From an uncultured Chryseobacterium sp. (lineage in GTDB: Bacteria > Bacteroidota > Bacteroidia > Flavobacteriales > Weeksellaceae): a stretch of DNA of 64,000 nucleotides. How positions within the stretch are numbered: position 1 is the first letter of the stretch; each line of letters begins with the position of its first letter. The notes under the pieces were generated by a model, which was not told the origin of the DNA, did no database searches, and saw nothing but the letters and a program-made list of their open reading frames with translations. The stretch spans positions 1 to 64,000 of the forward strand of contig CAJYXJ010000024.1 of NCBI GenBank assembly GCA_913778085.1, given 5' to 3'. Positions 1-64,000 of the stretch are shown in pieces. The translations under genes and the position numbers were made by a program.

Positions 1-156
1 GAAATTTACAATCTCACAGGACAGGCTTTTGGTAATGAAGTTGAGCATAAACAAAAGCGTGTTTGAAAAGCTCAACTTCCTTTTGCGGGTGAAATCTCTG
101 CTACTCATCTTGTATTCATTACAAATAAACACGCTGTGAATTTCCTCCTCCAATAA
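1..156 (+). pseudogene. 3' remnant of a T9SS-cargo gene (C-terminal sorting domain) with an in-frame TGA
   Basis: Frame 1 reads EIYNLTGQAFGNEVEHKQKRV up to base 63, then TGA (64-66), then in the same frame KAQLPFAGEISATHLVFITN and on to a double stop at 154-159. The first part matches the typical 'xIYNLxGQ' strand of type A T9SS C-terminal sorting domains, and the part after the TGA looks like the remaining strands of that domain. The gene starts outside the window. Either the stop truncates a cargo protein within its sorting signal, or this is old decay. The match is by eye, so it is tentative. Confidence 0.4.
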
Positions 157-349
157 TAATAGAATATCTGAAACATTTTTTTTGCATAATAAGAAAATCA
201 GAGATTAAATCTCAAATTTAGCAAAAAATTAACGCTAAAAAATACTAACTTAATGACATTGCGCTTTAGCCCATAATTTAAGAAAGAAGGTTGCATGATG
301 ATGACAACTTTTTCTTTTCCAAAGAATGCCGGAATTTAATGAATATAAA

Positions 350-382
350 AATCCGCCTCACTTGGTGGTTGTGAGACGGATT
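350..382 (-). terminator. hairpin downstream of the delta-60 repeat gene
   Basis: A 12-base stem (AATCCGCCTCAC against GTGAGACGGATT, one mismatch) lies just past the stop of the minus-strand gene that ends at 404. On the minus strand the stem is followed by TTTATATTC. It could work as an intrinsic terminator. Confidence 0.6.
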
Positions 383-403
383 CTTTTCATTCAGTTTAAA
401 AGA

Positions 404-1906
404 TTAGTTCTTAAAAAATTTTTTAGATACTATTTTTCCATTGGAATTTTTTCCAGTTATAATATACATACCTTTTATCAGGTGGCTGATATCCATACTC
501 ATTGTTTTTCCTTCATCTTTTAGGTCGGCTTTGATTTTCTTACCATCAATCGAAACCAATTCAATTCCTCTATCAAACCCTTCTAGGAAAATTCTATTAT
601 CAGCAGGATTCGGATAGATGTTGATATTTTTAGTAAAGGTAGTTTCATTTGTTGAAAGTGGGGTGAATGAATCAAAACTGAACCTTCTCATCACCAGTTT
701 CCAATTGGACTGGGCGCAATAAAAATTATCCATGGTTTCCGCCAGAATAATCTTATCACCATGCAGCATTGTTCTTGTTCCATTGTGATTGCCGGTTAAG
801 CGCGGAATTGTTATATATCCTCCGCTATTATAGGTATTGTCTACATTTCCGGAACTGTTGATTTTTCCTATCATGTACGATATATTTCCCATTTCTCCTA
901 CGATATAAAAGCTATTGTCAATGTAATAGGAACTGATGGGTTCCATATAATTTGATGTATATTTAAAGCCGTTGTTGAAATTGCTGTCCAGCGTACCATT
1001 AGCAAGGACTTTCATGATAAGGCAACGATTGTTGGAAGCAGGACCCATTTTTCCGATAGTGCTTATTACAATACTGTTATCCGGTGTCAAAAACGAAAAA
1101 TGCTGCTTATTATCATATGCGATATAATTGGTTATAGTGAGACTGCCGTTTGTTCCAAAAGTAGCTATCGGAAGTCCCTGAGGGTTTGTTTTATAAACGA
1201 CAATATTTGCATCACCGTAGGTAGCGCCAATCGTTTTTTTACCGGTAAATATATAGTTGCCGTCATTATCAATATTAACGTTTGTTAAAATCCAGTTTGG
1301 GCTTGTTCCGAATTCTATTTTTCCATTATTTCCGAAAGCGGTCTGAACACTTCCGTCCGGATTAAATTTATAAAGGGTTGTGTAAAGTTTATTATCATAA
1401 TTTCTTTTTACTGTCGTCATGATAATCTCGTGGGTGGAAGTTTCTTTCCAGTCACGTATAGTTTGCTCGTAGGGAAGGCTTATGCTTCCATTTGTGCCCC
1501 ATGAGGTAACAGGATTGCCTGCTGCATTTATTTTGGTAAGATTTGCATATTGGTTTATAATCAAATAATTTCCATCAGATGCTGGCTGTATTTCTGTTAT
1601 TACTCCAAAGTTTCCGTTGGCTCCATTTTGTCCGAATGAAGTATCTGGAATTCCGTTGGAGGTAAATTTTGTGAGAACGCCAGTATAGTATTGATTGGAA
1701 CTGCAGCCCCAATTTGATACTCCGCCGACAAAAAAACGATTATCAGGAAGTATATTCATTGTATATCCGTGAAAGCCTTTTACACTGGCAGGATCATATA
1801 AATATTCAGTTTTTCCGTTTGTACCGAATGACATATCCTGTGTCCCGGGAACCTGGCCTTTCGCAAAAGTTAAAATAAATACAGAAAGTAAAATTATTGT
1901 TTTCAT
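404..1906 (-). CDS. Delta-60 repeat secreted protein with T9SS type A sorting domain
   Basis: About 500 residues. An upstream in-frame ATG exists at 1930, but the ATG at 1906 gives a clean signal peptide (MKTIILLSVFILTFAKGQ), so I chose it. The body carries repeated 'xDxSFGxNGxxxx' units (for example DMSFGTNGK, PDTSFGQNG, VQTAFGNNG, PIATFGTNG, LDSNFNNG), the mark of delta-60 repeats, which form a beta-propeller-like surface domain. The last 80 or so residues (NINIYPNPADNRIFLEG through KGMYIITGKNSNGKIVSKKF) are a type A T9SS C-terminal domain. Known for the family: export by Sec, then by the type IX system, with the tail removed at the outer membrane. Ligand and role cannot be read from the sequence. 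It is transcribed away from the tRNA pair. Confidence 0.85.
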   Translation of the reverse strand: MKTIILLSVFILTFAKGQVPGTQDMSFGTNGKTEYLYDPASVKGFHGYTMNILPDNRFFVGGVSNWGCSSNQYYTGVLTKFTSNGIPDTSFGQNGANGNFGVITEIQPASDGNYLIINQYANLTKINAAGNPVTSWGTNGSISLPYEQTIRDWKETSTHEIIMTTVKRNYDNKLYTTLYKFNPDGSVQTAFGNNGKIEFGTSPNWILTNVNIDNDGNYIFTGKKTIGATYGDANIVVYKTNPQGLPIATFGTNGSLTITNYIAYDNKQHFSFLTPDNSIVISTIGKMGPASNNRCLIMKVLANGTLDSNFNNGFKYTSNYMEPISSYYIDNSFYIVGEMGNISYMIGKINSSGNVDNTYNSGGYITIPRLTGNHNGTRTMLHGDKIILAETMDNFYCAQSNWKLVMRRFSFDSFTPLSTNETTFTKNINIYPNPADNRIFLEGFDRGIELVSIDGKKIKADLKDEGKTMSMDISHLIKGMYIITGKNSNGKIVSKKFFKN

Positions 1907-1962
1907 ATTTATGGTTAAAATTTTTAACAAAAAAAATCTCCCTTAAAAAAGAGAGATTTCTG

Positions 1963-2037
1963 TGGGTCCTGAGGGATTCGAACCCCCGACCCTCTGGGTG
2001 TAAACCAGATGCTCTGAACCAGCTGAGCTAAGAACCC
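1963..2037 (-). tRNA. tRNA-Val (anticodon UAC)
   Basis: On the minus strand a 75-nt cloverleaf can be read. The acceptor stem GGGTTCT pairs with AGGACCC (one G-U), followed by discriminator A. The D arm is TAGCTCAGCTGGTTCAGAGCA, the anticodon stem TCTGG/CCAGA encloses the loop TTTACAC, and the T arm is CGGGGGTTCGAATCCCTC. The loop places TAC at positions 34-36, hence valine. No CCA is encoded; CAG follows the discriminator. Confidence 0.96.
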
Positions 2038-2070
2038 GAATTTTTTTGAAAGGTTTCGTTTCCTTTTCTG

Positions 2071-2145
2071 TGGGTCCTGAGGGATTCGAACCCCCGACCC
2101 TCTGGGTGTAAACCAGATGCTCTGAACCAACTGAGCTAAGAACCC
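2071..2145 (-). tRNA. tRNA-Val (anticodon UAC), second copy
   Basis: Same 75-nt cloverleaf as the gene at 1963-2037. They differ at one base in the D-loop region (AACTGAGC versus AGCTGAGC on the plus strand). The same anticodon TAC is present and CCA is again not encoded. The two genes are 33 bases apart and probably form one transcript, with this copy upstream. Confidence 0.96.
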
Positions 2146-2189
2146 TCTTTATCGTTGTTTCCTCGATTAGAGTGGTGCAAATATACGAC

Positions 2190-3434
2190 TTATTTGGAAA
2201 TCTCCAAATTTTTTTCTAAAAATTCTCCCACGACAAAGTTGCTTCCGCCAATAAAAATCATTTCTTTATTTGTACATTCCTCTCTTGCAGAAAGATACGC
2301 TTGCTGTACCGAATCGAAAATTTTATAAGAAATTTTTGCCGGTATCAGTAAATCTTCATACTCTTGAGGCGGTCTTCCCCTATGGATAGCTGGTTTTGCA
2401 AAATAAAATGTGGAATTTTCCGAAAGGATCTTCATAACGTCGTCTATTTTTTTGTCATTAACAAAACCTAAAACAACATGCTTGTGCCTGTCGATGGAAT
2501 TCAGCTGTGCAAAGACATATTCCAGTCCGGCTTGGTTGTGCCCCGTATCGCATATGATGAGCGGATCTTTCGAAAATTCAAACCAACGTCCGATAAATCC
2601 GGTATTCTGATGAACCTGTAAAAGCCCCTGTTCAATATTCTCATCGGAAATGGTAAAATTCAGTTTTCTTAACTCTTCAATTAAGGTTAGGACTACTTTG
2701 ATATTTTTTTCCTGGTAGTTTCCTTTAAGATCGGATTTTAATTTGGTTTGTAAAAGGGTAGCATCGATGAACGGAGCATTTTCCTGAGCGGCCTTGTTCC
2801 GGATGATATTTTTTACCGTTTCATTTTCATCTCCTGAGATCACAGGAATACCCGGTTTTATAATTCCTGCTTTTTCTGCGGCTATTTCTTCAAGGGTGTC
2901 TCCTAAAATATTCTGATGATCCAGTTGAACATTGGTAATCGCAGAGACCAGAGGTTTAATGATGTTGGTTGAATCCAGCCTGCCGCCTAATCCCACTTCA
3001 ATGATGGCAACATCTACATTTTGCCGGTAAAAATATTCGAAAGCCATGATCGTGGTAAATTCAAAGAAAGACGGACGAATATCTTCCGGCAGATTTTTTA
3101 ATTTCTGGATAAAATCAAAAACAAATTCCTTATCGCAGTTGGTCCCATTTACTTTTATACGTTCGGTAAAATCGACAAGGTGGGGAGAATTGTACAGGCC
3201 GGTTTTATATCCTTCCTGCTGTAAGACGGAAGCCAGCATGTTGCTGGAAGAACCTTTTCCATTGGTTCCTCCAATGTGGACACATTTTATTTTTTCCTGC
3301 GGATTTCCGAAAAAGTCGCAGAGTCTTTTGATATTATCCAGTCCGGGCTTATAGGCTTTCTGCCCGTCGGTCTGATAATTGGGAGCCTGTACAAAAAGCC
3401 AGTCCACGGCTTCCCGGTATTGTTCATGAGTCAT
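2190..3434 (-). CDS. folC: Bifunctional folylpolyglutamate/dihydrofolate synthase
   Basis: 414 residues, the usual length for FolC. It adds glutamate to dihydropteroate or to reduced folates with ATP, in the cytoplasm. Visible landmarks are the Mur-ligase-type P-loop HIGGTNGKGSSS near residues 53-64, NSPHLVDFTERIKVNG just after it (the folate-binding Omega-loop region), the conserved IIEVGLGGRLDSTN near residue 144, and DHQNILG near residue 171 with the magnesium-binding histidine. The start ATG opens MTHEQYREAVDWLF, the standard beginning of bacterial FolC. It is a single gene with its stop 45 bases from the tRNA-Val pair; the tRNAs lie downstream on the same strand. Confidence 0.95.
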   Translation of the reverse strand: MTHEQYREAVDWLFVQAPNYQTDGQKAYKPGLDNIKRLCDFFGNPQEKIKCVHIGGTNGKGSSSNMLASVLQQEGYKTGLYNSPHLVDFTERIKVNGTNCDKEFVFDFIQKLKNLPEDIRPSFFEFTTIMAFEYFYRQNVDVAIIEVGLGGRLDSTNIIKPLVSAITNVQLDHQNILGDTLEEIAAEKAGIIKPGIPVISGDENETVKNIIRNKAAQENAPFIDATLLQTKLKSDLKGNYQEKNIKVVLTLIEELRKLNFTISDENIEQGLLQVHQNTGFIGRWFEFSKDPLIICDTGHNQAGLEYVFAQLNSIDRHKHVVLGFVNDKKIDDVMKILSENSTFYFAKPAIHRGRPPQEYEDLLIPAKISYKIFDSVQQAYLSAREECTNKEMIFIGGSNFVVGEFLEKNLEISK

Positions 3435-3521
3435 GATACAAAATTCTCAAAAGTTTTTTAAAAAGAAACAGCAAAGTGTAACTTTTTTATATTTACTTCG
3501 TCTAATAGGGAAAATATTTAT

Positions 3522-4862
3522 ATGAAAAGAGTTTTGACTATTGTTTTGGGATTAACGTGCCTGGTTGTCAATGCCCAGAAAAAATGGTCTTTGAGAGAGT
3601 GCGTAGACTATGCGACAGAGCATAATCTTCAGGTCATCCAAAACGAATATTCGAAACAGGCCCAGGATCTGAACCTGAAAATTGCGAAGAAAAATTATCT
3701 TCCGTCGGTTTCTGCCAATGTAGGAAATACGGTAAGTTTTGGACAAACGTCTTTCGGTACGGGAAGTTTAAGAAACGACCGTTTCAGCAACAGTGCTAAT
3801 CTCGGGGCGGATATTTTGGTCTTCAATTACGGCAGATTGGAAAAAACCGTCAGAAAAACGGAATTTGATGTTGAGGCCAGCCAGTATGATATCGAAACCA
3901 TCAAGAATGATATTTCGCTTCAGATCGCTCAGCAGTATTTAACCACATTACTAAATAAAGAGATCGTAAAGATTTCAAAAGCTGCCGTAGAAAATGCCCA
4001 AAAGCAGTACGACCGCTCCAAAATCACCACAGAAATCGGGAGTACGGCTCAGACGGTCCTTGCGGAAGCGGAAGCCGGGTTGGCCCGGGAGAAGCAGAAT
4101 CTGAAGACGGCAGAAATAAACGTCGGAAGAAGCCTGTTTGCTTTGGCCCAGCTTTTACAGCTTCAGGAGTATAAGGATTTTGATGTGGAAGACGTGGATA
4201 TTCCGGATCAGCTTGCCCCGCAATTGAAGGGTGTGGATGAAGTATTGGCCACGGCGTACGAAAGCCAGCCTCAGATCAAAGCTGCGGAAAGCCGTATTAA
4301 ATCTGCCATAGCTCAGACGGAAATTAGTAAAACGGCATTCTGGCCTACTTTGACGGCAAGTATAGGCATAGGAAGTTTCTACAACAATCTTCTGAATACC
4401 AATAATGTCGGTTCCTCACTTTTTTATGTGCCAGAACAGGGATTCTTTTCCCAGTATAAAGACAACTTCGGTCAGCAGGCCGCTGTTTCCCTGAATATTC
4501 CGATTTTTAACAAAGGAATTACCAAGCTTCAGGTGGAGCAGTCCAGGGTGAACGAAAATATCGCCAAAGTTACTTTGCAGCAGCAAAAACAGGTGATTCG
4601 CGAAAATGTGCAGAAGGCACAGTTTGATGTGGATGCGAACTATGAAATTTATTTATCTGCCCTTCAGGCTGAAAAAAGTACCAAACTGGCACTGGATTTT
4701 GCAGATAAAAGTTATGCGGCAGGAAGATCTACGATCTATGACGTAAATATTGCCAGAAATAATTTCGCCAATGCACAGGGATCTGTGGCACAGGCCAAAT
4801 ATAATTATGTGTTCAGTCTTAAATTGCTGAATTTCTATGCAGGAATTCCGCTGAGTTTATAA
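3522..4862 (+). CDS. TolC-family outer-membrane efflux protein
   Basis: 446 residues with a signal peptide (MKRVLTIVLGLTCLVVNAQ). WSLRECVDYATEHNLQVIQ follows, the hallmark N-terminus of Bacteroidota TolC-like proteins. Long heptad-rich helical stretches alternate with strand segments (ANLGADILVFNYG, AAVSLNIPIFNKG), the duplicated structure of the outer-membrane efflux fold. Known for the family: it trimerises into an outer-membrane channel and alpha-helical tunnel for RND, MFS or ABC exporters. No periplasmic adaptor or inner-membrane pump is encoded next to it, so its partner is elsewhere. The next gene starts 2 bases after its stop, so it heads an operon with the SprT-like and mannose-1-phosphate guanylyltransferase genes. 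Confidence 0.9.
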   Translation: MKRVLTIVLGLTCLVVNAQKKWSLRECVDYATEHNLQVIQNEYSKQAQDLNLKIAKKNYLPSVSANVGNTVSFGQTSFGTGSLRNDRFSNSANLGADILVFNYGRLEKTVRKTEFDVEASQYDIETIKNDISLQIAQQYLTTLLNKEIVKISKAAVENAQKQYDRSKITTEIGSTAQTVLAEAEAGLAREKQNLKTAEINVGRSLFALAQLLQLQEYKDFDVEDVDIPDQLAPQLKGVDEVLATAYESQPQIKAAESRIKSAIAQTEISKTAFWPTLTASIGIGSFYNNLLNTNNVGSSLFYVPEQGFFSQYKDNFGQQAAVSLNIPIFNKGITKLQVEQSRVNENIAKVTLQQQKQVIRENVQKAQFDVDANYEIYLSALQAEKSTKLALDFADKSYAAGRSTIYDVNIARNNFANAQGSVAQAKYNYVFSLKLLNFYAGIPLSL

Positions 4863-4864
4863 AA

Positions 4865-5455
4865 ATGTCGATCCAGCCCCTAGAGAAATACTTACCTGAA
4901 AATACCCTGCAATATTTAAAAATATGGTTTGCAGATCATTATATTCATATAAAGATTACGCGTAACCGCGATTCCAAGCTTGGAGATTACCGTAAGCTTC
5001 CGGATGGTTCGCATGAGATTACCATCAATTCTACGCTTGTTCCGCAGCTGTTTTTCTTCGTGCTGACCCATGAGCTGGCACATCTCATTGCCTTTGAAAA
5101 GTATGGACGGAGAATCTCTCCACATGGTAACGAGTGGAAGGAGACCTTCAGGAAAATGCTGCTGCAGAGCCTGGATGTGTATGAAGAAAACCTACGGCCG
5201 ATCATCGTAAAGTTTTCAAAATCTCCCAAAGCCAATTTTATGGCCAGCCCCGATCTGATAAAATATTTTCATATTGACAAACACGATGATACCCTTGTTT
5301 TTATTGAAACATTACAGAAAGGAGACTTCTTTGTATATCGAAATGAAAAGTACCTTTTGGAAGGTCTGATTAAAAAAAACTATCTTTGTAAACACTTGGC
5401 CACGGGAAGGAAGTATTCTTTCAAGCCGCTGGCAAGGGTAGAAAAATATACTTAA
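4865..5455 (+). CDS. SprT-like zinc metalloprotease-domain protein
   Basis: 196 residues. The core motif FFVLTHELAHLIAFEKYG (about residues 57-74) contains HExxH followed by a conserved hydrophobic stretch, and a downstream HGNEWKETFRKML supplies the third metal-ligand histidine, as in SprT/Spartan folds. The C-terminal part (FVYRNEKYLLEGLIKKNYLCKHLATGRKY) looks like a small beta domain in the place of the SprT zinc ribbon, but only one cysteine is visible there, so metal binding is doubtful. It is a cytoplasmic protein. Spartan relatives cleave DNA-protein crosslinks; bacterial SprT is poorly understood. It sits between tolC and the sugar nucleotidyltransferase gene with 2-base gaps, implying co-transcription. 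Confidence 0.85.
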   Translation: MSIQPLEKYLPENTLQYLKIWFADHYIHIKITRNRDSKLGDYRKLPDGSHEITINSTLVPQLFFFVLTHELAHLIAFEKYGRRISPHGNEWKETFRKMLLQSLDVYEENLRPIIVKFSKSPKANFMASPDLIKYFHIDKHDDTLVFIETLQKGDFFVYRNEKYLLEGLIKKNYLCKHLATGRKYSFKPLARVEKYT

Positions 5456-5457
5456 AA

Positions 5458-6543
5458 ATGTTACAATCAGATCGATATTGCGTCATTATGGCAGGAGGAA
5501 TCGGCAGCCGGTTCTGGCCGATGAGTACGCAGAAATTTCCGAAGCAGTTTCAGGATATTTTGGGGGTGGGACGCACCATGATTCAGCAGACGTATGACAG
5601 AATAAGCAGGATCATTCCCAATGAGAATATATTTGTCATCACCAATAAAGAGTATGTAGAGCTTTCTCATCAGCAGCTTCCGGAAATCCCTGAAGAAAAT
5701 ATTGTTGGGGAACCTCTGCTGAAAAATACGGCACCCTGCAATCTTTACATGGCCAATAAAATTGCTGAGATTGATCCTAATGCCACGATGATCGTTCTGC
5801 CGGCAGATCATTTGATTTTAAAAGAAGAAATCTTTCTTGAGAAAGTAAAGCTGGCATTTGATATTGCTTCGCAAAACGAATATCTTGTGACCTTAGGAAT
5901 TACGCCTACAAGACCCGATACCGGTTATGGGTATATTCAGTTTGTGGACGAACACGATTCGGAATATTATAAAGTAAAAACCTTTACGGAAAAGCCCATC
6001 CTTGAAATTGCGAAAAGCTTCCTCGAAAGCGGGGATTTCCTTTGGAATGCAGGAATTTTTATATGGAACGTAAAAAGTATTCATCATGCTTTTGAAACCT
6101 ATCTTCCGGAGATGACCCAGCATTTCATGGCGTGTGAATACAACGCCGATCATGAGAAAGGCTGCATTGAGCTAATCTATCCTAAAGTCCAGAAGATTTC
6201 TATTGATAACGGAATTCTGGAGAAAGCAACCAATGTATACGTTATTCCTGCCGATCTGGGATGGAGCGATCTCGGAACCTGGACTTCCGTATACGAGAAT
6301 GCCGATAAAGACGAAAACCTGAATGCCTTAAAAGCCAAGCAGCCGGTCCTTACGTATAATGCCAAAGGAAATGTAATCCGGATGAAAAGCAATAATAAAG
6401 CTGTAATAATCGACGGGCTGGAAAATTACATTATTGTAGATACCGATAAAGCATTGCTGATCTGCCCCAGGGATCATGATCAGTTAATAAAAGATTATGT
6501 ACTCGATCTCAAAAATCTTAAAAAAGGAGACCGGTTCATATAA
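5458..6543 (+). CDS. manC: Mannose-1-phosphate guanylyltransferase
   Basis: 361 residues. It would make GDP-mannose from mannose 1-phosphate and GTP for surface polysaccharide or glycoprotein synthesis. The nucleotidyltransferase signature is MAGGIGSRFWPMSTQKFPKQF near residues 11-31, with the activator motif and the FPKQF lysine. VLPADHLI near 117 and the downstream FTEKP / FLWNAGIFIW block are also typical of GDP-mannose pyrophosphorylases. It ends without the isomerase (cupin) half found in bifunctional ManC-type enzymes, so it is monofunctional. It starts 2 bases after the SprT-like gene and is the third gene of the tolC operon. Confidence 0.92.
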   Translation: MLQSDRYCVIMAGGIGSRFWPMSTQKFPKQFQDILGVGRTMIQQTYDRISRIIPNENIFVITNKEYVELSHQQLPEIPEENIVGEPLLKNTAPCNLYMANKIAEIDPNATMIVLPADHLILKEEIFLEKVKLAFDIASQNEYLVTLGITPTRPDTGYGYIQFVDEHDSEYYKVKTFTEKPILEIAKSFLESGDFLWNAGIFIWNVKSIHHAFETYLPEMTQHFMACEYNADHEKGCIELIYPKVQKISIDNGILEKATNVYVIPADLGWSDLGTWTSVYENADKDENLNALKAKQPVLTYNAKGNVIRMKSNNKAVIIDGLENYIIVDTDKALLICPRDHDQLIKDYVLDLKNLKKGDRFI

Positions 6544-6575
6544 AATAATCCGCGGGTATTCTGCGTTCTTTTACT

Positions 6576-7247
6576 ATGTTTAAACTTACCACCAAATTTC
6601 ATATCCTGGTTTTTCTGTTTTTGGGAGCTTTTGTATTTTCTCAGGAAAAAAAGCAGTTTCCCAATGTTTCTGCTCTTTTGCAGAGAATCAGTCCGAATAT
6701 GAAAGTCGATTCCTGGCTTCTCATTCATAAAAGCTATGGAAAGGATATTGTGCTAAAGCAGGTAGGCGCAGTAAAAAATTACACTTCTCCGTCATCAGGA
6801 TTTAATGTAGGAATCGCAGAAGAGGACGAGTTTTATTATATCGTATACTCAGCGGGTGGAAAGACCGAATACGTTACCGGTCTGGAAGGGCTTAAAAAAT
6901 TTATAGGAAAGGCGGATGATGTTCAGGAAGCGGCGGTCCTTGCTGCTGCAGACGGCTATATCATTGATGAAGAATTTAAAGATATGGCCGGGAATTACTA
7001 CGAAGACAAATCCAATTATTATCTGGATCTGGGAAAACTCACTTCCACGGAATGCCCTTATCAGAAAAAGCATTATACCTTAACCGTCAGTAAAGTTTCT
7101 GGAACCATTACGGAGGTCAAAGACAACGGCGCTTATATTGAGCTATACAATAAAAAATGCACGAACAATCCGAGGCTTTTAAAAATCGAGAAAAAAGAAG
7201 AACCTAAAGATGAGCCTAAAAAGAAAACCTCAAGATCACACAAATAA
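6576..7247 (+). CDS. Conserved secreted protein of unknown function
   Basis: 223 residues. It starts with a clear signal peptide (MFKLTTKFHILVFLFLGAFVFSQ), so it should be exported to the periplasm or outer surface. The mature part has no recognisable catalytic motif. It is rich in strands, has two cysteines (in TSTECPYQKKHY and YNKKCTNNP) that could form a disulphide, and ends in a lysine/glutamate-rich tail (EKKEEPKDEPKKKTSRSHK). It follows the manC-type gene by 32 bases and overlaps the start of the acetyltransferase gene by 38 bases, so it is probably part of the same transcript. I do not recognise the family. Confidence 0.75.
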   Translation: MFKLTTKFHILVFLFLGAFVFSQEKKQFPNVSALLQRISPNMKVDSWLLIHKSYGKDIVLKQVGAVKNYTSPSSGFNVGIAEEDEFYYIVYSAGGKTEYVTGLEGLKKFIGKADDVQEAAVLAAADGYIIDEEFKDMAGNYYEDKSNYYLDLGKLTSTECPYQKKHYTLTVSKVSGTITEVKDNGAYIELYNKKCTNNPRLLKIEKKEEPKDEPKKKTSRSHK

Positions 7248-7749
7248 TTTCTACGAAACCGAGCGCCTGATCCTGCGTCCTATGTCTTTGGAAGATGCGG
7301 ATTTTATCCTGGATCTTTACAGCCGGCCGAAATTTATCCGGTTCATCGGGGACCGGAATCTGAAGACGGTTGCCGATGCTGAAGATTACATCAGAAACCG
7401 TTTTCTGCCTCAGTTTGAAAAATTGGGGTATGGAAATTATGCAATGATTACCAAAGAAGGCAACTACAAGATCGGCGGAGTAGGGATTTTCGAAAGGGAA
7501 GGGTTGGATGTTGTAGACATCGGGTTCTCTTTACTGGACGAGTTTGAAGGAAAAGGCTATGCGTATGAAGCGGCTTCAAAGATAAAATCGGTGGGAATGA
7601 ATGACTTTGGGCTGACTAAAATCTCTGCAATTACCACAAAAGACAATTTTTCTTCTCAAAAATTAATTGAGAAGCTTGGGCTAAAATTCCGGAAATACGT
7701 TACCATTCCAGACGATCCGGAAGAATTGATGTATTATGAGACTGAATAA
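7210..7749 (+). CDS. GNAT-family N-acetyltransferase (RimJ/RimL type)
   Basis: 179 residues. ETERLILRPMSLEDADFILDLYSRPKF (about residues 15-41, here split by eye into the usual beta1-alpha1 segment) opens the fold. DIGFSLLDEFEGKGYAYEA (about 112-130) carries the acetyl-CoA pyrophosphate-binding loop in a weakened form, and NFSSQKLIEKLGL is the family's C-terminal alpha4. This subgroup acetylates small molecules or protein N-termini; the substrate cannot be told. The ATG at 7210 lies inside the previous gene. I keep it because the first conserved strand starts only about 14 residues later and no other ATG is suitably placed. Confidence 0.85.
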   Translation: MSLKRKPQDHTNNFYETERLILRPMSLEDADFILDLYSRPKFIRFIGDRNLKTVADAEDYIRNRFLPQFEKLGYGNYAMITKEGNYKIGGVGIFEREGLDVVDIGFSLLDEFEGKGYAYEAASKIKSVGMNDFGLTKISAITTKDNFSSQKLIEKLGLKFRKYVTIPDDPEELMYYETE

Positions 7750-7957
7750 TTTATGTGGATTCAATACAGGTTCAGATCTAAAGGCTGGAAGAGGATATTG
7801 GATGCCGGGAGCCTTTCCGGTCAATATCAAAATCAATCGATCAGATATCAAAAATATCTTTTGTCAGTTCATGAGAAATTTGTTTGACATCTTGGTTCGG
7901 TCAGCTTTCTTAAATTTTAAATAGTTTTATTGAATTCACCTTGAATAATATAAGAAA

Positions 7958-7984
7958 AGAATACCTTATCCCGTAAGATATTCT
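7958..7984. terminator. Bidirectional hairpin between the GNAT gene and bcp
   Basis: AGAATACCTTA pairs with TAAGATATTCT (one mismatch) around a 5-base loop, between two convergent genes. The rest of 7750-8032 shows no convincing gene; a 62-codon frame at 7736-7924 has no family features. Confidence 0.5.
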
Positions 7985-8032
7985 CATTCCCATAAAGCGA
8001 AGCAATCTTATACAGGATTGTAAACGAAATGG

Positions 8033-8482
8033 TTATCCTTCCAGAATCTGTGCTGCGTGATCTTTCGTCTTTACTTTGTCGATCACCTGTGTGCAGACCC
8101 CGTTTTCGTCAAAAACAAAAGTCGTTCTCACGATTCCCATAAACTCTTTTCCCATAAATTTTTTCAGCTGCCAAACCCCGAATTTTTCGATAATGTCTCT
8201 TTGTTCATCAGCGATCATATCAAACGGCAGCTCATATTTTTCGCTGAAGTTTTTCTGGCTTTTCACCGGGTCTGCGCTTACGCCCAACAATTGGAATCCC
8301 TGGTCCTTCAGCTCTGAATAATGGTCGCGGAGATTACAGGCTTCAGCCGTACATCCCGGAGTATTCGCTTTCGGATAGAAGAAAACCACAAGTTTCTTCC
8401 CGTTAAATTTTTTTGAATCAATGGTTTCACCGTTCTGATTTATTCCTTCAAATTCCGGTAATTTGTCTCCGATTTTCAACAT
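8033..8482 (-). CDS. bcp: Thioredoxin-dependent thiol peroxidase (bacterioferritin comigratory protein)
   Basis: 149 residues, standard Bcp/PrxQ length. It reduces hydrogen peroxide and organic hydroperoxides using thioredoxin. The peroxidatic site is KANTPGCTAEACNLRD (about residues 38-53). The first Cys is peroxidatic and the second, five residues on, is the resolving Cys of the atypical two-Cys PrxQ type. The upstream VFFYP and the downstream GVSADPVKSQKNFSEKY match the thioredoxin-like fold. It is transcribed divergently from nth with only 33 bases between start codons, so the two promoters overlap. Confidence 0.95.
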   Translation of the reverse strand: MLKIGDKLPEFEGINQNGETIDSKKFNGKKLVVFFYPKANTPGCTAEACNLRDHYSELKDQGFQLLGVSADPVKSQKNFSEKYELPFDMIADEQRDIIEKFGVWQLKKFMGKEFMGIVRTTFVFDENGVCTQVIDKVKTKDHAAQILEG

Positions 8483-8489
8483 AATGATT

Positions 8490-8497
8490 TATTTTTG
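8490..8497 (+). promoter_or_regulatory. Bacteroidota -7 element for nth
   Basis: TATTTTTG fits TAnnTTTG. It places transcription start just after 8500 and supports the nth start at 8516 rather than the in-frame TTG at 8495. Confidence 0.55.
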
Positions 8498-8515
8498 TTC
8501 AAATTTAATGGTTAC

Positions 8516-9136
8516 ATGACAAAAAAGCAAAGAGCAGAAACCGTTCTTACGGAATTGGAAAAATTATATCCGCAGGTTCCCGTTCCGCTGGACCATACCG
8601 ATCCGTTTACTTTATTGGTAGCCGTCGCCCTTTCTGCACAGACTACGGATAAAAAGGTGAATCAGGTAACACCTGAATTGTTCAGGGTAGCCGGAACCCC
8701 GCAAAGGATGGCACGGCTTGAAGTCTTTGAAATCAAAGAACTGATTAAAGAGATCGGGCTCTCCAACCAAAAGGCCAAAAACCTGAAGCGGATGGCCGAA
8801 CTGCTTATGGAAAAGCATAATGGAGTAGTGCCGCAGACTTACGAAGAGCTGGAAGCATTGCCGGGTGTAGGGCACAAAACCGCCTCCGTGGTCATGAGCC
8901 AGGCTTTCGGATTTCCTGCATTTCCGGTCGATACGCACATCCATCGCCTGATGACGAAATGGAAGCTGACCTCGGGCAAAAATGTAGTGGAAACGGAAAA
9001 AGATGCCAAAGCATTATGGCCCGCAACCGCATGGAACAAACTGCATCTCCAGATCATTTATTACGGAAGGGAATATTCTCCCGCCCGCGGAAACGGAGAA
9101 AAGGATTTTATTACCAAAATGCTCTTTGAAAAATAA
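8516..9136 (+). CDS. nth: Endonuclease III lacking the iron-sulphur cluster cysteines
   Basis: 206 residues from the ATG at 8516. This start was chosen because a TAnnTTTG element lies at 8490-8497, leaving no room for the upstream TTG frame. It is a DNA glycosylase/AP lyase for oxidised pyrimidines in base-excision repair. The helix-hairpin-helix is LPGVGHKTA (catalytic Lys about 121) and the following FPVDTHIHR holds the catalytic Asp (about 139), as in the E. coli enzyme. The C-terminus (IIYYGREYSPARGNGEKDF) has no cysteines, so the C-x6-C-x2-C-x5-C [4Fe-4S] loop of most family members is absent. Fold and catalytic residues look intact, so the enzyme is probably active. Confidence 0.93.
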   Translation: MTKKQRAETVLTELEKLYPQVPVPLDHTDPFTLLVAVALSAQTTDKKVNQVTPELFRVAGTPQRMARLEVFEIKELIKEIGLSNQKAKNLKRMAELLMEKHNGVVPQTYEELEALPGVGHKTASVVMSQAFGFPAFPVDTHIHRLMTKWKLTSGKNVVETEKDAKALWPATAWNKLHLQIIYYGREYSPARGNGEKDFITKMLFEK

Positions 9137-9181
9137 AATTAACCGTCATAATTTCCCAGCTTCGCAAGTGATCTGTTTAAA

Positions 9182-9631
9182 TCAGCGAAGATCCAGCATT
9201 CTTCGGTGATAATTGATCTGTCCCAAATGATAGCTCAAATGCCCGGAAAGATGAATCAGGAAATAGGCTGTGGTCATTTTATAGCCTAACGGTTCACCGG
9301 GGAATTCTTTTACCAGGTCTTCAGCCGGTAAGTTTTGAAGGGTAAGCGTTACAATTTCAGTCGCTTTTTCAATCTGCTGAATCAATTCTGTTTTCGGAAC
9401 ATCTTTTAGCGAAAATTCGAGTTCCCTGTTTCTTATATACCCTGAATTTCCCAAAATGGCTCCTACAAAATGGCTGAGGTTTCCCACAAGGTGCAGTGCC
9501 AGGTTCCCCGCGGAATTTGAAATGTTTTTATCGGTTTTCCAGATCATGTCCTCATTTTGGTATGCCTCGATTTCTGTTTTTAATTTGGTTAAATCTCTTA
9601 TAAAAAGAGCGTTTAAGTCTTCTGTGATCAT
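9182..9631 (-). CDS. DinB/DUF1572-like four-helix protein
   Basis: 149 residues. The predicted all-helical protein shows the DinB-like pattern of spaced histidines: HLVGNLSHFVG (about residues 47-57) and LIHLSGHLSYHLGQINYHRR near the C-terminus, which would line a metal site. Many family members are thiol-dependent transferases; others have no known activity. It is cytoplasmic with no signal peptide. Its start codon is 2 bases after the stop of the upstream lipoprotein gene, so the two are co-transcribed. Confidence 0.8.
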   Translation of the reverse strand: MITEDLNALFIRDLTKLKTEIEAYQNEDMIWKTDKNISNSAGNLALHLVGNLSHFVGAILGNSGYIRNRELEFSLKDVPKTELIQQIEKATEIVTLTLQNLPAEDLVKEFPGEPLGYKMTTAYFLIHLSGHLSYHLGQINYHRRMLDLR

Positions 9632-9633
9632 TT

Positions 9634-10212
9634 TTATTTAATTATAGCTTTAAAATATCCTTTAAAATTCTTCATGACCCAAGAATCTATTTTGGCTGTA
9701 TAACGGATAAAGCCGTAGATGCTGTCATTCTGTTTGAAAGAACTTTTATTCAGAATCAGATTCTGACGGATAGGATCAGAGGGAATGAATTTTGTCTCGT
9801 TTTTCAATGTTTTCGGGTCAATGTCTTTAATTAAAAACCTGCCGTTAAAAACTTTTACCAATACTCCGTTTCCAAAATATCCGTTGTTGTTGTTCAGCCA
9901 GATATTGAGGGTATCACCAATACTTTCAGCCTTACATTTGTAATCTTCAAACTGAAATGACCGGGTGTGATAAAATCCTTCAGAATAGCTTGATCTTTGT
10001 ACAATGTAAGCCGTCCTTACCGGACTTTCTACTTTCTCATGGATAAACAATTTAAGCTCAGGATATTTCGAAAGAAACCTTATCGTATCATTTTTCGGAA
10101 GATTTTCGTCAACGGCAAATTTCTCATACCGATCAGCTTTTTTATCTGACTGGCAGCCTATGGAAGACAACGTCCAAAACAAAATAATTGTTAAATAAAG
10201 TATCTTTTTCAC
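9634..10212 (-). CDS. Lipoprotein of unknown function
   Basis: 193 residues from a GTG at 10212. A further in-frame GTG lies at 10236, but the 10212 start gives a compact lipoprotein signal (VKKILYLTIILFWTLSSIGC) with lipobox SIGC, so I prefer it. After the cysteine comes a charged linker (QSDKKADRYEKFAVDE) typical of Bacteroidota surface or periplasmic lipoproteins. The remaining strand-rich domain (YKCKAESIGDTLNIWLNNN through YGFIRYTAKIDSWVMKNF) has no motif I know. It is transcribed ahead of the DinB-like gene with a 2-base gap. Confidence 0.7.
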   Translation of the reverse strand: MKKILYLTIILFWTLSSIGCQSDKKADRYEKFAVDENLPKNDTIRFLSKYPELKLFIHEKVESPVRTAYIVQRSSYSEGFYHTRSFQFEDYKCKAESIGDTLNIWLNNNNGYFGNGVLVKVFNGRFLIKDIDPKTLKNETKFIPSDPIRQNLILNKSSFKQNDSIYGFIRYTAKIDSWVMKNFKGYFKAIIK

Positions 10213-10261
10213 AATCAAATTTAAACAAAAGGTCACGAAACAAATCGTGGCTTTCCAATAT

Positions 10262-10651
10262 TTAATGAGGGATTTCTTCTGTTAAAATTTCATTTCCAGC
10301 CCTATCGTAGTAAATACAGGTATAGGCATTCAGGTCAACGGTCCATTTTTCAATTCCCGTTGCTGCGCAGTCCTCGCAAAACTTCATATAATCCGTTTCA
10401 CCTTTCTGATGGCTTTTCAGCTGTTTTATGAACGTCTCTTTATCCGTATCATCAGCGATGGTAAGTTCAGCATATTTAGGCTTTGATTCTGCCCTGAAAT
10501 CGTTTTCTCCAAGGTATTCGGTATGACTGTCTTTCACCCAGGTTTCAAAAGACTGTACGCCCAGGTTTTTAATTTCTTTAATATAGTCCGGGAAATCGGC
10601 TCCGGATTTTACTTGCGCGTGTGCGGTTTCAATTTGTTCTATGGTAAACAT
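10262..10651 (-). CDS. DUF1398-family protein
   Basis: 129 residues. MFTIEQIETAHAQVKSGADF (start), the central FPDYIKEIKNLGVQSFETWVKDG-like stretch and the C-terminal CEDCAATGIEKWTVDLNAYTCIYYD match the DUF1398 pattern as I remember it. The family is small and cytoplasmic with no assigned function, and occasionally carries a 'phage envelope' label that has no support here. It lies 25 bases upstream of the GTG-started lipoprotein gene on the same strand. Confidence 0.75.
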   Translation of the reverse strand: MFTIEQIETAHAQVKSGADFPDYIKEIKNLGVQSFETWVKDSHTEYLGENDFRAESKPKYAELTIADDTDKETFIKQLKSHQKGETDYMKFCEDCAATGIEKWTVDLNAYTCIYYDRAGNEILTEEIPH

Positions 10652-10807
10652 TTGTTTGTTAGTTATAGATTATGAGTTATGAAGTAAATAACAGGAAATA
10701 AATGATTTTATTTGATATTCAGTACTTTAATCTTAATATTGGCAAAAAGAACTTCCAGCTTCCCTCTTCCAGCCTGACAATCACTTCTCCATCGGGTTTG
10801 CGTTAAA

Positions 10808-12604
10808 CTATTTCTGCTTTTTTGCCCAGAGTTCCATTTTCCGGTTCAGTACATCCAGCGGAAGGCATCCCTGGCTCAGGACCTCATCATGGAATTTGGC
10901 CAGGCTGAATTTGCTGCCCAGTTCTTTCTGGTACTTTTCCCTAAGCTCACGGATTCTCAATGAGCCGATTTTATAGCCCAATGCCTGTCCGGGCATAGCC
11001 ATATATCTTTCTACCTCGGCCGTGGCACCGGCTTCATCGTATGAGATATTGCTGAGGAAATATTGGATCGCCTGTTCCCTGGTCATTCTTCCCGTGTGGA
11101 GTCCTGTATCAACCACCAAGCGTACCGCTCTCAGCATCTGGTCGCTCAGATAGCCCATTTTCTGATAAGGATCGGTGTACAGCCCGAATTCCGGACCCAA
11201 CGTCTCGCAGTAATGCGCCCAGCCTTCACCATAGGCTCCGAACCATCCGAACCGCATAAATTTGGGAAGCTTTGTGTTTTCCTGCTGTAGGGAAACCTGG
11301 TAATGATGTCCCGGAATCGCTTCGTGCAGAAACAGAGATTCCATTCCTGAGGTAACATTGAATTTGGCAGGATCGGGAAGGGGAACATAAAAAATACCCG
11401 GCCTTTTCCCGTCCGGTGTTCCCTGGATGTATTCCGCACTCGCGCTGGCCTCGCGGAATTTTTCTGTCTGCCTGATCTCAAAACCTGTTTTTGGAGTTAC
11501 CGAGAACATCGTTTTCAGTTTTGGGGTAATTTTTGTTAAAATGCCATTGAAAGCATCCAGTACTTCTTTTGACGTTTTGTAAGGCATGGCCTTAGGATCG
11601 GTTTTTACATAATTGATAAATTCTTCCAATGTTCCCGCAAAACCTACCTGCTGTTTTACTTTTTCCATTTCCGCTCGGAGCATGGCTACCTGCTGAAGGC
11701 CGATTTTATTGATTTCTTCAGGGGTTTTGTTGGTGGTCGTCCAGCTTTTTGCATAATACCGGTAAATTTCCTTTCCGTTCGGTAAGCTGTTGTAACCGTC
11801 CGTATCCCGCGCTTTAGGCAAGTATTCTTTTTCTAAGAAATCGCCCATTTTTTTGTAGGCCGGAATAATTTTTTGTGCAACAGCTTCCTTATAAAGCGTT
11901 GTAAACCGATCCTTCTGCTCCTGGGTAAAATCCTTCGGAAACTTTCTGATCGGTCCGAAGAAAATATTTTTATCCTGATCTCCCGTCGTGATCTCTTCGG
12001 CTCTCATCTGCGGGATCATTTTGATCACCAGCGTTTTGGGCAGGACCATTTTATTGTTGATTCCTTCTCTGAAATTATCGGTGGCCGCATTCATCCATTC
12101 CGGAAATTTTTCCATCCTTTTCAGCCAGTCTTCATAATCTTTTTCAGTTTTAAAAGGCTGGCTGCCTTCTCCGCTTCCGTACAGCGGAAAATTCAGCGGC
12201 AGGCCTCCGAACTGGGTAAAAGGAATATATTCCGGGTGATAGTTATAGGCTTGCGCTTTATCTTTTAAGGTAAAATCCAGGACATCGTACACCACTTTGT
12301 CTTCATCGGAAAGATTTTTATAATCCACATTTTCAAGCTGTTTCTGTACGGAATTGTAAAAAGCAACTTCTCCGGCGATGAAATCCTTGTCTATATTGAT
12401 CGGCAACTGATCGTTATATCTGAGGTCTCCCTGCGAGGTGGCCTCCAATGGATACAGTTTCAGGTATTGCTCATAATAGTTGGCCGCAATGGAATCCAGA
12501 TTGGACGGAGTTACTTTTGTAAGAGGCGAATCGGATTTCCTGCACGAAGCAAGGCTTACAACGAGACTCAGCCCAATTATGCCTTTTGCTAAAATGTTTT
12601 TCAT
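10808..12604 (-). CDS. DUF885 lipoprotein, zinc metallopeptidase-like
   Basis: 598 residues. The lipoprotein signal MKNILAKGIIGLSLVVSLASC has the lipobox LASC. The core motif FLHEAIPGHHYQVSLQQEN near residue 430 is the DUF885 version of HExxxGHH, a gluzincin-like zinc site. Nearby GEGWAHYCETLG supplies the usual downstream glutamate region. The length and the pattern of N-terminal 'YPLEATSQGD' and C-terminal 'MPGQALGYKIG' match DUF885 enzymes, which are annotated as peptidases of the M32-like superfamily. It would act outside the inner membrane. It is a single gene; the 10652-10807 stretch below it shows no gene. Confidence 0.88.
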   Translation of the reverse strand: MKNILAKGIIGLSLVVSLASCRKSDSPLTKVTPSNLDSIAANYYEQYLKLYPLEATSQGDLRYNDQLPINIDKDFIAGEVAFYNSVQKQLENVDYKNLSDEDKVVYDVLDFTLKDKAQAYNYHPEYIPFTQFGGLPLNFPLYGSGEGSQPFKTEKDYEDWLKRMEKFPEWMNAATDNFREGINNKMVLPKTLVIKMIPQMRAEEITTGDQDKNIFFGPIRKFPKDFTQEQKDRFTTLYKEAVAQKIIPAYKKMGDFLEKEYLPKARDTDGYNSLPNGKEIYRYYAKSWTTTNKTPEEINKIGLQQVAMLRAEMEKVKQQVGFAGTLEEFINYVKTDPKAMPYKTSKEVLDAFNGILTKITPKLKTMFSVTPKTGFEIRQTEKFREASASAEYIQGTPDGKRPGIFYVPLPDPAKFNVTSGMESLFLHEAIPGHHYQVSLQQENTKLPKFMRFGWFGAYGEGWAHYCETLGPEFGLYTDPYQKMGYLSDQMLRAVRLVVDTGLHTGRMTREQAIQYFLSNISYDEAGATAEVERYMAMPGQALGYKIGSLRIRELREKYQKELGSKFSLAKFHDEVLSQGCLPLDVLNRKMELWAKKQK

Positions 12605-12843
12605 GTTTCAGAATTCTTTATCAAACAAATGTAAATATTTAAAACAGAAACCTGAAAAGTTTATTTCTGATGTTCCTTTAATTAATGAGATGGTGAGAGT
12701 CTTTTATTTACGGTCTTTCATCAATTGGAAAAATTTTTGTGAAATTTTAGCAGCAAAAATTAGTTTTTATACAGCCGGTGGCGATTTCCCCCGGATTTTT
12801 CTAAAAATACTTTCAAAAAATTTTTCACATTCAATCTATTTTC

Positions 12844-12851
12844 TATCTTTG
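12844..12851 (+). promoter_or_regulatory. -7 promoter element upstream of the acidic protein gene
   Basis: TATCTTTG matches TAnnTTTG and ends 50 bases before the ATG at 12902. The rest of 12605-12901 holds no gene I can support. Confidence 0.55.
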
Positions 12852-12901
12852 TTGAAAACGTTTAACAATCATAGTATTACAGCTCTTTTTTTTAAGAAAT
12901 A

Positions 12902-13363
12902 ATGAAAGGGATTTTAAAAATTTACCATCCGGAGGAAACGCTAAAGTACAATATCAGAAACACTTATTGTAAAGCGGTTTACAGCAACCAGCAACATTTA
13001 CTAGAGGTTGAGATTATCACGGATGACGGGTTGGATCATGTAGAAGATGATTCATTACAGTATAACTTTCCGCAGCTTTCTCTTGAAGTTTTCGATTTCC
13101 CTATCGATACGGCGGAGATCGAAGGCAAAACCATCACCATCAACGATACTGAAGAAGATACTTACACGGAGGTAAATCTTTTTGACGACGAGGATGCTTT
13201 CATTTATGACAATGAACTTCAGTTTGAGAAAAATGAAGAAGGCGAGCTTCAGGTGATCTGGAAAGGGACGATCGACGACTTCTACACAGGTTCGGAAACA
13301 CCGATTCCTTTCAGGCTGAAATGCGAGTTTAAGCAGGAGGAAATTGAGATCGACGAGGATTAA
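12902..13363 (+). CDS. Conserved acidic protein of unknown function
   Basis: 153 residues, very acidic: runs such as DDGLDHVEDD, NDTEEDTYTEVNLFDDEDAF and the tail KQEEIEIDED give a strongly negative charge. No signal peptide or membrane segment. It alternates short strands with acidic loops, so it may be a small beta protein. A good -7 element sits 50 bases upstream, and the ExbB gene 173 bases downstream has its own promoter, so it is probably monocistronic. No family recognised. Confidence 0.75.
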   Translation: MKGILKIYHPEETLKYNIRNTYCKAVYSNQQHLLEVEIITDDGLDHVEDDSLQYNFPQLSLEVFDFPIDTAEIEGKTITINDTEEDTYTEVNLFDDEDAFIYDNELQFEKNEEGELQVIWKGTIDDFYTGSETPIPFRLKCEFKQEEIEIDED

Positions 13364-13498
13364 TTAATCTTCTGCCATATTCATATATCAGATTTCTTTT
13401 CAAATGTATTTTTGGAAAGAAATTTGCTGCTTTACGGAAGAACAGGATTTAAGTTGTTTTTTAAGCAATTTTTAAGAGATCAATTCATAATATTCCAC

Positions 13499-13506
13499 TA
13501 TTTTTG
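13499..13506 (+). promoter_or_regulatory. -7 promoter element of the exbB-exbD-tonB operon
   Basis: TATTTTTG matches TAnnTTTG and ends 30 bases before the ExbB start codon. No clear TTG is seen at the usual upstream distance. Confidence 0.55.
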
Positions 13507-13536
13507 TCGTTACAACTTTTATAAAAATACACATTA

Positions 13537-14241
13537 ATGCTGTTAACGGAACTTACTCAGATGTTATTTGCCCAGGCTGCCGTGCCATCGGTGGCGGCCG
13601 AAGATTTAGAATTCTCATTTTGGAAAATCATGTTCCACGGAGGTGCTTTCGCTAAAATCGTGATGGTAACCGTGTTGCTGCTGGGTGTATTTTCCGTATA
13701 TCTTTTCTTTGAACGCTTTTTCTTTATCAAAAGATTAACGTCTAAGACCGATTCCAATTTCATGGATAATATCGAAGACTTTATCCGCGAGGGGAAAATG
13801 GAAGCGGCCCTGGATTATTGCAAAACACAGAACTCTCCGGAAGGCAGAATTCTGGAAAAAGGAATTTCCAGGCTGGGGCGTCCGGTCTCAGACATTGTAA
13901 GCGCGATGGAATCCCAGGCGCAGGTAGAAGTGGCGAATATGGAGAAAAACTTAAATCTCTTGGCCGTAGTTCCGAGTATTGCCCCGATGTTAGGACTTTT
14001 AGGAACAGTAATCGGGATGATTATTGCTTTCTTCAACCTATCTCATGCCAGCGGATCATTTTCTCCTAAAACCCTGTCTGAAGGGATTTATACCGCATTA
14101 GGACAGACCGCAGTAGGACTTGCCGTAGCGATCCCGGCCAACTTCTTCTACAATTTATTATTAACGAGAATTGATAAATTTGTATTGAAAGCCCAGAATA
14201 TGTCGGGTGAATTTTTAGACCTTATCAATAAACCTTTATAG
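13537..14241 (+). CDS. exbB: MotA/TolQ/ExbB proton channel family protein
   Basis: 234 residues. Three membrane segments are visible: about residues 38-60 (IVMVTVLLLGVFSVYLFF), about 145-170 (LAVVPSIAPMLGLLGTVIGMIIAFF) and about 185-210. The segment with P-x-LGLLGT-x-GM is the family signature, with the conserved Thr/Gly that form the proton path beside ExbD. It forms the pentameric inner-membrane motor that lets TonB energise outer-membrane receptors. The cytoplasmic domain lies between helices 1 and 2, as in ExbB. It is the first gene of an operon with exbD and tonB. Confidence 0.93.
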   Translation: MLLTELTQMLFAQAAVPSVAAEDLEFSFWKIMFHGGAFAKIVMVTVLLLGVFSVYLFFERFFFIKRLTSKTDSNFMDNIEDFIREGKMEAALDYCKTQNSPEGRILEKGISRLGRPVSDIVSAMESQAQVEVANMEKNLNLLAVVPSIAPMLGLLGTVIGMIIAFFNLSHASGSFSPKTLSEGIYTALGQTAVGLAVAIPANFFYNLLLTRIDKFVLKAQNMSGEFLDLINKPL

Positions 14242-14272
14242 TTTTTAAAGGTATCAGACTAAAAAATTAAAG

Positions 14273-14671
14273 ATGAAAATTCAGAGAAGAAATAAAGCAA
14301 ATCCGGAATTCAGTCTGGCGGCGATGACGGACGTTATCCTGCTCATGCTGATTTTCTTTATGGTAACTTCTTCGGCGGCCAACCAAAGTGCCATTGATGT
14401 GAAATTACCGAAAGCGGATACGGCAGCCGACAATATTCCGAATCCTCTGGTAGTAAGCGTTAAGCCGGACGGCTCTTATTATGTGGATGATGTTCCTGTA
14501 AACAAAGGTGAGCTCGAGCAGACGATCGTGAATAAATTAACTAACCAGACCAACAAGTCTTTCACCATCCGGGCAGACGAAAATACACTGCATAAAGATG
14601 TGGTTTTCGCTATGGAAATTGCTGAGAAAAATAAATTCAATATTGCAATTGCCACTGTTAAAGACAAATAA
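14273..14671 (+). CDS. exbD: ExbD/TolR family biopolymer transporter
   Basis: 132 residues, usual ExbD length. A short N-terminal cytoplasmic piece is followed by one membrane helix, MTDVILLMLIFFMVTSSA (about 18-35). Its conserved Asp carries protons through the ExbB channel. The periplasmic domain (IDVKLPKADTA through DVVFAMEIAEKNKFNIAIAT) has the ExbD/TolR fold. It sits 31 bases after exbB and 29 bases before the TonB gene. Confidence 0.93.
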   Translation: MKIQRRNKANPEFSLAAMTDVILLMLIFFMVTSSAANQSAIDVKLPKADTAADNIPNPLVVSVKPDGSYYVDDVPVNKGELEQTIVNKLTNQTNKSFTIRADENTLHKDVVFAMEIAEKNKFNIAIATVKDK

Positions 14672-14700
14672 TATATCCGGAAACCCCGGAAATACAGACA

Positions 14701-15585
14701 ATGAAAAGTTATACGATAAATAAAGATGAGCAAAACAAAGACCGGATAAAGAGTGCTGTGCTTTCTATCCTCATCTGGTCTGCCATTCTGCTGTTTGTAT
14801 TTTTGTATAAATTAAAGCCGGAACTGGATGAGCAGCCGGAAGTGGTAACCACAATGCTGGTCAACTTCGGAGACAACCGTAACGGAAATGGGGTGGAAGA
14901 GCCTGCCGATCAGCCGGGAAGCCTTGCAGCCGGAACAGAAGAAGTAAATACGGAGCCAGCTGAAACCGCCGTTCCCGAAACCAAAACGGTAATTCAGCCA
15001 GAGCCGCAGCCCGAAACCAAAAAATCGGATGTAAAGGATAAGATTATTACGGGAAACAATGCTAAGGTCTCGGTGCCGAAAAAAGAAGAGTCCAAAGCGG
15101 ATGATAAAAAGACAGCAACCAGCACATCGGCTGCGAAAAATACAAAAAAATCCGGAGCCACTACCGCTAATTCTAAGACGGGAAACGGTGACGGAAAAGG
15201 GAATGCTGCCATCGGAAACCTGATCCGTGGCCGTGGCACCAAAGCCGGCAGCCAGGGTGACGGAGACGGGATCGGAAATGCGGGAGATCCTTTAGGCGGC
15301 GACGGAAACGGGGACAGCAAAGTAGGAATCGACAGAAGGCTGGTAGGATTCATCCCGGGAACGATGGGAAGAGGAGGGGCGCAGCCCGCAAATAACTGTA
15401 CCGCTAGCGGAACCATTACCATTGCTTATACCGTAGACAAAGCCGGAAACGTAGTTTCTGCGAGAAGATCGGGAGGAACGTCTGATGCCTGCATCACTTC
15501 CAATGCCATTTCATGGGTGAAGAAATACGTAAAGGCTGAAAAAGCCAGTGTATCTTCAACCGGAACATATAAGATTACATTTTAA
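14701..15585 (+). CDS. TonB-like energy transducer
   Basis: 294 residues. The N-terminus is cytoplasmic with one anchor helix (SAVLSILIWSAILLFVFLYK, about 18-37). A long low-complexity spacer of the periplasm-spanning type follows, first Pro/Glu-rich (AVPETKTVIQPEPQPETKKS), then Gly-rich (about residues 160-210). The last 75 or so residues (NCTASGTITIAYTVDKAGNV through SSTGTYKITF) look like the TonB C-terminal domain, with two cysteines that may form a disulphide. It should couple the ExbB/ExbD motor to outer-membrane receptors, although no TonB-dependent receptor is in the window. Confidence 0.85.
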   Translation: MKSYTINKDEQNKDRIKSAVLSILIWSAILLFVFLYKLKPELDEQPEVVTTMLVNFGDNRNGNGVEEPADQPGSLAAGTEEVNTEPAETAVPETKTVIQPEPQPETKKSDVKDKIITGNNAKVSVPKKEESKADDKKTATSTSAAKNTKKSGATTANSKTGNGDGKGNAAIGNLIRGRGTKAGSQGDGDGIGNAGDPLGGDGNGDSKVGIDRRLVGFIPGTMGRGGAQPANNCTASGTITIAYTVDKAGNVVSARRSGGTSDACITSNAISWVKKYVKAEKASVSSTGTYKITF

Positions 15586-15738
15586 GCCTAATAAAAGGGC
15601 TGGATGATGGAAGCAGGAGGCTGGATGTTTTTTATGATCAAAGGTCTTAGACAACAGTATTGTTGGAATCCTGATTCAATGGCCGGGTTCTTTGTTCTAA
15701 ATGACTGAAATTAATTGAAAATTATTCATACAAAATAC

Positions 15739-15763
15739 AAAAGTACTTTATTCAAGTGCTTTT
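15739..15763. terminator. Bidirectional terminator between tonB and the 130-residue gene
   Basis: AAAAGTACTT pairs with AAGTGCTTTT (one G-U), followed by T-rich sequence on both strands. It overlaps the stop codon of the minus-strand gene. The 15586-15738 stretch shows no gene. Confidence 0.65.
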
Positions 15764-16140
15764 TTTATTTCTGATATTCTGTTGATGACCGGAAGGGCGA
15801 AAATCCCACTGGTCTGGAGATAGAGCTCATAGAAAGTTTTGGCTTTATCCAGGAAGTCGTTATTCGCTTCTGTTTTTCCTTTAAAATAGAAAAGGTTTCC
15901 CAGCATTTCGTAATAATCCTTATGGTCCCTTTCCTGCCTTTCGTTTACAATCTCAATAATTTCTTCCTTTGATTTTGATGAAAGCGTAACGAAATCAAAC
16001 TTAAAAATATCCCGCATCAAAGAATCGAAATCCAATTCCTTCTGCATTAAGCTTTCTTCGGGTTTGTCCAGAATCAGTTTTTCCAGTGCCTGACTTAACT
16101 GACGGATCAGTCTTAATGTAAATTCTTTATCTGTGATCAT
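15748..16140 (-). CDS. Conserved hypothetical protein
   Basis: 130 residues, predicted all-helical and soluble, with no signal peptide. MITDKEFTLRLIRQLSQALEK starts it. The second half (YEMLGNLFYFKGKTEANNDF followed by LDKAKTFYELYLQT) resembles a single TPR hairpin, but one repeat is not enough to call the family. Its stop overlaps a strong bidirectional terminator. Function unknown. Confidence 0.65.
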   Translation of the reverse strand: MITDKEFTLRLIRQLSQALEKLILDKPEESLMQKELDFDSLMRDIFKFDFVTLSSKSKEEIIEIVNERQERDHKDYYEMLGNLFYFKGKTEANNDFLDKAKTFYELYLQTSGIFALPVINRISEIKKALE

Positions 16141-16263
16141 AATGGTTTGCGTTTAATATTTTACGTTTACAAAACTATCAAATGAAATTACATTTCCAAA
16201 ATCATTTGCTTGGAATTCAATGTTCAAATCATTGAATTCCCGTTTCATTTTATCTGCATTTTC

Positions 16264-17049
16264 CTAATACAATATTTTAAGGCCTGGAATTTTATAATCA
16301 AAGTCATCAAAATATTTTCCTAGTTTATTTTCAATTTGTTGAATAGAAACGAAACCGCTTTCGTTTATTATTCTGAAAAATTTCTTGTATTCTTTTTTAA
16401 TAATTACGAAATCAACAGGAGGGAGTATTAGAGGAATATGATTTGGCCATACACACGCACTGTAAATTTTTCCATCAGTATCATTTTTAAAAAGGAGATA
16501 TCCAGCAACAAAAATATCTTCTACTAAACTTTCTTGTAACTGGTTTCTGAAAAATTGATAATTCCATATATAATCAGACTTTTCTTTTGAATAAAAATCG
16601 ACCTGAAACTCATCTAAGTTTGTGACTATAAGTTTTTCGTTATGATTAATCCATTGATTTACTAAATATCCTTTTTCAAATTTTTGAGGATGGTCCGGAT
16701 TAATTTCATCTTGAGGGTTTAAAATATATAAATTTAAATCACTAATAATCTTATCTAAGATGGGAAAGGATTCGTAAGCAAAATAATCAGGTCTAATAAA
16801 ATTAATTGTAAAGGAAAAATTCAGATTTTCAAAATCTTCGAAATTATTCCAAATTTCTGTTTCTTCAATATCTATATTGGGATCATTCCAGTCAATTCCA
16901 AAATAAACTCCTGTTTCTTTATTGTGGTAGTCCCATTGAATACTATTTTCATAAAAAATAAAATTATCCAACAAGATTAGATAATTTTTCACATATTCTT
17001 CAGTCAGATTGCTGGATTTTCTTTTATAGAAATATAAATCGTAACTCAC
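16264..17049 (-). CDS. Hypothetical protein (MSYDLYFYK family)
   Basis: 261 residues. The opening MSYDLYFYKRKSSNLTEEYVKN is one I have seen in several Bacteroidota and Proteobacteria proteins of unknown function, some near polymorphic toxins, so an immunity-like role is possible but unproven. It has no signal peptide. It is aromatic and acidic (EDFENLNFSFTINFIRPDYF, DDFDYKIPGLKILY). The gene is visibly more AT-rich than its neighbours, which suggests more recent acquisition. No toxin gene sits beside it. 16141-16263 holds nothing I can identify. Confidence 0.65.
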   Translation of the reverse strand: MSYDLYFYKRKSSNLTEEYVKNYLILLDNFIFYENSIQWDYHNKETGVYFGIDWNDPNIDIEETEIWNNFEDFENLNFSFTINFIRPDYFAYESFPILDKIISDLNLYILNPQDEINPDHPQKFEKGYLVNQWINHNEKLIVTNLDEFQVDFYSKEKSDYIWNYQFFRNQLQESLVEDIFVAGYLLFKNDTDGKIYSACVWPNHIPLILPPVDFVIIKKEYKKFFRIINESGFVSIQQIENKLGKYFDDFDYKIPGLKILY

Positions 17050-17076
17050 CTGTTTTTGGGTTTTATTTTATTAAAC

Positions 17077-18480
17077 TTACGCAAAAAACAAATAAGCCAA
17101 CGCAATCGATGTAATAACCCCCACCAGATCGGCCAGAAGCATGGCGATTACGGTGTATCTCGTATTCTTTACGGCTACGGCCCCGAAATAAACGGCAATC
17201 ACATAAAAGGTCGTATCTGAGCTTCCCTGAAGAACGGCTGCCAGTTTCCCCTGAAAACTATCTGCACCGAAAGTAGTCATGGTGTCCACCATCATTCCAC
17301 GCGCTCCTGAACCGGATAAGGGTTTGATCAGGGCCGTGGGAAGTCCATCTACAAACCTTGGATCAAAATGGGCCACATTGGCAACCCATTTCATGCCGTC
17401 GATAATGACATCAAAAACACCTGATGTTCTCAGCAGCGAAATAGCGATCAGCATTCCGACCAGGTAAGGAATAATCTTCACACAAGTCGTAAAGCCTTCT
17501 TTTGCCCCTTCGATAAAGGCATCAAAAACATTGATTTTCTTATAAACCGCGCCAAGAACGATTGCCAGAAAAATAAAGAGAATCAATCCGTTGCTCAGCA
17601 CTTTGCTAAAATCATCCAGCTCATCCTTGCTTAATTGGGTTAAATATAAAACCAATAAGGCAATGAAAGCTGAGATTCCGCCGACATAGGCAATGACAAT
17701 CGGCCTTAATAAATTGATCTTCTGATACAAAGAGACAATAATCATCGCCGCCAGAGTGGCTGCAAAAGTTGCAATCATACAGGGAAGAAAAATATCAGTC
17801 GGTGTTTTTGAACCCATCGAAGCACGGATGGCGATAATAGAAACCGGGATCAACGTCATTCCCCCCGCATGAAGACAGAGGAACATGATCTGTGAATTGC
17901 TAGCTGTATCCTTATTCGGATTTAAGGTTTGAAGGCTTTCCATGGCTTTTAAACCGAATGGAGTAGCTGCGTTATCCAGACCGAGCAGATTCGCGCTGAA
18001 ATTCATCAGCATATGCCCGAAAGCAGGATGGTTTTTGGGAATGTCCGGAAACAATTTAGAAAAAAAAGGCTGAATCAACCGGCTCAGCAGATTGATTCCT
18101 CCCGCTTTTTCCGCAATGCTCATGAATCCCATGAAGAGGGTCATAATTCCAATTAAACCCAGGCAGATCTTTACCGCAGTTTCCGAAGTTCCGATTACGC
18201 CGTCTGCTTCCTGAACCCTGTAAACCCGTACGTCCTGTTTTAAAGAATCGGTTTTATAATGAATTCTGCTGTCTGCAAAATCAGGTTTTTTCATTAAACT
18301 GTCGCGTACAACCGGAGCAAGCGAAGTCATTTTTTGTGTAGCGATCTGCGCCGTATCGCCGCCTTTTCCTACGACCATATCGTTAAAAATGGTTTTGTAG
18401 TGGCTTGACGAAATATACTTTATACTGGCAATGGCAATGGCAACGATAATGAATGCCGACCAAATTCTGCTGAGAACCAT
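17077..18480 (-). CDS. Nucleoside-recognition (Gate) domain membrane protein, SpmA-SpmB fusion-like
   Basis: 467 residues with many membrane segments. An N-terminal anchor (SAFIIVAIAIASI) precedes a soluble loop (about 25-95), then two copies of the gate-type fold. The first holds ICLGLIGIMTLFMGFMSIAE and NLLGLDNAATPFGLKAMESL, the second KIIPYLVGMLIAISLLRTSG and ALIKPLSGSGARGMMVDTM. NAATP and the PLSGSGARG motif are the typical marks of SpmA and SpmB, which are fused here as is usual in Bacteroidota. In Bacillus the separate proteins act in spore maturation; this organism does not sporulate, so the substrate here is unknown (perhaps a small solute). Confidence 0.85.
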   Translation of the reverse strand: MVLSRIWSAFIIVAIAIASIKYISSSHYKTIFNDMVVGKGGDTAQIATQKMTSLAPVVRDSLMKKPDFADSRIHYKTDSLKQDVRVYRVQEADGVIGTSETAVKICLGLIGIMTLFMGFMSIAEKAGGINLLSRLIQPFFSKLFPDIPKNHPAFGHMLMNFSANLLGLDNAATPFGLKAMESLQTLNPNKDTASNSQIMFLCLHAGGMTLIPVSIIAIRASMGSKTPTDIFLPCMIATFAATLAAMIIVSLYQKINLLRPIVIAYVGGISAFIALLVLYLTQLSKDELDDFSKVLSNGLILFIFLAIVLGAVYKKINVFDAFIEGAKEGFTTCVKIIPYLVGMLIAISLLRTSGVFDVIIDGMKWVANVAHFDPRFVDGLPTALIKPLSGSGARGMMVDTMTTFGADSFQGKLAAVLQGSSDTTFYVIAVYFGAVAVKNTRYTVIAMLLADLVGVITSIALAYLFFA

Positions 18481-18536
18481 CCGATAGAATTAATATGGGG
18501 TTAAACTTATCAAAAAAACTTCAGATTACAAAAATT

Positions 18537-18788
18537 GTCAATAGTCAATTCCTTCGGGTCAATAGTGAATTTTCGGCTGGTTTGAAATTCACTTGCGCAG
18601 CAAAATTCACTATTCACTTTGTCAATGGTCAATTTCCTTCGGAGTCAATGGTCAATCTTACCGTGGTTTAACATTCACTTGCGCAGCAAAATTGATTCGC
18701 AGAGCGAAATTCACCATTCATTCTTGTCAATGGTCAATCTTGACGGATTCAAAATTCACTTGCTCAGCAAAATTCACCATTCACTTTT
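18537..18788. repeat. Three imperfect tandem units rich in GTCAATGGTCAAT and GCAGCAAAATTCAC
   Basis: Three units start at 18537, 18621 and 18726, each with GTCAAT(A/G)GTCAAT. Each goes on to ATTCACTTGC(G/T)CAGCAAAAT and, except for an insertion in unit 2, TTCAC(T/C)ATTCAC. Because GTGAAT and ATTCAC are complementary, each unit can also fold. The last unit runs over the stop codon of the gene at 18781-19296. It fills most of the gap between that gene and the gate-domain gene. A 68-codon frame here is a repeat artefact. Confidence 0.8.
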
Positions 18789-19296
18789 CATCAAGATAGA
18801 CCAAAAATCCTTCAAAATCATCATCTGTCCTTTTCAGCACTTTGGCCTCCTTCATTTTCTTTTCAAGGCCTTCGATGAAAAAGCTCTTTTCGAAAAACTG
18901 GCGGTGGACGCCTTGCAGCATTTCCATGAAATAGTCCATTCCAAATTTGTTATTGTGAAGGTCCATTTTGGTTTCCAGCGGTTTATTGGGGAAGAGTTCT
19001 TCATGCAGATCAGTAATTCTTTTGCAGAATTTCAGAGCTTTCTGAGGAGAAGAAACCTTGCAGCAGTACATCATGATAAAGCAGCACCACAATGCATGCC
19101 TGAAAGCATTGCCGATACCGTTGGTAGAGGCGGTCTTCGGAAATTTTTTCTGCGCAATGGTATACGCTTTTATAGTCGCATAAAAGCTTAGCAGGGAAAA
19201 AACAGGATGGGGAAGGACAAGCCTTAAAAGACGCAGAATCTTTTTAAAGCTCATGCTCCGGATCGTACTAAAGAATATTTTAAAAGTCCTCATCAA
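18781..19296 (-). CDS. DUF6973-like protein (NAFRHALW / MDLHNN motifs)
   Basis: 171 residues. Two motifs stand out: GIGNAFRHALWCCFIMMY (about residues 60-77) and DLHEELFPNKPLETKMDLHNNKFG (about 95-118, given here as the DLHEE and MDLHNN landmarks). These recur together in a family labelled DUF6973, often as C-terminal domains of secreted or toxin-like proteins; the His and Asp/Asn residues look like an active or metal site. Here the domain stands alone with a basic N-terminal region and no clear signal peptide. Its 3' end lies within the tandem repeat. A terminator at 19301-19325 separates it from accD, so it must have its own promoter or rely on readthrough. Confidence 0.7.
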   Translation of the reverse strand: MMRTFKIFFSTIRSMSFKKILRLLRLVLPHPVFSLLSFYATIKAYTIAQKKFPKTASTNGIGNAFRHALWCCFIMMYCCKVSSPQKALKFCKRITDLHEELFPNKPLETKMDLHNNKFGMDYFMEMLQGVHRQFFEKSFFIEGLEKKMKEAKVLKRTDDDFEGFLVYLDEK

Positions 19297-19300
19297 TAAA

Positions 19301-19325
19301 AATCTCTCCCGGATAGAGAGAGATT
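19301..19325 (-). terminator. Intrinsic terminator after accD
   Basis: A perfect 8-base stem (AATCTCTC/GAGAGATT). On the minus strand it is followed by TTTATTG, just past the accD stop at 19347. Confidence 0.75.
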
Positions 19326-19346
19326 AATGTATTTTGTTAGATATTG

Positions 19347-20201
19347 TCAGGCTTTGGAGGTCAATAAATTTATTGTTTTGGAAACGGTGTTTCTGATGTC
19401 CGTTCTTTTTACAATAAAATCTACGAAACCTTTTTCCTGAAGAAATTCCGAAGTCTGGAACCCTTCCGGCAGATCTCTTCCGATGGTTTCACGGATAACC
19501 CTCGGTCCTGCAAAACCGATCAGTGCTCCCGGTTCTGCCATGATGATATCGGCAGTCATCGCAAATGAAGCGGTAATTCCTCCGAAAGTAGGATCACAAA
19601 GGTAAGCGATGTATAAAAGTCCGGCTTCGGAAAGCTGAGCTAGTTTCGCCTGAACTTTTGCCAGCTGCATCAGCGAGTAAGTCGCTTCCTGCATTCTCGC
19701 CCCTCCGGACTGGCAGATGATCATATAAGGAAGTTTCTTTTCGATACAGTAATCGATGGCTCTTTTAATTTTTTCGCCCATTACGGAACCTAAAGAACCT
19801 CCGATGAAAGCAAAATCCATACAGGATACCACCATTTCAGTTCCTTTTACGGTTCCTACTGCGTTTCTGATGGAATCGGTAAGCTTGGTCTTGGCTTTTA
19901 CTTCTTTCAGACGGTCGGTATAAGACTTTGTGTCTTTAAAGTTCAGCATATCAATACTTTCAACATTGGCATCCAGCTCGGTGAATTTGCCTTCATCGAA
20001 AAGGATATCAAAAAACTCGGCACTTCCTATTCTTACATGGAAACCGTCTTCCGGAGAAACATAGCTGTTTCTTTTCAGTTCGTCATGTTCAACAATTTTT
20101 CCCGAAGGAGTCTGATGCCAAAGACCTTTTGGGACGTCTTTCTTTTCATCAGTAGAGGTCGTAATATTTTGTGCTTTTCTTTTAAACCACTCGAATGCCA
20201 T
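19347..20201 (-). CDS. accD: Acetyl-CoA carboxylase carboxyltransferase subunit beta, zinc-ribbon cysteines absent
   Basis: 284 residues. It is part of the cytoplasmic carboxyltransferase that makes malonyl-CoA for fatty acid synthesis, with AccA encoded elsewhere. The crotonase-like domain is clear: [20 protein letters not shown] (about 124-143), [17 protein letters not shown] (about 163-179) and [14 protein letters not shown], all diagnostic of AccD. The N-terminus reads [20 protein letters not shown] and lacks the four cysteines that bind zinc in E. coli AccD. I believe this loss is usual in Flavobacteriia. It is followed by a strong terminator. Confidence 0.95.
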
Positions 20202-20232
20202 ATTGTATATAATTGATGTTTAATAAATGATA

Positions 20233-20276
20233 AGAGATGAAGAAAGCGTTTTTGGAAAGCCACCTGCTTCATCTCT
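20233..20276 (-). terminator. Hairpin between fbaA and accD
   Basis: A perfect 10-base stem, AGAGATGAAG/CTTCATCTCT, with a 24-base loop. On the minus strand it is followed by T-rich sequence (TTATCATTTATT). The loop is long for an intrinsic terminator. Confidence 0.45.
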
Positions 20277-20288
20277 GTCATTCATAAT

Positions 20289-21359
20289 TTATTTAAGCGT
20301 ATTTACGTTATTTAAATCTTCAAATGCTTTAACCAATCGCTTAGCGAAAGTTTCTTCTCCTTTTCTTACCCATACCCTAGGATCGTAGAATTTCTTGTTC
20401 GGCTTCTCTTCGCCGTCCGGGTTTCCGATCTGCGATCTTAAATAATCGATGTTGTCGACCATATAATCTCTGATTCCTTCGGTATAAGCGAACTGAAGAT
20501 CGGTATCAATATTCATTTTGATAACTCCGTAGTCTATTGCTTCTCTGATTTCTTCAATCGTAGAACCAGAACCTCCGTGGAATACGAAATTGATCGGTTT
20601 TTCAGCCGTTCCGAATTTCTCCTGAACGTATTTTTGGGAATTATCAAGGATTTTAGGAGTAAGAACCACGTTTCCTGGCTTATAAACGCCATGTACATTT
20701 CCGAAAGCTGCTGCGATGGTGAAATTATCGGAAATCGCTTTTAGCTTCTCATAAGTATAGGCGATGTCTTCAGGCTGGGTATATAATTTAGAATTGTCAA
20801 CGTCTGAATTGTCAACGCCGTCTTCTTCTCCTCCGGTTACCCCGATTTCCACTTCAAGGGTCATCTGAAGCTTGGCCATTCTTTCGAAATACTTGGCGGA
20901 AATTTCTAAATTTTCTTCTAAAGATTCTTCAGAAAGATCCAGCATATGCGAAGAATAAAGGGATTTTCCGTTTTGCTTATAGAACTCTTCATTAGCGTCC
21001 ATTAATCCGTCGATCCAAGGCAATAATTTCTTTGCACAGTGGTCGGTGTGAAGAATTACCGTTGCTCCGTACGCTTCCGCAAGGGTATGAATATGTTTTG
21101 CTCCGGCTATTGCTCCCAAAACCGCTGCTTGTTGTCCTTCATTGCTCAATCCTTTTCCTGCGTTGTAGATCGCACCTCCGTTGGAGAACTGGATAATAAC
21201 CGGTGAATTTAGCTTGGCTGCCGTTTCCATAACCGCATTTACGTTGCTGGAACCAATTACGTTTACTGCAGGTAATGCAAATTTGTTTTCTTTAGCATGC
21301 TGAAAAATATCAGTAACTAACTGACCAGTGGCAACTCCTGCCGGAAAAATTCTGCTCAT
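20289..21359 (-). CDS. fbaA: Class II fructose-1,6-bisphosphate aldolase
   Basis: 356 residues, the usual length of the E. coli FbaA type. It interconverts fructose 1,6-bisphosphate with DHAP and glyceraldehyde 3-phosphate. Zinc-site motifs are visible: VILHTDHCAKKLLPWID (about residues 106-122, with the catalytic Asp and zinc His), EVEIGVTGGEEDGVDN (about 181-196), AAFGNVHGVYKPGNV and NFVFHGGSGST, which hold the remaining zinc histidines and the phosphate-binding glycines. It is a single gene between nadK and accD. Confidence 0.96.
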   Translation of the reverse strand: MSRIFPAGVATGQLVTDIFQHAKENKFALPAVNVIGSSNVNAVMETAAKLNSPVIIQFSNGGAIYNAGKGLSNEGQQAAVLGAIAGAKHIHTLAEAYGATVILHTDHCAKKLLPWIDGLMDANEEFYKQNGKSLYSSHMLDLSEESLEENLEISAKYFERMAKLQMTLEVEIGVTGGEEDGVDNSDVDNSKLYTQPEDIAYTYEKLKAISDNFTIAAAFGNVHGVYKPGNVVLTPKILDNSQKYVQEKFGTAEKPINFVFHGGSGSTIEEIREAIDYGVIKMNIDTDLQFAYTEGIRDYMVDNIDYLRSQIGNPDGEEKPNKKFYDPRVWVRKGEETFAKRLVKAFEDLNNVNTLK

Positions 21360-21429
21360 GTTTTACTTTTTAATATATTATTAGGGTGTCTTTAAATTCC
21401 TGTAAAGGTAATCATTTTTGGAAATATGC

Positions 21430-22296
21430 TTAATTTCTTTTATCCCGTCCCCAAAGCAGCTTCTGGCGGATGGTTTCATAGAAACTCAAATGATTCGGCT
21501 GCACCAGCAGGATCTGGAAATCTGCCTTTTTGATCACGATTTCCTGATCCGTTTCGATATGGATCAGCCGCGAGTCCAGAGAAAGCGAGTATTGGGGAAC
21601 CCGGCTTTCCACTTTGAATTTTATTTCAACCCTATCGTTTACCACCAAAGGTCTTACATTGAGATTATGGGGGGCAATGGGCGTGATGACGAAATTTTCG
21701 TTGTTCGGCGAAATGATAGGTCCGCCTGAGCTTAATGAATAGGCTGTGGAACCGGTAGGCGTTGAAACGATAACGCCGTCGCCCCAGAATACGTTCAGGA
21801 ATTCATCATTAATATAGGAATCTACCGTGATCATAGAGGTGGTTTCCTTTCTTGAAACCGTAACGTCATTTAAAGCATAGGGGAAAAAATCTTCCGAAAC
21901 GGGAGAGATTACCTGGATCACCGAACGGCGGCTGGTTTTTACATCCCCTTTCAAAATAGAGTCGAGGGCATTAAAGGCTTCTTCTTTTGTAAAGCTGGCC
22001 AGAAATCCGAGTCTTCCGGTATTGACCCCGACAATCGGGATCTCCAGATCCTCAATAAAAGTCAGGGAATTTACGATGGTTCCGTCGCCTCCAAAGGTGA
22101 AAAACAGGTCCACTTCCTTATCAAGAAGATCCTGCTTACAATTGAACGTTTCGAAAATTTTTGAAAACTGAAGTGCTTCAGCCATTTCATCGTATAAAAC
22201 AGATTTTACGCCTCTGTTTTCCAGCTCGGAAATAAATTTACTTAAATATAAAAAAGTATCCAGATCTTTTTTCTGAGAATAAATGGCTGCCTTCAT
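21430..22296 (-). CDS. nadK: NAD kinase
   Basis: 288 residues. It makes NADP from NAD and ATP in the cytoplasm. The diagnostic motif is DLFFTFGGDGTIVNSLTF (about 63-80) with GGDGT. NTGRLGFLASF (about 94-104), the conserved ITVDSYINDEFLNVFWGDGV-type region with GDGVIVSTPTGSTAYSLSSGGP (about 171-192) and TPIAPHNLNVRPLV complete the family pattern. It starts 6 bases after the stop of the CBS-domain gene, so the two form an operon. Confidence 0.96.
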   Translation of the reverse strand: MKAAIYSQKKDLDTFLYLSKFISELENRGVKSVLYDEMAEALQFSKIFETFNCKQDLLDKEVDLFFTFGGDGTIVNSLTFIEDLEIPIVGVNTGRLGFLASFTKEEAFNALDSILKGDVKTSRRSVIQVISPVSEDFFPYALNDVTVSRKETTSMITVDSYINDEFLNVFWGDGVIVSTPTGSTAYSLSSGGPIISPNNENFVITPIAPHNLNVRPLVVNDRVEIKFKVESRVPQYSLSLDSRLIHIETDQEIVIKKADFQILLVQPNHLSFYETIRQKLLWGRDKRN

Positions 22297-22302
22297 CCGT
22301 GT

Positions 22303-22953
22303 TTAAATTTCTATGAATTTCTGGAAAAACCCGAATCTGTCCTGAAACAGGTCCGATTTTTCATCAGAGTAATACTTCTGTACAATGCGGTAATCGTACC
22401 GGTCGAATGTTTCATCAATAGAACTCAGGTTTTCATTGCTGATCTTAATCGTTACCTGAAGCACCTCGTCCGACATAAAACTGATAAATGCACCGTAAAA
22501 CTTGGAGTTGTTGCTTTCCACGATATTGGCAATTTCCGTCATGGAATATTTCCTGGCCGGCGTTTCAATGGTGAGAATGGCTCCCGATTCAGAGAACAGC
22601 GGATATTTCGAAAAATCCTGAAATATATCTTCACAGCTGATGTAGCCCAGATATTTCTCCGCTTTGTTGATCACCGGGATGATGTTGGAATTAAATGTAT
22701 AGAACAGCCGTATGCTGTCCATAATGTTATTGTCTTCCAGAATCGCAAAACGCTCGATCTGATGCTCCAGCTCTTTCAGGGTTCCTTCTGCTTCATACAG
22801 AAAATCCTGGGCCAGTGCTCCGTAAAAGTGGTGGGATTTTTTGATGAAAATATGAGAATATCCAAATGCTTCTAACATTTCCCTCGCTGATTCTATCGAG
22901 TCAGAAAGGCTGAAACACGGGAAGTCTTTTGAGATATAGTCCTTGATAAACAT
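22303..22953 (-). CDS. CBS-domain protein
   Basis: 216 residues. Two CBS motifs are readable: residues 1-60 (FIKDYISKDFPCFSLSDSIE with SHIFIKKSHHFYGAL) and 75-130 (LEDNNIMDSIRLFYTFNSNI with IPVINKAEKYLGYIS). These pairs usually sense adenine nucleotides. A C-terminal domain of about 85 residues (TIETPARKYSMTEIANIVES onward) resembles an ACT-like fold. Its place directly upstream of nadK, 6 bases away, suggests a link to nucleotide or NAD(P) metabolism, but this is inference. Confidence 0.85.
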   Translation of the reverse strand: MFIKDYISKDFPCFSLSDSIESAREMLEAFGYSHIFIKKSHHFYGALAQDFLYEAEGTLKELEHQIERFAILEDNNIMDSIRLFYTFNSNIIPVINKAEKYLGYISCEDIFQDFSKYPLFSESGAILTIETPARKYSMTEIANIVESNNSKFYGAFISFMSDEVLQVTIKISNENLSSIDETFDRYDYRIVQKYYSDEKSDLFQDRFGFFQKFIEI

Positions 22954-23038
22954 TGTGCTAATTTATAAAAAATTAAACGAAACTTTTTCTGAAATATTGG
23001 TTTTTTTTCTGAAAAAATCAAAAAAGTAAATTTAAAAT

Positions 23039-23068
23039 TTGTCCGTGACGAAAAAAGAAGTATCTTTG
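23039..23068 (+). promoter_or_regulatory. Strong Bacteroidota promoter with no downstream protein gene
   Basis: TTG at 23039-23041, a 19-base spacer and TATCTTTG at 23061-23068 match the TTG/TAnnTTTG consensus well. It points toward the terminator at 23105-23144, with no ORF between. Confidence 0.65.
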
Positions 23069-23073
23069 TCGCC

Positions 23074-23144
23074 TTTCATTTTTACTTTTTATTAGATTTA
23101 TTTCAAACTGCAAGGTCTCTAAGGCACCTGCAGTTTTTTATTTT
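23074..23144 (+). ncRNA. Candidate small RNA ending in an intrinsic terminator
   Basis: Transcription from the promoter at 23039-23068 would start near 23074 (start site inferred). It would end at a hairpin, AAACTGCAAGGT / ACCTGCAGTTT (one bulged A, 23105-23136), followed by TTTTTTATTTT. The product would be about 65-70 nt. The T-run is only on the plus strand, so the hairpin does not serve the minus-strand methyltransferase gene whose stop it overlaps. There is no start codon in a plausible short ORF. I do not recognise a known RNA family. Confidence 0.5.
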
Positions 23145-23668
23145 AGGGCTTTTGCAAACTCCCACATCACGATCCCCCCGCATACACTTACATTCAGGGA
23201 ATGCTTGGTTCCCAACTGCGGAATTTCCACGAAAGAATCGATGTTCGGCAACGCTTCATCACTGATGCCTTCCACTTCATTCCCCAGAATGACAGCATAT
23301 TTTTTAGACTTATCAATAGTAAAGTCTGTAATCATCCGGCTGTTGGTCGTCTGTTCGATACCGACAACTTCAAAACCCTGTGCTTTCAGATCACTGATGG
23401 CTACATTAATATCGCTTTCGTGGCTCCAGTCTACACTTTCCGTAGCTCCCAGAGCCGCTTTGTGGATTTCACGGTGGGGCGGCTGCGGGGTAATTCCACA
23501 AAGGATAATTTTCTCGATCAGAAAAGCATCCGCGGTTCTGAAGGTAGCTCCCACATTATGCATGCTTCTGATATTGTCCAAAATAACGATCAACGGAATT
23601 TTATCAGTAGACTTAAAGGTTTCTACGTCAATTCTGTTCAGTTCTTCCAGTTTTAATTTATGTACCAA
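23138..23668 (-). CDS. TrmH/SpoU-family RNA methyltransferase
   Basis: 176 residues. The SpoU fold motifs are complete: IVILDNIRSMHNVGATFRTA (motif 1, about residues 28-47), GNEVEGISDEALPNID (motif 2, about 128-143) and IPQLGTKHSLNVSVCGGIVMW (motif 3, about 148-168; given here as the landmarks IPQLGTKHSLNVS and GGIVMW). These make the knotted SAM site of 2'-O-ribose methyltransferases. PPHREIHKAALGATESVDW is also typical. The RNA target (tRNA or rRNA) cannot be decided. It lacks the N-terminal substrate-binding domain of RlmB. The 3' end overlaps the candidate small RNA on the other strand. Confidence 0.9.
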   Translation of the reverse strand: MVHKLKLEELNRIDVETFKSTDKIPLIVILDNIRSMHNVGATFRTADAFLIEKIILCGITPQPPHREIHKAALGATESVDWSHESDINVAISDLKAQGFEVVGIEQTTNSRMITDFTIDKSKKYAVILGNEVEGISDEALPNIDSFVEIPQLGTKHSLNVSVCGGIVMWEFAKALK

Positions 23669-23726
23669 CTTTATTTTTTTGGCAAAATTAGGTATAAATA
23701 TTTACGATTTCCAGCTGAGAACGGAT

Positions 23727-24611
23727 TTATTGTTTTTGCGATTCCATGATCTGGTGTACATTTTTCTCAATATTCTGTGCTATGGTTTCCATCGGGATAT
23801 CGTTCTCATCATTATTAAAAGGATCTTCAATTTCCTCGGCAATCAGCTCAAGACTCATCAGAACATAATAAATAAAGACGGTTAGAGGAATAATATAATT
23901 ACCGATATTGATGACGTAAGCAATAGGCAAAGCAAGCACATAAAGGATAATAAATTTTTTAATGAAAGAAGAATAGGAATAAGGGATCGGGGTATTCTTG
24001 ATCCTCTCACAGCCGCCGCACACATCCAGAAATCCGGAAAGCTGGGTATCCAGGTACAGCATTTCAACATCGGAAATTTTTCCCTCTTTTTTTAATTGGT
24101 TCAGCTGGTGGCTCATCAGGATCACCAGTTCGCTGGGCCCGTGGTTCCTCAGTTCTTTTTCAATTTCAGAATAATCTTCATCCAAAGCCAGGCGGGTTGA
24201 TTCTTTTGACAGGTGCTTGGCCAGAAGATGCGGAAAGAACTTCAGATAACGGCTGATCTGTTCAGTGTATTGCCGGTCGTTGCCTAAAATCATGCTGATC
24301 TTAATCGCAAAATTCCGGGTATCGTTTACCAGCTTTCCCCAGAGTTTACGCCCTTCCCACCAGCGGTCATAGGCGGTGTTTGTTCTGAAAACCAGCAATA
24401 AAGAAAGTACAAATCCCAATAAAGAGTGAATCATGCCTACATGGCTGATACCGGATTTTGAGTTGAGCTGGAAGTATTCCAGCTCCAGGTATTCAATACC
24501 CCAAGAATAAAGGCCGACCAGGATCATGCTCGGAAAAAGGATTTTTAAAGTATCGCTTTTATGCAGGCTGAAAAGGATTTTCAGGAAATGCTTGGTGTTA
24601 TAAACTCTCAT
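23727..24611 (-). CDS. Bestrophin-family ion channel
   Basis: 294 residues from the ATG at 24611 (an in-frame ATG at 24629 would add six residues). The first membrane segment (ILFPSMILVGLYSWGIEYLE) is followed by HSLLGFVLSLLLVFRTNTAYDRWWEGRKLWG, cited here through RTNTAYDRWWEGR, the signature of bacterial bestrophins (UPF0187). FIILYVLALPIAYVINIGNY and TVFIYYVLMSLELIAEEIE give later helices and the conserved 'EEIEDPF' end. Bacterial members form pentameric cation or anion channels. It is probably in the inner membrane. Confidence 0.9.
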   Translation of the reverse strand: MRVYNTKHFLKILFSLHKSDTLKILFPSMILVGLYSWGIEYLELEYFQLNSKSGISHVGMIHSLLGFVLSLLLVFRTNTAYDRWWEGRKLWGKLVNDTRNFAIKISMILGNDRQYTEQISRYLKFFPHLLAKHLSKESTRLALDEDYSEIEKELRNHGPSELVILMSHQLNQLKKEGKISDVEMLYLDTQLSGFLDVCGGCERIKNTPIPYSYSSFIKKFIILYVLALPIAYVINIGNYIIPLTVFIYYVLMSLELIAEEIEDPFNNDENDIPMETIAQNIEKNVHQIMESQKQ

Positions 24612-24720
24612 AGGTAAGATTGTTCCCACAAATATAATTTTTTCATTTTATCCCGCCTTTACGGGAAGCCGTAATTTTTTTTAGTCGGGCTGATGGTTCT
24701 TTGTGATAAAAATTATTACA

Positions 24721-24885
24721 ATGGGATACTATAGAAAAGGACATTATAAAAAAGACGGAACCTGGGTTAGCGGGCATTATGTAAGCACATTCGGACGCGG
24801 GAGAAAAAAAGCCAAAAATCCGCAAGGCTGTGCGGTGGTGATTTTCGGAGGCCTTATCTCACTGCTCATTTATTTTTTAAGCTAA
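24721..24885 (+). CDS. Small basic membrane protein
   Basis: 54 residues from the ATG at 24721; an upstream in-frame ATG at 24703 looks less likely. A basic, Gly/Tyr/Lys-rich N-terminal half (MGYYRKGHYKKDGTWVSGHY), similar to the 'KGHYRKDGTxVxGHxR' motif of several small bacterial proteins, is followed by a single C-terminal membrane helix (CAVVIFGGLISLLIYFL). The gene is too short for family assignment but is clean in composition and stands in its own gap between divergent and tandem genes. No function known. Confidence 0.6.
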   Translation: MGYYRKGHYKKDGTWVSGHYVSTFGRGRKKAKNPQGCAVVIFGGLISLLIYFLS

Positions 24886-24980
24886 GAGATTTTGGAATTT
24901 GATGGGAAATGATAATTCCTTTTAAAACTTTTCAGGATTTCAAAAAAATACTATTTTTAGTCTCATTAAAACCACACAAA

Positions 24981-25847
24981 ATGATTCTAGAAAACGTAGA
25001 TGTTGTTACCGATATTAGTAAAGAGGATTTTCAGAAAAATTATTTTAAAAAGCAGAAACCCCTCCTGATCAAAAATTTTGCAAGTCGTTGGGACGCATTC
25101 GGTCAATGGAATTTCGACTTTATCCGTGAGAAAGCCGGTGACCAGGAAGTTCCGCTGTATGACAACAAGCCTGCGGATGCGGGCAAAAGTTCTGATGCTC
25201 CCGTGGCCCACATGAAGATGAAAGAGTATATCGACACCATCAGAAGCAGACCTTCGGATCTGCGGATTTTCTTTTACATCATCACCGACCGGCTTCCGGA
25301 ATTGCTGAAAAACTTTACTTACCCGGATCTGGGGATGAAATTTTTCAAACGCCTACCTACTTTATTTTTTGGAGGAAGCGAAGCCCATGTGCTGATGCAC
25401 TACGATGTCGATCTGGGCGATTTTCTGCACATTCATTTTGAAGGGAAGAAGAGGATCTTATTGTTCGATCAGAAGCAGTCGGCTTTTCTGTATAAGGTTC
25501 CGCTATCAGTGCATACGGTGTATGATCTGGATTACGAAAATCCCGACTACGAAAAATTTCCGGCCCTGAAGTACGCCAGAGGCTATGAAATTTTTATGGA
25601 ACATGGTGATGCCCTTTTTATTCCCGGAGCTTTCTGGCATTTTAACCGCTATTTGGAACCGGGATTCTCGATGTCGCTCCGTGCTCTTCCAAATAAGCCC
25701 GGTGTTTTCGCCAATATGCTGTACCATGTATTTATCATGCGGTATGCCGATAAGCTGATGCGGAAACTGTTCAAAGCAAAATGGGTGAATTACAAACAGA
25801 AATGGGCCTGTGAAAAGAGTTCGAAGGCTTTACTGAATTTAAAATAA
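24981..25847 (+). CDS. Cupin-like/JmjC-type dioxygenase-domain protein
   Basis: 288 residues from the ATG at 24981. The upstream in-frame ATG at 24909 is less likely because a TATTTTTA promoter-like element lies at about 24950. KKQKPLLIKNFASRWDAFGQW is the usual start of cupin_8/FIH-like proteins. The core holds MHYDVDLGDFLHIHFEGKKR (about residues 136-155; HxD with a later His) and HGDALFIPGAFWHFN (about 209-223), which should supply an Fe(II)/2-oxoglutarate site. Family members hydroxylate proteins or tRNA; the substrate is unknown. Confidence 0.85.
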   Translation: MILENVDVVTDISKEDFQKNYFKKQKPLLIKNFASRWDAFGQWNFDFIREKAGDQEVPLYDNKPADAGKSSDAPVAHMKMKEYIDTIRSRPSDLRIFFYIITDRLPELLKNFTYPDLGMKFFKRLPTLFFGGSEAHVLMHYDVDLGDFLHIHFEGKKRILLFDQKQSAFLYKVPLSVHTVYDLDYENPDYEKFPALKYARGYEIFMEHGDALFIPGAFWHFNRYLEPGFSMSLRALPNKPGVFANMLYHVFIMRYADKLMRKLFKAKWVNYKQKWACEKSSKALLNLK

Positions 25848-25891
25848 ATAAAGATAAAAACGATTTTATTAAGAAGTCAATTCTTGATCAG

Positions 25892-26380
25892 ATGGAAGAC
25901 AACAAAATTAATTTTCAAAAGCATCTTTTGATTTGCGGGAAAACAGAAAAGGAGAGGAAGGCCTATTTAAATGATGTTTTGGATGCCTGTGATCTTGAAA
26001 TTGTCAGATTTCCATCAATGAGATCTTTTGATGATTATTTGAAATGGGTTCGGTCAAAAGGACTTTTTTCTACATTTTATGAAACGAAAGGAAAATATAA
26101 TTTAAATCAGATCTTTGATTTTCATATAGACTGGATTACAGAGAATGACTGCCTTTTTGTTTTTGAAGAATTCGATAAAACAGATGAAAGATTTAGGGTA
26201 GAAATTTTGCGTATCATGATTAACCTCCTTGAGGTACATAAAAAATCAGCAGTTAAAATCATTGCTTCTTTGGAAGATGAGAATGAATTAATAAGGGATT
26301 TAAATGAAATAGTAAATAAAACCCCATACAAAACCCAAAGTGAAGTGATAAAGAGTAACCTGCAGATTATTGTTTTATAA
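25892..26380 (+). CDS. Hypothetical protein with P-loop-like layout
   Basis: 162 residues, soluble. HLLICGKTEKERKAYLNDVL at the start and ENDCLFVFEEFDKTDERF in the middle sit where an AAA-type Walker A and Walker B would be, but the Walker A glycines and GK[ST] are not intact. It may be a degenerate ATPase-like protein, or the likeness may be chance. It is AT-rich relative to the mutS gene that follows. No family recognised. The 26381-26481 gap contains a TATTTTTA promoter-like element for mutS. Confidence 0.6.
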   Translation: MEDNKINFQKHLLICGKTEKERKAYLNDVLDACDLEIVRFPSMRSFDDYLKWVRSKGLFSTFYETKGKYNLNQIFDFHIDWITENDCLFVFEEFDKTDERFRVEILRIMINLLEVHKKSAVKIIASLEDENELIRDLNEIVNKTPYKTQSEVIKSNLQIIVL

Positions 26381-26481
26381 TAATGAATCGAGATAGGGAT
26401 TCAATTTTAATTATGATAAAATAATTTCTTTAAAAATTTTATTTCCTATTTTTACCGTCCTAATTCTAAGAAACGACTTTA

Positions 26482-29073
26482 ATGGCAAAGGCAGCGAAAA
26501 AAGAAACCCCGTTAATGACCCAGTACAACACCATCAAGGCGAAATATCCTGATGCGCTTTTGCTATTCCGGGTAGGGGATTTTTACGAAACTTTCGGGCA
26601 GGATGCCGTACGGACTTCTCAGATTTTAGGAATCGTCCTTACCAAAAGGGCCAATGGCGAAGGCCATATCGAGCTGGCCGGGTTTCCGCATCATTCTGTG
26701 GATTCTTATCTGCCGAAGCTGGTACGGGCCGGAATGCGGGTGGCCATCTGCGATCAGTTGGAAGATCCGAAAACGGTTAAGGGAATCGTTAAAAGAGGGG
26801 TCACGGAACTGGTGACGCCCGGCGTTACCTTTAACGATCAGGTGCTGAATTCCAAAAAGAATAATTTCCTGCTTTCGCTTCATAAAGAAAAGGAGAAATT
26901 CGGGATTGCCTTAGTGGATATTTCCACCGGAGAATTCCTGGTCAGCGAGGGAAACCTGGAAAAACTGGTCCATATTGTCAATACTTTTGATCCGAGTGAA
27001 ATTATTTACCAGCGAAGCGTTCAAATCCCGGAACAGCTTAAAAACAGAAGTGCCTTTAAGCTGGAAGACTGGGCCTATCAATACAACTTTGCATATGAAA
27101 AACTGACGAATCATTTCAAAACCAATTCGTTAAAAGGGTTTGGGATTGAAGGCCAGCAGCTGGCAATTACGGCAGCAGGTGCTATTTTTGCTTACCTGGT
27201 AGAAGATACACACCATAATTTGCTTTCTCATATTACCAAGATCCAGATCATTCCGCAGGAGGACTTCCTGATGATGGACCATTTTACGCTGAGAAACCTT
27301 GAGATTGTGTACCCAAGCAATCCGCAGGGAAAATCTCTGCTGGATATCATCGATAAAACCTCAACGCCGATGGGCGGAAGGCTGTTGAGGCGGAGAATTA
27401 TTTTACCGTTGAAATCTGTTGCTGAAATCAACAGAAGGCTTTCTTTAATTGACTTTTTAAACGAAAACGATCCGCTTAAATATGAAATTTCCCAGTTGCT
27501 CAAATCCATTTCGGATCTTGACCGGCTGATGGGAAAACTGGCAGCAGAAAAAATCTGTCCTAAAGAATTGGGCTACCTTCGCCAGAGCCTGATCAATATA
27601 CAGAAAATCAAGGCTTTGCTTCATCCGCATGCCGATGTATTGGCGTGGCTGAATCCTCTGTACGACCAGGATGAACTGATCAAATGCCTTCAAAATCACC
27701 TGAATGATGAACTGCCGGTAAACCTGGCAAAAGGAAATGTGATCAAGAACGGGGTTTCGGAAGAACTTGATACATTAAGAGGCTTACAGTCCAAAGGTAG
27801 AGGCTTCCTGGATGAAATGTGCCAGCGGGAAATCGAGAGAACGGGAATTTCCAGCTTAAAAATTGATTTTAACAATGTTTTCGGATATTATATTGAAGTC
27901 CGGAATACCCATAAAGACAAGGTTCCAAGCGACTGGCTGAGAAAACAGACGCTGGTAAATGCGGAACGCTATATTACAGAGGAGCTGAAAGAATATGAAA
28001 ACCAGATTCTCGGTGCGGAAGAGAAAATCGGGGTGCTGGAAAACGAGTTGTACCGAAATGTCTGTGCCGAGACGATGATCTACATTGATCATATTCAGGA
28101 AAACTCCAATATTATTGCGCAGCTGGATGTGGCTGTGGGACTATCCGAATTGGCCGTTTCCGAAAGCTACACCAAGCCCGTATTAACGGAAACTTTTACC
28201 ATTGATCTAAAAGAAGCGAGACATCCGATTATCGAAAATGCACTTCCGCTCGGTGAGAAATACATCCCGAATGATATTTTCCTGGACAAAGATTCCCAGC
28301 AGATCATTATGGTCACCGGGCCGAACATGGCGGGTAAATCGGCCATCCTCCGGCAGACTGCAATTGTTTGCTTAATGGCCCAGATCGGAAGCTTTGTACC
28401 GGCGAAACATGCGGAAATCGGGATTTTAGATAAAATTTTTACCAGGGTAGGTGCTACCGACAATATTTCTGCCGGGGAATCGACCTTTATGGTGGAAATG
28501 AATGAAGCCGCCAATATCCTTAACAATATTTCCGAACGGAGTTTGATCCTGCTAGATGAAATCGGCCGCGGAACTTCTACCTACGATGGGGTTTCCATTG
28601 CCTGGGCGATTGCGGAATACCTCCATCAGCATCCCACTCAGGCCAAGACGTTATTTGCCACGCATTACCATGAACTCAATGAAATGACGGTGAATTTCGA
28701 GCGGGTAAAAAACTTCCATGTTTCCATTCAGGAAAACAAAGGCAATATTATCTTTTTAAGAAAGCTGGTGCCGGGAGGAAGCGAGCACAGTTTCGGGATC
28801 CATGTAGCTAAGCTGGCTGGAATGCCTGCAAAAGTGGTCAACCGGGCCAATGAAATCCTGAAGACCCTGGAAGCCAGCCGTACCCAAAGCGGAGGTGCTT
28901 CGGAAAAAATCAAACGGGTAACGGAAGAAAACCTGCAGCTGTCTTTCTTTCAGCTCGATGATCCGGTGCTCGAAAACATCAGAGAAGAGCTGACGAAAAT
29001 CGATATTAATACTTTAACCCCCATTGAAGCTTTGATGAAGCTGAATGCAATTAAAAAGATGATTGGAGGATAG
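26482..29073 (+). CDS. mutS: DNA mismatch repair protein MutS
   Basis: 863 residues, full length. It recognises base mismatches and recruits MutL. The mismatch-probing Phe-x-Glu is in GDFYETFGQDA (Phe34, Glu36). The connector, lever and clamp domains follow in order. The ATPase shows Walker A GPNMAGKSAILRQ near residue 612 and LILLDEIGRGTSTYDG with the Walker B Asp-Glu, then FATHYHEL. The C-terminus ends in the helix-turn-helix dimerisation segment (TPIEALMKLNAIKKMIGG). A TATTTTTA element 28 bases upstream is the likely promoter. Confidence 0.98.
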   Translation: MAKAAKKETPLMTQYNTIKAKYPDALLLFRVGDFYETFGQDAVRTSQILGIVLTKRANGEGHIELAGFPHHSVDSYLPKLVRAGMRVAICDQLEDPKTVKGIVKRGVTELVTPGVTFNDQVLNSKKNNFLLSLHKEKEKFGIALVDISTGEFLVSEGNLEKLVHIVNTFDPSEIIYQRSVQIPEQLKNRSAFKLEDWAYQYNFAYEKLTNHFKTNSLKGFGIEGQQLAITAAGAIFAYLVEDTHHNLLSHITKIQIIPQEDFLMMDHFTLRNLEIVYPSNPQGKSLLDIIDKTSTPMGGRLLRRRIILPLKSVAEINRRLSLIDFLNENDPLKYEISQLLKSISDLDRLMGKLAAEKICPKELGYLRQSLINIQKIKALLHPHADVLAWLNPLYDQDELIKCLQNHLNDELPVNLAKGNVIKNGVSEELDTLRGLQSKGRGFLDEMCQREIERTGISSLKIDFNNVFGYYIEVRNTHKDKVPSDWLRKQTLVNAERYITEELKEYENQILGAEEKIGVLENELYRNVCAETMIYIDHIQENSNIIAQLDVAVGLSELAVSESYTKPVLTETFTIDLKEARHPIIENALPLGEKYIPNDIFLDKDSQQIIMVTGPNMAGKSAILRQTAIVCLMAQIGSFVPAKHAEIGILDKIFTRVGATDNISAGESTFMVEMNEAANILNNISERSLILLDEIGRGTSTYDGVSIAWAIAEYLHQHPTQAKTLFATHYHELNEMTVNFERVKNFHVSIQENKGNIIFLRKLVPGGSEHSFGIHVAKLAGMPAKVVNRANEILKTLEASRTQSGGASEKIKRVTEENLQLSFFQLDDPVLENIREELTKIDINTLTPIEALMKLNAIKKMIGG

Positions 29074-29085
29074 CTTCAATCGAAA

Positions 29086-29523
29086 TTACTTATTTTTCTG
29101 TACGGTCAGAGGGAGCACAAATCTGCTTCTAACGATTTCACCCTTATGTATTGCGGGATCCCATTTCCCGTTAATGCTTCCGATGGCCTTTATAACCGAA
29201 GTATTAAAAGCCGGATTTTTTCCTGTAGCCACGATATTGCTGATACTTCCATCTCTTTCTACAATAAAACTAACCTGTCCTTTCAGAATATTTTCATTAT
29301 TGCCGGTCTCTACAGCACTAACATCAATAGCTTTCTGAAATTCGTCTCTGAATCCTAAAATGCCTTTAGAGAAACGCGGCATCTGGTCCGGATAATCATA
29401 TACTTTGCTGATATCTCCCTTAACAGGACTTTTTGTAATTGCAGAATCATCAGGAGAATGAGTAATCTGAGCAAAGATTGTTTGGCTTAAAGATATGGTA
29501 ATCAGTAAGATTGATTTTTTCAT
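29086..29523 (-). CDS. Small secreted TonB-C-domain protein, copy 1
   Basis: 145 residues from the ATG at 29523, chosen because it starts a signal peptide (MKKSILLITISLSQTIFAQ). The mature part has MPRFSKGILGFRDEFQKAID followed by GQVSFIVERDGSISNIVATG and IGSINGKWDPAIHKGEIVRS, the FPGG/TonB-C pattern. Unlike true TonB it has a cleavable signal and no transmembrane anchor or spacer, so it is periplasmic and probably not an energy transducer. It is one of four paralogues in the window; the FPGG motif is changed to FSKG here. Confidence 0.75.
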   Translation of the reverse strand: MKKSILLITISLSQTIFAQITHSPDDSAITKSPVKGDISKVYDYPDQMPRFSKGILGFRDEFQKAIDVSAVETGNNENILKGQVSFIVERDGSISNIVATGKNPAFNTSVIKAIGSINGKWDPAIHKGEIVRSRFVLPLTVQKNK

Positions 29524-29661
29524 GGTTTGGTTTTTATTATGGCCTAAAAGAATATAAGCTAAATAACTTTGCGAAAGTAAATATTTTGTTTTCAACAGTT
29601 GAAACAATCGCAAGATATAGCTCACAACCGATTTACAATTTTATTTTTATACTTTATATCA

Positions 29662-30093
29662 TTACTCATACTTTTTCAATGTCAGAGGAAAGGTATAAAG
29701 ATAGCGTACCGGCTGACCGTTGACGACGGCAGGTTTCCACTTGACGAAAAGCCTTCTGACGGCGACTTCAGCAGCATGGGAATGTTTGGGGTCACTTCCC
29801 AAAGCGGTTACATACCGTACATACCCCGTTTTTTCCACGATAAAATAAACCCGGGTATTGATTTTTTTGGACTTGACGTCGATGACGTCCATTTTATCGG
29901 CAAATTCCTTTTTGAAATTTTCCATTCCGCCGGGAAATTCCGCCGGCGTGTCGGCCTTTGTCACTGCATCATCCAGTTTCATTTTTGTTTTAAGGACCGC
30001 ATAGTCCGGAAGTTCCCTCACGGAGCTGTACTGCGATTGGGCAAATGAGGAAAAGCTTAAAATCAATAGGGCAAAAATCAGGAGTTTTTTCAT
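29662..30093 (-). CDS. Small secreted TonB-C-domain protein, copy 2
   Basis: 143 residues. The signal peptide is MKKLLIFALLILSFSSFAQ. The mature part contains ADTPAEFPGGMENFKKEFADKM and RVYFIVEKTGYVRYVTALGS (quoted as AEFPGGMENFKKEFA and FIVEKTGYVRYV), then KWKPAVVNGQPVRYLYTFPL, which is the typical TonB C-terminal strand-helix-strand. It has no membrane anchor. It is adjacent to copies 1 and 3 on the same strand and arose by tandem duplication with strong divergence. Confidence 0.75.
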   Translation of the reverse strand: MKKLLIFALLILSFSSFAQSQYSSVRELPDYAVLKTKMKLDDAVTKADTPAEFPGGMENFKKEFADKMDVIDVKSKKINTRVYFIVEKTGYVRYVTALGSDPKHSHAAEVAVRRLFVKWKPAVVNGQPVRYLYTFPLTLKKYE

Positions 30094-30149
30094 AGCAGGT
30101 AAGATAAATAAGGTAAGACATCAAAAACAGAGCCGGATAAAGGCCGTGA

Positions 30150-30593
30150 TTACTCAAAAGTCATGGTCAGCGGAAAGATGCAAATATAACGCACCGGTTC
30201 CTTTCCGACTTTTGCAGGCATCCAGGGGGATTTTATCATTCTGACCGTCCGTTCTGCTTCTGCGTTAAAGTCACCGTTAGCCCCGCTGGCTAAGATATTG
30301 GAAATCGTTCCGTCCTTTTCAACAATGAAATACAGGAAGGTAACGAGCCTCCCCGAAGTTCCGCTTACCGCTGAATTGTCAAAATTATTGGCAATTGCCA
30401 TCCTGAACTTGTGGTTCCCTCCCGGAAATACGGGTTCTGTCGCTTCAGCATTAGGTTTATAATCTGCGAAACCCAGTTTCAGGGCAATTTCCTGAGGAAC
30501 GGGCGGAACGGCAGGCTTGTAGTCGTAAGCTGGCTGTTGTGAGAAAGCCTGGCTGCTGCAGGCTAAAAGCAGAAGGAGAATAATTCTTTTCAT
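30150..30593 (-). CDS. Small secreted TonB-C-domain protein, copy 3
   Basis: 147 residues from the ATG at 30593, chosen for its signal peptide MKRIILLLLLACSSQAFSQ. A Pro/Tyr-rich linker (PAYDYKPAVPPVPQEIALK) precedes EPVFPGGNHKFRMAIANNFD, then FLYFIVEKDGTISNILASG and SPWMPAKVGKEPVRYICIFP. Same layout as copies 1, 2 and 4. It is the first gene of the three in transcription order. Confidence 0.75.
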   Translation of the reverse strand: MKRIILLLLLACSSQAFSQQPAYDYKPAVPPVPQEIALKLGFADYKPNAEATEPVFPGGNHKFRMAIANNFDNSAVSGTSGRLVTFLYFIVEKDGTISNILASGANGDFNAEAERTVRMIKSPWMPAKVGKEPVRYICIFPLTMTFE

Positions 30594-30732
30594 AAATGGT
30601 TCATCAGATAAAATCATCCAAAGCTAAGAATAACACAACAAACAGAAAAGGGTTTCAGATATTTTTTGACTCCCGATCGGCTGGTTTTATTTAATTTTAT
30701 GACCCATCAAGATCATCTCTAAACAAGCCCAA

Positions 30733-31140
30733 ATGAATAAAAAATCTCAGGTACCCCGCTTTACCTTCCATGCGAATTACTTTATAGTTTCGGTCTTCAT
30801 GTTCCTGGCGGAAGTTTTAATAGCAACAGCCCTCAAAAATATTTTCTTCATCAGAGCTTATCTTGGAGACGTTATTGTTGTGATGCTGATCTATACCATG
30901 ATCAAAAGCTTTTTCTATATCCGGAATGATATGCAACTGATCTTCGGAATTCTTGTTTTTTCTTTTCTTGTAGAATTTGCACAGTATTTCAATATTGCAG
31001 AAAAGCTTGGTTTACGTCCGGGAAGCATCATGTATATTGTGGTGGGCAATTCATTTTCCTGGATCGATATGCTCTGCTATGCCGTTGGATGCTTACTGCT
31101 GATCATCTTTGCAAAATTTATCGGAAAGCAGGATACTTAA
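30733..31140 (+). CDS. DUF2809 membrane protein
   Basis: 135 residues with four membrane segments: YFIVSVFMFLAEVLIATAL, YLGDVIVVMLIYTMIKSFF, LIFGILVFSFLVEFAQYFN and SWIDMLCYAVGCLLLIIFA. The conserved FIRAYLGDVIVV and EFAQ-x-F motifs and the GNSFSWIDML-x-Y end are the DUF2809 pattern. It is an integral inner-membrane protein, function unknown. It converges on the YARHG lipoprotein gene with only 7 bases between stops. Confidence 0.85.
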   Translation: MNKKSQVPRFTFHANYFIVSVFMFLAEVLIATALKNIFFIRAYLGDVIVVMLIYTMIKSFFYIRNDMQLIFGILVFSFLVEFAQYFNIAEKLGLRPGSIMYIVVGNSFSWIDMLCYAVGCLLLIIFAKFIGKQDT

Positions 31141-31147
31141 AGCGGAA

Positions 31148-32065
31148 CTACCGTCCGAAACTATCGTATTTATCTTCTGCATATTTGATAAAGCGGTTCA
31201 GCAAAGCTACATTTTCCTTTTCGATGGGCGTCAGGTCGTTATCTACATTATTGGAGACCGGGACGTACCAGTCGGTTTGTTCAAAGAAGTTCCGGTAGGT
31301 CTGTTTTTTGAAGGCATATCCATGTCTTGCAAAGACGGCATTTTTAATAATTTCCAGATCAAGCTTCCTGAGGTTTTTTAAGTCTTTCTCCGTGAGTTTC
31401 TGTCTGGAAGCATTGATTTTAAATACGGCACCGGAAGCAATCCTGTTCTTGGAAGCCATATAAGTTTCCGTTTTCCCGGTTTCTTCATCGGTGTATTTTT
31501 CTGCGAAATCCTTAGGATTTTCCCAGTCGATGAGGTCGCTGTTTTCGCTCAGCATAAAGTTGGGATTATAAGCAAATTCTTTTTTCGCCAGCTTCAGAAC
31601 TTTATGCGGTGATTTTACGGCTGACGTATTAAATGCGCTCCATTTCCCGGTAAGGCTGTCGTTATTGAGCTTTACTTCAAATCTTCCGTCGCTTTTGTCA
31701 TGGCCCGGTTCGTCCAGGATAAAAGATTTTGTGGCCTCGTTGAAGATGCCGCGAAAAGGCCGTTGGTTTCCGTTAACGATGCTTTGCCCGTAAACACTGT
31801 CTTTGGTAATCCTGTTAATTTTCAGTGACAGTCTCTTGTAAACGTCGCCTTCATAGGCTTCGCCGATCTCGGGAGTAATCATCTCTTTTCCAGCAAAATC
31901 GCCCATATAAACGCCGTAATATTCCTTATGAATTTCCGGGGCAGCGACGGTGTCTTTTTTATCGGAAGAATTATTTTGCATTGAAGCGGTTGCTGTTGAT
32001 TCTTTTTTACAGCTTGCTAAAGCCAGAACGAGCAGGAAAGCCGAAATGAATTTTAGATTTTTCAT
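31148..32065 (-). CDS. YARHG-domain lipoprotein
   Basis: 305 residues. The lipoprotein signal is MKNLKFISAFLLVLALASC (lipobox LASC). The middle domain of about 140 residues (EYYGVYMGDFAGKE onward) is a strand-rich module of lipocalin-like length. The C-terminal YARHG domain has IKNAVFARHGYAFKKQTYRN and FFEQTDWYVPVS. YARHG is an extracellular domain of unknown function in lipoproteins. It is anchored in the outer or inner membrane, facing the periplasm or surface. Confidence 0.88.
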   Translation of the reverse strand: MKNLKFISAFLLVLALASCKKESTATASMQNNSSDKKDTVAAPEIHKEYYGVYMGDFAGKEMITPEIGEAYEGDVYKRLSLKINRITKDSVYGQSIVNGNQRPFRGIFNEATKSFILDEPGHDKSDGRFEVKLNNDSLTGKWSAFNTSAVKSPHKVLKLAKKEFAYNPNFMLSENSDLIDWENPKDFAEKYTDEETGKTETYMASKNRIASGAVFKINASRQKLTEKDLKNLRKLDLEIIKNAVFARHGYAFKKQTYRNFFEQTDWYVPVSNNVDNDLTPIEKENVALLNRFIKYAEDKYDSFGR

Positions 32066-32126
32066 GGGTGATTCTGATGTGATTTAATGGAATTAAAGAT
32101 CGTAAAATAATGGAAATGAAAAAGCC

Positions 32127-32765
32127 TTACAGGTATTTTTTTGCAATTAAATATTCAACCAACATAATATTCGGGATCCAGCCGAGCCAGGCGATGATCT
32201 GGTAGGCCTCCATCGGGCCCGGATGGAATGTGCAGACCAGTATGACCTTCCACATTCTCAGGGTAATGGCTGAAAGGGTGAAGGCGAAGCTCCGCCACAT
32301 CCATTGTTTGTGGGCTGCGAATTTTTTCTGTCGGGCCATCCGGTATGCTTTGAAAGTAGAAAGCCACCAGAAGCCGCCCAAAAGGACAAATGAAATTTTG
32401 GAGTACAGCCCGCCATTGGCAAAAATTCCCATATAAATCCCGGAAGGTGCAGCCAAGATCAGGATCAGGAAAATATAAACTTTTCCAGCATTGCGGTGAA
32501 ATTTTTTTATCCCGAAATCCTTTCTGAGAATGGCTAAAAATCCGCTGAGCAATACGAAAATGCTGGTATATACATGGACGTAGAAAAAATAAAGGTATTC
32601 CGGCCGTTGGGTCACTTCCGTCTGCTTGATCATGAGAAAACTGACGTCAGGTTTCAGCGGAATATATTCCAACGTAATGTTCAGCATCAGCCAAAAGAAA
32701 TACCCGAATCCCAGAATGAGAAGGATTTGTAGGATATTGGATTTACTTCTTTGGGCTGAAAGCAT
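32127..32765 (-). CDS. DUF2306 membrane protein
   Basis: 212 residues from the ATG at 32765 (an in-frame ATG 33 bases further upstream runs into the repeat side). It has six or so hydrophobic helices: ILQILLILGFGYFFWLML, YFFYVHVYTSIFVLLSGFLA, VYIFLILILAAPSGIYMGIF, SFVLLGGFWWLSTFKAY and others. The histidine-rich landmarks YVHVYTS, KFHRNAGKVY and AHKQWMWRSF are typical of DUF2306 proteins, which may bind haem or metal. Function unknown. Confidence 0.82.
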   Translation of the reverse strand: MLSAQRSKSNILQILLILGFGYFFWLMLNITLEYIPLKPDVSFLMIKQTEVTQRPEYLYFFYVHVYTSIFVLLSGFLAILRKDFGIKKFHRNAGKVYIFLILILAAPSGIYMGIFANGGLYSKISFVLLGGFWWLSTFKAYRMARQKKFAAHKQWMWRSFAFTLSAITLRMWKVILVCTFHPGPMEAYQIIAWLGWIPNIMLVEYLIAKKYL

Positions 32766-32779
32766 AAAATATGAATCTT

Positions 32780-32865
32780 TTGAACACGAATATCGCAAAT
32801 TTTCTCACCAATATCACAAATGATATGGTGTTATTAGTGAAGATATTCGTGACGTTTGTGTTTAA
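32780..32865. repeat. Dispersed palindromic repeat, copy A
   Basis: An 86-base imperfect palindrome running from TTGAACACGAATATCGCAAA to TTTGTGTTTAA. The arms read TT(A/G)AACACGAATATC... and, complemented, TTAAACACAAACGTCACGAA. It is about 90% identical by eye to copy B (32930-33016). Reading frames across it (NTNIANFLTNI) are artefacts. Confidence 0.8.
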
Positions 32866-32929
32866 ATTATTCACATTGAATATCAGTCAAAATAGTAACA
32901 TGAATTTTAAAGCACAAAATTTGAGTTTT

Positions 32930-33016
32930 TTAAACACGAATATCGCAAATTTTCTCACCAATATTCACAAATGATATGGTGTTATTAGTGAAGATATTCA
33001 TGACATTTGTGTTTAA
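32930..33016. repeat. Dispersed palindromic repeat, copy B
   Basis: An 87-base element starting TTAAACACGAATATCGCAAA and ending CATTTGTGTTTAA, same orientation as copy A and 64 bases away. The sequence after each copy (AAATTAT(T/C)CA(C/T)ATTGAA) also matches, so the duplicated unit is larger than the palindrome. Together with copy A it fills the 32766-33076 gap. Confidence 0.8.
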
Positions 33017-33076
33017 ATTATCCATATTGAAATTCAGGATAAGCCAAAAAAAATACCTTGGCTGACATTTAAGCGT

Positions 33077-33484
33077 TTATAAATTCATCGTTATTGGGAA
33101 TCTGAATTTATATTTTACAGGATAACCTTTTATTTCAGCCGGCTCCCATCTGGTTACAGACAATGCTTTTATTGTGCGTTCCATTTCTTTATTCATGGAT
33201 CTGTTATTTCCTGTTACTGTAATATCCGTAATTATTCCTTCTTTAGAAATTACGAACTGAACTTCAGATTTCGTGGTACCGGTACCATTAACTCTGGTGA
33301 TATCAAAATTCTGCGAAAAATTTCTTCTGAAAAGATTGAGTCCTCCGGGATATTCCGGCATTTTATCAACTTCTTCATAAATATTATTATTTGAAGAAAC
33401 AATTTCTTTATTTGGCATGGCATTTTCCTGAGCAAAAACCTTTGCAAAAGAAATCAGAAGAACAAGTACAATTAATTTTTTCAT
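33077..33484 (-). CDS. Small secreted TonB-C-domain protein, copy 4
   Basis: 135 residues. The signal peptide is MKKLIVLVLLISFAKVFAQ. The mature part has KMPEYPGGLNLFRRNFSQNF, then EVQFVISKEGIITDITVTGN and TRWEPAEIKGYPVKYKFRFP, the same FPGG plus TonB-C layout as the three genes at 29086-30593. It starts 1 base after the HI0933-like oxidoreductase gene ends (33486), so it is the second gene of that operon. Confidence 0.78.
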   Translation of the reverse strand: MKKLIVLVLLISFAKVFAQENAMPNKEIVSSNNNIYEEVDKMPEYPGGLNLFRRNFSQNFDITRVNGTGTTKSEVQFVISKEGIITDITVTGNNRSMNKEMERTIKALSVTRWEPAEIKGYPVKYKFRFPITMNL

Positions 33485-33485
33485 G

Positions 33486-34700
33486 TTATAGTTTGTTTAT
33501 AGTATTATTCAAATCCTGCGCAATCAGCCACGCCTCGCTCCAGCAGGCCTGGAAATTAAATCCTCCGGTTACCGCATCGATATTCAGCACTTCTCCGGCG
33601 ATGTAGAAGTTCGGTAAAATTTTTGAAGCCATGTTTTTAAAGTTAATTTCCTTTAAATCAACTCCTCCGGCGGTGACGAACTCATCTTTGAACGTCGATT
33701 TTCCGGTCACCTGGAATTTTTTCCGGCATAAGTTTCCGATAATGGCCTGCATTTCTTTTCCGGAGAGATTCGCGACCTGTTTATTGAGGTCTACTTTGGA
33801 AACTTCCAGGATCCGCTGCCAGAACCGGTTGGTGATATCGAAAATTTTCGACTGCCCGATGGTCTTCTTCGGGTTGGACTGCCTGAATTGCTGAAACAGT
33901 ACTTCCGCATCTTCCGGATCTGTGGAAATGAAATTTACTTCAATTTCAAAATGGTATTTCACTTTTGCCAGATTGATCGCTTCCCAGGCGGAGATTTTCA
34001 GGATGGCCGGCCCCGACAAGCCCCAATGGGTAATCAGCAGCGGCCCGCTTTCTTCAGTTTTAAGCCTGGGAATAGATGTTTCCGCCATTTCAAAGCTGGT
34101 ACCGGCAAGGTCTTTCAGCAGATCGTCTTTAATATTGAACGTAAAAAGAGAAGGGACCAGATCCACAATTTTATGCCCCAGGTTTTCGATCATTTTCAGG
34201 GATTTCGGAGAGCTTCCGGTCGTATAAACCACGACATCGGCTTCAAAATCTCCGAGGCTTGTTTTTACCGAATATTTTCCATCAACCTTTTCAATTTCTT
34301 TGACGGAACATTTGGTTTTTATCTCCACTTTTTTTCTTTTGGTTTCATCCAGCATGGCATTGATGATACTCTGGGACGAATTGCTTTCCGGAAAAACACG
34401 GTTATCATTTTCTATTTTTAGAGCCACCTTCCGCTGCTCAAACCAATCCATGGTATCTCCCGGCTGAAATTTGGTGAAAACACTGAGCAATTCCTTATTT
34501 CCTCTGGGGTAAAACTGCACCAGTTCCCGGGGATCAAAACAGGCATGGGTTACATTGCAACGGCCGCCTCCGGAAATCTTTACTTTCTGAAGGACATCCG
34601 AATTCTGTTCAAGAATGGTAATCTGATATTGGGTTTCGTCAAGATTGGCCGCACAGAAAAATCCGGCAGCACCGCCTCCGATAATGATAATTCGTTTCAT
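33486..34700 (-). CDS. HI0933/BaiN-family NAD(P)/FAD-dependent oxidoreductase
   Basis: 404 residues. The N-terminal Rossmann motif is RIIIIGGGAAGFFCAANL (about 3-20). VKISGGGRCNVTHACFD (about 41-57) is the diagnostic HI0933-like loop. VYTTGSSPK marks the second FAD contact and the C-terminal ITHWGLSGPAILKISAWEA plus GEVLNIDAVTGGFNFQACWSEA (quoted by the landmark GEVLNIDAVTGGFNFQ) completes the FAD site. Soluble flavoprotein; physiological substrate unknown. It overlaps functionally with nothing nearby, but co-transcribes with the TonB-C gene after it. Confidence 0.9.
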   Translation of the reverse strand: MKRIIIIGGGAAGFFCAANLDETQYQITILEQNSDVLQKVKISGGGRCNVTHACFDPRELVQFYPRGNKELLSVFTKFQPGDTMDWFEQRKVALKIENDNRVFPESNSSQSIINAMLDETKRKKVEIKTKCSVKEIEKVDGKYSVKTSLGDFEADVVVYTTGSSPKSLKMIENLGHKIVDLVPSLFTFNIKDDLLKDLAGTSFEMAETSIPRLKTEESGPLLITHWGLSGPAILKISAWEAINLAKVKYHFEIEVNFISTDPEDAEVLFQQFRQSNPKKTIGQSKIFDITNRFWQRILEVSKVDLNKQVANLSGKEMQAIIGNLCRKKFQVTGKSTFKDEFVTAGGVDLKEINFKNMASKILPNFYIAGEVLNIDAVTGGFNFQACWSEAWLIAQDLNNTINKL

Positions 34701-34991
34701 AGTTCGTTAATCTTATGCTCAAGATTATTTTTGCAAAACTACAATTTTTATAAACCATCTTATTTAAGTAATTTTGAAGAATGCAATTTTTCGATTAAAC
34801 CGGGAAATGATAACCACAAAAGTCACAAAAGCTTTTAACACATTAGGTACATAAGACTTTAGTCACTTGGACTGCGTATAATTCAGATCACAGAAGAGGA
34901 AAATCAAAGATTTTCAGAATTATACTGTTTCTATGAGTTAAAAGAGAAAATTTTGTGGTAAAATTTAAGTTCATCTTTAAAACAAATTTAA
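34701..34991. other. Gene-free gap upstream of the thioesterase
   Basis: 291 bases between divergently transcribed genes. There is no credible ORF. It carries a stretch around 34835-34870 (TTAACACATTAGGTACATAA and TTTAGTCACTTGGACTGCG) that resembles intergenic filler repeated near 37181-37220, probably part of a dispersed repeat family. Promoters for both neighbours should be here, but I see no consensus element clear enough to place. Confidence 0.4.
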
Positions 34992-35486
34992 ATGATATTC
35001 TACCATACCTTCGAAGTGCGCTGGAGCGATCTTGATGCCAATAAACACCTGGCTAATTCATCTTATGTGCAGTACTGTGCGCAGGCGAGAATGGCTTTCA
35101 TGACCAAAGAAAAAATGGGGGTTACCCAGCTCAGCCGATGGGGAATCGGCCCGGTGATCCTGCATGAAAGATATTCGTTTTTTAAAGAAATCTATGCCGA
35201 TCAGACGGTGATCGTAAGCTTGGAAATCGACGGATGTGCGGAGGATTCCTCGATCTACCGCTTTGTACACAAGTTTTATACTCCTAACGGCGAACACTGT
35301 GCAACTGCGGAAGCCACCGGCGTATGGATCGACATGATGCTCAGAAAAATGACGACCCCGCCGGATGATGTGGTGGAAGCCATGAACAAATACAAATCTC
35401 CTGAAACGGCGGTGCTGACCCGGGAAGATTTCAAAAACCTGCCGTTCCGCCCGGAAAATATTGACCCGGCAGCATTTGCTAAATAA
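34992..35486 (+). CDS. Hotdog-fold acyl-CoA thioesterase
   Basis: 164 residues. FEVRWSDLDANKHLANSSYV (about 5-24) is the 4HBT/YbgC-type active-site segment, with the catalytic Asp followed by Asn/His. AQARMAFMTKEKMG and the strands VIVSLEIDGCAEDSSIYRF complete the hotdog fold. It would hydrolyse a fatty acyl-CoA or hydroxybenzoyl-CoA-type thioester in the cytoplasm. ThiL follows 78 bases downstream on the same strand. Confidence 0.88.
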   Translation: MIFYHTFEVRWSDLDANKHLANSSYVQYCAQARMAFMTKEKMGVTQLSRWGIGPVILHERYSFFKEIYADQTVIVSLEIDGCAEDSSIYRFVHKFYTPNGEHCATAEATGVWIDMMLRKMTTPPDDVVEAMNKYKSPETAVLTREDFKNLPFRPENIDPAAFAK

Positions 35487-35564
35487 ATGATGATTGATAA
35501 AAGATGATTGATTTTGGTCATCATTATTACTCATTACCAATTTTCATTACTGATAAATAAAGAT

Positions 35565-36626
35565 ATGTTTGAAGATAAAAATCCTGAACTGACGCCGATT
35601 TCCAAACTGGGAGAATTCGGACTGATTAAACACCTGACCCGGTTTTTTCCTCTGGCCAACGATTCTTCGGAGCTTGGGGTAGGCGATGACGCAGCGGTGA
35701 TCAATCCCCAAGGAAAAAAAGTAGTGCTTACCACTGACGTATTGGCAGAAGGCGTACATTTTAATCTGGGATATGTCCCGTTGAAGCATTTAGGTTATAA
35801 AGCAGTGGTAGTAAACCTGAGTGATATCGCTGCAATGAATGCCACGCCGACCCAGATCCTGGTTTCTCTGGCGGTCTCCAACCGTTTTCCGGTAGAGGCA
35901 CTGGAAGAAATCTATTCCGGAATACAGGCAGCCTGCGGAAGGTATAAAGTCGACTTAATAGGCGGAGATACAACGAGTTCCAATGCCGGTCTGGTGATGA
36001 GCATCACGGCTGTCGGAATTGAAAACGAGGAAAATATCGTGAAAAGAAGCGGAGCAAAACCAAATGACCTTTTAGTGGTTACCGGGGATCTGGGAGGCGC
36101 CTATACGGGACTTCAGATCCTGGAAAGGGAACATGCGGTTTTCCTGGCAGACCCAAATATGCAGCCGGAAATGGAAGGCTACGATTATATCCTGGAAAGA
36201 CAGCTGAAACCGGAAGCCAGAACAGATATAAAAGGGATTTTAGAGCAGCTGGACATCAGGCCGACTTCCATGATCGACGTTTCGGACGGTCTGGCTTCTG
36301 AAATTCTTCACCTTTCGGATCAGTCGGAGGTAGGTTTCAGGCTGTATGAAGAAAAAATCCCGATGGATAACCTCACGATCACAACAGCGGATGAATTCAA
36401 CCTGAATCCGGTAATGTCCGCTCTAAGCGGAGGCGAAGATTATGAGCTGCTGTTCACGATTTCCCCAAATGATTTCGATAAGATCAAAAACCATCCGGAT
36501 TTCACCATCATCGGCCATGCCGTTGCAAAAGAAGACGGCAATTTCATGGTCGCGAGAGGTTCAAACCAGTTGGTGGCACTGACGGCGCAGGGCTGGGATG
36601 CGTTTCTGGGAAACGGTCAGGAATAA
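35565..36626 (+). CDS. thiL: Thiamine-monophosphate kinase
   Basis: 353 residues from the ATG at 35565 (MFEDKNPELTPISKLGEFGL). An upstream in-frame ATG at 35508 gives a hydrophobic non-family extension, so I rejected it. It phosphorylates thiamine monophosphate to thiamine pyrophosphate. Visible are SELGVGDDAAVINPQGKKVV (about 33-52), LTTDVLAEGVHFNLGY, KAVVVNLSDIAAMNATPTQI and LIGGDTTSSNAGLVMSITAV, the Asp-rich magnesium and ATP motifs of the ThiL/PurM fold, plus SMIDVSDGLASEILHL and SALSGGEDYELLFT near the end. Confidence 0.96.
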   Translation: MFEDKNPELTPISKLGEFGLIKHLTRFFPLANDSSELGVGDDAAVINPQGKKVVLTTDVLAEGVHFNLGYVPLKHLGYKAVVVNLSDIAAMNATPTQILVSLAVSNRFPVEALEEIYSGIQAACGRYKVDLIGGDTTSSNAGLVMSITAVGIENEENIVKRSGAKPNDLLVVTGDLGGAYTGLQILEREHAVFLADPNMQPEMEGYDYILERQLKPEARTDIKGILEQLDIRPTSMIDVSDGLASEILHLSDQSEVGFRLYEEKIPMDNLTITTADEFNLNPVMSALSGGEDYELLFTISPNDFDKIKNHPDFTIIGHAVAKEDGNFMVARGSNQLVALTAQGWDAFLGNGQE

Positions 36627-36648
36627 TTGATCATTTGTATTATCATAT

Positions 36649-36678
36649 AAAAGAGACTGCTTCAGAGCAGTCTCTTTT
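36649..36678. terminator. Bidirectional terminator after thiL
   Basis: A perfect stem, AAAAGAGACTGC/GCAGTCTCTTTT, with a 6-base loop. The A/T ends serve both strands between thiL and the leader-peptide gene. Confidence 0.85.
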
Positions 36679-36683
36679 CACAT

Positions 36684-36926
36684 TCAATAAGGTTGTTCTA
36701 CACAGCTGTTATCGCCCGGAGGACAGTTTCCCCCTCCGGAACCGCTTCCGCCTCCGGGAACACATTGTCCGGGAGTTCCGTCATCGTTGAGTTGACAGAC
36801 TTTTCCAAAAGTACAGTCACAATCAGTCCAGCAATAAGCAGAATCTCCGTTTATATGGCAATTGGGTATACCGCTTCCGAGAATATTCAGCAATTCTTTT
36901 CGTTCAAGTTTTTTAAAATTTTTCAT
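36684..36926 (-). CDS. Bacteriocin-like precursor peptide with double-glycine-type leader
   Basis: 80 residues. The leader MKNFKKLERKELLNILGSG matches the 'MKNLKKLxRxELKxIxGG' leader common in Chryseobacterium, with the final GG changed to GSG. The core has eight cysteines: CHINGDSAYCWTDCDCTFG and CQLNDDGTPGQC, then a Gly/Ser linker (GGGSGSGGG) and NCPPGDNSC. In such families a C39-peptidase ABC transporter removes the leader at the Gly-Gly and exports the core. No such transporter or modifying enzyme is in the window. The core may be a secreted, disulphide-rich peptide; its activity is unknown. Confidence 0.75.
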   Translation of the reverse strand: MKNFKKLERKELLNILGSGIPNCHINGDSAYCWTDCDCTFGKVCQLNDDGTPGQCVPGGGSGSGGGNCPPGDNSCVEQPY

Positions 36927-37082
36927 AATTAATTTTTGTTTTTGGCTTTAATTTGTAATTATTTTGGATTTTTAAAGTTAAAGAATGATTTGATATAATT
37001 GATTGCAAATGAAATAGTAATATTAATATTAAATAAAACCAATACTTTGGACCTTAGGATTTGAGTACTTTACGCGCATCAT

Positions 37083-37166
37083 TTAAACACAAATAACACC
37101 AATACCTTCACTAATAACACCATATCATTTGTGATATTGGTGAGAAAATTGTGATATTCAGGTTTA
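37083..37166. repeat. Dispersed palindromic repeat, copy C (inverted relative to A/B)
   Basis: TTAAACACAAATAACACCAA to GTGATATTCAGGTTTA. This is the reverse-complement orientation of copies A and B. It has the same core (CTAATAACACCATATCATTT). It is preceded by CCTTAGGATT about 37 bases upstream, as is copy D. Confidence 0.75.
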
Positions 37167-37216
37167 GAAGTCTTAATTTAATGCCTTAGGATTCTAATGA
37201 ACTTAATGCACATGAT

Positions 37217-37303
37217 TTAAACACAAATAACGTCAATACCTTCACGAATAACATAATACTATTAGTGAAGATTTGTGAAAAAATTTGTGATATTCGTGTT
37301 TAA
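37217..37303. repeat. Dispersed palindromic repeat, copy D
   Basis: TTAAACACAAATAACGTCAA to GTGATATTCGTGTTTAA, same orientation as copy C. The shared upstream block CCTTAGGATT...ATTTAAACAC shows that the tandem unit is about 134 bases. Confidence 0.75.
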
Positions 37304-37342
37304 ATTTAATGGATTGGAGATGAATATAACAGGGTTAATACG

Positions 37343-37600
37343 ATGAAAGATATTTTGGAATTCAGGGCTTTCACCCGTGAAAGCAGCTTTCTCTTCAGTG
37401 ATAAGAACGCAGATGATTTTATTTTTTTTATAGAATCGAAATCGCTTTACTGGGGAGGCGGATATGGTAAGGAGATGATGCAGGGTGGTTTGTATGGAGA
37501 AGGAGATCTGAATATTGATAAACAAGCTCTGTCGGATGATTTAACGGTATTTTTTAGAGACATAAATGAAAATATAATCTTAGAAATAAACTTTTTCTGA
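37343..37600 (+). CDS. Hypothetical small protein, possibly a gene remnant
   Basis: 85 residues: MKDILEFRAFTRESSFLFSD then DDFIFFIESKSLYWGGGYG, ending DLTVFFRDINENIILEINFF. Soluble, aromatic-rich, no signal peptide, no family recognised. It lies directly after the palindromic repeat pair with no clear promoter. It could be a genuine orphan protein or an open remnant. The overlapping minus-strand frame at 37262-37525 runs into repeat sequence and is not credible. Confidence 0.35.
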   Translation: MKDILEFRAFTRESSFLFSDKNADDFIFFIESKSLYWGGGYGKEMMQGGLYGEGDLNIDKQALSDDLTVFFRDINENIILEINFF

Positions 37601-37676
37601 ACTTAATAAATAAATGCCCTTTAATCAATGAAGAAGAAACCACATCATAAAACCATAACAAAATAGGTTATCGTAA

Positions 37677-37850
37677 AAGAGATATGTAGTAAAATTTAAG
37701 ATTGACGGAATTCTTTATGAAGGCTATGAGTATGTGATGAATTCTTATGAAAAAGAAAAAGGGATCCCACCGGTATTGAATATTTTAATAAGAAACCCTG
37801 AACTTCTCATCACGGAACTTCAGTCCAAATATGACACTACCCCAAATATT
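37677..37850 (+). pseudogene. Open remnant without a start codon
   Basis: After a stop at 37674-37676 the frame reads KRYVVKFKIDGILYEGYEYV, then MNSYEKEKGIPPVLNILIRN and PELLITELQSKYDTTPNINK, which looks like real protein sequence. It has no usable start and runs into the terminator at 37854. Together with 37343-37600 it suggests decayed accessory genes in the 36927-37898 stretch. Confidence 0.3.
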
Positions 37851-37853
37851 AAT

Positions 37854-37879
37854 AAAGCCGGCTCAATAAGGCCGGCTTT
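37854..37879. terminator. Terminator downstream of pepT
   Basis: A perfect 9-base GC-rich stem, AAAGCCGGC/GCCGGCTTT. On the minus strand it is followed by TTTATTAATATT, which fits pepT. Confidence 0.8.
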
Positions 37880-37898
37880 CTGTTTTATGTTGAAAAAC

Positions 37899-39146
37899 TT
37901 ACGCTTTCACGATATTAATAATCACTTCCGTAGCTTTTTCCATACTTTCTAATGCCACATATTCATACGGCCCGTGGAAATTGATTCCGCCTGCAAAAAT
38001 ATTTGGGCAAGGCAATCCCATATAAGAAAGCTGGGCACCGTCGGTTCCTCCGCGGATGGCTTTGATCTTCGGTTCGATTCCCGCTTCTTTCATTGCTTTG
38101 GCCGCGAGATCCACGATGTGCATTTTGCCTTCAAACTGCTGCTTCATGTTTCGGTACTGCTCTTTAATTTCAATCTCAGCAGTTCCTTCACCGTGTTTCT
38201 GATTAAATTCGGAAACCTTTTCTTCCATGAATTTCTTTCGGGCCTCGAACTTATCGGCATCATGGTCGCGGATGATGTATTGCAGTTTCGCTTCGGAAAT
38301 ATCGGCGTTCAGGTCCATCAGATGATAGAATCCGTCAAAACCTTTCGTCGTCGCCGGGGTCTCTTTGGGAGGAAGCATCTGGGCAAACTCAGAAGCCAAT
38401 AGTGCGGCATTCACCATTTTTCCGTAGGCATAACCCGGGTGAACGCTCAGTCCGTGGATTTTTACCACAGCGCCTGCTGCGTTGAAATTTTCATATTCCA
38501 GTTCGCCGACTTCGCCGCCGTCCATCGTGTAAGCAAATTCTGCCCCGAATTTCGCCACATCAAATTTGTGGGCGCCTCTTCCTATTTCTTCATCCGGCGT
38601 GAAGCCTACGGCAATTCTTCCGTGTTTGATTTCGGGATGCGCCATTAAATATTCCGCTGCGGTAACGATTTCTGCGCAGCCTGCTTTGTCATCAGCTCCT
38701 AAAAGCGTATTTCCGTCGGTGGTAATTAAGGTCTGACCGATGTATTTTTTTAAGCTTTCAAATTTCGAAGGCGATAGCGTGAATCCTGTGGTCTGATTCA
38801 GCACCAGATCGTTTCCGTCATAATTCTCCCAGACCTGCGGTTTTACATGTTCTCCGCTGAAATCCGGCGACGTATCGTAATGCGAAATAAATCCGATGGT
38901 CGGCTGATTCTCATTTTCAAGGTTAGAAGGAACATAGCCCATGATATAACCGTTCTCATCAATCGATACATTTTCAAGGCCGATTGTTCTCAGTTCTTCT
39001 GTGATGTACCGGGCGATCTCCCACTGTCTTTCGGTAGACGGGGTGGTTTCGCTTTCAGCGTCACTGGTCGAATATATTTTTACATAACTGAGAAAACGGT
39101 TCAGCAGCTTTTCTTTCCACAAAGGGTTGAATTCTATTGCGCTCAT
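37899..39146 (-). CDS. pepT: Peptidase T (tripeptide aminopeptidase)
   Basis: 415 residues. M20-family zinc enzyme that removes the N-terminal residue of tripeptides in the cytoplasm. Zinc motifs: GFISHYDTSPDFSGEHVKPQ (about residues 85-104; first His and Asp), LGADDKAGCAEIVTA (about 149-163; bridging Asp), GFTPDEEIGRGAHKFD (catalytic Glu plus ligand), and a later GLSVHPGYAYGKMVNA. IRGGTDGAQLSYMGLPCPNIFAGG closes the site (landmark RGGTDGAQLS). The order and length match PepT rather than PepD or DapE. Confidence 0.96.
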   Translation of the reverse strand: MSAIEFNPLWKEKLLNRFLSYVKIYSTSDAESETTPSTERQWEIARYITEELRTIGLENVSIDENGYIMGYVPSNLENENQPTIGFISHYDTSPDFSGEHVKPQVWENYDGNDLVLNQTTGFTLSPSKFESLKKYIGQTLITTDGNTLLGADDKAGCAEIVTAAEYLMAHPEIKHGRIAVGFTPDEEIGRGAHKFDVAKFGAEFAYTMDGGEVGELEYENFNAAGAVVKIHGLSVHPGYAYGKMVNAALLASEFAQMLPPKETPATTKGFDGFYHLMDLNADISEAKLQYIIRDHDADKFEARKKFMEEKVSEFNQKHGEGTAEIEIKEQYRNMKQQFEGKMHIVDLAAKAMKEAGIEPKIKAIRGGTDGAQLSYMGLPCPNIFAGGINFHGPYEYVALESMEKATEVIINIVKA

Positions 39147-39306
39147 TATTGGTATAAATTTCCCGTAAAGTTAGCAAATTTGAGGCTCACAATCTCTTAT
39201 TTGTACTTCAGAATAAGGTGTTAAGATTGAGGATTCAGTGTAAATGGCTGAAAGTCAGTTTTGTATTATAATTAACGAGATTTTTCCGGAACTTGTTTAG
39301 TTTTAT

Positions 39307-39314
39307 TATATTTG
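39307..39314 (+). promoter_or_regulatory. -7 promoter element of the HMG-CoA-lyase-like gene
   Basis: TATATTTG fits TAnnTTTG, 20 bases before the start codon. I could not place a TTG at the usual spacing. Confidence 0.45.
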
Positions 39315-39334
39315 AGAAAATCTAAAAGTAAAAC

Positions 39335-40183
39335 ATGTTTCTTACTGAATGTCCGCGTGATGCAATGCAGGGGTGGGGAGAATTTATCCCGACTGATAAA
39401 AAAATAGATTATATCAATTCTCTGATGGATGTGGGATTCGATGTCTTAGACTGCCTAAGCTTCGTTTCGCCCAGAGCTATTCCCCAGATGGCCGATTCTG
39501 CCGAAGTGGCTGAAAATATAGACAAGTCCCGTTCCAATACAAAAGTTTCTGCGATTGTTGCCAATTACCGTGGAGCAGAGAAGGCTTTGAAACACCAGTC
39601 GGTGGATATCATCGGCTTCCCGTTCTCGATCTCCGAAACTTTTCAGCACCGGAATACCAATAAAACCCAGGAAGAAGCATTCCATGAAATTATAAAAATG
39701 CTGGAACTCGTAAAAAAGGAAAACCGGCAGCTGAACATTTATTTCTCGATGGCCTTCGGAAACCCTTATGGCGAAATGTGGAAATGGGAAGATGTGAATT
39801 TCTGGGCCCAGCGGTTTTCTGAAATAGGAGTTAAAGATATCTTACTGTCTGATACAACAGGCGTTGCAACGCCGGAAACGATCTCGCTTTTGTTTGAAAA
39901 AATTCCTTCAAAATATTCCGGGATCAATTTTGGAGCCCATTTTCATAACCGGTACGAAGAATCTTATTCCAAATTAAAAGCGGCCTATGACCAGGGATGT
40001 ACAAGGTTCGACAGTGCCATTAAAGGAATCGGAGGCTGCCCGATGGCGAAAGACGACCTTGTGGGAAATATGCCGACGGAACAGGTGATCAATTTTATGA
40101 GTGTGGAGAAGGCGGATCATAAACTGAACCTCCTGAATTTCGAAAGCTCATATAATAAAGCGAAGGATATATTTCATTTTTAA
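39335..40183 (+). CDS. Hydroxymethylglutaryl-CoA lyase family protein
   Basis: 282 residues. DRE-TIM metallolyase. MFLTECPRDAMQGWGEFIPT has the P-R-D-A-M-Q metal/acid motif, a variant of the usual R-D-G-x-Q. VSAIVANYRGAEKAL, ISETFQHRNTNKTQEEA, ILLSDTTGVATPETI and NFGAHFHNRYEESYSKLKAA (metal-binding His-x-His) continue the fold. FDSAIKGIGGCPMAKDDLVG (near residue 228) is the GxGGCPxA motif with the catalytic cysteine. HMG-CoA lyases split HMG-CoA to acetyl-CoA and acetoacetate in leucine degradation. No leucine pathway genes sit nearby, so the specific substrate is inferred. Confidence 0.88.
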   Translation: MFLTECPRDAMQGWGEFIPTDKKIDYINSLMDVGFDVLDCLSFVSPRAIPQMADSAEVAENIDKSRSNTKVSAIVANYRGAEKALKHQSVDIIGFPFSISETFQHRNTNKTQEEAFHEIIKMLELVKKENRQLNIYFSMAFGNPYGEMWKWEDVNFWAQRFSEIGVKDILLSDTTGVATPETISLLFEKIPSKYSGINFGAHFHNRYEESYSKLKAAYDQGCTRFDSAIKGIGGCPMAKDDLVGNMPTEQVINFMSVEKADHKLNLLNFESSYNKAKDIFHF

Positions 40184-40220
40184 ACAAAAATTTTCCTAGC
40201 TTTAATTAAAATTAAATAAA

Positions 40221-40622
40221 ATGACTTCAAAAATTACCTATATCGGGGATTTAAGATGTTCGGCAGAGCACTTACAGTCCGGAACCCTAATCGAAAGTGA
40301 CGCTCCCACGGATAATCACGGAAAAGGGGAGAAATTTTCTCCGACGGATCTGTGTGCCGTTTCTTTAGCCGAATGTGCACTGACGACCATTGCGATTTTA
40401 GGCAAAGATAAAAACATCAATATCGACGGCGCGTATTGCAATCTTCAAAAAATTATGAAGGGGGAGCCGAGGAGAATCGGTGAGATCGTATGCAATTTTG
40501 TTTTCCCAGATTCCTATTCCGATAAGGAAAAAGCTTTTATCGAGCAGACGGCCCACAATTGCCCGGTTGCAAGAAGCCTTCATCCGGATCTGGTACAGAC
40601 CATGATTTTCATTTATCAATAA
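40221..40622 (+). CDS. OsmC/Ohr-family peroxiredoxin-like protein
   Basis: 133 residues. The redox motif is visible in part: SLAECALTTIAILG (about 53-66) holds the first conserved Cys and NCPVARSLHPDL (about 113-124) the second. This is the OsmC/YhfA type of organic hydroperoxide reductase. It starts 37 bases after the lyase gene and ends before a hairpin, so it may be co-transcribed with the lyase gene. Confidence 0.88.
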   Translation: MTSKITYIGDLRCSAEHLQSGTLIESDAPTDNHGKGEKFSPTDLCAVSLAECALTTIAILGKDKNINIDGAYCNLQKIMKGEPRRIGEIVCNFVFPDSYSDKEKAFIEQTAHNCPVARSLHPDLVQTMIFIYQ

Positions 40623-40635
40623 TAAAAATATTTGG

Positions 40636-40653
40636 CCGCAGAAGTTTCTGCGG
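40636..40653 (+). terminator. Hairpin after the OsmC-like gene
   Basis: CCGCAGAA/TTCTGCGG with a very short loop, followed by TTCTTTATTTTG. It is a weak terminator candidate. Confidence 0.5.
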
Positions 40654-40679
40654 TTCTTTATTTTGTAAAAACGTCAGCT

Positions 40680-41516
40680 ATGCAACCCATTATTTCGCCT
40701 TCCCAATTAGAACAGCTTCCCACACAAAACCTCATCATCCTTGACGCGAGAGCCGGAAAAGATGCTCATAAAAATTACCTGAATAAACATATTAAAGGAG
40801 CAAGGTTGGTCGACCTGGATAAAGACCTCGCAGAAATCGGTGGCGACGCTGCTTTTGGTGGAAGGCATCCGCTCCCGGAAATCGGAAAATTCGCGGAAAC
40901 GCTTTCCCGTCTTGGAATTTCGGAAGAAGATCGGCTGGTGATTTATGATGATAAAAACGGATCAAATGCTGGCGCGAGAGCCTGGTGGATGCTAAGGTCC
41001 TTCGGTTTCAAAAAAGTTCAGGTGCTGGACGGCGGAATTCAGAATGCAGAAAAGGAAGGAATGGAATTTTCGTCCGGGGAAGAATCTTTTGAAAAAACAG
41101 AAGTTATTAAAAAAGCAGAATGGCTTCTCCCAACTTCAGCTTTGGAAGATGTTGAAAATGAATTAGTAAACAATTTGTCAACAGTGATTGACGTACGGGA
41201 TTCTTACCGCTACAGAGGAGAATCCGAACCGATAGATCTGGTAGCCGGGCATATTCCCGGAGCAGCCAATGTTCCGTTTTCTGAAAATCTGGATGAAAAC
41301 GGGTGCTTTCTTTCTCCTGAAAAACTGCGGGAAAAATATTTGGAATTTCTAAAGGGAAAACCTGAAAATTTGATTGTGCATTGCGGCTCTGGCGTAACCG
41401 CCTGCCACACTGTTTTAGCTTTGGTGTATGCCGGCCTGCCCATTCCGCATCTGTATGTCGGATCTTGGAGCGAATGGAGCAGGAGGGAAGGAAAAGGAAT
41501 TGCCCGGGATGTATAA
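40680..41516 (+). CDS. sseA: Sulfurtransferase, two-domain rhodanese (3-mercaptopyruvate type)
   Basis: 278 residues from the ATG at 40680 (MQPIISPSQLEQLPTQNLII). An upstream in-frame ATG at 40632 falls in the terminator hairpin. Two rhodanese domains: the first (IILDARAGKDAHKNYLNKHI) is inactive; the second has the active-site loop NLIVHCGSGVTACHTVLAL, where the cysteine forms the persulfide. The CGSGVTA loop is that of 3-mercaptopyruvate sulfurtransferases rather than thiosulfate types (CRKGVTA). Expected cytoplasmic. Confidence 0.9.
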   Translation: MQPIISPSQLEQLPTQNLIILDARAGKDAHKNYLNKHIKGARLVDLDKDLAEIGGDAAFGGRHPLPEIGKFAETLSRLGISEEDRLVIYDDKNGSNAGARAWWMLRSFGFKKVQVLDGGIQNAEKEGMEFSSGEESFEKTEVIKKAEWLLPTSALEDVENELVNNLSTVIDVRDSYRYRGESEPIDLVAGHIPGAANVPFSENLDENGCFLSPEKLREKYLEFLKGKPENLIVHCGSGVTACHTVLALVYAGLPIPHLYVGSWSEWSRREGKGIARDV

Positions 41517-41520
41517 GAAA

Positions 41521-41548
41521 GCTTCCGCAGATCAGGATCTGCGGAAGC
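41521..41548. terminator. Terminator between sseA and the calpain-like gene
   Basis: A perfect 12-base stem, GCTTCCGCAGAT/ATCTGCGGAAGC, with a 4-base loop between convergent genes. On the minus strand TTTCTTA follows. Confidence 0.75.
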
Positions 41549-41573
41549 ATGAAACTTTTAAGATTAAAAACCG

Positions 41574-42875
41574 TTATTTTGTAACGGCCAGTGCTTCAAA
41601 ATAATATTTGAATGCGCTGATTTCCAAAGCGAAAACCCCATCGTTTCCGATCATATTGATCGGTCTCCAGAAACTTCCGTCAAAAAAGCTGATTAATCCC
41701 TGATAAGAATTCAGTCCGTTCGGTTCGGTAACACCCCATGGATTTCTCAGGATGATATAGTTCTTATTATTGAAAGTTGACCATCCTAAAACGGTATAGG
41801 CATGATTTCCGACAATATTGGAGCCTGAATAATCTTTTCCCGATCCGTAGGTCCATGCCACCATCGGATTAATGGTTTTGCAGCTCATCGAATTTTCCCT
41901 TACCACACCGAAAAGGTCGAGTGCATTTCTTGTGGAAGTGTAATAATAGTAAGGCGTTTTGTCGGTAATCTGTGCCACGGCCTTTGCAGGATCGCCGTAA
42001 GCAGTTTTTGAGATATCCGGCTTGTCATTATTTACATTGGTAATCCACTTGGCAAATGCCTTTTCATAAACGGCAGGCCAGATCTCTCCCGCATCATTGC
42101 TTCTGCAGTATACGGGGTTTCCGGTGGAGTTGATGATCGTGTTATCCGTAACTTCCACAAGTCTGGTTGCTGCGTCTTTGCCCCCGCCTTTGGTAAAAAA
42201 CTGAATGGCGTTGGTACGGTCTGTCTCGCCTGTTCCGGTAGCTCTTACTTTATGCTCGATGGTGTAAGGGGAAGACCATGCCACCGCCGAAATAGCTGCA
42301 ATAAAATAACAGTTGGCCACTGCTCCCTGGATCGGGTCGTTGTATTCGGTAACGTCGCTGAAAAAATTTCCCCGGTCGCTCCATGAGGTTCCTGCGGGCG
42401 TCCATCCGTCTGAAATGGCAGCTCCGAAAACGATATTCCTGATGGAAGGAGATAATAATCTGTTATTCACGGTGTTGTTCAGATTCGGGACATTCAGGAT
42501 GACTTTAACGTCTCCTTTATCCAGTCTGGCATTTTTTACGGTGACTGTGTTAAGATCTTTAATACCTGTGTTTGAAAGGTCACTGAGTTTCCTGACGCCG
42601 GAAAAATCTGCGGACTGCAGTTTATCGGTAGTTCTTATTTTAATGTCTTCAGGCCGTAAGGCTTTTACCGTATTGTCTTTGGTAAGTTCAAGCCCCGCGT
42701 ATAGCGGAGAGCCGAATTTAATGTCGAAAAGTTCCGCGTAATTGGTTTCGAGGGTTTCTTCTAGGATCTGGTACGATTTTGCATCTTTCCAGTCGAATTT
42801 TCTGCCTGTAAGGGCTTCTGTTAATGCATATGGATTAATAACTCCTACAAACAGTTCTTTAGGTGCCTGGTCCAT
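41574..42875 (-). CDS. Calpain-like (C2) cysteine protease
   Basis: 433 residues. The papain-like triad is complete: Cys189 in DPIQGAVANCYFIAAISAVA, His358 in NIVGNHAYTVLGW and Asn378 in YIILRNPWGVTEPNG. The order and the N-P-W-G motif are those of calpains (family C2). The N-terminal 150 or so residues (LFVGVINPYALTEALTGRKF onward) are of unknown fold, with no signal peptide, so it may be cytoplasmic or exported by a non-Sec route. Known calpains are calcium-activated; I see no EF-hand here. The gene 11 bases upstream on the same strand (42887-43276) may be functionally tied to it. Confidence 0.85.
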   Translation of the reverse strand: MDQAPKELFVGVINPYALTEALTGRKFDWKDAKSYQILEETLETNYAELFDIKFGSPLYAGLELTKDNTVKALRPEDIKIRTTDKLQSADFSGVRKLSDLSNTGIKDLNTVTVKNARLDKGDVKVILNVPNLNNTVNNRLLSPSIRNIVFGAAISDGWTPAGTSWSDRGNFFSDVTEYNDPIQGAVANCYFIAAISAVAWSSPYTIEHKVRATGTGETDRTNAIQFFTKGGGKDAATRLVEVTDNTIINSTGNPVYCRSNDAGEIWPAVYEKAFAKWITNVNNDKPDISKTAYGDPAKAVAQITDKTPYYYYTSTRNALDLFGVVRENSMSCKTINPMVAWTYGSGKDYSGSNIVGNHAYTVLGWSTFNNKNYIILRNPWGVTEPNGLNSYQGLISFFDGSFWRPINMIGNDGVFALEISAFKYYFEALAVTK

Positions 42876-42886
42876 GATAATTGTTT

Positions 42887-43276
42887 TTAAAAATTAAGAT
42901 ATTTATTGATTTTGTCCGGGAAATCTTTATCATACAGATATAAAAAGCGGTTGAATAAAGAAATTCCGTCTTCATCATCCGGCCGGATGATGATTTTTAC
43001 GGTATCGGCTTCAATAATTCTCAGGCTTCCTCCTACCAACGTTGGATTTTTTACAGAATGCTCCTTTTTGATCAATATGGATAGAAGCTGAGATAAAATT
43101 TCAGTGCTGAATTTCTTGTGTTCGGATAAAACCATCTTCTCCTCCGCGCCGTAGCCTGTGAAAACTTGCAGCCCGGCATTCCCTTCTTTTACAGAAAAAG
43201 TAATCTGATACCGGTAAGCATATTGCGGCGGAACGCTTCCGTTGTTATAGGATAGGATGGTGTTATCTGCTTTCAT
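42887..43276 (-). CDS. Hypothetical protein co-transcribed with the calpain-like protease
   Basis: 129 residues from the ATG at 43276. A longer frame to 43381 is less likely because it extends into the terminator at 43369-43395. Small soluble strand/helix protein: PPQYAYRYQITFSVKEGNAG and LSEHKKFSTEILSQLLSILI, then VKNPTLVGGSLRIIEADTVK. No signal peptide and no known motif. Protease genes are often paired with their inhibitor or chaperone in this arrangement, and the size would fit, but this is inference from position only. Confidence 0.6.
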   Translation of the reverse strand: MKADNTILSYNNGSVPPQYAYRYQITFSVKEGNAGLQVFTGYGAEEKMVLSEHKKFSTEILSQLLSILIKKEHSVKNPTLVGGSLRIIEADTVKIIIRPDDEDGISLFNRFLYLYDKDFPDKINKYLNF

Positions 43277-43368
43277 ACTGTTGATTTCCGAGTCAAAATT
43301 AGGCAGGCTTAATTTTCTGCAGATCAGTGTTTTTACGAAATATATATGGGGAAAAAACGGAAATAAAA

Positions 43369-43395
43369 AAGGCTGCCTCAAAAGAGACGGCCCTT
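43369..43395 (-). terminator. Terminator after the SufT-like gene
   Basis: An imperfect GC-rich hairpin (AAGGCTGCCTC against GAGACGGCCCTT). On the minus strand it is followed by a TTTTTTATTT tract, just past the gene ending at 43457. Confidence 0.65.
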
Positions 43396-43456
43396 TATTT
43401 TAACAGGAGGATATTGCCATCAAACTTGGCTCATCCCAATTTTTTATCATGCAGTT

Positions 43457-43783
43457 TTAAAGCATCCCAAGCTCAAATTTGGCTTCTTCGCTCATCATGT
43501 CTTTGTTCCAGCTCGGCTCGAAAGTAAGTTCCAGATCCACGCTATTTACATTTTCCACTTCGGCAACCTTATCTTTTACTTCCTGTGGAAGGGTTTCTGC
43601 AACAGGGCAGTTGGGTGTCGTGAGTGTCATAATGATCTTAACGTCTGCTTCATCGGAGATCTGAACATCATAAACCAAGCCCAACTCGTAGATGTCTACC
43701 GGAATTTCTGGGTCATAAACGGTTTTTAAGACACCGATGATTTCCTCACCGATGTCAGCAATCTGATCGTCTGTAAATTTCAT
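43457..43783 (-). CDS. MIP18/DUF59 iron-sulphur assembly protein (SufT/PaaD-like)
   Basis: 108 residues. The DUF59 signature is ETVYDPEIPVDIYELGLVYD (about residues 20-39), with the conserved Asp-Pro-Glu. TTPNCPVAETLPQEVKDKVA carries the reactive Cys, and LTFEPSWNKDMMSEEAKFEL ends it. These proteins help to deliver Fe-S clusters. It starts 3 bases after the exonuclease-like gene stops, so the two form an operon. Confidence 0.9.
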   Translation of the reverse strand: MKFTDDQIADIGEEIIGVLKTVYDPEIPVDIYELGLVYDVQISDEADVKIIMTLTTPNCPVAETLPQEVKDKVAEVENVNSVDLELTFEPSWNKDMMSEEAKFELGML

Positions 43784-43786
43784 TTT

Positions 43787-44491
43787 TTAATCTAAATTGA
43801 TGTACCTTTTCAACAAATCTTCCTGGCGCATGCGCCGGAAAACATTTGCCAAAGTTAAGACATCTTTTTCACAATAGTCCACAATTCTTTGCAAGTCTTT
43901 CTCTATGTAGTAGATTGATGAAACCATTGAGCCGTCTATATCGTCTTTCGGGGTCGGAATTCCGAAAACGTGGGCGAGCAGTTCCAGGGAAACAAAGCTC
44001 TTGTAATCCCCGAATTTCCAAAGTTCCATCGTGTCGATATGCGGAATCTCCCAGGGCTTCTTGCCGAACATCTGAAACGGCGTTGGCGGCATCATTCCGT
44101 TGATCAGGTAACGTCTGGCAATCCACGGGAAATCGAACTCCTTTCCGTTATGTGCGCAGAGGATTACCTCCCGAAGTCTCTGGCTGTTGAAGATTTCACC
44201 GAATTCCAGCAGCAGCTTTTTTTCATCGTCTCCGGCAAAGCTTTTGATCTTCAGGGTATCGTTCTTTTCGACCATACCGATCGTGATGCAGATGATTTTG
44301 CCAAATTCCGCCATGATGCCGGCGCGCTCCAGATAAAATTCCCGGGCGGAAACCTCATCCTTGCGCTGGAATTTCGTCTTTTTATCCCAAAGCATCTGTT
44401 CGGCTTCCGGTAGTTCTTCCCAAAGCCCGAAGCCGGGAACCGTTTCAATATCAAGGAATAAGATTCTTTCTAAGGGGATTTTTTGTATCAT
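43787..44491 (-). CDS. Predicted 3'-5' exonuclease (PolB-like exonuclease fold)
   Basis: 234 residues. RNase H-fold exonuclease. Motif I is ILFLDIETVPGFGLWEE (about 11-27) with the D-x-E pair. VILCAHNGKEFDFPWIARRY (about 112-131) is motif II. VDYCEKDVLTLANVFRRM near residue 205 is motif III with Asp. No polymerase domain. It likely trims or proofreads DNA or RNA ends in the cytoplasm. It is followed by the SufT-like gene 3 bases later and preceded by the tRNA-binding gene 12 bases earlier. Confidence 0.88.
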   Translation of the reverse strand: MIQKIPLERILFLDIETVPGFGLWEELPEAEQMLWDKKTKFQRKDEVSAREFYLERAGIMAEFGKIICITIGMVEKNDTLKIKSFAGDDEKKLLLEFGEIFNSQRLREVILCAHNGKEFDFPWIARRYLINGMMPPTPFQMFGKKPWEIPHIDTMELWKFGDYKSFVSLELLAHVFGIPTPKDDIDGSMVSSIYYIEKDLQRIVDYCEKDVLTLANVFRRMRQEDLLKRYINLD

Positions 44492-44503
44492 TTTTTTGTG
44501 TTT

Positions 44504-44851
44504 TTAGCCAACCTGCATTCCGTTTTTCACCGGCAACGACGGTGTTAAAAGAGTAACGTCTTTTTTATTCTCCCCATAAACCCCGAGAACCAGACATTCG
44601 CTGAAAAAATTGGCGATCTGCTTCTTCGGGAAATTTACCACAGCCAATACCTGTTGTCCGATGAGTTCTTCTTTTTGGTACAGCGAGGTAATCTGTGCGG
44701 AAGATTTTTTAATGCCCAGATCTCCGAAGTCTATTTCCAGCTGATAAGATGGGTTCCTCGCTTTCTTAAAGTCATTTACAGATACAATGGTTCCGCATCG
44801 GATGTCTATCTTTTCGAAATCGGTCCAGGAAATTTCCGGTTTTATGATCAT
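44504..44851 (-). CDS. CsaA-like tRNA-binding domain protein
   Basis: 115 residues from the ATG at 44851; a longer frame to 44899 lacks family features. The OB-fold tRNA-binding domain begins IDIRCGTIVSVNDFKKARNP, followed by YQLEIDFGDLGIKKSSAQIT and QQVLAVVNFPKKQIANFFSE, typical of the CsaA/EMAPII-like family. CsaA has chaperone-like and tRNA-binding activity. It is the first gene of an operon with the exonuclease and SufT-like genes. Confidence 0.9.
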   Translation of the reverse strand: MIIKPEISWTDFEKIDIRCGTIVSVNDFKKARNPSYQLEIDFGDLGIKKSSAQITSLYQKEELIGQQVLAVVNFPKKQIANFFSECLVLGVYGENKKDVTLLTPSLPVKNGMQVG

Positions 44852-44985
44852 AATAATATTTATGGTGATAAAAGGTTCAATTTTTTTGAGATGTGGCATT
44901 CTGTCTAATCAGCATTGATATTTTAAAAAACAGTGCAGATTCAGATCTATTGCTATTAACAAATGTATTAAAAATAAAAAATAAA

Positions 44986-45011
44986 AAGCTGCACCCTTTA
45001 TGAAACAGCTT
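44986..45011 (-). terminator. Terminator after the DUF3078 gene
   Basis: The AAGCTG/CAGCTT stem is followed on the minus strand by TTTTTATTTTTTATTTTT, 23 bases past the stop at 45034. Confidence 0.7.
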
Positions 45012-45033
45012 ATGATCGATTATTTATACATTT

Positions 45034-45963
45034 TTATTTCTTGATCCACCACTGGCTGTCTTTCCTGTCGGAACGTTTCACACCGTTGTTCAGCGTATAG
45101 GCAAAACCGACACCCAGTGTCTGCTTGAGCTGGGTCTTCTGAATCTGATTGTGATCGTACATCACATCAACGGTGATGTTTGACGAGATGAATTTGTTGA
45201 CTTTCATATTAAGTACCATTCCATAGGCCAGGACGAGCCTTTCGGGATGATCGAGGTAATTGGAGAAGATCGAGGCCGTATTGGTAACGTTGATGTTTTC
45301 CATCAGCTTTACTTTGTAATAAGCGGTTCCTAAGAAACCATATTGAAGCAAAGAAGTATCTCCGTCTGCTTTCAAACCGTAATTTCCGGCCAGCTGAAGA
45401 TCTTTGTCCAGTACAAACGCCCATCTCGCGTTACTCGGGCGAAGGGTGACATTGATGTTGTCATTGGGTCTGTACGTAATACCCATTCCGACGTTCAGAT
45501 AGCCGGGCGCCATGAAATTGGAGATCTTTTTTGCATCGGGATTATTCCCGTCCTCGTATCCTGCAGAAAACTGGGACAGCAATCCCGCGCCAACCGAAAG
45601 GTACCAGCCTTTGGAGAACTTTCGGCCGTAATTGGTGGAAATGTTTATGACATCCTGGGTTTTTCTTACACCCACCCCCTTGGTATCATTCTGGCCGTAA
45701 TTCAGAAGGATGATGTTTTCCCAAAGATCTTTGTCTTTTTCATACGTCAGATTATAATCCAGCGCAGCAAGCCAGCCTACGTTATTGGCTCCACCGCCCA
45801 CCCAGTTGGAGAACGCTGCCTGGTTGATCATTACAGACTGCTTTCCTATCACCGACCAGTGTTTCACGGTATCCTTAACCACGGCGGCCGTATCAATAAT
45901 TACCACTTGTGCACCGGCGAAAATTCCGAAAGAAAATGAAAGCATTAATAAAAACTTCTTCAT
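45034..45963 (-). CDS. DUF3078 outer-membrane-type beta protein
   Basis: 309 residues. Signal peptide MKKFLLMLSFSFGIFAGAQ. HWSVIGKQSVMINQAAFSNW and GGGANNVGWLAALDYNLTYE follow, the characteristic start of DUF3078. The rest is alternating amphipathic strands (YLSVGAGLLSQFSAGYED, INVTLRPSNARWAFVLD, FISSNITVDVMYDHNQIQ) consistent with an outer-membrane barrel. Function unknown. Typical of Bacteroidota. Confidence 0.88.
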   Translation of the reverse strand: MKKFLLMLSFSFGIFAGAQVVIIDTAAVVKDTVKHWSVIGKQSVMINQAAFSNWVGGGANNVGWLAALDYNLTYEKDKDLWENIILLNYGQNDTKGVGVRKTQDVINISTNYGRKFSKGWYLSVGAGLLSQFSAGYEDGNNPDAKKISNFMAPGYLNVGMGITYRPNDNINVTLRPSNARWAFVLDKDLQLAGNYGLKADGDTSLLQYGFLGTAYYKVKLMENINVTNTASIFSNYLDHPERLVLAYGMVLNMKVNKFISSNITVDVMYDHNQIQKTQLKQTLGVGFAYTLNNGVKRSDRKDSQWWIKK

Positions 45964-46233
45964 GACTTCAATATTTTATTTTACAAATTTCCTGTACAAA
46001 AATATCAAATATATATTTTACGGGTAGGAATCTGAAACCCGGCCTGTAGATTATTTCCGTATTTTAATATTTTTTTAAGGCATTTTTCCGCTGTTCATGA
46101 CACGGTATGAAAGGGATAATCCCCAAAACGATGAAAATCATTACTTTTTGGCTGAAATCAATCCGGGTCTTAAGGATTCATCGACAAATTTTCCGAAATT
46201 TATCGTTGGCTTTCCATTTGACGTAGAATCTTC

Positions 46234-47004
46234 ATGTTTAAAAATAATGTAATTTCCAAAAGAGCTGTTATAAACCCATTGCTGATGCTTTCGGCGATGT
46301 GGCTGGGCTATTTTCTGCAGCTGCACGGCTTTTTTGCAAGTTGCTTTGGAGCGATTATTCCTTTATTGCCGGAAGGTTTGCTGGGAATCGTAACATCTCC
46401 GCTTTTACACGGAAGCCTGGATCACATCATCGGAAATTCGATTCCCATTGCGGTGCTGATGTTTTTGCTGTATGAGTTTTATCCCTTGGTGGCCAATAAA
46501 GTCTTTGTCATCGGATGGCTGGCAACAGGGCTTCTGGTATGGCTCCTTCCGCCGATCGATATTATGACCGGCGATTACCTTTATACCTGTACCATCGGGG
46601 CAAGCGGAGTGGTGTATGTTTTGGCCTTTTTCCTTTTTTTCAGCGGGGTTTTTAAATGGAATGTGAAGCTGCTGACGATTTCTCTGCTGGTGGTACTGTA
46701 TTACGGAAGCCTGGTGTGGGGCATGCTGCCGGAGGAATTGTTTTCCAACCTTCAGGAGCCGAGCAGGATTGCCTGGCAGGCGCATCTTGCCGGGGCTATC
46801 GTAGGAATTATCCTGGCTTTTATGTTTAAAAAAGTAGGCGACAGGAAAAAAAAATTCATCTGGGAGTTTCCAAATTATTACAGCGAAAAAGACGATAAGC
46901 TCTGGCAGGAATACAAAGAAAACCATCCTGAAGATTTTATGGAGCTGCCTTATAAAAAGAAAGATGATATCTGGGACAGGCTGGATGAATTGCGGGGGAA
47001 ATAA
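46234..47004 (+). CDS. Rhomboid intramembrane serine protease
   Basis: 256 residues with six or so membrane helices. The catalytic Ser124 lies in CTIGASGVVYVLAF (GASG motif) and His184 in RIAWQAHLAGAIVGIIL. The HGSLDHIIGN segment (about 60-69) is the usual L1/oxyanion Asn region. The C-terminal cytoplasmic tail (GDRKKKFIWEFPNYYSEKDD onward) is charged. It cuts transmembrane substrates in the inner membrane; target unknown. Confidence 0.92.
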   Translation: MFKNNVISKRAVINPLLMLSAMWLGYFLQLHGFFASCFGAIIPLLPEGLLGIVTSPLLHGSLDHIIGNSIPIAVLMFLLYEFYPLVANKVFVIGWLATGLLVWLLPPIDIMTGDYLYTCTIGASGVVYVLAFFLFFSGVFKWNVKLLTISLLVVLYYGSLVWGMLPEELFSNLQEPSRIAWQAHLAGAIVGIILAFMFKKVGDRKKKFIWEFPNYYSEKDDKLWQEYKENHPEDFMELPYKKKDDIWDRLDELRGK

Positions 47005-47087
47005 ATTTTTAAATTACGTTATTTAAAATCGCAGGACGATGGGGTTTTTATCAGCCAATTAATCTGATTTCTTCTTTAAATTCACTT

Positions 47088-47117
47088 TTGAAAAGATTTA
47101 AAAAATTTTCTACATTT
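47088..47117 (+). promoter_or_regulatory. Promoter of dprA
   Basis: TTG at 47088-47090, a 19-base spacer and TACATTTG at 47110-47117, 16 bases before the start codon. Confidence 0.65.
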
Positions 47118-47133
47118 GTAAAAAACAGCACAA

Positions 47134-48243
47134 ATGTATTCTGAAGAACACCTGTATTCCATTGCATTAAGAGAATCCAGCCTGATCGGCGACATCAATT
47201 TTTATAAGCTTGTCCGCACTTTCGGCAGCGCAAAAACAGCATGGGAAAATGCGAGGAAGGAATACAAAAAGCTCGACGGATTCGGCAAAAAAATCATTTC
47301 AGACATTGAAAATCCTGAACATCTTAAATTTGCTGAAGAAGAGCTTAAATTCTGCGAAAGGAACCATATTAAAATCAATCTGAGACACCTCAACGAGATT
47401 CCTGCTTTACTTAACGAATGTGATGATGCTCCAGCGATACTTTATCAGAAAGGGACATTCGATCATGCACGGCAAAAAGTAAGTATTGTGGGAACCCGGA
47501 ACATAACGGCTTACGGAAAGCAATTTATTCACGATTTTTTTGAAGAGGCCAAAGCCTGCCGTTTTATTTCGGTAAGCGGCCTGGCTTTGGGTATTGATAA
47601 GGAGGTGCATGAACAATCCCTTTATCATGAGATTCCCACGGCAGGCGTTCTGGCTCACGGATTCCATACGTTATATCCTTCTAAAAATAAAAAACTGGCC
47701 GAAAAGATCCTTGAAGAAAACGGCTGCCTGCTGACTGAGTTCAACTCATCCAGAAAACCGGACCGTGAAAATTTCATCCAGCGGAACCGGATCGTAGCAG
47801 GAATTTCCCCGGCAACAGTGGTGGTGGAAACCGCTTTCGGCGGAGGTTCCATCAGTACGGCGACCTATGCGAATGTGTACAACCGCGAAGTCTATGCCCT
47901 GCCGGGAAAAATTACGGATAAACAGAGCCAGGGATGCAATCATTTGATTTTTCAAAATAAAGCTTCTGCCATTTCTACGGTGAAAGATCTGGTAAAAGAT
48001 CTCGGATTCAATAAGCCACAGACCAGAACCGAAGAATTGTTTCCATACAGTGAAATTACCATTCAATTTACTGGAAATCAAAAAGTCGTGTTTGATGCTA
48101 TTTTTGAAAATCCCCATATTTCTTTAGATGAGCTTTCGGATAAAATAGACCTTTCTTCCCACAAGATTTTGCCGGTAATTCTGGAATTGGAGCTTTTAGG
48201 GAAAGTAAAATCGTTTTCAGGGAGACAATTTCTGGCAATCTGA
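47134..48243 (+). CDS. dprA: DNA-processing protein DprA
   Basis: 369 residues. It loads RecA on incoming single-stranded DNA in natural transformation. An N-terminal SAM-like helical region (about 1-85) precedes the extended Rossmann domain: VSIVGTRNITAYGKQFIHDF (about 112-131), VSGLALGIDKEVHEQSLYHE (about 149-168), FIQRNRIVAGISPATVVVE (about 211-229) and EVYALPGKITDKQSQGCNHL. The C-terminal winged-helix domain (FTGNQKVVFDAIFENPHISL onward) is present. It has its own promoter. Confidence 0.95.
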   Translation: MYSEEHLYSIALRESSLIGDINFYKLVRTFGSAKTAWENARKEYKKLDGFGKKIISDIENPEHLKFAEEELKFCERNHIKINLRHLNEIPALLNECDDAPAILYQKGTFDHARQKVSIVGTRNITAYGKQFIHDFFEEAKACRFISVSGLALGIDKEVHEQSLYHEIPTAGVLAHGFHTLYPSKNKKLAEKILEENGCLLTEFNSSRKPDRENFIQRNRIVAGISPATVVVETAFGGGSISTATYANVYNREVYALPGKITDKQSQGCNHLIFQNKASAISTVKDLVKDLGFNKPQTRTEELFPYSEITIQFTGNQKVVFDAIFENPHISLDELSDKIDLSSHKILPVILELELLGKVKSFSGRQFLAI

Positions 48244-48377
48244 TATTTAATGATTTCTTAATATTGCATCATATCAGACCTAACATTTAATTTTTAATAA
48301 AAATTGTATTGATATTATTGATTTAATAATATTTCGAGACATTATTATTCAATTTTTAACAATCTTTAAATAAGGTA

Positions 48378-48407
48378 TTGCGAATTTTGAAAAAAAAATT
48401 AAATTTG
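48378..48407 (+). promoter_or_regulatory. Promoter of gdhA
   Basis: TTG at 48378-48380, a 19-base spacer and TAAATTTG at 48400-48407. The start site would be about 15-20 bases before the ATG at 48434. The rest of 48244-48377 is AT-rich and gene-free. Confidence 0.65.
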
Positions 48408-48433
48408 TTGACAATAATATTCAACCCTAATAT

Positions 48434-49792
48434 ATGGAACAATATAATATTGACCAGAAAATTCAAGAATTTATAGCTAAAATTGAGGCGAAAAACCCTA
48501 ATGAGCCGGAATTTTTACAGGCGGTAAAAGAAGTTGCCGTAACGGTAATTCCGTTTATCATGACAAAGAAGGAATACACGGGCATGAAGCTTCTGGAAAG
48601 AATGGCGGAAGCTGAAAGAGTAATTATCTTCAGAGTTCCATGGGTTGACGATAAGGGAGAAATCCAGGTAAACAGAGGATTCAGAATCCAGATGAACTCT
48701 GCGATCGGTCCTTATAAAGGAGGAATCCGTTTCCATCCTACCGTAAATCTTTCCGTTCTTAAATTCCTTGCTTTTGAGCAGGTGTTTAAAAACTCTCTGA
48801 CGACGCTTCCGATGGGCGGCGGAAAAGGAGGTTCGGACTTTGATCCGCAAGGGAAATCCGATATGGAAGTGATGCGTTTCTGCCAGGCTTTCATGACGGA
48901 AATGTGCAAGCATATCGGTCCTGAAACCGACGTTCCTGCGGGAGATATTGGGGTAGGTGCCAGAGAGATCGGATATTTATTCGGACAGTATAAAAAGATC
49001 AGAAATGAATTTACAGGGGTTCTTACCGGAAAAGGGCTGGCTTACGGAGGTTCACTGATCCGTCCTGAAGCTACGGGATACGGTGTTGTGTACTTTGCGG
49101 AGCAGATGCTGAAGACCATCGGGCAGACCTTTAAAGATAAAGTAGTAACGGTTTCAGGTTTCGGAAACGTAGCGTGGGGGGTTATCAAGAAAGTAAATGA
49201 GCTGGGCGGAAAGGTAGTTACGATCTCCGGACCGGACGGGTATGTTTATGATAAAGACGGGATCGACGGAGAAAAAATCGATTACCTGCTGGAGTTGAGA
49301 TCTTCCGGGAATAACAGAGCCGAAGATTATGTGAAGAAATATCCGGGTGCGGAATTTTTTGCCGGAAAACGTCCTTGGGAAGTGAAGTGTGATGTTGCCA
49401 TCCCTTCCGCTACCCAAAACGAACTGGATCTTGAGGATGCAAGAGTGCTGGTAGAAAACGGCTGTGTATGTGTAACGGAAGCAGCGAATATGCCTTCTAC
49501 ACTGGATGCCATTAATTATTTCTTAGACAATAAAGTATTGTTCTCTCCGGGAAAAGCTTCCAATGCAGGTGGGGTAGCAACTTCAGGACTGGAAATGACG
49601 CAAAACTCGATCCGTCTGAACTGGACTTCCGAAGAGGTAGATGCCAGATTGAAAGAGATCATGATCGGAATCCACAAAGCGTGCAGAGACTATGGAAAAG
49701 AGGAAGACGGCTATGTGAACTACGTGAAAGGCGCCAACATCGCCGGCTTCGTAAAAGTAGCTGAAGCCATGCTCGCTCAGGGAGTGGTATAA
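48434..49792 (+). CDS. gdhA: NADP-type glutamate dehydrogenase
   Basis: 452 residues, the length of hexameric bacterial enzymes. It interconverts 2-oxoglutarate plus ammonia with glutamate. Substrate motifs: GPYKGGIRFHPTVNLSVLKF (about 93-112), LPMGGGKGGSDFDPQGKSD (about 123-141; catalytic Lys) and AGDIGVGAREIGYLFGQYKK (Asp). The nucleotide site is VVTVSGFGNVAWGVIKK (about 238-254). NADP preference is inferred from the overall similarity to the 450-residue class. It is followed by two terminators in series. Confidence 0.96.
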   Translation: MEQYNIDQKIQEFIAKIEAKNPNEPEFLQAVKEVAVTVIPFIMTKKEYTGMKLLERMAEAERVIIFRVPWVDDKGEIQVNRGFRIQMNSAIGPYKGGIRFHPTVNLSVLKFLAFEQVFKNSLTTLPMGGGKGGSDFDPQGKSDMEVMRFCQAFMTEMCKHIGPETDVPAGDIGVGAREIGYLFGQYKKIRNEFTGVLTGKGLAYGGSLIRPEATGYGVVYFAEQMLKTIGQTFKDKVVTVSGFGNVAWGVIKKVNELGGKVVTISGPDGYVYDKDGIDGEKIDYLLELRSSGNNRAEDYVKKYPGAEFFAGKRPWEVKCDVAIPSATQNELDLEDARVLVENGCVCVTEAANMPSTLDAINYFLDNKVLFSPGKASNAGGVATSGLEMTQNSIRLNWTSEEVDARLKEIMIGIHKACRDYGKEEDGYVNYVKGANIAGFVKVAEAMLAQGVV

Positions 49793-49798
49793 AATATA

Positions 49799-49826
49799 AA
49801 GGTTGGGAAAATTCCCGGCCTTTTTT
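49799..49826 (+). terminator. Intrinsic terminator of gdhA
   Basis: AAGGTTGGGA/TCCCGGCCTT with G-U pairs, followed by TTTTTT. Confidence 0.85.
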
Positions 49827-49880
49827 CGTACAACCTGTTCCCGGGATTATAAATGGGATAAAAGTAAAAAGTGAAAGGAG

Positions 49881-49909
49881 AAAGCGCTGAAGAAATTCAG
49901 CGCTTTTTT
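49881..49909 (+). terminator. Second terminator after gdhA
   Basis: A perfect 11-base stem AAAGCGCTGAA/TTCAGCGCTTT with a GAAA loop and a T-run. It backs up the first terminator. Confidence 0.8.
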
Positions 49910-49975
49910 ATGGACTTTAAATCCGGTATTTGTTATATCTGTTTTAACCCTTCTATTTAAAGCCAGCCATAAAAA

Positions 49976-49999
49976 AATCCTGAAAATTTTTTCAGGATT
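49976..49999 (-). terminator. Terminator after the small secreted protein gene
   Basis: AATCCTGAA/TTCAGGATT, followed on the minus strand by TTTTTATGG, just past the gene ending at 50012. Confidence 0.8.
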
Positions 50000-50011
50000 C
50001 GTTATTTTGCT

Positions 50012-50272
50012 TTATCGATTATTTTTCTTTTTCATTTTTCTGTCGGTCTTCATGCCGTCCTTGTTTTTCCAGTTGGCCGTATCGGTTTTTGATTTATCCC
50101 AGTCGTTATTGGTTGTTCCGCCGGGATTATTCATGTTATTATTGTTCATGTTTCCGTTGTGGCGGGCTGTATCAGAGCGGGTCGTATCCGTTTTCTTCTG
50201 TGGAGTGGTCTGTGCAGATGCGGTAATGGTACCGAAAGCTATGAAAGCTGCTGCTAAAATTAAATTTTTCAT
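50012..50272 (-). CDS. Small secreted Asn-rich low-complexity protein
   Basis: 86 residues. Signal peptide MKNLILAAAFIAFGTITASAQ. The mature 65 residues are low complexity: Thr/Asp/Arg repeats, NGNMNNNNMNNPGGTTNND, then a very basic end (TDRKMKKKNNR). No cysteines. It resembles the next gene (50452-50790) in layout, not in sequence. Probably periplasmic or extracellular; no function known. Own terminator at 49976-49999. Confidence 0.7.
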   Translation of the reverse strand: MKNLILAAAFIAFGTITASAQTTPQKKTDTTRSDTARHNGNMNNNNMNNPGGTTNNDWDKSKTDTANWKNKDGMKTDRKMKKKNNR

Positions 50273-50397
50273 AAAGTACTATTTAAGTTTGGTGATGTAA
50301 TGTTAAGTACAATTATCGTACAAATTGATAAATATGAATTGTCTTTTAACTTGATTTATAACTAATTATGATAAATTACATTTTGGGTATCATAAAA

Positions 50398-50424
50398 AAT
50401 TCCGGAATGATAGATCCCGGAATT
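50398..50424 (-). terminator. Terminator after the Ser/Thr-rich protein gene
   Basis: AATTCCGG/CCGGAATT hairpin, with TTTTTTATGATACC following on the minus strand. Confidence 0.75.
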
Positions 50425-50451
50425 CATTTCTGATTGTTTTGAATTTAATAT

Positions 50452-50790
50452 TTACTTCGACTTTTTCTTTTTGGTTTTCTTTTCTTCCTGTATGATGGTT
50501 GTAGATTTGGTAGTATCTGCTTCGATTCCGGTGCTTATTCCGGTGGCGGCGCTTGTGTTGGTGGAGCTGTTAACTGCGGAAGCATCCACAGTCGCATTGG
50601 CTGCCGTGTCCGGATTCACAGCGGTTTGTGTAGAAGTGATTCCCTGATTTGGATCGGTCTGGGAATTTTGTTGGAGCTGGCCGGTCTGCTGATGAGAGGA
50701 AGTTGAGGTCTGGTTTTGCGTGGTGGTTCCTGTTTGGGCCGATGCGATTCCGGCGATGGTAAGTGCAGCTGTTAAAACTAACTTTTTCAT
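50452..50790 (-). CDS. Small secreted Gln/Ser/Thr-rich protein
   Basis: 112 residues. Signal peptide MKKLVLTAALTIAGIASAQ. The mature part is Gln/Ser/Thr-rich (TGTTTQNQTSTSSHQQTGQL) and ends in a strongly basic EEKKTKKKKSK. Intrinsically disordered by composition, no cysteines, no known domain. Same architecture as its neighbour at 50012-50272: signal, low-complexity body, lysine-rich end. A shared role is possible. Confidence 0.7.
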   Translation of the reverse strand: MKKLVLTAALTIAGIASAQTGTTTQNQTSTSSHQQTGQLQQNSQTDPNQGITSTQTAVNPDTAANATVDASAVNSSTNTSAATGISTGIEADTTKSTTIIQEEKKTKKKKSK

Positions 50791-50906
50791 GATATAATAT
50801 TTTAAATGGTTGTTTAAATAAAACGCCGCTATTTTGCGGAATATTATATCTGAAACTTTGATTTAACGCACTTTATTATTATTTAAGATAGATTTAGAAT
50901 TACAGC

Positions 50907-51395
50907 TTACTTTGCCAAATTCTTCATAATTCGCTCTACAAATTCGTAGGCTGCCGGGCAGATAACGGTGTTTTTGATCATTAGGTTGTTGATCTGGTAA
51001 ATTTTCTTACGGTCGGTATGCGGATATTCCCGACATGCTTTCGGGCGTACGTCATAGATCGAACAGGTATTGTCTTCATTAAGAAAGAAGCAGGGAAGAT
51101 TCTGTAGCACTTTATCCTGGTCTTCATCTACCCGAAGGAATTTGGCTTCAAAATCGGCCGGTTTCATGCGGAGATGTTTGGCTAACCGTTCAATATCTTT
51201 TTCCGTGTACAATGGGCCGGTCGTCTTGCAGCAGTTGGCGCACTGCAGGCAGTCGATCCGCTCAAAAACTTCATCATGGGTCTCCTGGACGACGTAATCA
51301 AGGTTTTTGGGCGGTTTCTTTTTCAGTCCGTCAAGAAATTTCTTATGCTCTTTCTGCTTTTGTAAAGCCTGCTTTTTATAGAATTCCAAATCCAT
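50907..51395 (-). CDS. YkgJ-family cysteine-cluster protein
   Basis: 162 residues. The cluster C-x2-C-x2-CC (CLQCANCCKTTGP, about 39-51) and later CFFLNEDNTCSIYDVRPKAC form the zinc or Fe-S binding pattern of the YkgJ/CxxCxxCC family. EYPHTDRKKIYQ and VICPAAYEFVERI continue it. Cytoplasmic, function unknown. It starts 6 bases after the potassium channel gene stops, so the two are probably co-transcribed. Confidence 0.9.
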   Translation of the reverse strand: MDLEFYKKQALQKQKEHKKFLDGLKKKPPKNLDYVVQETHDEVFERIDCLQCANCCKTTGPLYTEKDIERLAKHLRMKPADFEAKFLRVDEDQDKVLQNLPCFFLNEDNTCSIYDVRPKACREYPHTDRKKIYQINNLMIKNTVICPAAYEFVERIMKNLAK

Positions 51396-51401
51396 TTATT
51401 G

Positions 51402-52367
51402 TTATGCTTCCGTTCGTTTGGGAAGTCCTGCCTTTTGATACTCGTTAATTTTATCCAGATCCAGGATCGTAGAGCGGTTCTGCTTGTCCGGGTAGTACAT
51501 CGGTTTAAATTTAGCTCCATAGACGATCTCCCGGGATATATAAGAGGTCCTTTGCACGACGGTGTTTGAAAAGACCTCATCGAATGCACGGATATGGACA
51601 ATAATTTCAATATCCGTATTTTTAAAATCGTCTTCCGAAAATCCGTTAAACGGCGAATCTTCGTCTATCACATGCACAACGGTCCAGTTGAGAGCGAGGG
51701 AGTTGATCTTGCTCAATTGTGTTTTCAGCTGATAAAACTTGCTTTTCGGCAGACCGTTTTCCATTACTTCAATTGCGGCCGAAACAATGACATCTGCATC
51801 CGTCAGGGCATTATTTTTATAAGGAGCCAGCCGGAACATTAAAGTTGAAGTTTCCTTAAAAGGGGCAATCACGGCAATATCGGAAAATTTAAGATATGCT
51901 CTGGGCCTTGAAAATCTCCCGTAAAAAAGTCCCGTGGCAATGGCGAAGGTAAGCAATCCCAGGAAAGCTTCAAAAGTCGCTACGAGACTCGCCGTAAAGC
52001 CGACCGGTGCAATTCTTCCGTATCCAACGGTGGTGAAGGTCTGCGAACTGAAGAAAAAGACATCGATAAACTCATTGATGGGATTGCTTTTGTCGATGCC
52101 CGTAAGATGTTCTACGCCGATGAGGTAATAAATAAATGCAAAGAAAATATTCACCAGAATATAAGCGATCACCAGATAGGAAAGGAACTGGAAGGTGGAT
52201 AAATCCAGCATGGTATGATACCAGCTGAACCGGTTGAAGATATTCATGCCTTTCCGGCTGACATTCGGAAGCCCGTCCTTATTAATGAACCTTCCCGAAG
52301 CGTTATCCCCAAATCCGCTGTTTTCCGTATTCTTCTGCTGGATTTTTTCTTTAAATCCTCTGGCCAT
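51402..52367 (-). CDS. KirBac-type inward-rectifier potassium channel
   Basis: 321 residues. Two membrane helices (STFQFLSYLVIAYILVNIFF and FTASLVATFEAFLGLLTFAIATGLFYGRF, here shown as VATFEAFLGLLTFAIATGLF) flank the pore loop FFSSQTFTTVGYGRIAPVG, which has the TVGYG selectivity filter. The C-terminal cytoplasmic beta domain (about 150-300: RAYLKFSDIAVIAPFKETST onward) is the Kir immunoglobulin-like domain. Inner membrane. It lies just upstream of the YkgJ-like gene. Confidence 0.92.
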   Translation of the reverse strand: MARGFKEKIQQKNTENSGFGDNASGRFINKDGLPNVSRKGMNIFNRFSWYHTMLDLSTFQFLSYLVIAYILVNIFFAFIYYLIGVEHLTGIDKSNPINEFIDVFFFSSQTFTTVGYGRIAPVGFTASLVATFEAFLGLLTFAIATGLFYGRFSRPRAYLKFSDIAVIAPFKETSTLMFRLAPYKNNALTDADVIVSAAIEVMENGLPKSKFYQLKTQLSKINSLALNWTVVHVIDEDSPFNGFSEDDFKNTDIEIIVHIRAFDEVFSNTVVQRTSYISREIVYGAKFKPMYYPDKQNRSTILDLDKINEYQKAGLPKRTEA

Positions 52368-52686
52368 CGGTGGTAATGTTATTTATTTGATTTTTACTAA
52401 AAACCGTCGTTTCAAATTCAGTTTTTTTTCTTTGATCGATATGCAAAGATAAAACTTTGTCGGGATGAATTTTTATAAAAAACGGTTTAATAATTTCAGG
52501 ATTATCACGGGTTGAGTTTTTAGAGTTATATCATAATCAGTGATTTGAATCTTCTATAAATATCCCTGTAATTTGAAATATAGATAAATTTTATGTGGTA
52601 AAACCGGATAATTATTAAAAAAAAGGGTCATTTTAATTATTTGATATAAATAAAAAATCAACATTTTTTTAAATAATTTTTTTATA

Positions 52687-52720
52687 CGTCGAGTTTTGAC
52701 GTTGTGCCGTTAGATATTTG
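52687..52720 (+). promoter_or_regulatory. Promoter-like motif of large gene 1, shared with gene 2
   Basis: CGTCGAGTTTTG (52687-52698), then a 14-base spacer and GATATTTG (52713-52720). The same CGTCGAGTTTTG with the same 14-base spacing to TATCTTTG stands at 56326-56359. The spacing is short for the usual TTG/TAnnTTTG type, so a different sigma factor or a DNA-binding site is possible. Confidence 0.5.
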
Positions 52721-52744
52721 TTTAAAGAAAGCAAGATGAGAATA

Positions 52745-52872
52745 AACACCAAAATTTAAGGTGGATATCCGTTAGCCGGACACCACCTTAAAAAATAAGG
52801 CTAAAACGGAAGAATTCTACTAAAAAGAACTTCCCACTTTAATCTTAAAAACCAAAACAAAAATAAGAAAAA
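52745..52872 (+). promoter_or_regulatory. Structured 5' leader RNA, copy 1
   Basis: It contains stem-loop 1 (AAGGTGG...CCACCTT, 52758-52789, with inner TCCG/CGGA), stem-loop 2 (GGAAG...CTTCC with inner TTCT/AGAA, 52808-52834) and the block CTTTAATCTTAAAAACCAAA (52837-52856) just before the start codon. The same order recurs at 56500-56610. Both stems vary in a compensatory way between copies. The rest of 52368-52744 is AT-rich and gene-free. Confidence 0.6.
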
Positions 52873-52920
52873 ATGTCAACAAATGAAAATACGCCCATCT
52901 CAGGGTAATTCTGGGACTGG
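52873..52920 (+). other. Conserved translation start of large gene 1, interrupted by in-frame TAA
   Basis: The ATG at 52873 reads MSTNENTPISG, then TAA (52906-52908), then FWDW in the same frame directly into the ORF starting at 52921. Gene 2 begins MSTTDLNTNNSAQ at the same place after the same leader, so 52873 is the ancestral start. Translation must restart at 52921 or read through, or the gene is inactive. Confidence 0.65.
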
Positions 52921-55900
52921 ATGCAGTCGTACTGGCATAACAACAGGGATTTTCCGCCTGCCCATCCGGACTGGAGAAAGAAAGCAGACCTGGTAAACGG
53001 AAAAGTTCCGGCCGGCCAGCTTCCCAGCTACGTGGATGATGTACTGGAATTCAATGCCTACACGGATTTACCAAAACCTGGAGAGAAAGGGAAAATATAT
53101 ATTACGACAACGGATAACAAACAGTTTCGGTGGGGCGGCTCGGCTTATATTGAGATCAGTTCCGATGAAAATGTAATGACGCTCAGTACTGAACAGTCTG
53201 TAAGCGGCAGAAAATATTTTGTAACCTCCAATGGAAGTGATATTCTTAATCAGAAGCTGTGGTTAAGGTCATTTGACGGATCCAATCCCGCTGCTGTTTA
53301 TTATAAAGACGGATATGGTTCCGGCGCATTGGGTTTTGACGGTGATGAGTTCCGTTTAACCAATATAGGAACCAGTGCTTATGCTTATCTGAATACAAAA
53401 GGTATTAAGAAGGATAATTCAAATGATGATTATGTTTTGACCGGGGGTGGGGGGCATATCGTAAAAAAAGATTTGGGAATATCCCATACCCATCAAAGTT
53501 TATTTTCTGAAGATACAGGAAATACAGATGCTAATTCTTTATTGAAAGATTATAAATTAATATTCAATCAGAGAGTGGAACGAGGATCTACCAATATGTT
53601 TCCTATGATTGATAATGCAAATGCTGTTTTAAGCATTGCTTCTCATCCGGGAGGTTATGGAGGACAATTGGGTTTTAATGATAATGAACAAGTTTTTTTC
53701 AGAGGAGTTAGTGCTGGGAATTATGGAACCTGGAAACAGTTTGCATTTAGAGATTGGGTAGACAATAATTATCTGTCATTAAAAGGAGGTACTTTATCAG
53801 GAGATTTAACCTTAAAGGTATTAAAGTCAGACACTCTAAATGGAAACCAAATTGTAAATGCAGGAAATCAGAATCAACTTTACTTCGGTAACCCTGTGGT
53901 CGATACAGTCTACCATGAATCTGGAAACAATCATATTTTTTCCAATAAAGGGAATAGAAGTTTCACAATAGACTCTAATGGCAATGTAACAGCGAAAAAT
54001 GCAGTCAATGCCGGAAATGATTCTGAGATCGGAGGGAGAATATTTGGGAAAAGAACTGTCATTGATACTCTAGGTTTGGATGAATCCAAGTATTATCCGG
54101 TTACCATACAGTGCAATACTCAATATCCTTCTACCATTAAAGTATACAGGACTTTGGATGCTTCAATGGGAGTTCCTTCCTATTCGTCTCATGGTGGAGG
54201 ATTCTGGTGCTATTATGAATTTCAAGTCTATGGGAACGGTTGGGGTACGAATCCACTTAAAGCAACTTGCAATTATGAGGACGAATCCTGGGTGAATGAT
54301 AATATTAAGGTTATTGGCTATGATCATATGGGAAGATCATCGAATGTGGTCATTTATCTTAGAGGAGGTTCCAAGTATTGGTTTGATGTTAATAGTACAT
54401 CAGTTCCCACACTTCATACTTCTCCTTTTACTGTCTATGATGAGACTGTAGAACCTACAAAATCGAGGATATGGAGTGGAAGTATTTTAATGAATGCGAA
54501 TACAAATGATATTCAAAAGGCCATTTCAGGCTTGAATTTCAATTCTGAAAATTATATAAAGAAAAACGAACGAATAAGGATTAATGTACCTAATGGAACT
54601 GTTGATAGTGATCCACACTTCAATTTAGTTGCCTCGAATCTCAATAATACTTCGTTAAGAGCTATTGTGCCATCTACTAATACGGCTGAATTATTTGTAA
54701 GTAATAATGATGATTATGGGACTTTATCGCTGCAATCAGCGGGTGGTAAAGTTAAAATTAATAATTATATTGCATGGCATGGAGGTAATTTAAATCCTCT
54801 AACGCTTAATACGAATCAAACTATTACAGGTCTAAAAGCATTTGTTACAGGTGGAGGAAATTATGCTCCGTTTAATAATGCTTTGCAGATCTATTCTGAT
54901 GATGGCTCTTTGCCTGCAATGACCTATTCTAAAGGTGGTTCCTATGTAGGACAAATCATGTTTAATAGTGATGGGTTCCATATTAAAGATGGTGATAATA
55001 ATAATTACTATCAGATAAAATCTAAAGGGTTTATTAAAAATGGATCAGATGATAATTATGTTCTCTTAGGTGGTGGGCATCATAAGCTTTTATCTGAACT
55101 TGGAACAACTCACACACACCAATTTTTATATAGTTCTGGAAATGGTATAATTGACGCCAATACTATATTGGAAAATGAGCGATTTAATTTTATTCATCAA
55201 ATAAGTTACGGTTCTTCTAACATGTTTCCAATGGTTAATAATGCGAACGCTATTTTAAATATATCATCACATCCAGGAGGATATGGAACTCAATTAGGTT
55301 TTAATGATAATGAACAATTTTTTTTCAGAGGAGTTAGTGCTGGGAATTATAATACCTGGAAAGAATTATGGCATTCTGGGAATTTTAATCCGGGATCAAA
55401 AGTAGATGCAACAGATGGTGCTGTATCGTTAGGATTTGGTGGAGGCGGTTTACCAACTGCATTACCATTCGTTAAGCATTCTAATGGAACCATTACTGAT
55501 ATAGCAAGAGCGGATAGTGTAATCGCTGCTTGGGAAAATGCACAAGCAATTGGTTTTAACTCGTGTTTATCGTCAGCCGGTGTATATGTGTACCATAAAA
55601 AAGATGGGTATATTCAAATTGCTGATAAAAATTGGGTAAGTAATAATTATTTTAATAAAAAGCCTATTGATTATACTGGTTATACTGGAGCGAGTTATGA
55701 TTTAGATGTTCTATCTGAAACAGGCTTTTATAATATTGGACATGGTACTGTAAATGATGCTAGCACTTACTTTAACAATAGTGGCGCTAGAGCCTTATTA
55801 CATTTTCAAGCTGAAAATCCCTGGACAGCAACGCAAATCCAAACTCACAGATATCAAGGAAATCTTATATCAAGGTCTAAGTCTGATGGAGGATGGAGCC

Positions 55901-56304
55901 ATTGGGTAAGACACTGGGGAGACAATGATTTCACGGCTGCGGATGTTGCAAAATGGAACAATTCCATCAGCAAATCATCCGCTTCGGAAGAAGTAATCCT
56001 GGAAGATGATACCCTGAAGATTCAGCCTGACGAATTCTCATTGGAAGGAAGCGAATCCTATGATTTCGGCAGCAGAAAGAAACTGGTACACGTTCTGTTC
56101 AGAGAAGGAAAGGAGTTGAATATCAGGGAGATGATCAAAAGACAGACGATCGTTGTTTTCAATTTCAGCAAAGACGCAATCATCGTGAATATCGAAGGAT
56201 TAAAACCTTATCCGATATCTCCCGGAATGCAGGTAACCTTGTATATCAGTGATGAAAGAGAGGTGCTGCTATACAATGAAACCGACTTTAAAAAATTGCA
56301 ATAA
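52921..56304 (+). CDS. Phage tail-fibre-like giant protein, N-terminus interrupted
   Basis: 1127 residues from the ATG at 52921. The true start is probably at 52873, with a nonsense codon between. No signal peptide. The N-terminal DPWRKK-like region leads to VDDVLEFNAYTDLPKPGEKG and GKIYITTTDNKQFRWGGSAY, the tail-fibre attachment-type module seen in Flavobacteriia phages. Repeated units with SHTHQSLF/THTHQFLY, ASHPGGYGGQLGFNDNEQVF and FFRGVSAGNYGTWK occur near residues 159-283 and 700-820. WHSGNFNPG near 817 is the pyocin-knob/tail-fibre motif. The C-terminal 110 residues (DDTLKIQPDEFSLEG onward) form another module. The middle (about 53400-55900) is clearly more AT-rich than both ends, a mosaic sign. 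It would act in receptor binding if part of a tail-like particle; that is inference. Confidence 0.7.
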   Translation: MQSYWHNNRDFPPAHPDWRKKADLVNGKVPAGQLPSYVDDVLEFNAYTDLPKPGEKGKIYITTTDNKQFRWGGSAYIEISSDENVMTLSTEQSVSGRKYFVTSNGSDILNQKLWLRSFDGSNPAAVYYKDGYGSGALGFDGDEFRLTNIGTSAYAYLNTKGIKKDNSNDDYVLTGGGGHIVKKDLGISHTHQSLFSEDTGNTDANSLLKDYKLIFNQRVERGSTNMFPMIDNANAVLSIASHPGGYGGQLGFNDNEQVFFRGVSAGNYGTWKQFAFRDWVDNNYLSLKGGTLSGDLTLKVLKSDTLNGNQIVNAGNQNQLYFGNPVVDTVYHESGNNHIFSNKGNRSFTIDSNGNVTAKNAVNAGNDSEIGGRIFGKRTVIDTLGLDESKYYPVTIQCNTQYPSTIKVYRTLDASMGVPSYSSHGGGFWCYYEFQVYGNGWGTNPLKATCNYEDESWVNDNIKVIGYDHMGRSSNVVIYLRGGSKYWFDVNSTSVPTLHTSPFTVYDETVEPTKSRIWSGSILMNANTNDIQKAISGLNFNSENYIKKNERIRINVPNGTVDSDPHFNLVASNLNNTSLRAIVPSTNTAELFVSNNDDYGTLSLQSAGGKVKINNYIAWHGGNLNPLTLNTNQTITGLKAFVTGGGNYAPFNNALQIYSDDGSLPAMTYSKGGSYVGQIMFNSDGFHIKDGDNNNYYQIKSKGFIKNGSDDNYVLLGGGHHKLLSELGTTHTHQFLYSSGNGIIDANTILENERFNFIHQISYGSSNMFPMVNNANAILNISSHPGGYGTQLGFNDNEQFFFRGVSAGNYNTWKELWHSGNFNPGSKVDATDGAVSLGFGGGGLPTALPFVKHSNGTITDIARADSVIAAWENAQAIGFNSCLSSAGVYVYHKKDGYIQIADKNWVSNNYFNKKPIDYTGYTGASYDLDVLSETGFYNIGHGTVNDASTYFNNSGARALLHFQAENPWTATQIQTHRYQGNLISRSKSDGGWSHWVRHWGDNDFTAADVAKWNNSISKSSASEEVILEDDTLKIQPDEFSLEGSESYDFGSRKKLVHVLFREGKELNIREMIKRQTIVVFNFSKDAIIVNIEGLKPYPISPGMQVTLYISDEREVLLYNETDFKKLQ
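53391..53760 (+). repeat. Intragenic repeat, unit 1 of the tail-fibre-like gene
   Basis: Codes for the segment around residues 157-280, with near-identical DNA to 55020-55385 in the last 70 bases (GGTTTTAATGATAATGAACA and CAGAGGAGTTAGTGCTGGGA). The similarity is lower upstream. It looks like a recent duplication or gene conversion. Confidence 0.7.
55020..55385 (+). repeat. Intragenic repeat, unit 2 of the tail-fibre-like gene
   Basis: Counterpart of 53391-53760, encoding residues about 700-820. It shares N-x-D-x-NYVL, HTHQ, GSSNMFPM, SSHPGGYG and FFRGVSAGNY with unit 1, then goes on into WHSGNFNPG. Confidence 0.7.
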
Positions 56305-56325
56305 TCCGTAAATAATATTTTATTG

Positions 56326-56359
56326 CGTCGAGTTTTGTCGCCGGTGCGGAATATCTTTG
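56326..56359 (+). promoter_or_regulatory. Promoter-like motif of large gene 2
   Basis: CGTCGAGTTTTG (56326-56337), a 14-base spacer and TATCTTTG (56352-56359), which matches TAnnTTTG exactly. Same arrangement as at 52687-52720. Confidence 0.55.
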
Positions 56360-56499
56360 TTTTAGCAGTAAGAAACACATAATATATTCATTTACATTTT
56401 TTGAACTTTTAAAATTCAGCATCCATAAATGCCGGACAGCCCGAAGTATGTTTAAAAATAAATAAAAAAACAAATTGATAATGAAAAGAAAAATTAAGA

Positions 56500-56610
56500 A
56501 GGATGGTGGATAGCGAAGCCGTGAACCACCATAAAAAATAGAGGCTAAAAACCGGAACCGATCCTACTAAAAAGGGCTTTCCACTTTAATCTTAAAAACC
56601 AAAAATTAAA
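56500..56610 (+). promoter_or_regulatory. Structured 5' leader RNA, copy 2
   Basis: Stem-loop 1 is ATGGTGG...CCACCAT (56513-56532), stem-loop 2 GGAA...TTCC with inner TCCT/AGGG (56554-56582), and CTTTAATCTTAAAAACCAAA (56584-56603) ends 7 bases before the ATG. Relative to copy 1 the second base pair of stem 1 is A-T here reversed to T-A, and the inner stem 2 pairs also change together. A further 140-base stretch (56360-56499), not shared with copy 1, lies between promoter motif and leader. Confidence 0.6.
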
Positions 56611-59600
56611 ATGTCTACAACAGATTTAAATACAAACAACAGCGCACAGACCCTGTTCAGATTTGCTACCATGAGAAATCCTGAACTGTCTGATCCTAAA
56701 AACATAAAAAGACGATTTATCTTCAGGGATTATACTACTCAAAAAGGAAAGTTTGATCCGAAAGTGGAAGCCGGAGAATCTTTACAAAAGATTTTACAGA
56801 ATCCCAGTAGTATTAACGGATTTACGGTACTTACTGAAGAAGATCTGAAAAGCGGCTATGCTCCTTTTTATGAATATGCGGTATGGGTAGCCAGAAATAA
56901 AGCGACCGCCACAAAAGAAGAATTTGACAAAAAAATCAAAGCCTGCAAAACAGCTAACGGAATTCCTACGGTAGATTACAGAATCTGGGACAACCTGGTC
57001 TATCAGGTCGTTACCCAAAAGGAATTTTACGCAAAGGAACTGATCATGCAGATCCTGCATCTTCATCATATCCTTTCGGTATACGATTTTACGGAAGAAG
57101 CCTATCAGGATGTGGTAAAGGCAAAAGTCGTGTTGCCGAAGGAGCTTTTCAAAGCTTCGCAGTCCGCGGTTAGCAGTAACTCAGGAAGTACCGCAACCCA
57201 AAGAACGGTATATGACAACAAGGCCATGAAATTTGCAGAAGCAACGGTTCATCTGAAAGAAAATGAAGGACTTGCTGAATCAATGTCGAAACTCGAAAAA
57301 GCGTATAAAAAGCAATATGATGAGGCCTATAAAACATCTTACGATCAATATCAGGATCGTGTTAAGCCGCTTTTAAAATCATTACAGAAAGATACGGCAG
57401 AAGCCGACCGGAAAAAGCAGATCCTGGAAAATAGGATCAATTACCTTACTCAGCTGAGCGTGGCCGATCCGGAGAAATTTTATGCCAACAGCGAACTGGA
57501 CATGGAGCTTCACCGCATCAAGGATGAGATTATGCAGATTACAGTACCTGAGACCGAGATTCCGGATTTTGAATTTTCATATAAAACGCCCGAAATTGAC
57601 GCGGCGGTTCTCGGCAGAACCTTAAGCGTTCAGGACCAGAATGCATTGCTTCGCTTATTTGGCGCATCGAGCGTTACGGAAGCTTTATCGGGAATTACCA
57701 GTTTTGATGAACTGAACCAGAATATTTCCCAAAACACGCAGGCTCTGCAGCAGACCGTATTGAATAACACCGTATTAAACCAGCAGGTTTCTGCCAACGT
57801 GGGCGGTGTTGTGGTACCGGTAAGCAATTCCCTGAATTCTAATGGCTGGATTCCTTACAGTGTTAAAACATCTAATGTCGGCAACAATGCCTGGTATATT
57901 ATCCTTACGATAGATGGTTATACCCACAATATCGTTTCAGGATCGTATAAGGTGACGATTAATGGCAGTGATATCAGCTCTACCAATATTATTCAGAATC
58001 TGAATGGTGTACATTCGCTTTTCTATAACGGAACCAACATCCCGGCTTCTCAAACCATCAACAGCAATGGGTTTATATTGCAGGGAGAGGTTGTTCTGGA
58101 TGACGGAAAAACGTATTTGTTAAATGTAACCTTGGTCAGAGATCCCAACGAACTGAACAGAACGCTTAAACAAAATATTTTCAAAGGAGATGCGGCGCTT
58201 ACCTTAAAACAGACTGTGGTAACGGAGCCTGAAAATCCTGAAAATCCACAGAACCCAACCAATCCGACTACAAATCCTAACCCGGCAGACGTTTTTATCC
58301 CTTCAGGTTTCGGGATGAAGAATATCGGTGTGGCGGATTATCTAAAAGTTGAACAAAGCTTACAGGGATATGTAGAAGGAGAAGTCGCCCATATTGAAAA
58401 TGTAATGGCGCGGGAACGCAGGGAAAAAGCCACAAAGAAAACATCAAAAAGTGAAATTACCACCATAGAATCTTCTGATTCTGAAAAAGAACAGCTTCGT
58501 GATACGTCTTCTACCGAACGTTTTGAAATGCAAAACGAAATTGCGAAAGCCATGCAGCAGACCAAAGATGCTCATGCTGAAGCCCATGTTGACGGATCTT
58601 ACGGAGGAATTAGTTTTGGCGTTTCCGGTGGATTTGCTACGCATAATTCTAAAGAAGAGAATATGAAGCAGGCGATGACCCAGGCAAAGGAAATTACCCA
58701 AAAAGCAACTGACAAGATTGTAACCAAAGTTCACAAGGAGCGTACAGAAAAGATGATTGAAGAATTCGAGGAAACCAATATTCATGAATTTGACAATAGA
58801 AAAGGGGATAAGCATGTGGTTGGAGTGTATCGATGGGTAGATAAGGTTTTTAAAAACCAGATCTATAATTACGGTAAAAGAATGATGTTTGAATTTATGA
58901 TTCCGGAACCGGCTAAGTTGCACAGACTTGGAATGACTATTTCTAAAAACCAAGAAAATCAATTGGTTAAACCTGTTGATCCAAGAACTTCTGTTATAAA
59001 TAAAATGGAAAACTATACAGCACTTGATAGTTTTTCTGGAGCGACTACATTGAAATATTGGTCAGGTGTTTATAATGTAGAAATAGATAATTATCCTTCC
59101 GATAAAATATATATTTCAAAAGGATTTGCTTATGGTAGAGATGTTATTCCAGACATGGGAACAACTTCAACAAGTGCTGTAGGTTTACAGAAAGATATTG
59201 AGATACCAGATGGTTATGTTGCTAAAAGTTTTGATATTAAAGGAGGTGGAAAGCAATATCAAGGTTCTCTTGTAAATGCAAGTATTGGAAATCAGATCGC
59301 ATTATCAAATATAAATGTAGGAACTTTTTCTTATGCAAGTTCATTAGAGGAGATATCAGGTATTGTTCCGGTAAGTATTTCTACAGATAGATTTTATTCT
59401 TTCGAGGCTAATGTAATGATTATGTGTGAGCTTACTAAAGAGGGTAAGATCAAATATTTACAGGCTGTTTTCAATAAAATCATTGCCGCTTACGAAAAAG
59501 CCAAAGCCAAATATGAGCAGGACCTGGCTACTGTAAAAGCGCAAGGAGTTGAAATCAAAGGTTCAAACCCCGGTTTCTACAGACAGATTGAAAATACGAT

Positions 59601-60531
59601 TCTCAGAAGAAACTGTATTTCTTACATGATCAATCAGGATCCTTCGGCAGGACTTACTTTTGGAAAAGACAAATATTACCGAACCAACACGTCCGAAGAA
59701 AGCTTCCTGAATACAGAAATTAAACTGGATTCAACGCTCGATAAATACACTGCTTTCGTGAAATTTATGGAACAGGCGTTTGAGTGGGAAATCATGTCTT
59801 ATTATTTCTATCCGTACTATTGGGGGAACAGGAACAACTGGGACCAAATGTATCAGTTCGATGATAATGATGCTACGTTTCGTGCTTTTATGCAATCCGG
59901 TATGGCTAGGGTAATTGTCACCGTGAGACCGGGATTTGAAGAAGCGGTAAGGCATTTCATGGCGACCGGACAGATCTGGAATGGTGGTGAAGTACCAGTA
60001 ATTGATGATCCGATGTTCTTATCCATCGTAGATGAAATGCGTAAAACCGAAGGGGAGAAATATGGTAAAGCCTGGGCGAGCAGGGTTCCTACGGCCCTTA
60101 CCATTCTTCAGGCACAGTCTATCGGGCTACTTGTTACCAAAGCATTGCCTTTTGATGATAACCTGTCGGATTATGAAGATCCAACCAAAGTTCCGCAGTC
60201 TTCTCGGATTGTTTCAACTGATGCACAGATGGGTGTCGGAGAAACGCAGAAATTTGGAAATCTTATGGGGCATATTGAAGGAGCCGGAGGAGAAGAAGCG
60301 AAAATCCTGCTTAAATATCAGGATGGGAGCAATTATACATTTACTTTTTCCAATAAAGAAGGAGATTGGATGATAGAAAAAATTCCTGTTGGAAAATATG
60401 AACTTAATATTGATGCTTACGATGTTTTTCCGAAAAATCATTTTACCGTAATAGAAGGAGAAAAAAACACTGAAGTTATTATTAATGAAGAGGGTACGAC
60501 CGAAGTCAATCTTGTATTGAAAAAAATCTAA
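56611..60531 (+). CDS. Giant 1306-residue mosaic protein with C-terminal CnaB-like domain
   Basis: 1306 residues, no signal peptide. An N-terminal domain of about 200 residues (FRFATMRNPELSDPKNIKRR onward) is followed by coiled coil (about 215-320) and a strand-rich region. A Pro/Asn linker (PENPENPQNPTNPTTNPNP, about 540-558) leads to a second helical, charged region (about 590-730), then HVVGVYRWVDKVFKNQIYNY and GKRMMFEFMIPEPAKLHRLG, a segment I recall from other large Bacteroidota proteins of unknown function. The residues from about 1210 (FGNLMGHIEGAGGEEAKILL to the end) resemble a CnaB/carboxypeptidase-regulatory domain. The stretch about 784-953 (58960-59470) is much more AT-rich than its flanks. 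A second copy of the C-terminal third lies at 63365-64000. Structural or carrier protein is my inference. Confidence 0.75.
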   Translation: MSTTDLNTNNSAQTLFRFATMRNPELSDPKNIKRRFIFRDYTTQKGKFDPKVEAGESLQKILQNPSSINGFTVLTEEDLKSGYAPFYEYAVWVARNKATATKEEFDKKIKACKTANGIPTVDYRIWDNLVYQVVTQKEFYAKELIMQILHLHHILSVYDFTEEAYQDVVKAKVVLPKELFKASQSAVSSNSGSTATQRTVYDNKAMKFAEATVHLKENEGLAESMSKLEKAYKKQYDEAYKTSYDQYQDRVKPLLKSLQKDTAEADRKKQILENRINYLTQLSVADPEKFYANSELDMELHRIKDEIMQITVPETEIPDFEFSYKTPEIDAAVLGRTLSVQDQNALLRLFGASSVTEALSGITSFDELNQNISQNTQALQQTVLNNTVLNQQVSANVGGVVVPVSNSLNSNGWIPYSVKTSNVGNNAWYIILTIDGYTHNIVSGSYKVTINGSDISSTNIIQNLNGVHSLFYNGTNIPASQTINSNGFILQGEVVLDDGKTYLLNVTLVRDPNELNRTLKQNIFKGDAALTLKQTVVTEPENPENPQNPTNPTTNPNPADVFIPSGFGMKNIGVADYLKVEQSLQGYVEGEVAHIENVMARERREKATKKTSKSEITTIESSDSEKEQLRDTSSTERFEMQNEIAKAMQQTKDAHAEAHVDGSYGGISFGVSGGFATHNSKEENMKQAMTQAKEITQKATDKIVTKVHKERTEKMIEEFEETNIHEFDNRKGDKHVVGVYRWVDKVFKNQIYNYGKRMMFEFMIPEPAKLHRLGMTISKNQENQLVKPVDPRTSVINKMENYTALDSFSGATTLKYWSGVYNVEIDNYPSDKIYISKGFAYGRDVIPDMGTTSTSAVGLQKDIEIPDGYVAKSFDIKGGGKQYQGSLVNASIGNQIALSNINVGTFSYASSLEEISGIVPVSISTDRFYSFEANVMIMCELTKEGKIKYLQAVFNKIIAAYEKAKAKYEQDLATVKAQGVEIKGSNPGFYRQIENTILRRNCISYMINQDPSAGLTFGKDKYYRTNTSEESFLNTEIKLDSTLDKYTAFVKFMEQAFEWEIMSYYFYPYYWGNRNNWDQMYQFDDNDATFRAFMQSGMARVIVTVRPGFEEAVRHFMATGQIWNGGEVPVIDDPMFLSIVDEMRKTEGEKYGKAWASRVPTALTILQAQSIGLLVTKALPFDDNLSDYEDPTKVPQSSRIVSTDAQMGVGETQKFGNLMGHIEGAGGEEAKILLKYQDGSNYTFTFSNKEGDWMIEKIPVGKYELNIDAYDVFPKNHFTVIEGEKNTEVIINEEGTTEVNLVLKKI

Positions 60532-60551
60532 GTTAATCCTCTTTGGGCTAT

Positions 60552-60580
60552 TAAGCAGCAAGTTTATTTCTTGCTGCTTA
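60552..60580 (+). other. Perfect hairpin between the giant gene and the effector gene
   Basis: An 11-base perfect stem, TAAGCAGCAAG/CTTGCTGCTTA, with a 7-base loop. There is no T-run after it, so full termination is unlikely. It may tune expression between the two genes, protect an mRNA end, or mark a recombination point. Confidence 0.5.
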
Positions 60581-60606
60581 GTGCCTAAAGCCTAAAACAA
60601 TGAAAT

Positions 60607-62484
60607 ATGGAAACAAAAATAACAGGTATTCAATTGCTAAAGTTACCTGAAAGTGTAAAAAAGCAAAGGAAAGCAACCCATAGTGTAATTCTCAGTACCC
60701 AAAACTTTGATGCCCAAACGCAAAAACTTCTTATATCGGTAGATAACAAAATATCTGAAATTAATCCGAAAACCAAAGAAGCGGAAATTACGATAAAAGA
60801 AAAACCGAAAAATGAATTGCAGACTATTTTAGCTTCTGCTGATACCTACCGGGTTAAAGGGCATATTGTTGATCCGGAAACAACGAAGATTTCAGGTTCC
60901 GTATCACAGGAATTTCATTCACAAGTCCAGAATTTCCAGCATACAAAGACAGATGGACTTCATAAAACCAGTGATGTGATTTTGGGAGAATATAATAGCA
61001 TTATAGAGAAATGGAAAAAAGAGATACAGGAAAAGCCTGAAATATTACAGCTGTTCTTCGCAAAACTAAGTATAGAAACAAAGGAAGGCAAAAAACCGAG
61101 AAGAAAAATAGAATCTGTAGATACTGCAAAACTGGGAGATGAACTTTATATTGTCTGTAAAACGAAAAATATGCAAGGTAAAAAAGTCAGAATATATGTA
61201 CGTCAGGGCAGGCAAGATGTTTTAGGAAGAACAGATGAAAATATTGAACTATTCATGAATACAGGATTCTCTTTATCTATGGAAATGACCGTAGGTAAAG
61301 AGGCTTCTCAGAATCAATACAGCAATTCCGGACAATTGAAAGATTATGCCTATGGGAAAATAAAACTTATTCCTAAAGAGACTATTGCAAATTCAGATGA
61401 AAATCTTAAAAAGTGGCAGGAGATTTTAAAAAACGCACAGGATCATCAAACTTTTTTATACATTTATGCTGAAATGGTGGAAGATACTTCTGTGTTTTTA
61501 GATGATAGTAAGAATGAAGAGTTCTTAGCAATAAAAGGAGAAGACGTTGTAAAGGATCAAGAACAAAAAAAGCTAAATCAAGAAGAGAGTGAAAATAATG
61601 CATGTGGAATTCAATATCGAAACAGTATAATATGTGTAAGATATGGTAAAAATTATGGTCCTTTATATAATGGTATCATTCCTTTGAAAAATTTTAAAAA
61701 TTGGAATATTGTTAAAATTTCAAAGGAAGAAAAAGAAATAATTTTAGCAATGTCAGAAAATGAAGGTAATTTAGACGCAGTTCAATCTTATGATAGTGAA
61801 ATAATTACTGTAGGTGCAATGCAAAAAACAATAAATTCAGATGGTTACGGAGAACTATCAAAACAATTTTGGGATTTTAAACAAGAAAATCCAATTGACT
61901 TTAAAGTTTTAATGGAAAATTGTGGTTGGAATGTTAAACAAGAAGAAGAGAAAAATAAGAAAGGTGAAATAGTTAGATTTAAATATAAAGCCTATTATAA
62001 TGATAAAACAGGAAAAGAACTAAAAGCTATAATAAGAAATGGGTTTATTAAATCTAAATATAAAGAAAAAGTTAAATGTGTAGCTATGGAACCTATAATA
62101 AATTTGTGTAAAAATGAAAATTTTCAGGCAAAACAAATAGGAGATTTTATAGTTAGATTAAACTTGGCAACAAATAAAAAACCATTAGGTTATACCAATA
62201 AGATAAAAGATTTTATGATTTCTAAATTAGGTAAAGCTACTATTCTGGATCATGATGTCAACAGACCGGGGCATGTTTCATCTTGTTTTGGTAAAGCCTT
62301 AGACCAATTTTTTCAATCTAATAATAGTATTTCTAAAGACCCTTTACAATGGAAAGATAAACATTCTATATATGAAAACAAAATTTTAGAAATCTACGGT
62401 CCTTTAAGGGGTGATAGAGAATCTGGATTTACCATGACTGATGCTTCTTCAAGATATAATAAACTTAAACAAAAATTGACATGA
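60607..62484 (+). CDS. Putative effector with lysozyme-like C-terminal half
   Basis: 625 residues, no signal peptide. Residues 1-325 are Lys/Glu-rich; a strand-rich segment around 180-215 (LGDELYIVCKTKNMQGKKVR) resembles Ig-like modules found in large Bacteroidota effector-type proteins. A short linker (about 318-330) leads to the AT-rich C-terminal half. There NEGNLDAVQSYDSEIITVGA (about 385-404) followed by MQKTINSDGYGELSKQFWDF and FKVLMENCGWNV has the layout of lysozyme-like muramidases, with Glu384 or Glu386 as candidate acid and Asp390/Asp396 nearby. DHDVNRPGHVSSCFGKALDQ and a Leu/Lys-rich tail follow. A drop in GC near 61590 separates body from toxin-like half, as in polymorphic toxins. 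Peptidoglycan hydrolase activity is inferred only. Confidence 0.6.
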   Translation: METKITGIQLLKLPESVKKQRKATHSVILSTQNFDAQTQKLLISVDNKISEINPKTKEAEITIKEKPKNELQTILASADTYRVKGHIVDPETTKISGSVSQEFHSQVQNFQHTKTDGLHKTSDVILGEYNSIIEKWKKEIQEKPEILQLFFAKLSIETKEGKKPRRKIESVDTAKLGDELYIVCKTKNMQGKKVRIYVRQGRQDVLGRTDENIELFMNTGFSLSMEMTVGKEASQNQYSNSGQLKDYAYGKIKLIPKETIANSDENLKKWQEILKNAQDHQTFLYIYAEMVEDTSVFLDDSKNEEFLAIKGEDVVKDQEQKKLNQEESENNACGIQYRNSIICVRYGKNYGPLYNGIIPLKNFKNWNIVKISKEEKEIILAMSENEGNLDAVQSYDSEIITVGAMQKTINSDGYGELSKQFWDFKQENPIDFKVLMENCGWNVKQEEEKNKKGEIVRFKYKAYYNDKTGKELKAIIRNGFIKSKYKEKVKCVAMEPIINLCKNENFQAKQIGDFIVRLNLATNKKPLGYTNKIKDFMISKLGKATILDHDVNRPGHVSSCFGKALDQFFQSNNSISKDPLQWKDKHSIYENKILEIYGPLRGDRESGFTMTDASSRYNKLKQKLT

Positions 62485-63260
62485 TAAGATTTTTTCTAGT
62501 ATTTTTATTTATTAATATAAGTATATTTCTATTTTCTCAAACCAACCAATGTAATGAAATTAAAGTAGATTCAATGTCTATATATATTAATGGCATAGCA
62601 TACAAAATAAATGCAAAGGAACCAAACTTTAATATTGAAAAACAATGTTTCGATAATTATTTAATTATTATATGTACTCGTCAAAATGGTAATGAATATG
62701 ATATTAAGCACTTTGTTTATATCTATGAAAAAAATAGATATGCATTAAAATATAAATATCGACTATATTCTAATCGTCAAGGTCATCAATTATATGGAAG
62801 TATTGGGGATAATACTGATTTATCTCTCTTGAATATTGAGAACATTTCAGATGATTTTTTATTGAATGAATCTTTTGATGCTCAAAGCAAACAAGGAGAA
62901 ATTTATAAATCTTTTTATTCTAGTTTGATCAAGAAAAACAAATACAATGTGAAAATATTAAATTTATTAGGAAACCCATATATCATAAATAATGAAAATA
63001 TGTTAATTAGTGAGAGTACTAAGGTAATGACTAATCTCGCTTTTGATCTCTTTAAAACAAAGAGTTATATTAACTCAATTTATTTATCAAGTTTTATATT
63101 AAAAAAATATCCTACAAATGCCATAGCGTGGCTTAATCTTGCAGATGCACAATGGGAGCTTGGTCAAAAAGAAGAAGCAAAAGTTTCTTATCAAAAATAT
63201 CTTTTTTTAATAAAAAATCTCAGGACCCCACCCAAAAGGGTTTATGAAAGAAGTAAATAA
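62481..63260 (+). CDS. Secreted TPR protein, candidate periplasmic immunity protein
   Basis: 259 residues, very AT-rich. Signal peptide MIRFFLVFLFINISIFLFSQ. Its ATG overlaps the effector stop by 4 bases (ATGA), so translation is coupled. The body has two cysteines soon after the signal and a pair further on, then a long strand/helix region. The C-terminal 90 residues contain a TPR: SSFILKKYPTNAIAWLNLAD and AQWELGQKEEAKVSYQKYLF. A secreted partner translated with a cell-wall-targeting effector fits an immunity or stabilising role, but this rests on position, export and composition only. Confidence 0.6.
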   Translation: MIRFFLVFLFINISIFLFSQTNQCNEIKVDSMSIYINGIAYKINAKEPNFNIEKQCFDNYLIIICTRQNGNEYDIKHFVYIYEKNRYALKYKYRLYSNRQGHQLYGSIGDNTDLSLLNIENISDDFLLNESFDAQSKQGEIYKSFYSSLIKKNKYNVKILNLLGNPYIINNENMLISESTKVMTNLAFDLFKTKSYINSIYLSSFILKKYPTNAIAWLNLADAQWELGQKEEAKVSYQKYLFLIKNLRTPPKRVYERSK

Positions 63261-63324
63261 AAGAATCCGCCTCGTTTTAGACTGCACCCAAAAGTTTAGA
63301 CAAAATTAAACAATATTATTAGAT

Positions 63325-63355
63325 GAAAGAGTTCGGTACATTACCGGACTCTTTC
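63325..63355 (+). terminator. Hairpin after the TPR protein gene
   Basis: GAAAGAGTTCGGT/ACCGGACTCTTTC with one G-U-type mismatch, in the short gap (63261-63364) between the effector module and the displaced copy. The gap also contains GCACCCAAAAGTTTAGACAA, which reminds me of insertion-sequence ends, but no transposase is present. Confidence 0.5.
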
Positions 63356-63364
63356 CATTTCAGA

Positions 63365-64000
63365 CACTATGCAGTCCGGGATGGCAAGGGTGATTGTCAC
63401 CGTAAGACCGGGATTTGAAGAAGCCGTAAGGCATTTCATGGCGACCGGACAGATCTGGAACGGCGGTGAAGTACCGGTAATTGATGATCCGTTGTTCTTA
63501 TCCATCGTAGATGAAATGCGTAAAACCGAAGGGGATAAATATGGTAAAGCCTAGGCTAGCAGGGTTCCTACTGCACTCACTATTCTTCAGGCACAGTCGA
63601 TCGGACTGAATGTTACCAAAGCATTGCCTTTTGATGATAACCTTTCCGACTACGAAGATCCAACCAAAGTTCCGCAGTCTTCTCAGATTGTTTCAACTGA
63701 TGCACAGATGGGAGGAAGTGACGAGCAGAAGACAGGATCAATTTCCGGTCATATAGAAGGTTTACAAGGGCTTTTGCCGGAAATCATGCTTAAAAATAAA
63801 GATAAATCACCCGTAGATTTTACCAATCCGGATGATAAAGGGGATTTCTGGATGGAAAATATTCCTGTTGGTAAATACGAGCTCTGTCTTGATGAAAATG
63901 ATGACTTTGATAACCAGTATTCTGTTATAGAAGGAAAAGTAACAAGGGTTGTGGAAGTAAAAGAAGCTTCTGCGACCACAGTTCATCTGGTTGTTAAAAA
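63365..64000 (+). pseudogene. Displaced second C-terminus of the giant protein, with nonsense codon and divergent tail
   Basis: DNA from about 63365 aligns with the giant gene from about 59886 (ATGCAGTCCGGGATGGCAAG against ATGCAATCCGGTATGGCTAG), reading MQSGMARVIVTVRPGFEEAV and FMATGQIWNGGEVPVIDD. A TAG at 63552-63554 replaces the Trp codon of the giant gene (KA-stop-ASRV for KAWASRV). The similarity holds to IVSTDAQMGG, then the CnaB-like tail is a different version (KTGSISGHIEGLQGLLPEIM to VVEVKEASATTVHLVVKK, quoted in part). It has no start of its own beyond a stray ATG and runs off the window end within a residue or two of the expected stop. Confidence 0.8.

Follow-up and report, generated by a model that had tools for sequence, protein, structure and literature searches.

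We propose that the locus at the 3' end of the window, by which we mean the whole 64,000-nucleotide stretch of Chryseobacterium DNA analysed here (the first 64,000 of the 70,628 bases of its contig), is a polymorphic toxin-immunity locus built on a carrier family that has apparently not been described so far, in which the constant part would deliver, a variable tail would dock the cognate effector, and cassettes would be exchanged; we consider this reading likely, with some reserve. Bacteria probably use the system as a weapon against one another. By comparison of sequences, we could establish the cassette anatomy, the association between tail class and next gene, the variety of the predicted toxins and the position of the putative immunity genes, and the locus has the attributes of polymorphic toxin-immunity systems: a conserved trafficking part with a variable toxin end, adjacent immunity genes, and orphan cassettes downstream. 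A preliminary description of this DNA had proposed a polymorphic effector locus, a part of its interpretation that stood, and a contractile or tail-derived origin, a part that did not.

All genes of the locus within the window lie on the forward strand. A gene for a tail-fibre-like protein of 1127 residues (52921..56304) stands upstream of the carrier gene (1306 residues; 56611..60531), in which the conserved core, the part common to other phyla (residues 558-1182; 58282..60156), is followed by a variable and weakly CnaB-like C-terminal tail, tail A (60178..60531). The next gene encodes effector E1 (625 residues; 60607..62484), and its stop is overlapped by the start of a gene for a putative immunity protein of 259 residues (62481..63260) with a signal-peptide-like N-terminus and one TPR. 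A displaced copy of carrier codons 1094-1208, with 92% DNA identity and one in-frame stop, forms a homology arm at 63368..63712, which passes into an orphan tail, tail B (63713..64000, continuing to contig position 64007). Beyond the window lie effector E2 (680 residues; contig 64078-66120), a lipoprotein-like putative immunity gene (299 residues; contig 66122-67021), a transposase-like ORF (by eye) and more ORFs. Thus, the ORF list bears out the gene order and the displaced carrier end of the preliminary description, the carrier N-terminus has, by eye, no hydrophobic stretch and no signal peptide, as had been claimed, and the sequence past 64000, where it had been suggested to look for further effector modules, does hold one, E2 with its lipoprotein-like gene. 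At locus L003, a transposase-like ORF (11146-12009; REP-associated type by eye) lies between the orphan cassette and further ORFs, which resemble an orphan toxin end and an immunity gene.

The upstream gene had been called tail-fibre-like, and indeed it matched a PHROGs tail fibre family (phrog_33450, E 7e-12), the top row of that search being phrog_15439 (label peptidase, E 4e-12); in Pfam nothing passed E 0.05. It falls into a cluster (family F16) with genes that precede other carriers, and fibre-like genes accompany carriers in 39 of 78 loci by a first motif and in 43 of 78 by a looser one, where they perhaps serve target binding. Another contig of the same genome (C51) has a second carrier with 38% identity, in the order fibre-like gene, carrier, 742-residue effector and, further on, an immunity gene of the SUKH-1 (SMI1_KNR4) family.

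The displaced end matches the intact carrier over 345 bp at 92.2% identity (codons 1094-1208, E 3e-147), a similarity far beyond chance, and diverges abruptly at the tail. Its alignment with a locus of Chryseobacterium sp. SN22 (L113) is longer, 715 bp with 89.9% identity, and takes in the tail up to the effector start; there the same tail B sits on an intact carrier, beside an effector that matches E2 at 86% identity in its first 257 residues but has an end without similarity to the E2 end. By its sequence, then, the displaced 3' end is an orphan cassette, with the architecture of Rhs/CDI loci, in which, according to one study (PMC4927057), orphan C-terminal modules of Rhs and CdiA retain a homology arm that matches the gene before them. 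The copy and the divergence proposed in the preliminary description both stood; the CnaB likeness of tail A is weak, with a match to the CnaB/carboxypeptidase-regulatory-like family PF13620 at E 0.0036, below the family cut-off. Among 60 genomes, including the source genome, we found five carrier C-terminal fragments in four: one each in the source genome (G000), G003 and G026, and a pair in G033, which lies on separate contigs and may be due to assembly cuts. Of 71 loci, 23 have orphan effector-end ORFs downstream; these ORFs number 46, and 45 match an effector within its last 40%, which together with the homology arm upholds the earlier view of an effector-type locus with exchangeable C-terminal cassettes.

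The carrier consists of a helical N-terminal part with a coiled coil (about residues 30-309), a beta domain (390-535), a linker, the core (558-1182) and the variable tail. It had no usable match in Pfam, NCBIfam or PHROGs, and a known non-secretion family for it was not found there. Rhs, VgrG and PAAR models of Pfam and NCBIfam matched none of the four window proteins, and neither did the Pfam models for the two-partner secretion domain of CDI (T5SS) or for CdiB; Rhs/YD repeats were likewise unmatched in the carrier and effector of the window. These results agree with the earlier statement that the carrier is neither Rhs nor VgrG. The two structure models have the helical part with its long coiled coil, the beta domain, and a jelly-roll at residues 830-943; the core was poorly modelled in both, and fold searches with these models, in a comparison with Tc toxins and pore-forming binary toxins, returned mainly generic jelly-rolls. 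The beta-type moment of a hairpin at residues ~653-678 is strong in some distant relatives, and both models place this hairpin between helices, at low confidence; in a scan of the whole carrier it ranks only twelfth.

We found the carrier in 30 of 37 genomes of the genus (the source genome included) and in none of 23 others, and in 16 of 395 genomes of a sample of the phylum. Across Chryseobacterium the arrangement is conserved, as the preliminary description had suggested examining, and relatives do carry variable tails and effectors at this place. We read 42 loci, and 82 more from named-genome (80, the best 80 of 342) and viral (2) collections, sets that overlap; a carrier ORF was obtained from 81 of the 82. 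Parts of the core (residues ~563-1173) also occur in 14 records of a plasmid collection, 13 of them outside Chryseobacterium: Sinorhizobium (4), Ensifer (2), Streptomyces (2), and one each from Tsukamurella, Cupriavidus, Natronorubrum, Nonomuraea and Aulosira, the last two as short pieces only. The core is present also in Actinomycetota, Hyphomicrobiales, Cyanobacteriota and an archaeon, as well as in a prophage. At all eight loci that we read outside Flavobacteriales (L102, L103, L195-L199 and L213), an ORF of 360 residues or more, on the same strand, follows the carrier within about 400 bp, and these ORFs differ among themselves, by an unsystematic look; the large ORF follows directly in seven, and in Natronorubrum it is a patatin after a short overlapping ORF. 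A patatin-like phospholipase gene also occurs upstream of the carrier at L008 (16055-17128) and at 12 of 78 named loci. By motif, 10 of 78 loci, several of Flavobacteriaceae type, have a repressor-like gene that is read in the direction opposite to the carrier; it starts about 1 kb before the carrier at nine (L139, L142, L149, L153, L155, L156, L157, L171 and L190) and is 6 kb away at the tenth (L180).

By their length and motifs, the tails can be sorted into a few classes, two of which each go with a particular next gene. In the first two downstream genes of 81 loci, a small nucleotidyltransferase-like ORF followed 26 of 34 T2 tails and none of the 47 others, and a fibre-like gene followed 25 of 27 short T3 tails and none of the 54 others. 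The nucleotidyltransferase label of this T2 adaptor is a motif seen by eye that Pfam did not confirm; a 96-residue relative of the adaptor stands third after two T3 carriers (L179, L181), and likewise at L055 and L060.

Tails are also associated with effectors. Over 76 carrier-effector pairs, we compared the most-alike with the least-alike tails and obtained similarities of 0.324 versus 0.044 for effector fronts, 0.332 versus 0.043 for effector middles, 0.070 versus 0.050 for toxin ends, and 0.736 versus 0.513 for carrier cores. The partial correlation of the effector front was 0.187 for the core given the tail, compared to 0.098 for the tail given the core, while that of the middle was 0.196 for the tail and 0.056 for the core; for front and middle alike, none of 300 permutations gave a partial r for the tail as high, although these permutations ignore phylogeny and the loci are not independent. 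For toxin ends versus tails, r was 0.054, and 5 of 300 permutations were as high. Because the front tracks core similarity better than the tail, the pairing is suggestive at this scale. It appears clearest in close comparisons of sequence: all tail A carriers (window, L140, L040) have E1-type effector fronts, and tail B (orphan, L113, L137, L138) goes with E2-type fronts. Strict pairing is broken at L139, where an E2-type effector stands with another tail, and L142, L157, L161 and L183 have CnaB-like tails with another effector family. The idea that tail and adjacent effector form a specificity pair is supported, in the sense of a likely matched pair.

In an all-against-all comparison of 76 effectors from named loci (at least two of which, L150 and L177, are probably fibre proteins) with E1 and E2, we found that front and middle are conserved and the end is variable. 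At most 19 of 71 effector ends contain a named toxin domain (Pfam, E up to 0.01): Tox-MPTase4 in eight, CdiA_C in three, Gln_amidase in two, and YwqJ-deaminase, WHH, Ntox28, EndoU, Colicin-DNase and Toxin-deaminase in one each. The fronts of E1 and E2 are homologous (hhalign 96%, E 2.5e-9), with a common N-terminal domain of about 115 residues, and the rest is divergent. The remainder of E1 is lysozyme-like only by eye, with nothing found in Pfam and PDB sequence searches; E2 has a lambda-lysozyme-like stretch (E 0.0011) and a C39-like peptidase domain (E 1e-17). Endolysin-like and lytic-transglycosidase-like stretches occur in the effectors of L113 (E 1.3e-5) and L137 (E 2.6e-12), respectively; the effectors of L138 and L139 are related to E2, and no search supports an activity for that of L186.

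A hydrophobic stretch, on average near the middle, is present in 57 of the 76 effectors from named loci and absent from all seven just named (E1, E2, L113, L137, L138, L139 and L186). Small genes sit after effectors, the SUKH-1 gene of C51 being a known immunity family near a carrier. The putative immunity proteins look secreted in five of five cases among the seven (E1, E2, L113, L139, L186), compared to 4 of 64 others (p 1e-5), a group of five that was defined after inspection of the data, with secretion called by a crude method; the four others are doubtful by eye. A plain test of hydrophobic stretch against secreted immunity over 69 effectors gave p 0.0135. L137 and L138 fall outside these 69, a near next gene being missing; the ORF next after the L138 effector, 581 bp on, is not secreted. 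The lysozyme-like and C39-peptidase-like domains of E2 and the secreted-looking immunity proteins of both effectors fit toxins that would act in the periplasm.

We suggest that these parts would work together as follows. The constant part of the carrier would be the delivery vehicle, and its short C-terminal tail a docking module that may bind directly the front of the effector from the following gene; its partner may alternatively be a fibre or a small adaptor. The effector end would be the toxin, which the product of the next gene would neutralize, and the fibres would bind the target. Tail, effector and immunity gene would be swapped together, as one cassette, when the conserved core recombines, a process that would leave orphan cassettes behind, such as that at 63368.

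How the unit leaves the cell separates this proposal from the strongest alternative, in which it is freed by lysis and enters the target by its own means or by uptake, like a multi-protein bacteriocin. This reading, which overlaps our own except for the release route, seems to us a serious possibility of somewhat less than even standing. It is consistent with a carrier that by eye has no signal peptide, with the hydrophobic stretch of most effectors, and with the independence from contractile machines described below. A single prophage (L213, IMGVR_UViG_2531839366_000001) encodes a distant carrier, the tail of which is discoidin-like by eye, together with a 387-residue partner near amidase- and holin-like genes (by eye), the one example of such a pair near lysis genes; in contrast, no lysis gene was noticed beside the Chryseobacterium loci in an unsystematic look. 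More tentatively, the carrier could be a self-contained delivery device of a new type, found in several bacterial phyla and an archaeon, that forms an oligomer, inserts a helix/beta-hairpin element of its core into the target envelope, is aimed by fibres and N-terminal domains, and takes different toxins on plug-in tails; we regard this as rather unlikely in its full form.

Since the T6SSiii sheath gene tssC was present in 37 of 37 genus genomes searched, the source genome included, and the latter also has an eCIS-like cluster, either machine could be imagined as the route. VgrG proteins of the T6SS can have a C-terminal extension that docks a cognate effector encoded alongside. The carrier might similarly serve the Bacteroidota T6SSiii as cargo or as adaptor and be fired by this machine, which is found throughout the genus, a reading that we consider improbable. 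In the source genome the T6SSiii genes are scattered (C6, 61064-63415, in L205; C72, 50264-51538), with a TssE-like gp25 gene adjoining a TssF-like gene (by eye) on one contig and TssC on another. Of 142 fetched loci, only L077 has genes of this type (TssE/TssF) near the carrier. Against such a role, the carrier was not found in 7 of the 37 genus genomes with TssC, its core is also known from Actinomycetota, from an archaeon and from a prophage, and 8 of the 16 carrier genomes of the phylum sample are without TssC, including one of the genus (G332) with two carriers and a gp25 gene. In five of the 16 (G085, G367, G390, G430 and G072, all at least 99% complete), both TssC and a gp25 match are absent; the carrier matches are long in G367 and G390, core-only in G085 and G072, and split in G430. 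Assignment as a T6SS cargo, which would place a T6SS wherever the carrier is, was not supported, TssC being in 8 of the 16; the search for VipB-type sheaths covered the source genome.

Loading into an extracellular contractile injection system appears still less likely. The eCIS-like cluster of the source genome is divided between two contigs (C79, L206; C70, L207) and comprises genes for tube, VgrG-like, PAAR, gp25, baseplate and sheath-like proteins. Genes of an eCIS lie a few kb from the carrier at L041 and L137 (G026, C. gambrini), which have equal carrier length, effector length and tail, but these are only 2 of the 142 loci; eCIS effectors encoded elsewhere in a genome are invisible to this locus-based count. 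Assignment as an eCIS cargo, defined by location in the cluster, was not supported on the same count. Matches to gp25 (106 genomes of a second search of 395, taken as the same sample) were commoner in carrier genomes (11 of 16 versus 95 of 379, Fisher 4e-4), a comparison that mixes eCIS, T6SS and phage and ignores phylogeny, and 5 of the 16 have none. In all, eight probes from the source genome (E 1e-5) detected contractile-machine genes at 3 of the 142 loci, which overlap between collections and have flanks of at most about 10-15 kb. With TssC absent from half of the carrier genomes, gp25 also absent from five, and contractile genes at so few loci, the carrier does not seem to need these machines in general, although within Chryseobacterium it may still use the T6SSiii; the earlier suggestion of a system derived from a tail or contractile injection machine is not supported. 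A role within the producing cell, as a toxin-antitoxin module or in defence against phages, is very improbable: the toxin does adjoin an immunity gene and copies occur on plasmids and in a prophage, but the lysozyme- and endolysin-like effectors, whose immunity proteins look secreted, agree with export from cell to cell, as do the fibre-like partners and the orphan cassettes.

The polymorphic toxin-immunity locus that we favor shares with Rhs and CdiA (CDI) a constant carrier, an exchangeable 3' cassette, an immunity gene, and orphan modules with a homology arm; it differs in that the toxin is a protein of its own, what is exchanged on the carrier is a short tail, and models for Rhs, two-partner secretion, VgrG and PAAR are unmatched. 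Like T6SS VgrG with a docking extension, the carrier has a C-terminal extension next to a cognate effector, but it has no VgrG match and is present in genomes without TssC. As with eCIS and tailocins, fibre-like genes lie nearby and the effectors are of varied chemistry; contractile-machine genes, however, are rare here. In the open-licence full-text literature searched, we recognized no description of this system, as the preliminary description had surmised in calling it a system without a name. The accessible portion of PMC12483513 names Chryseobacterium toxin-immunity pairs and contains no such carrier, the main text of PMC12419801 does not mention Chryseobacterium, and neither does the accessible portion of Zhang et al. 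2012 (PMC3482391).

Few vehicles of polymorphic toxins are known, and this carrier family would join them, with modular tails that match certain adaptors, fibres and effectors. Since one gene encodes the toxin and another the carrier, both the rule of docking and the route of delivery are open to direct test. Finally, the core is widely spread, and the 14 plasmid records list it as hypothetical or leave it without annotation, which suggests that a common weapon may so far have been overlooked.
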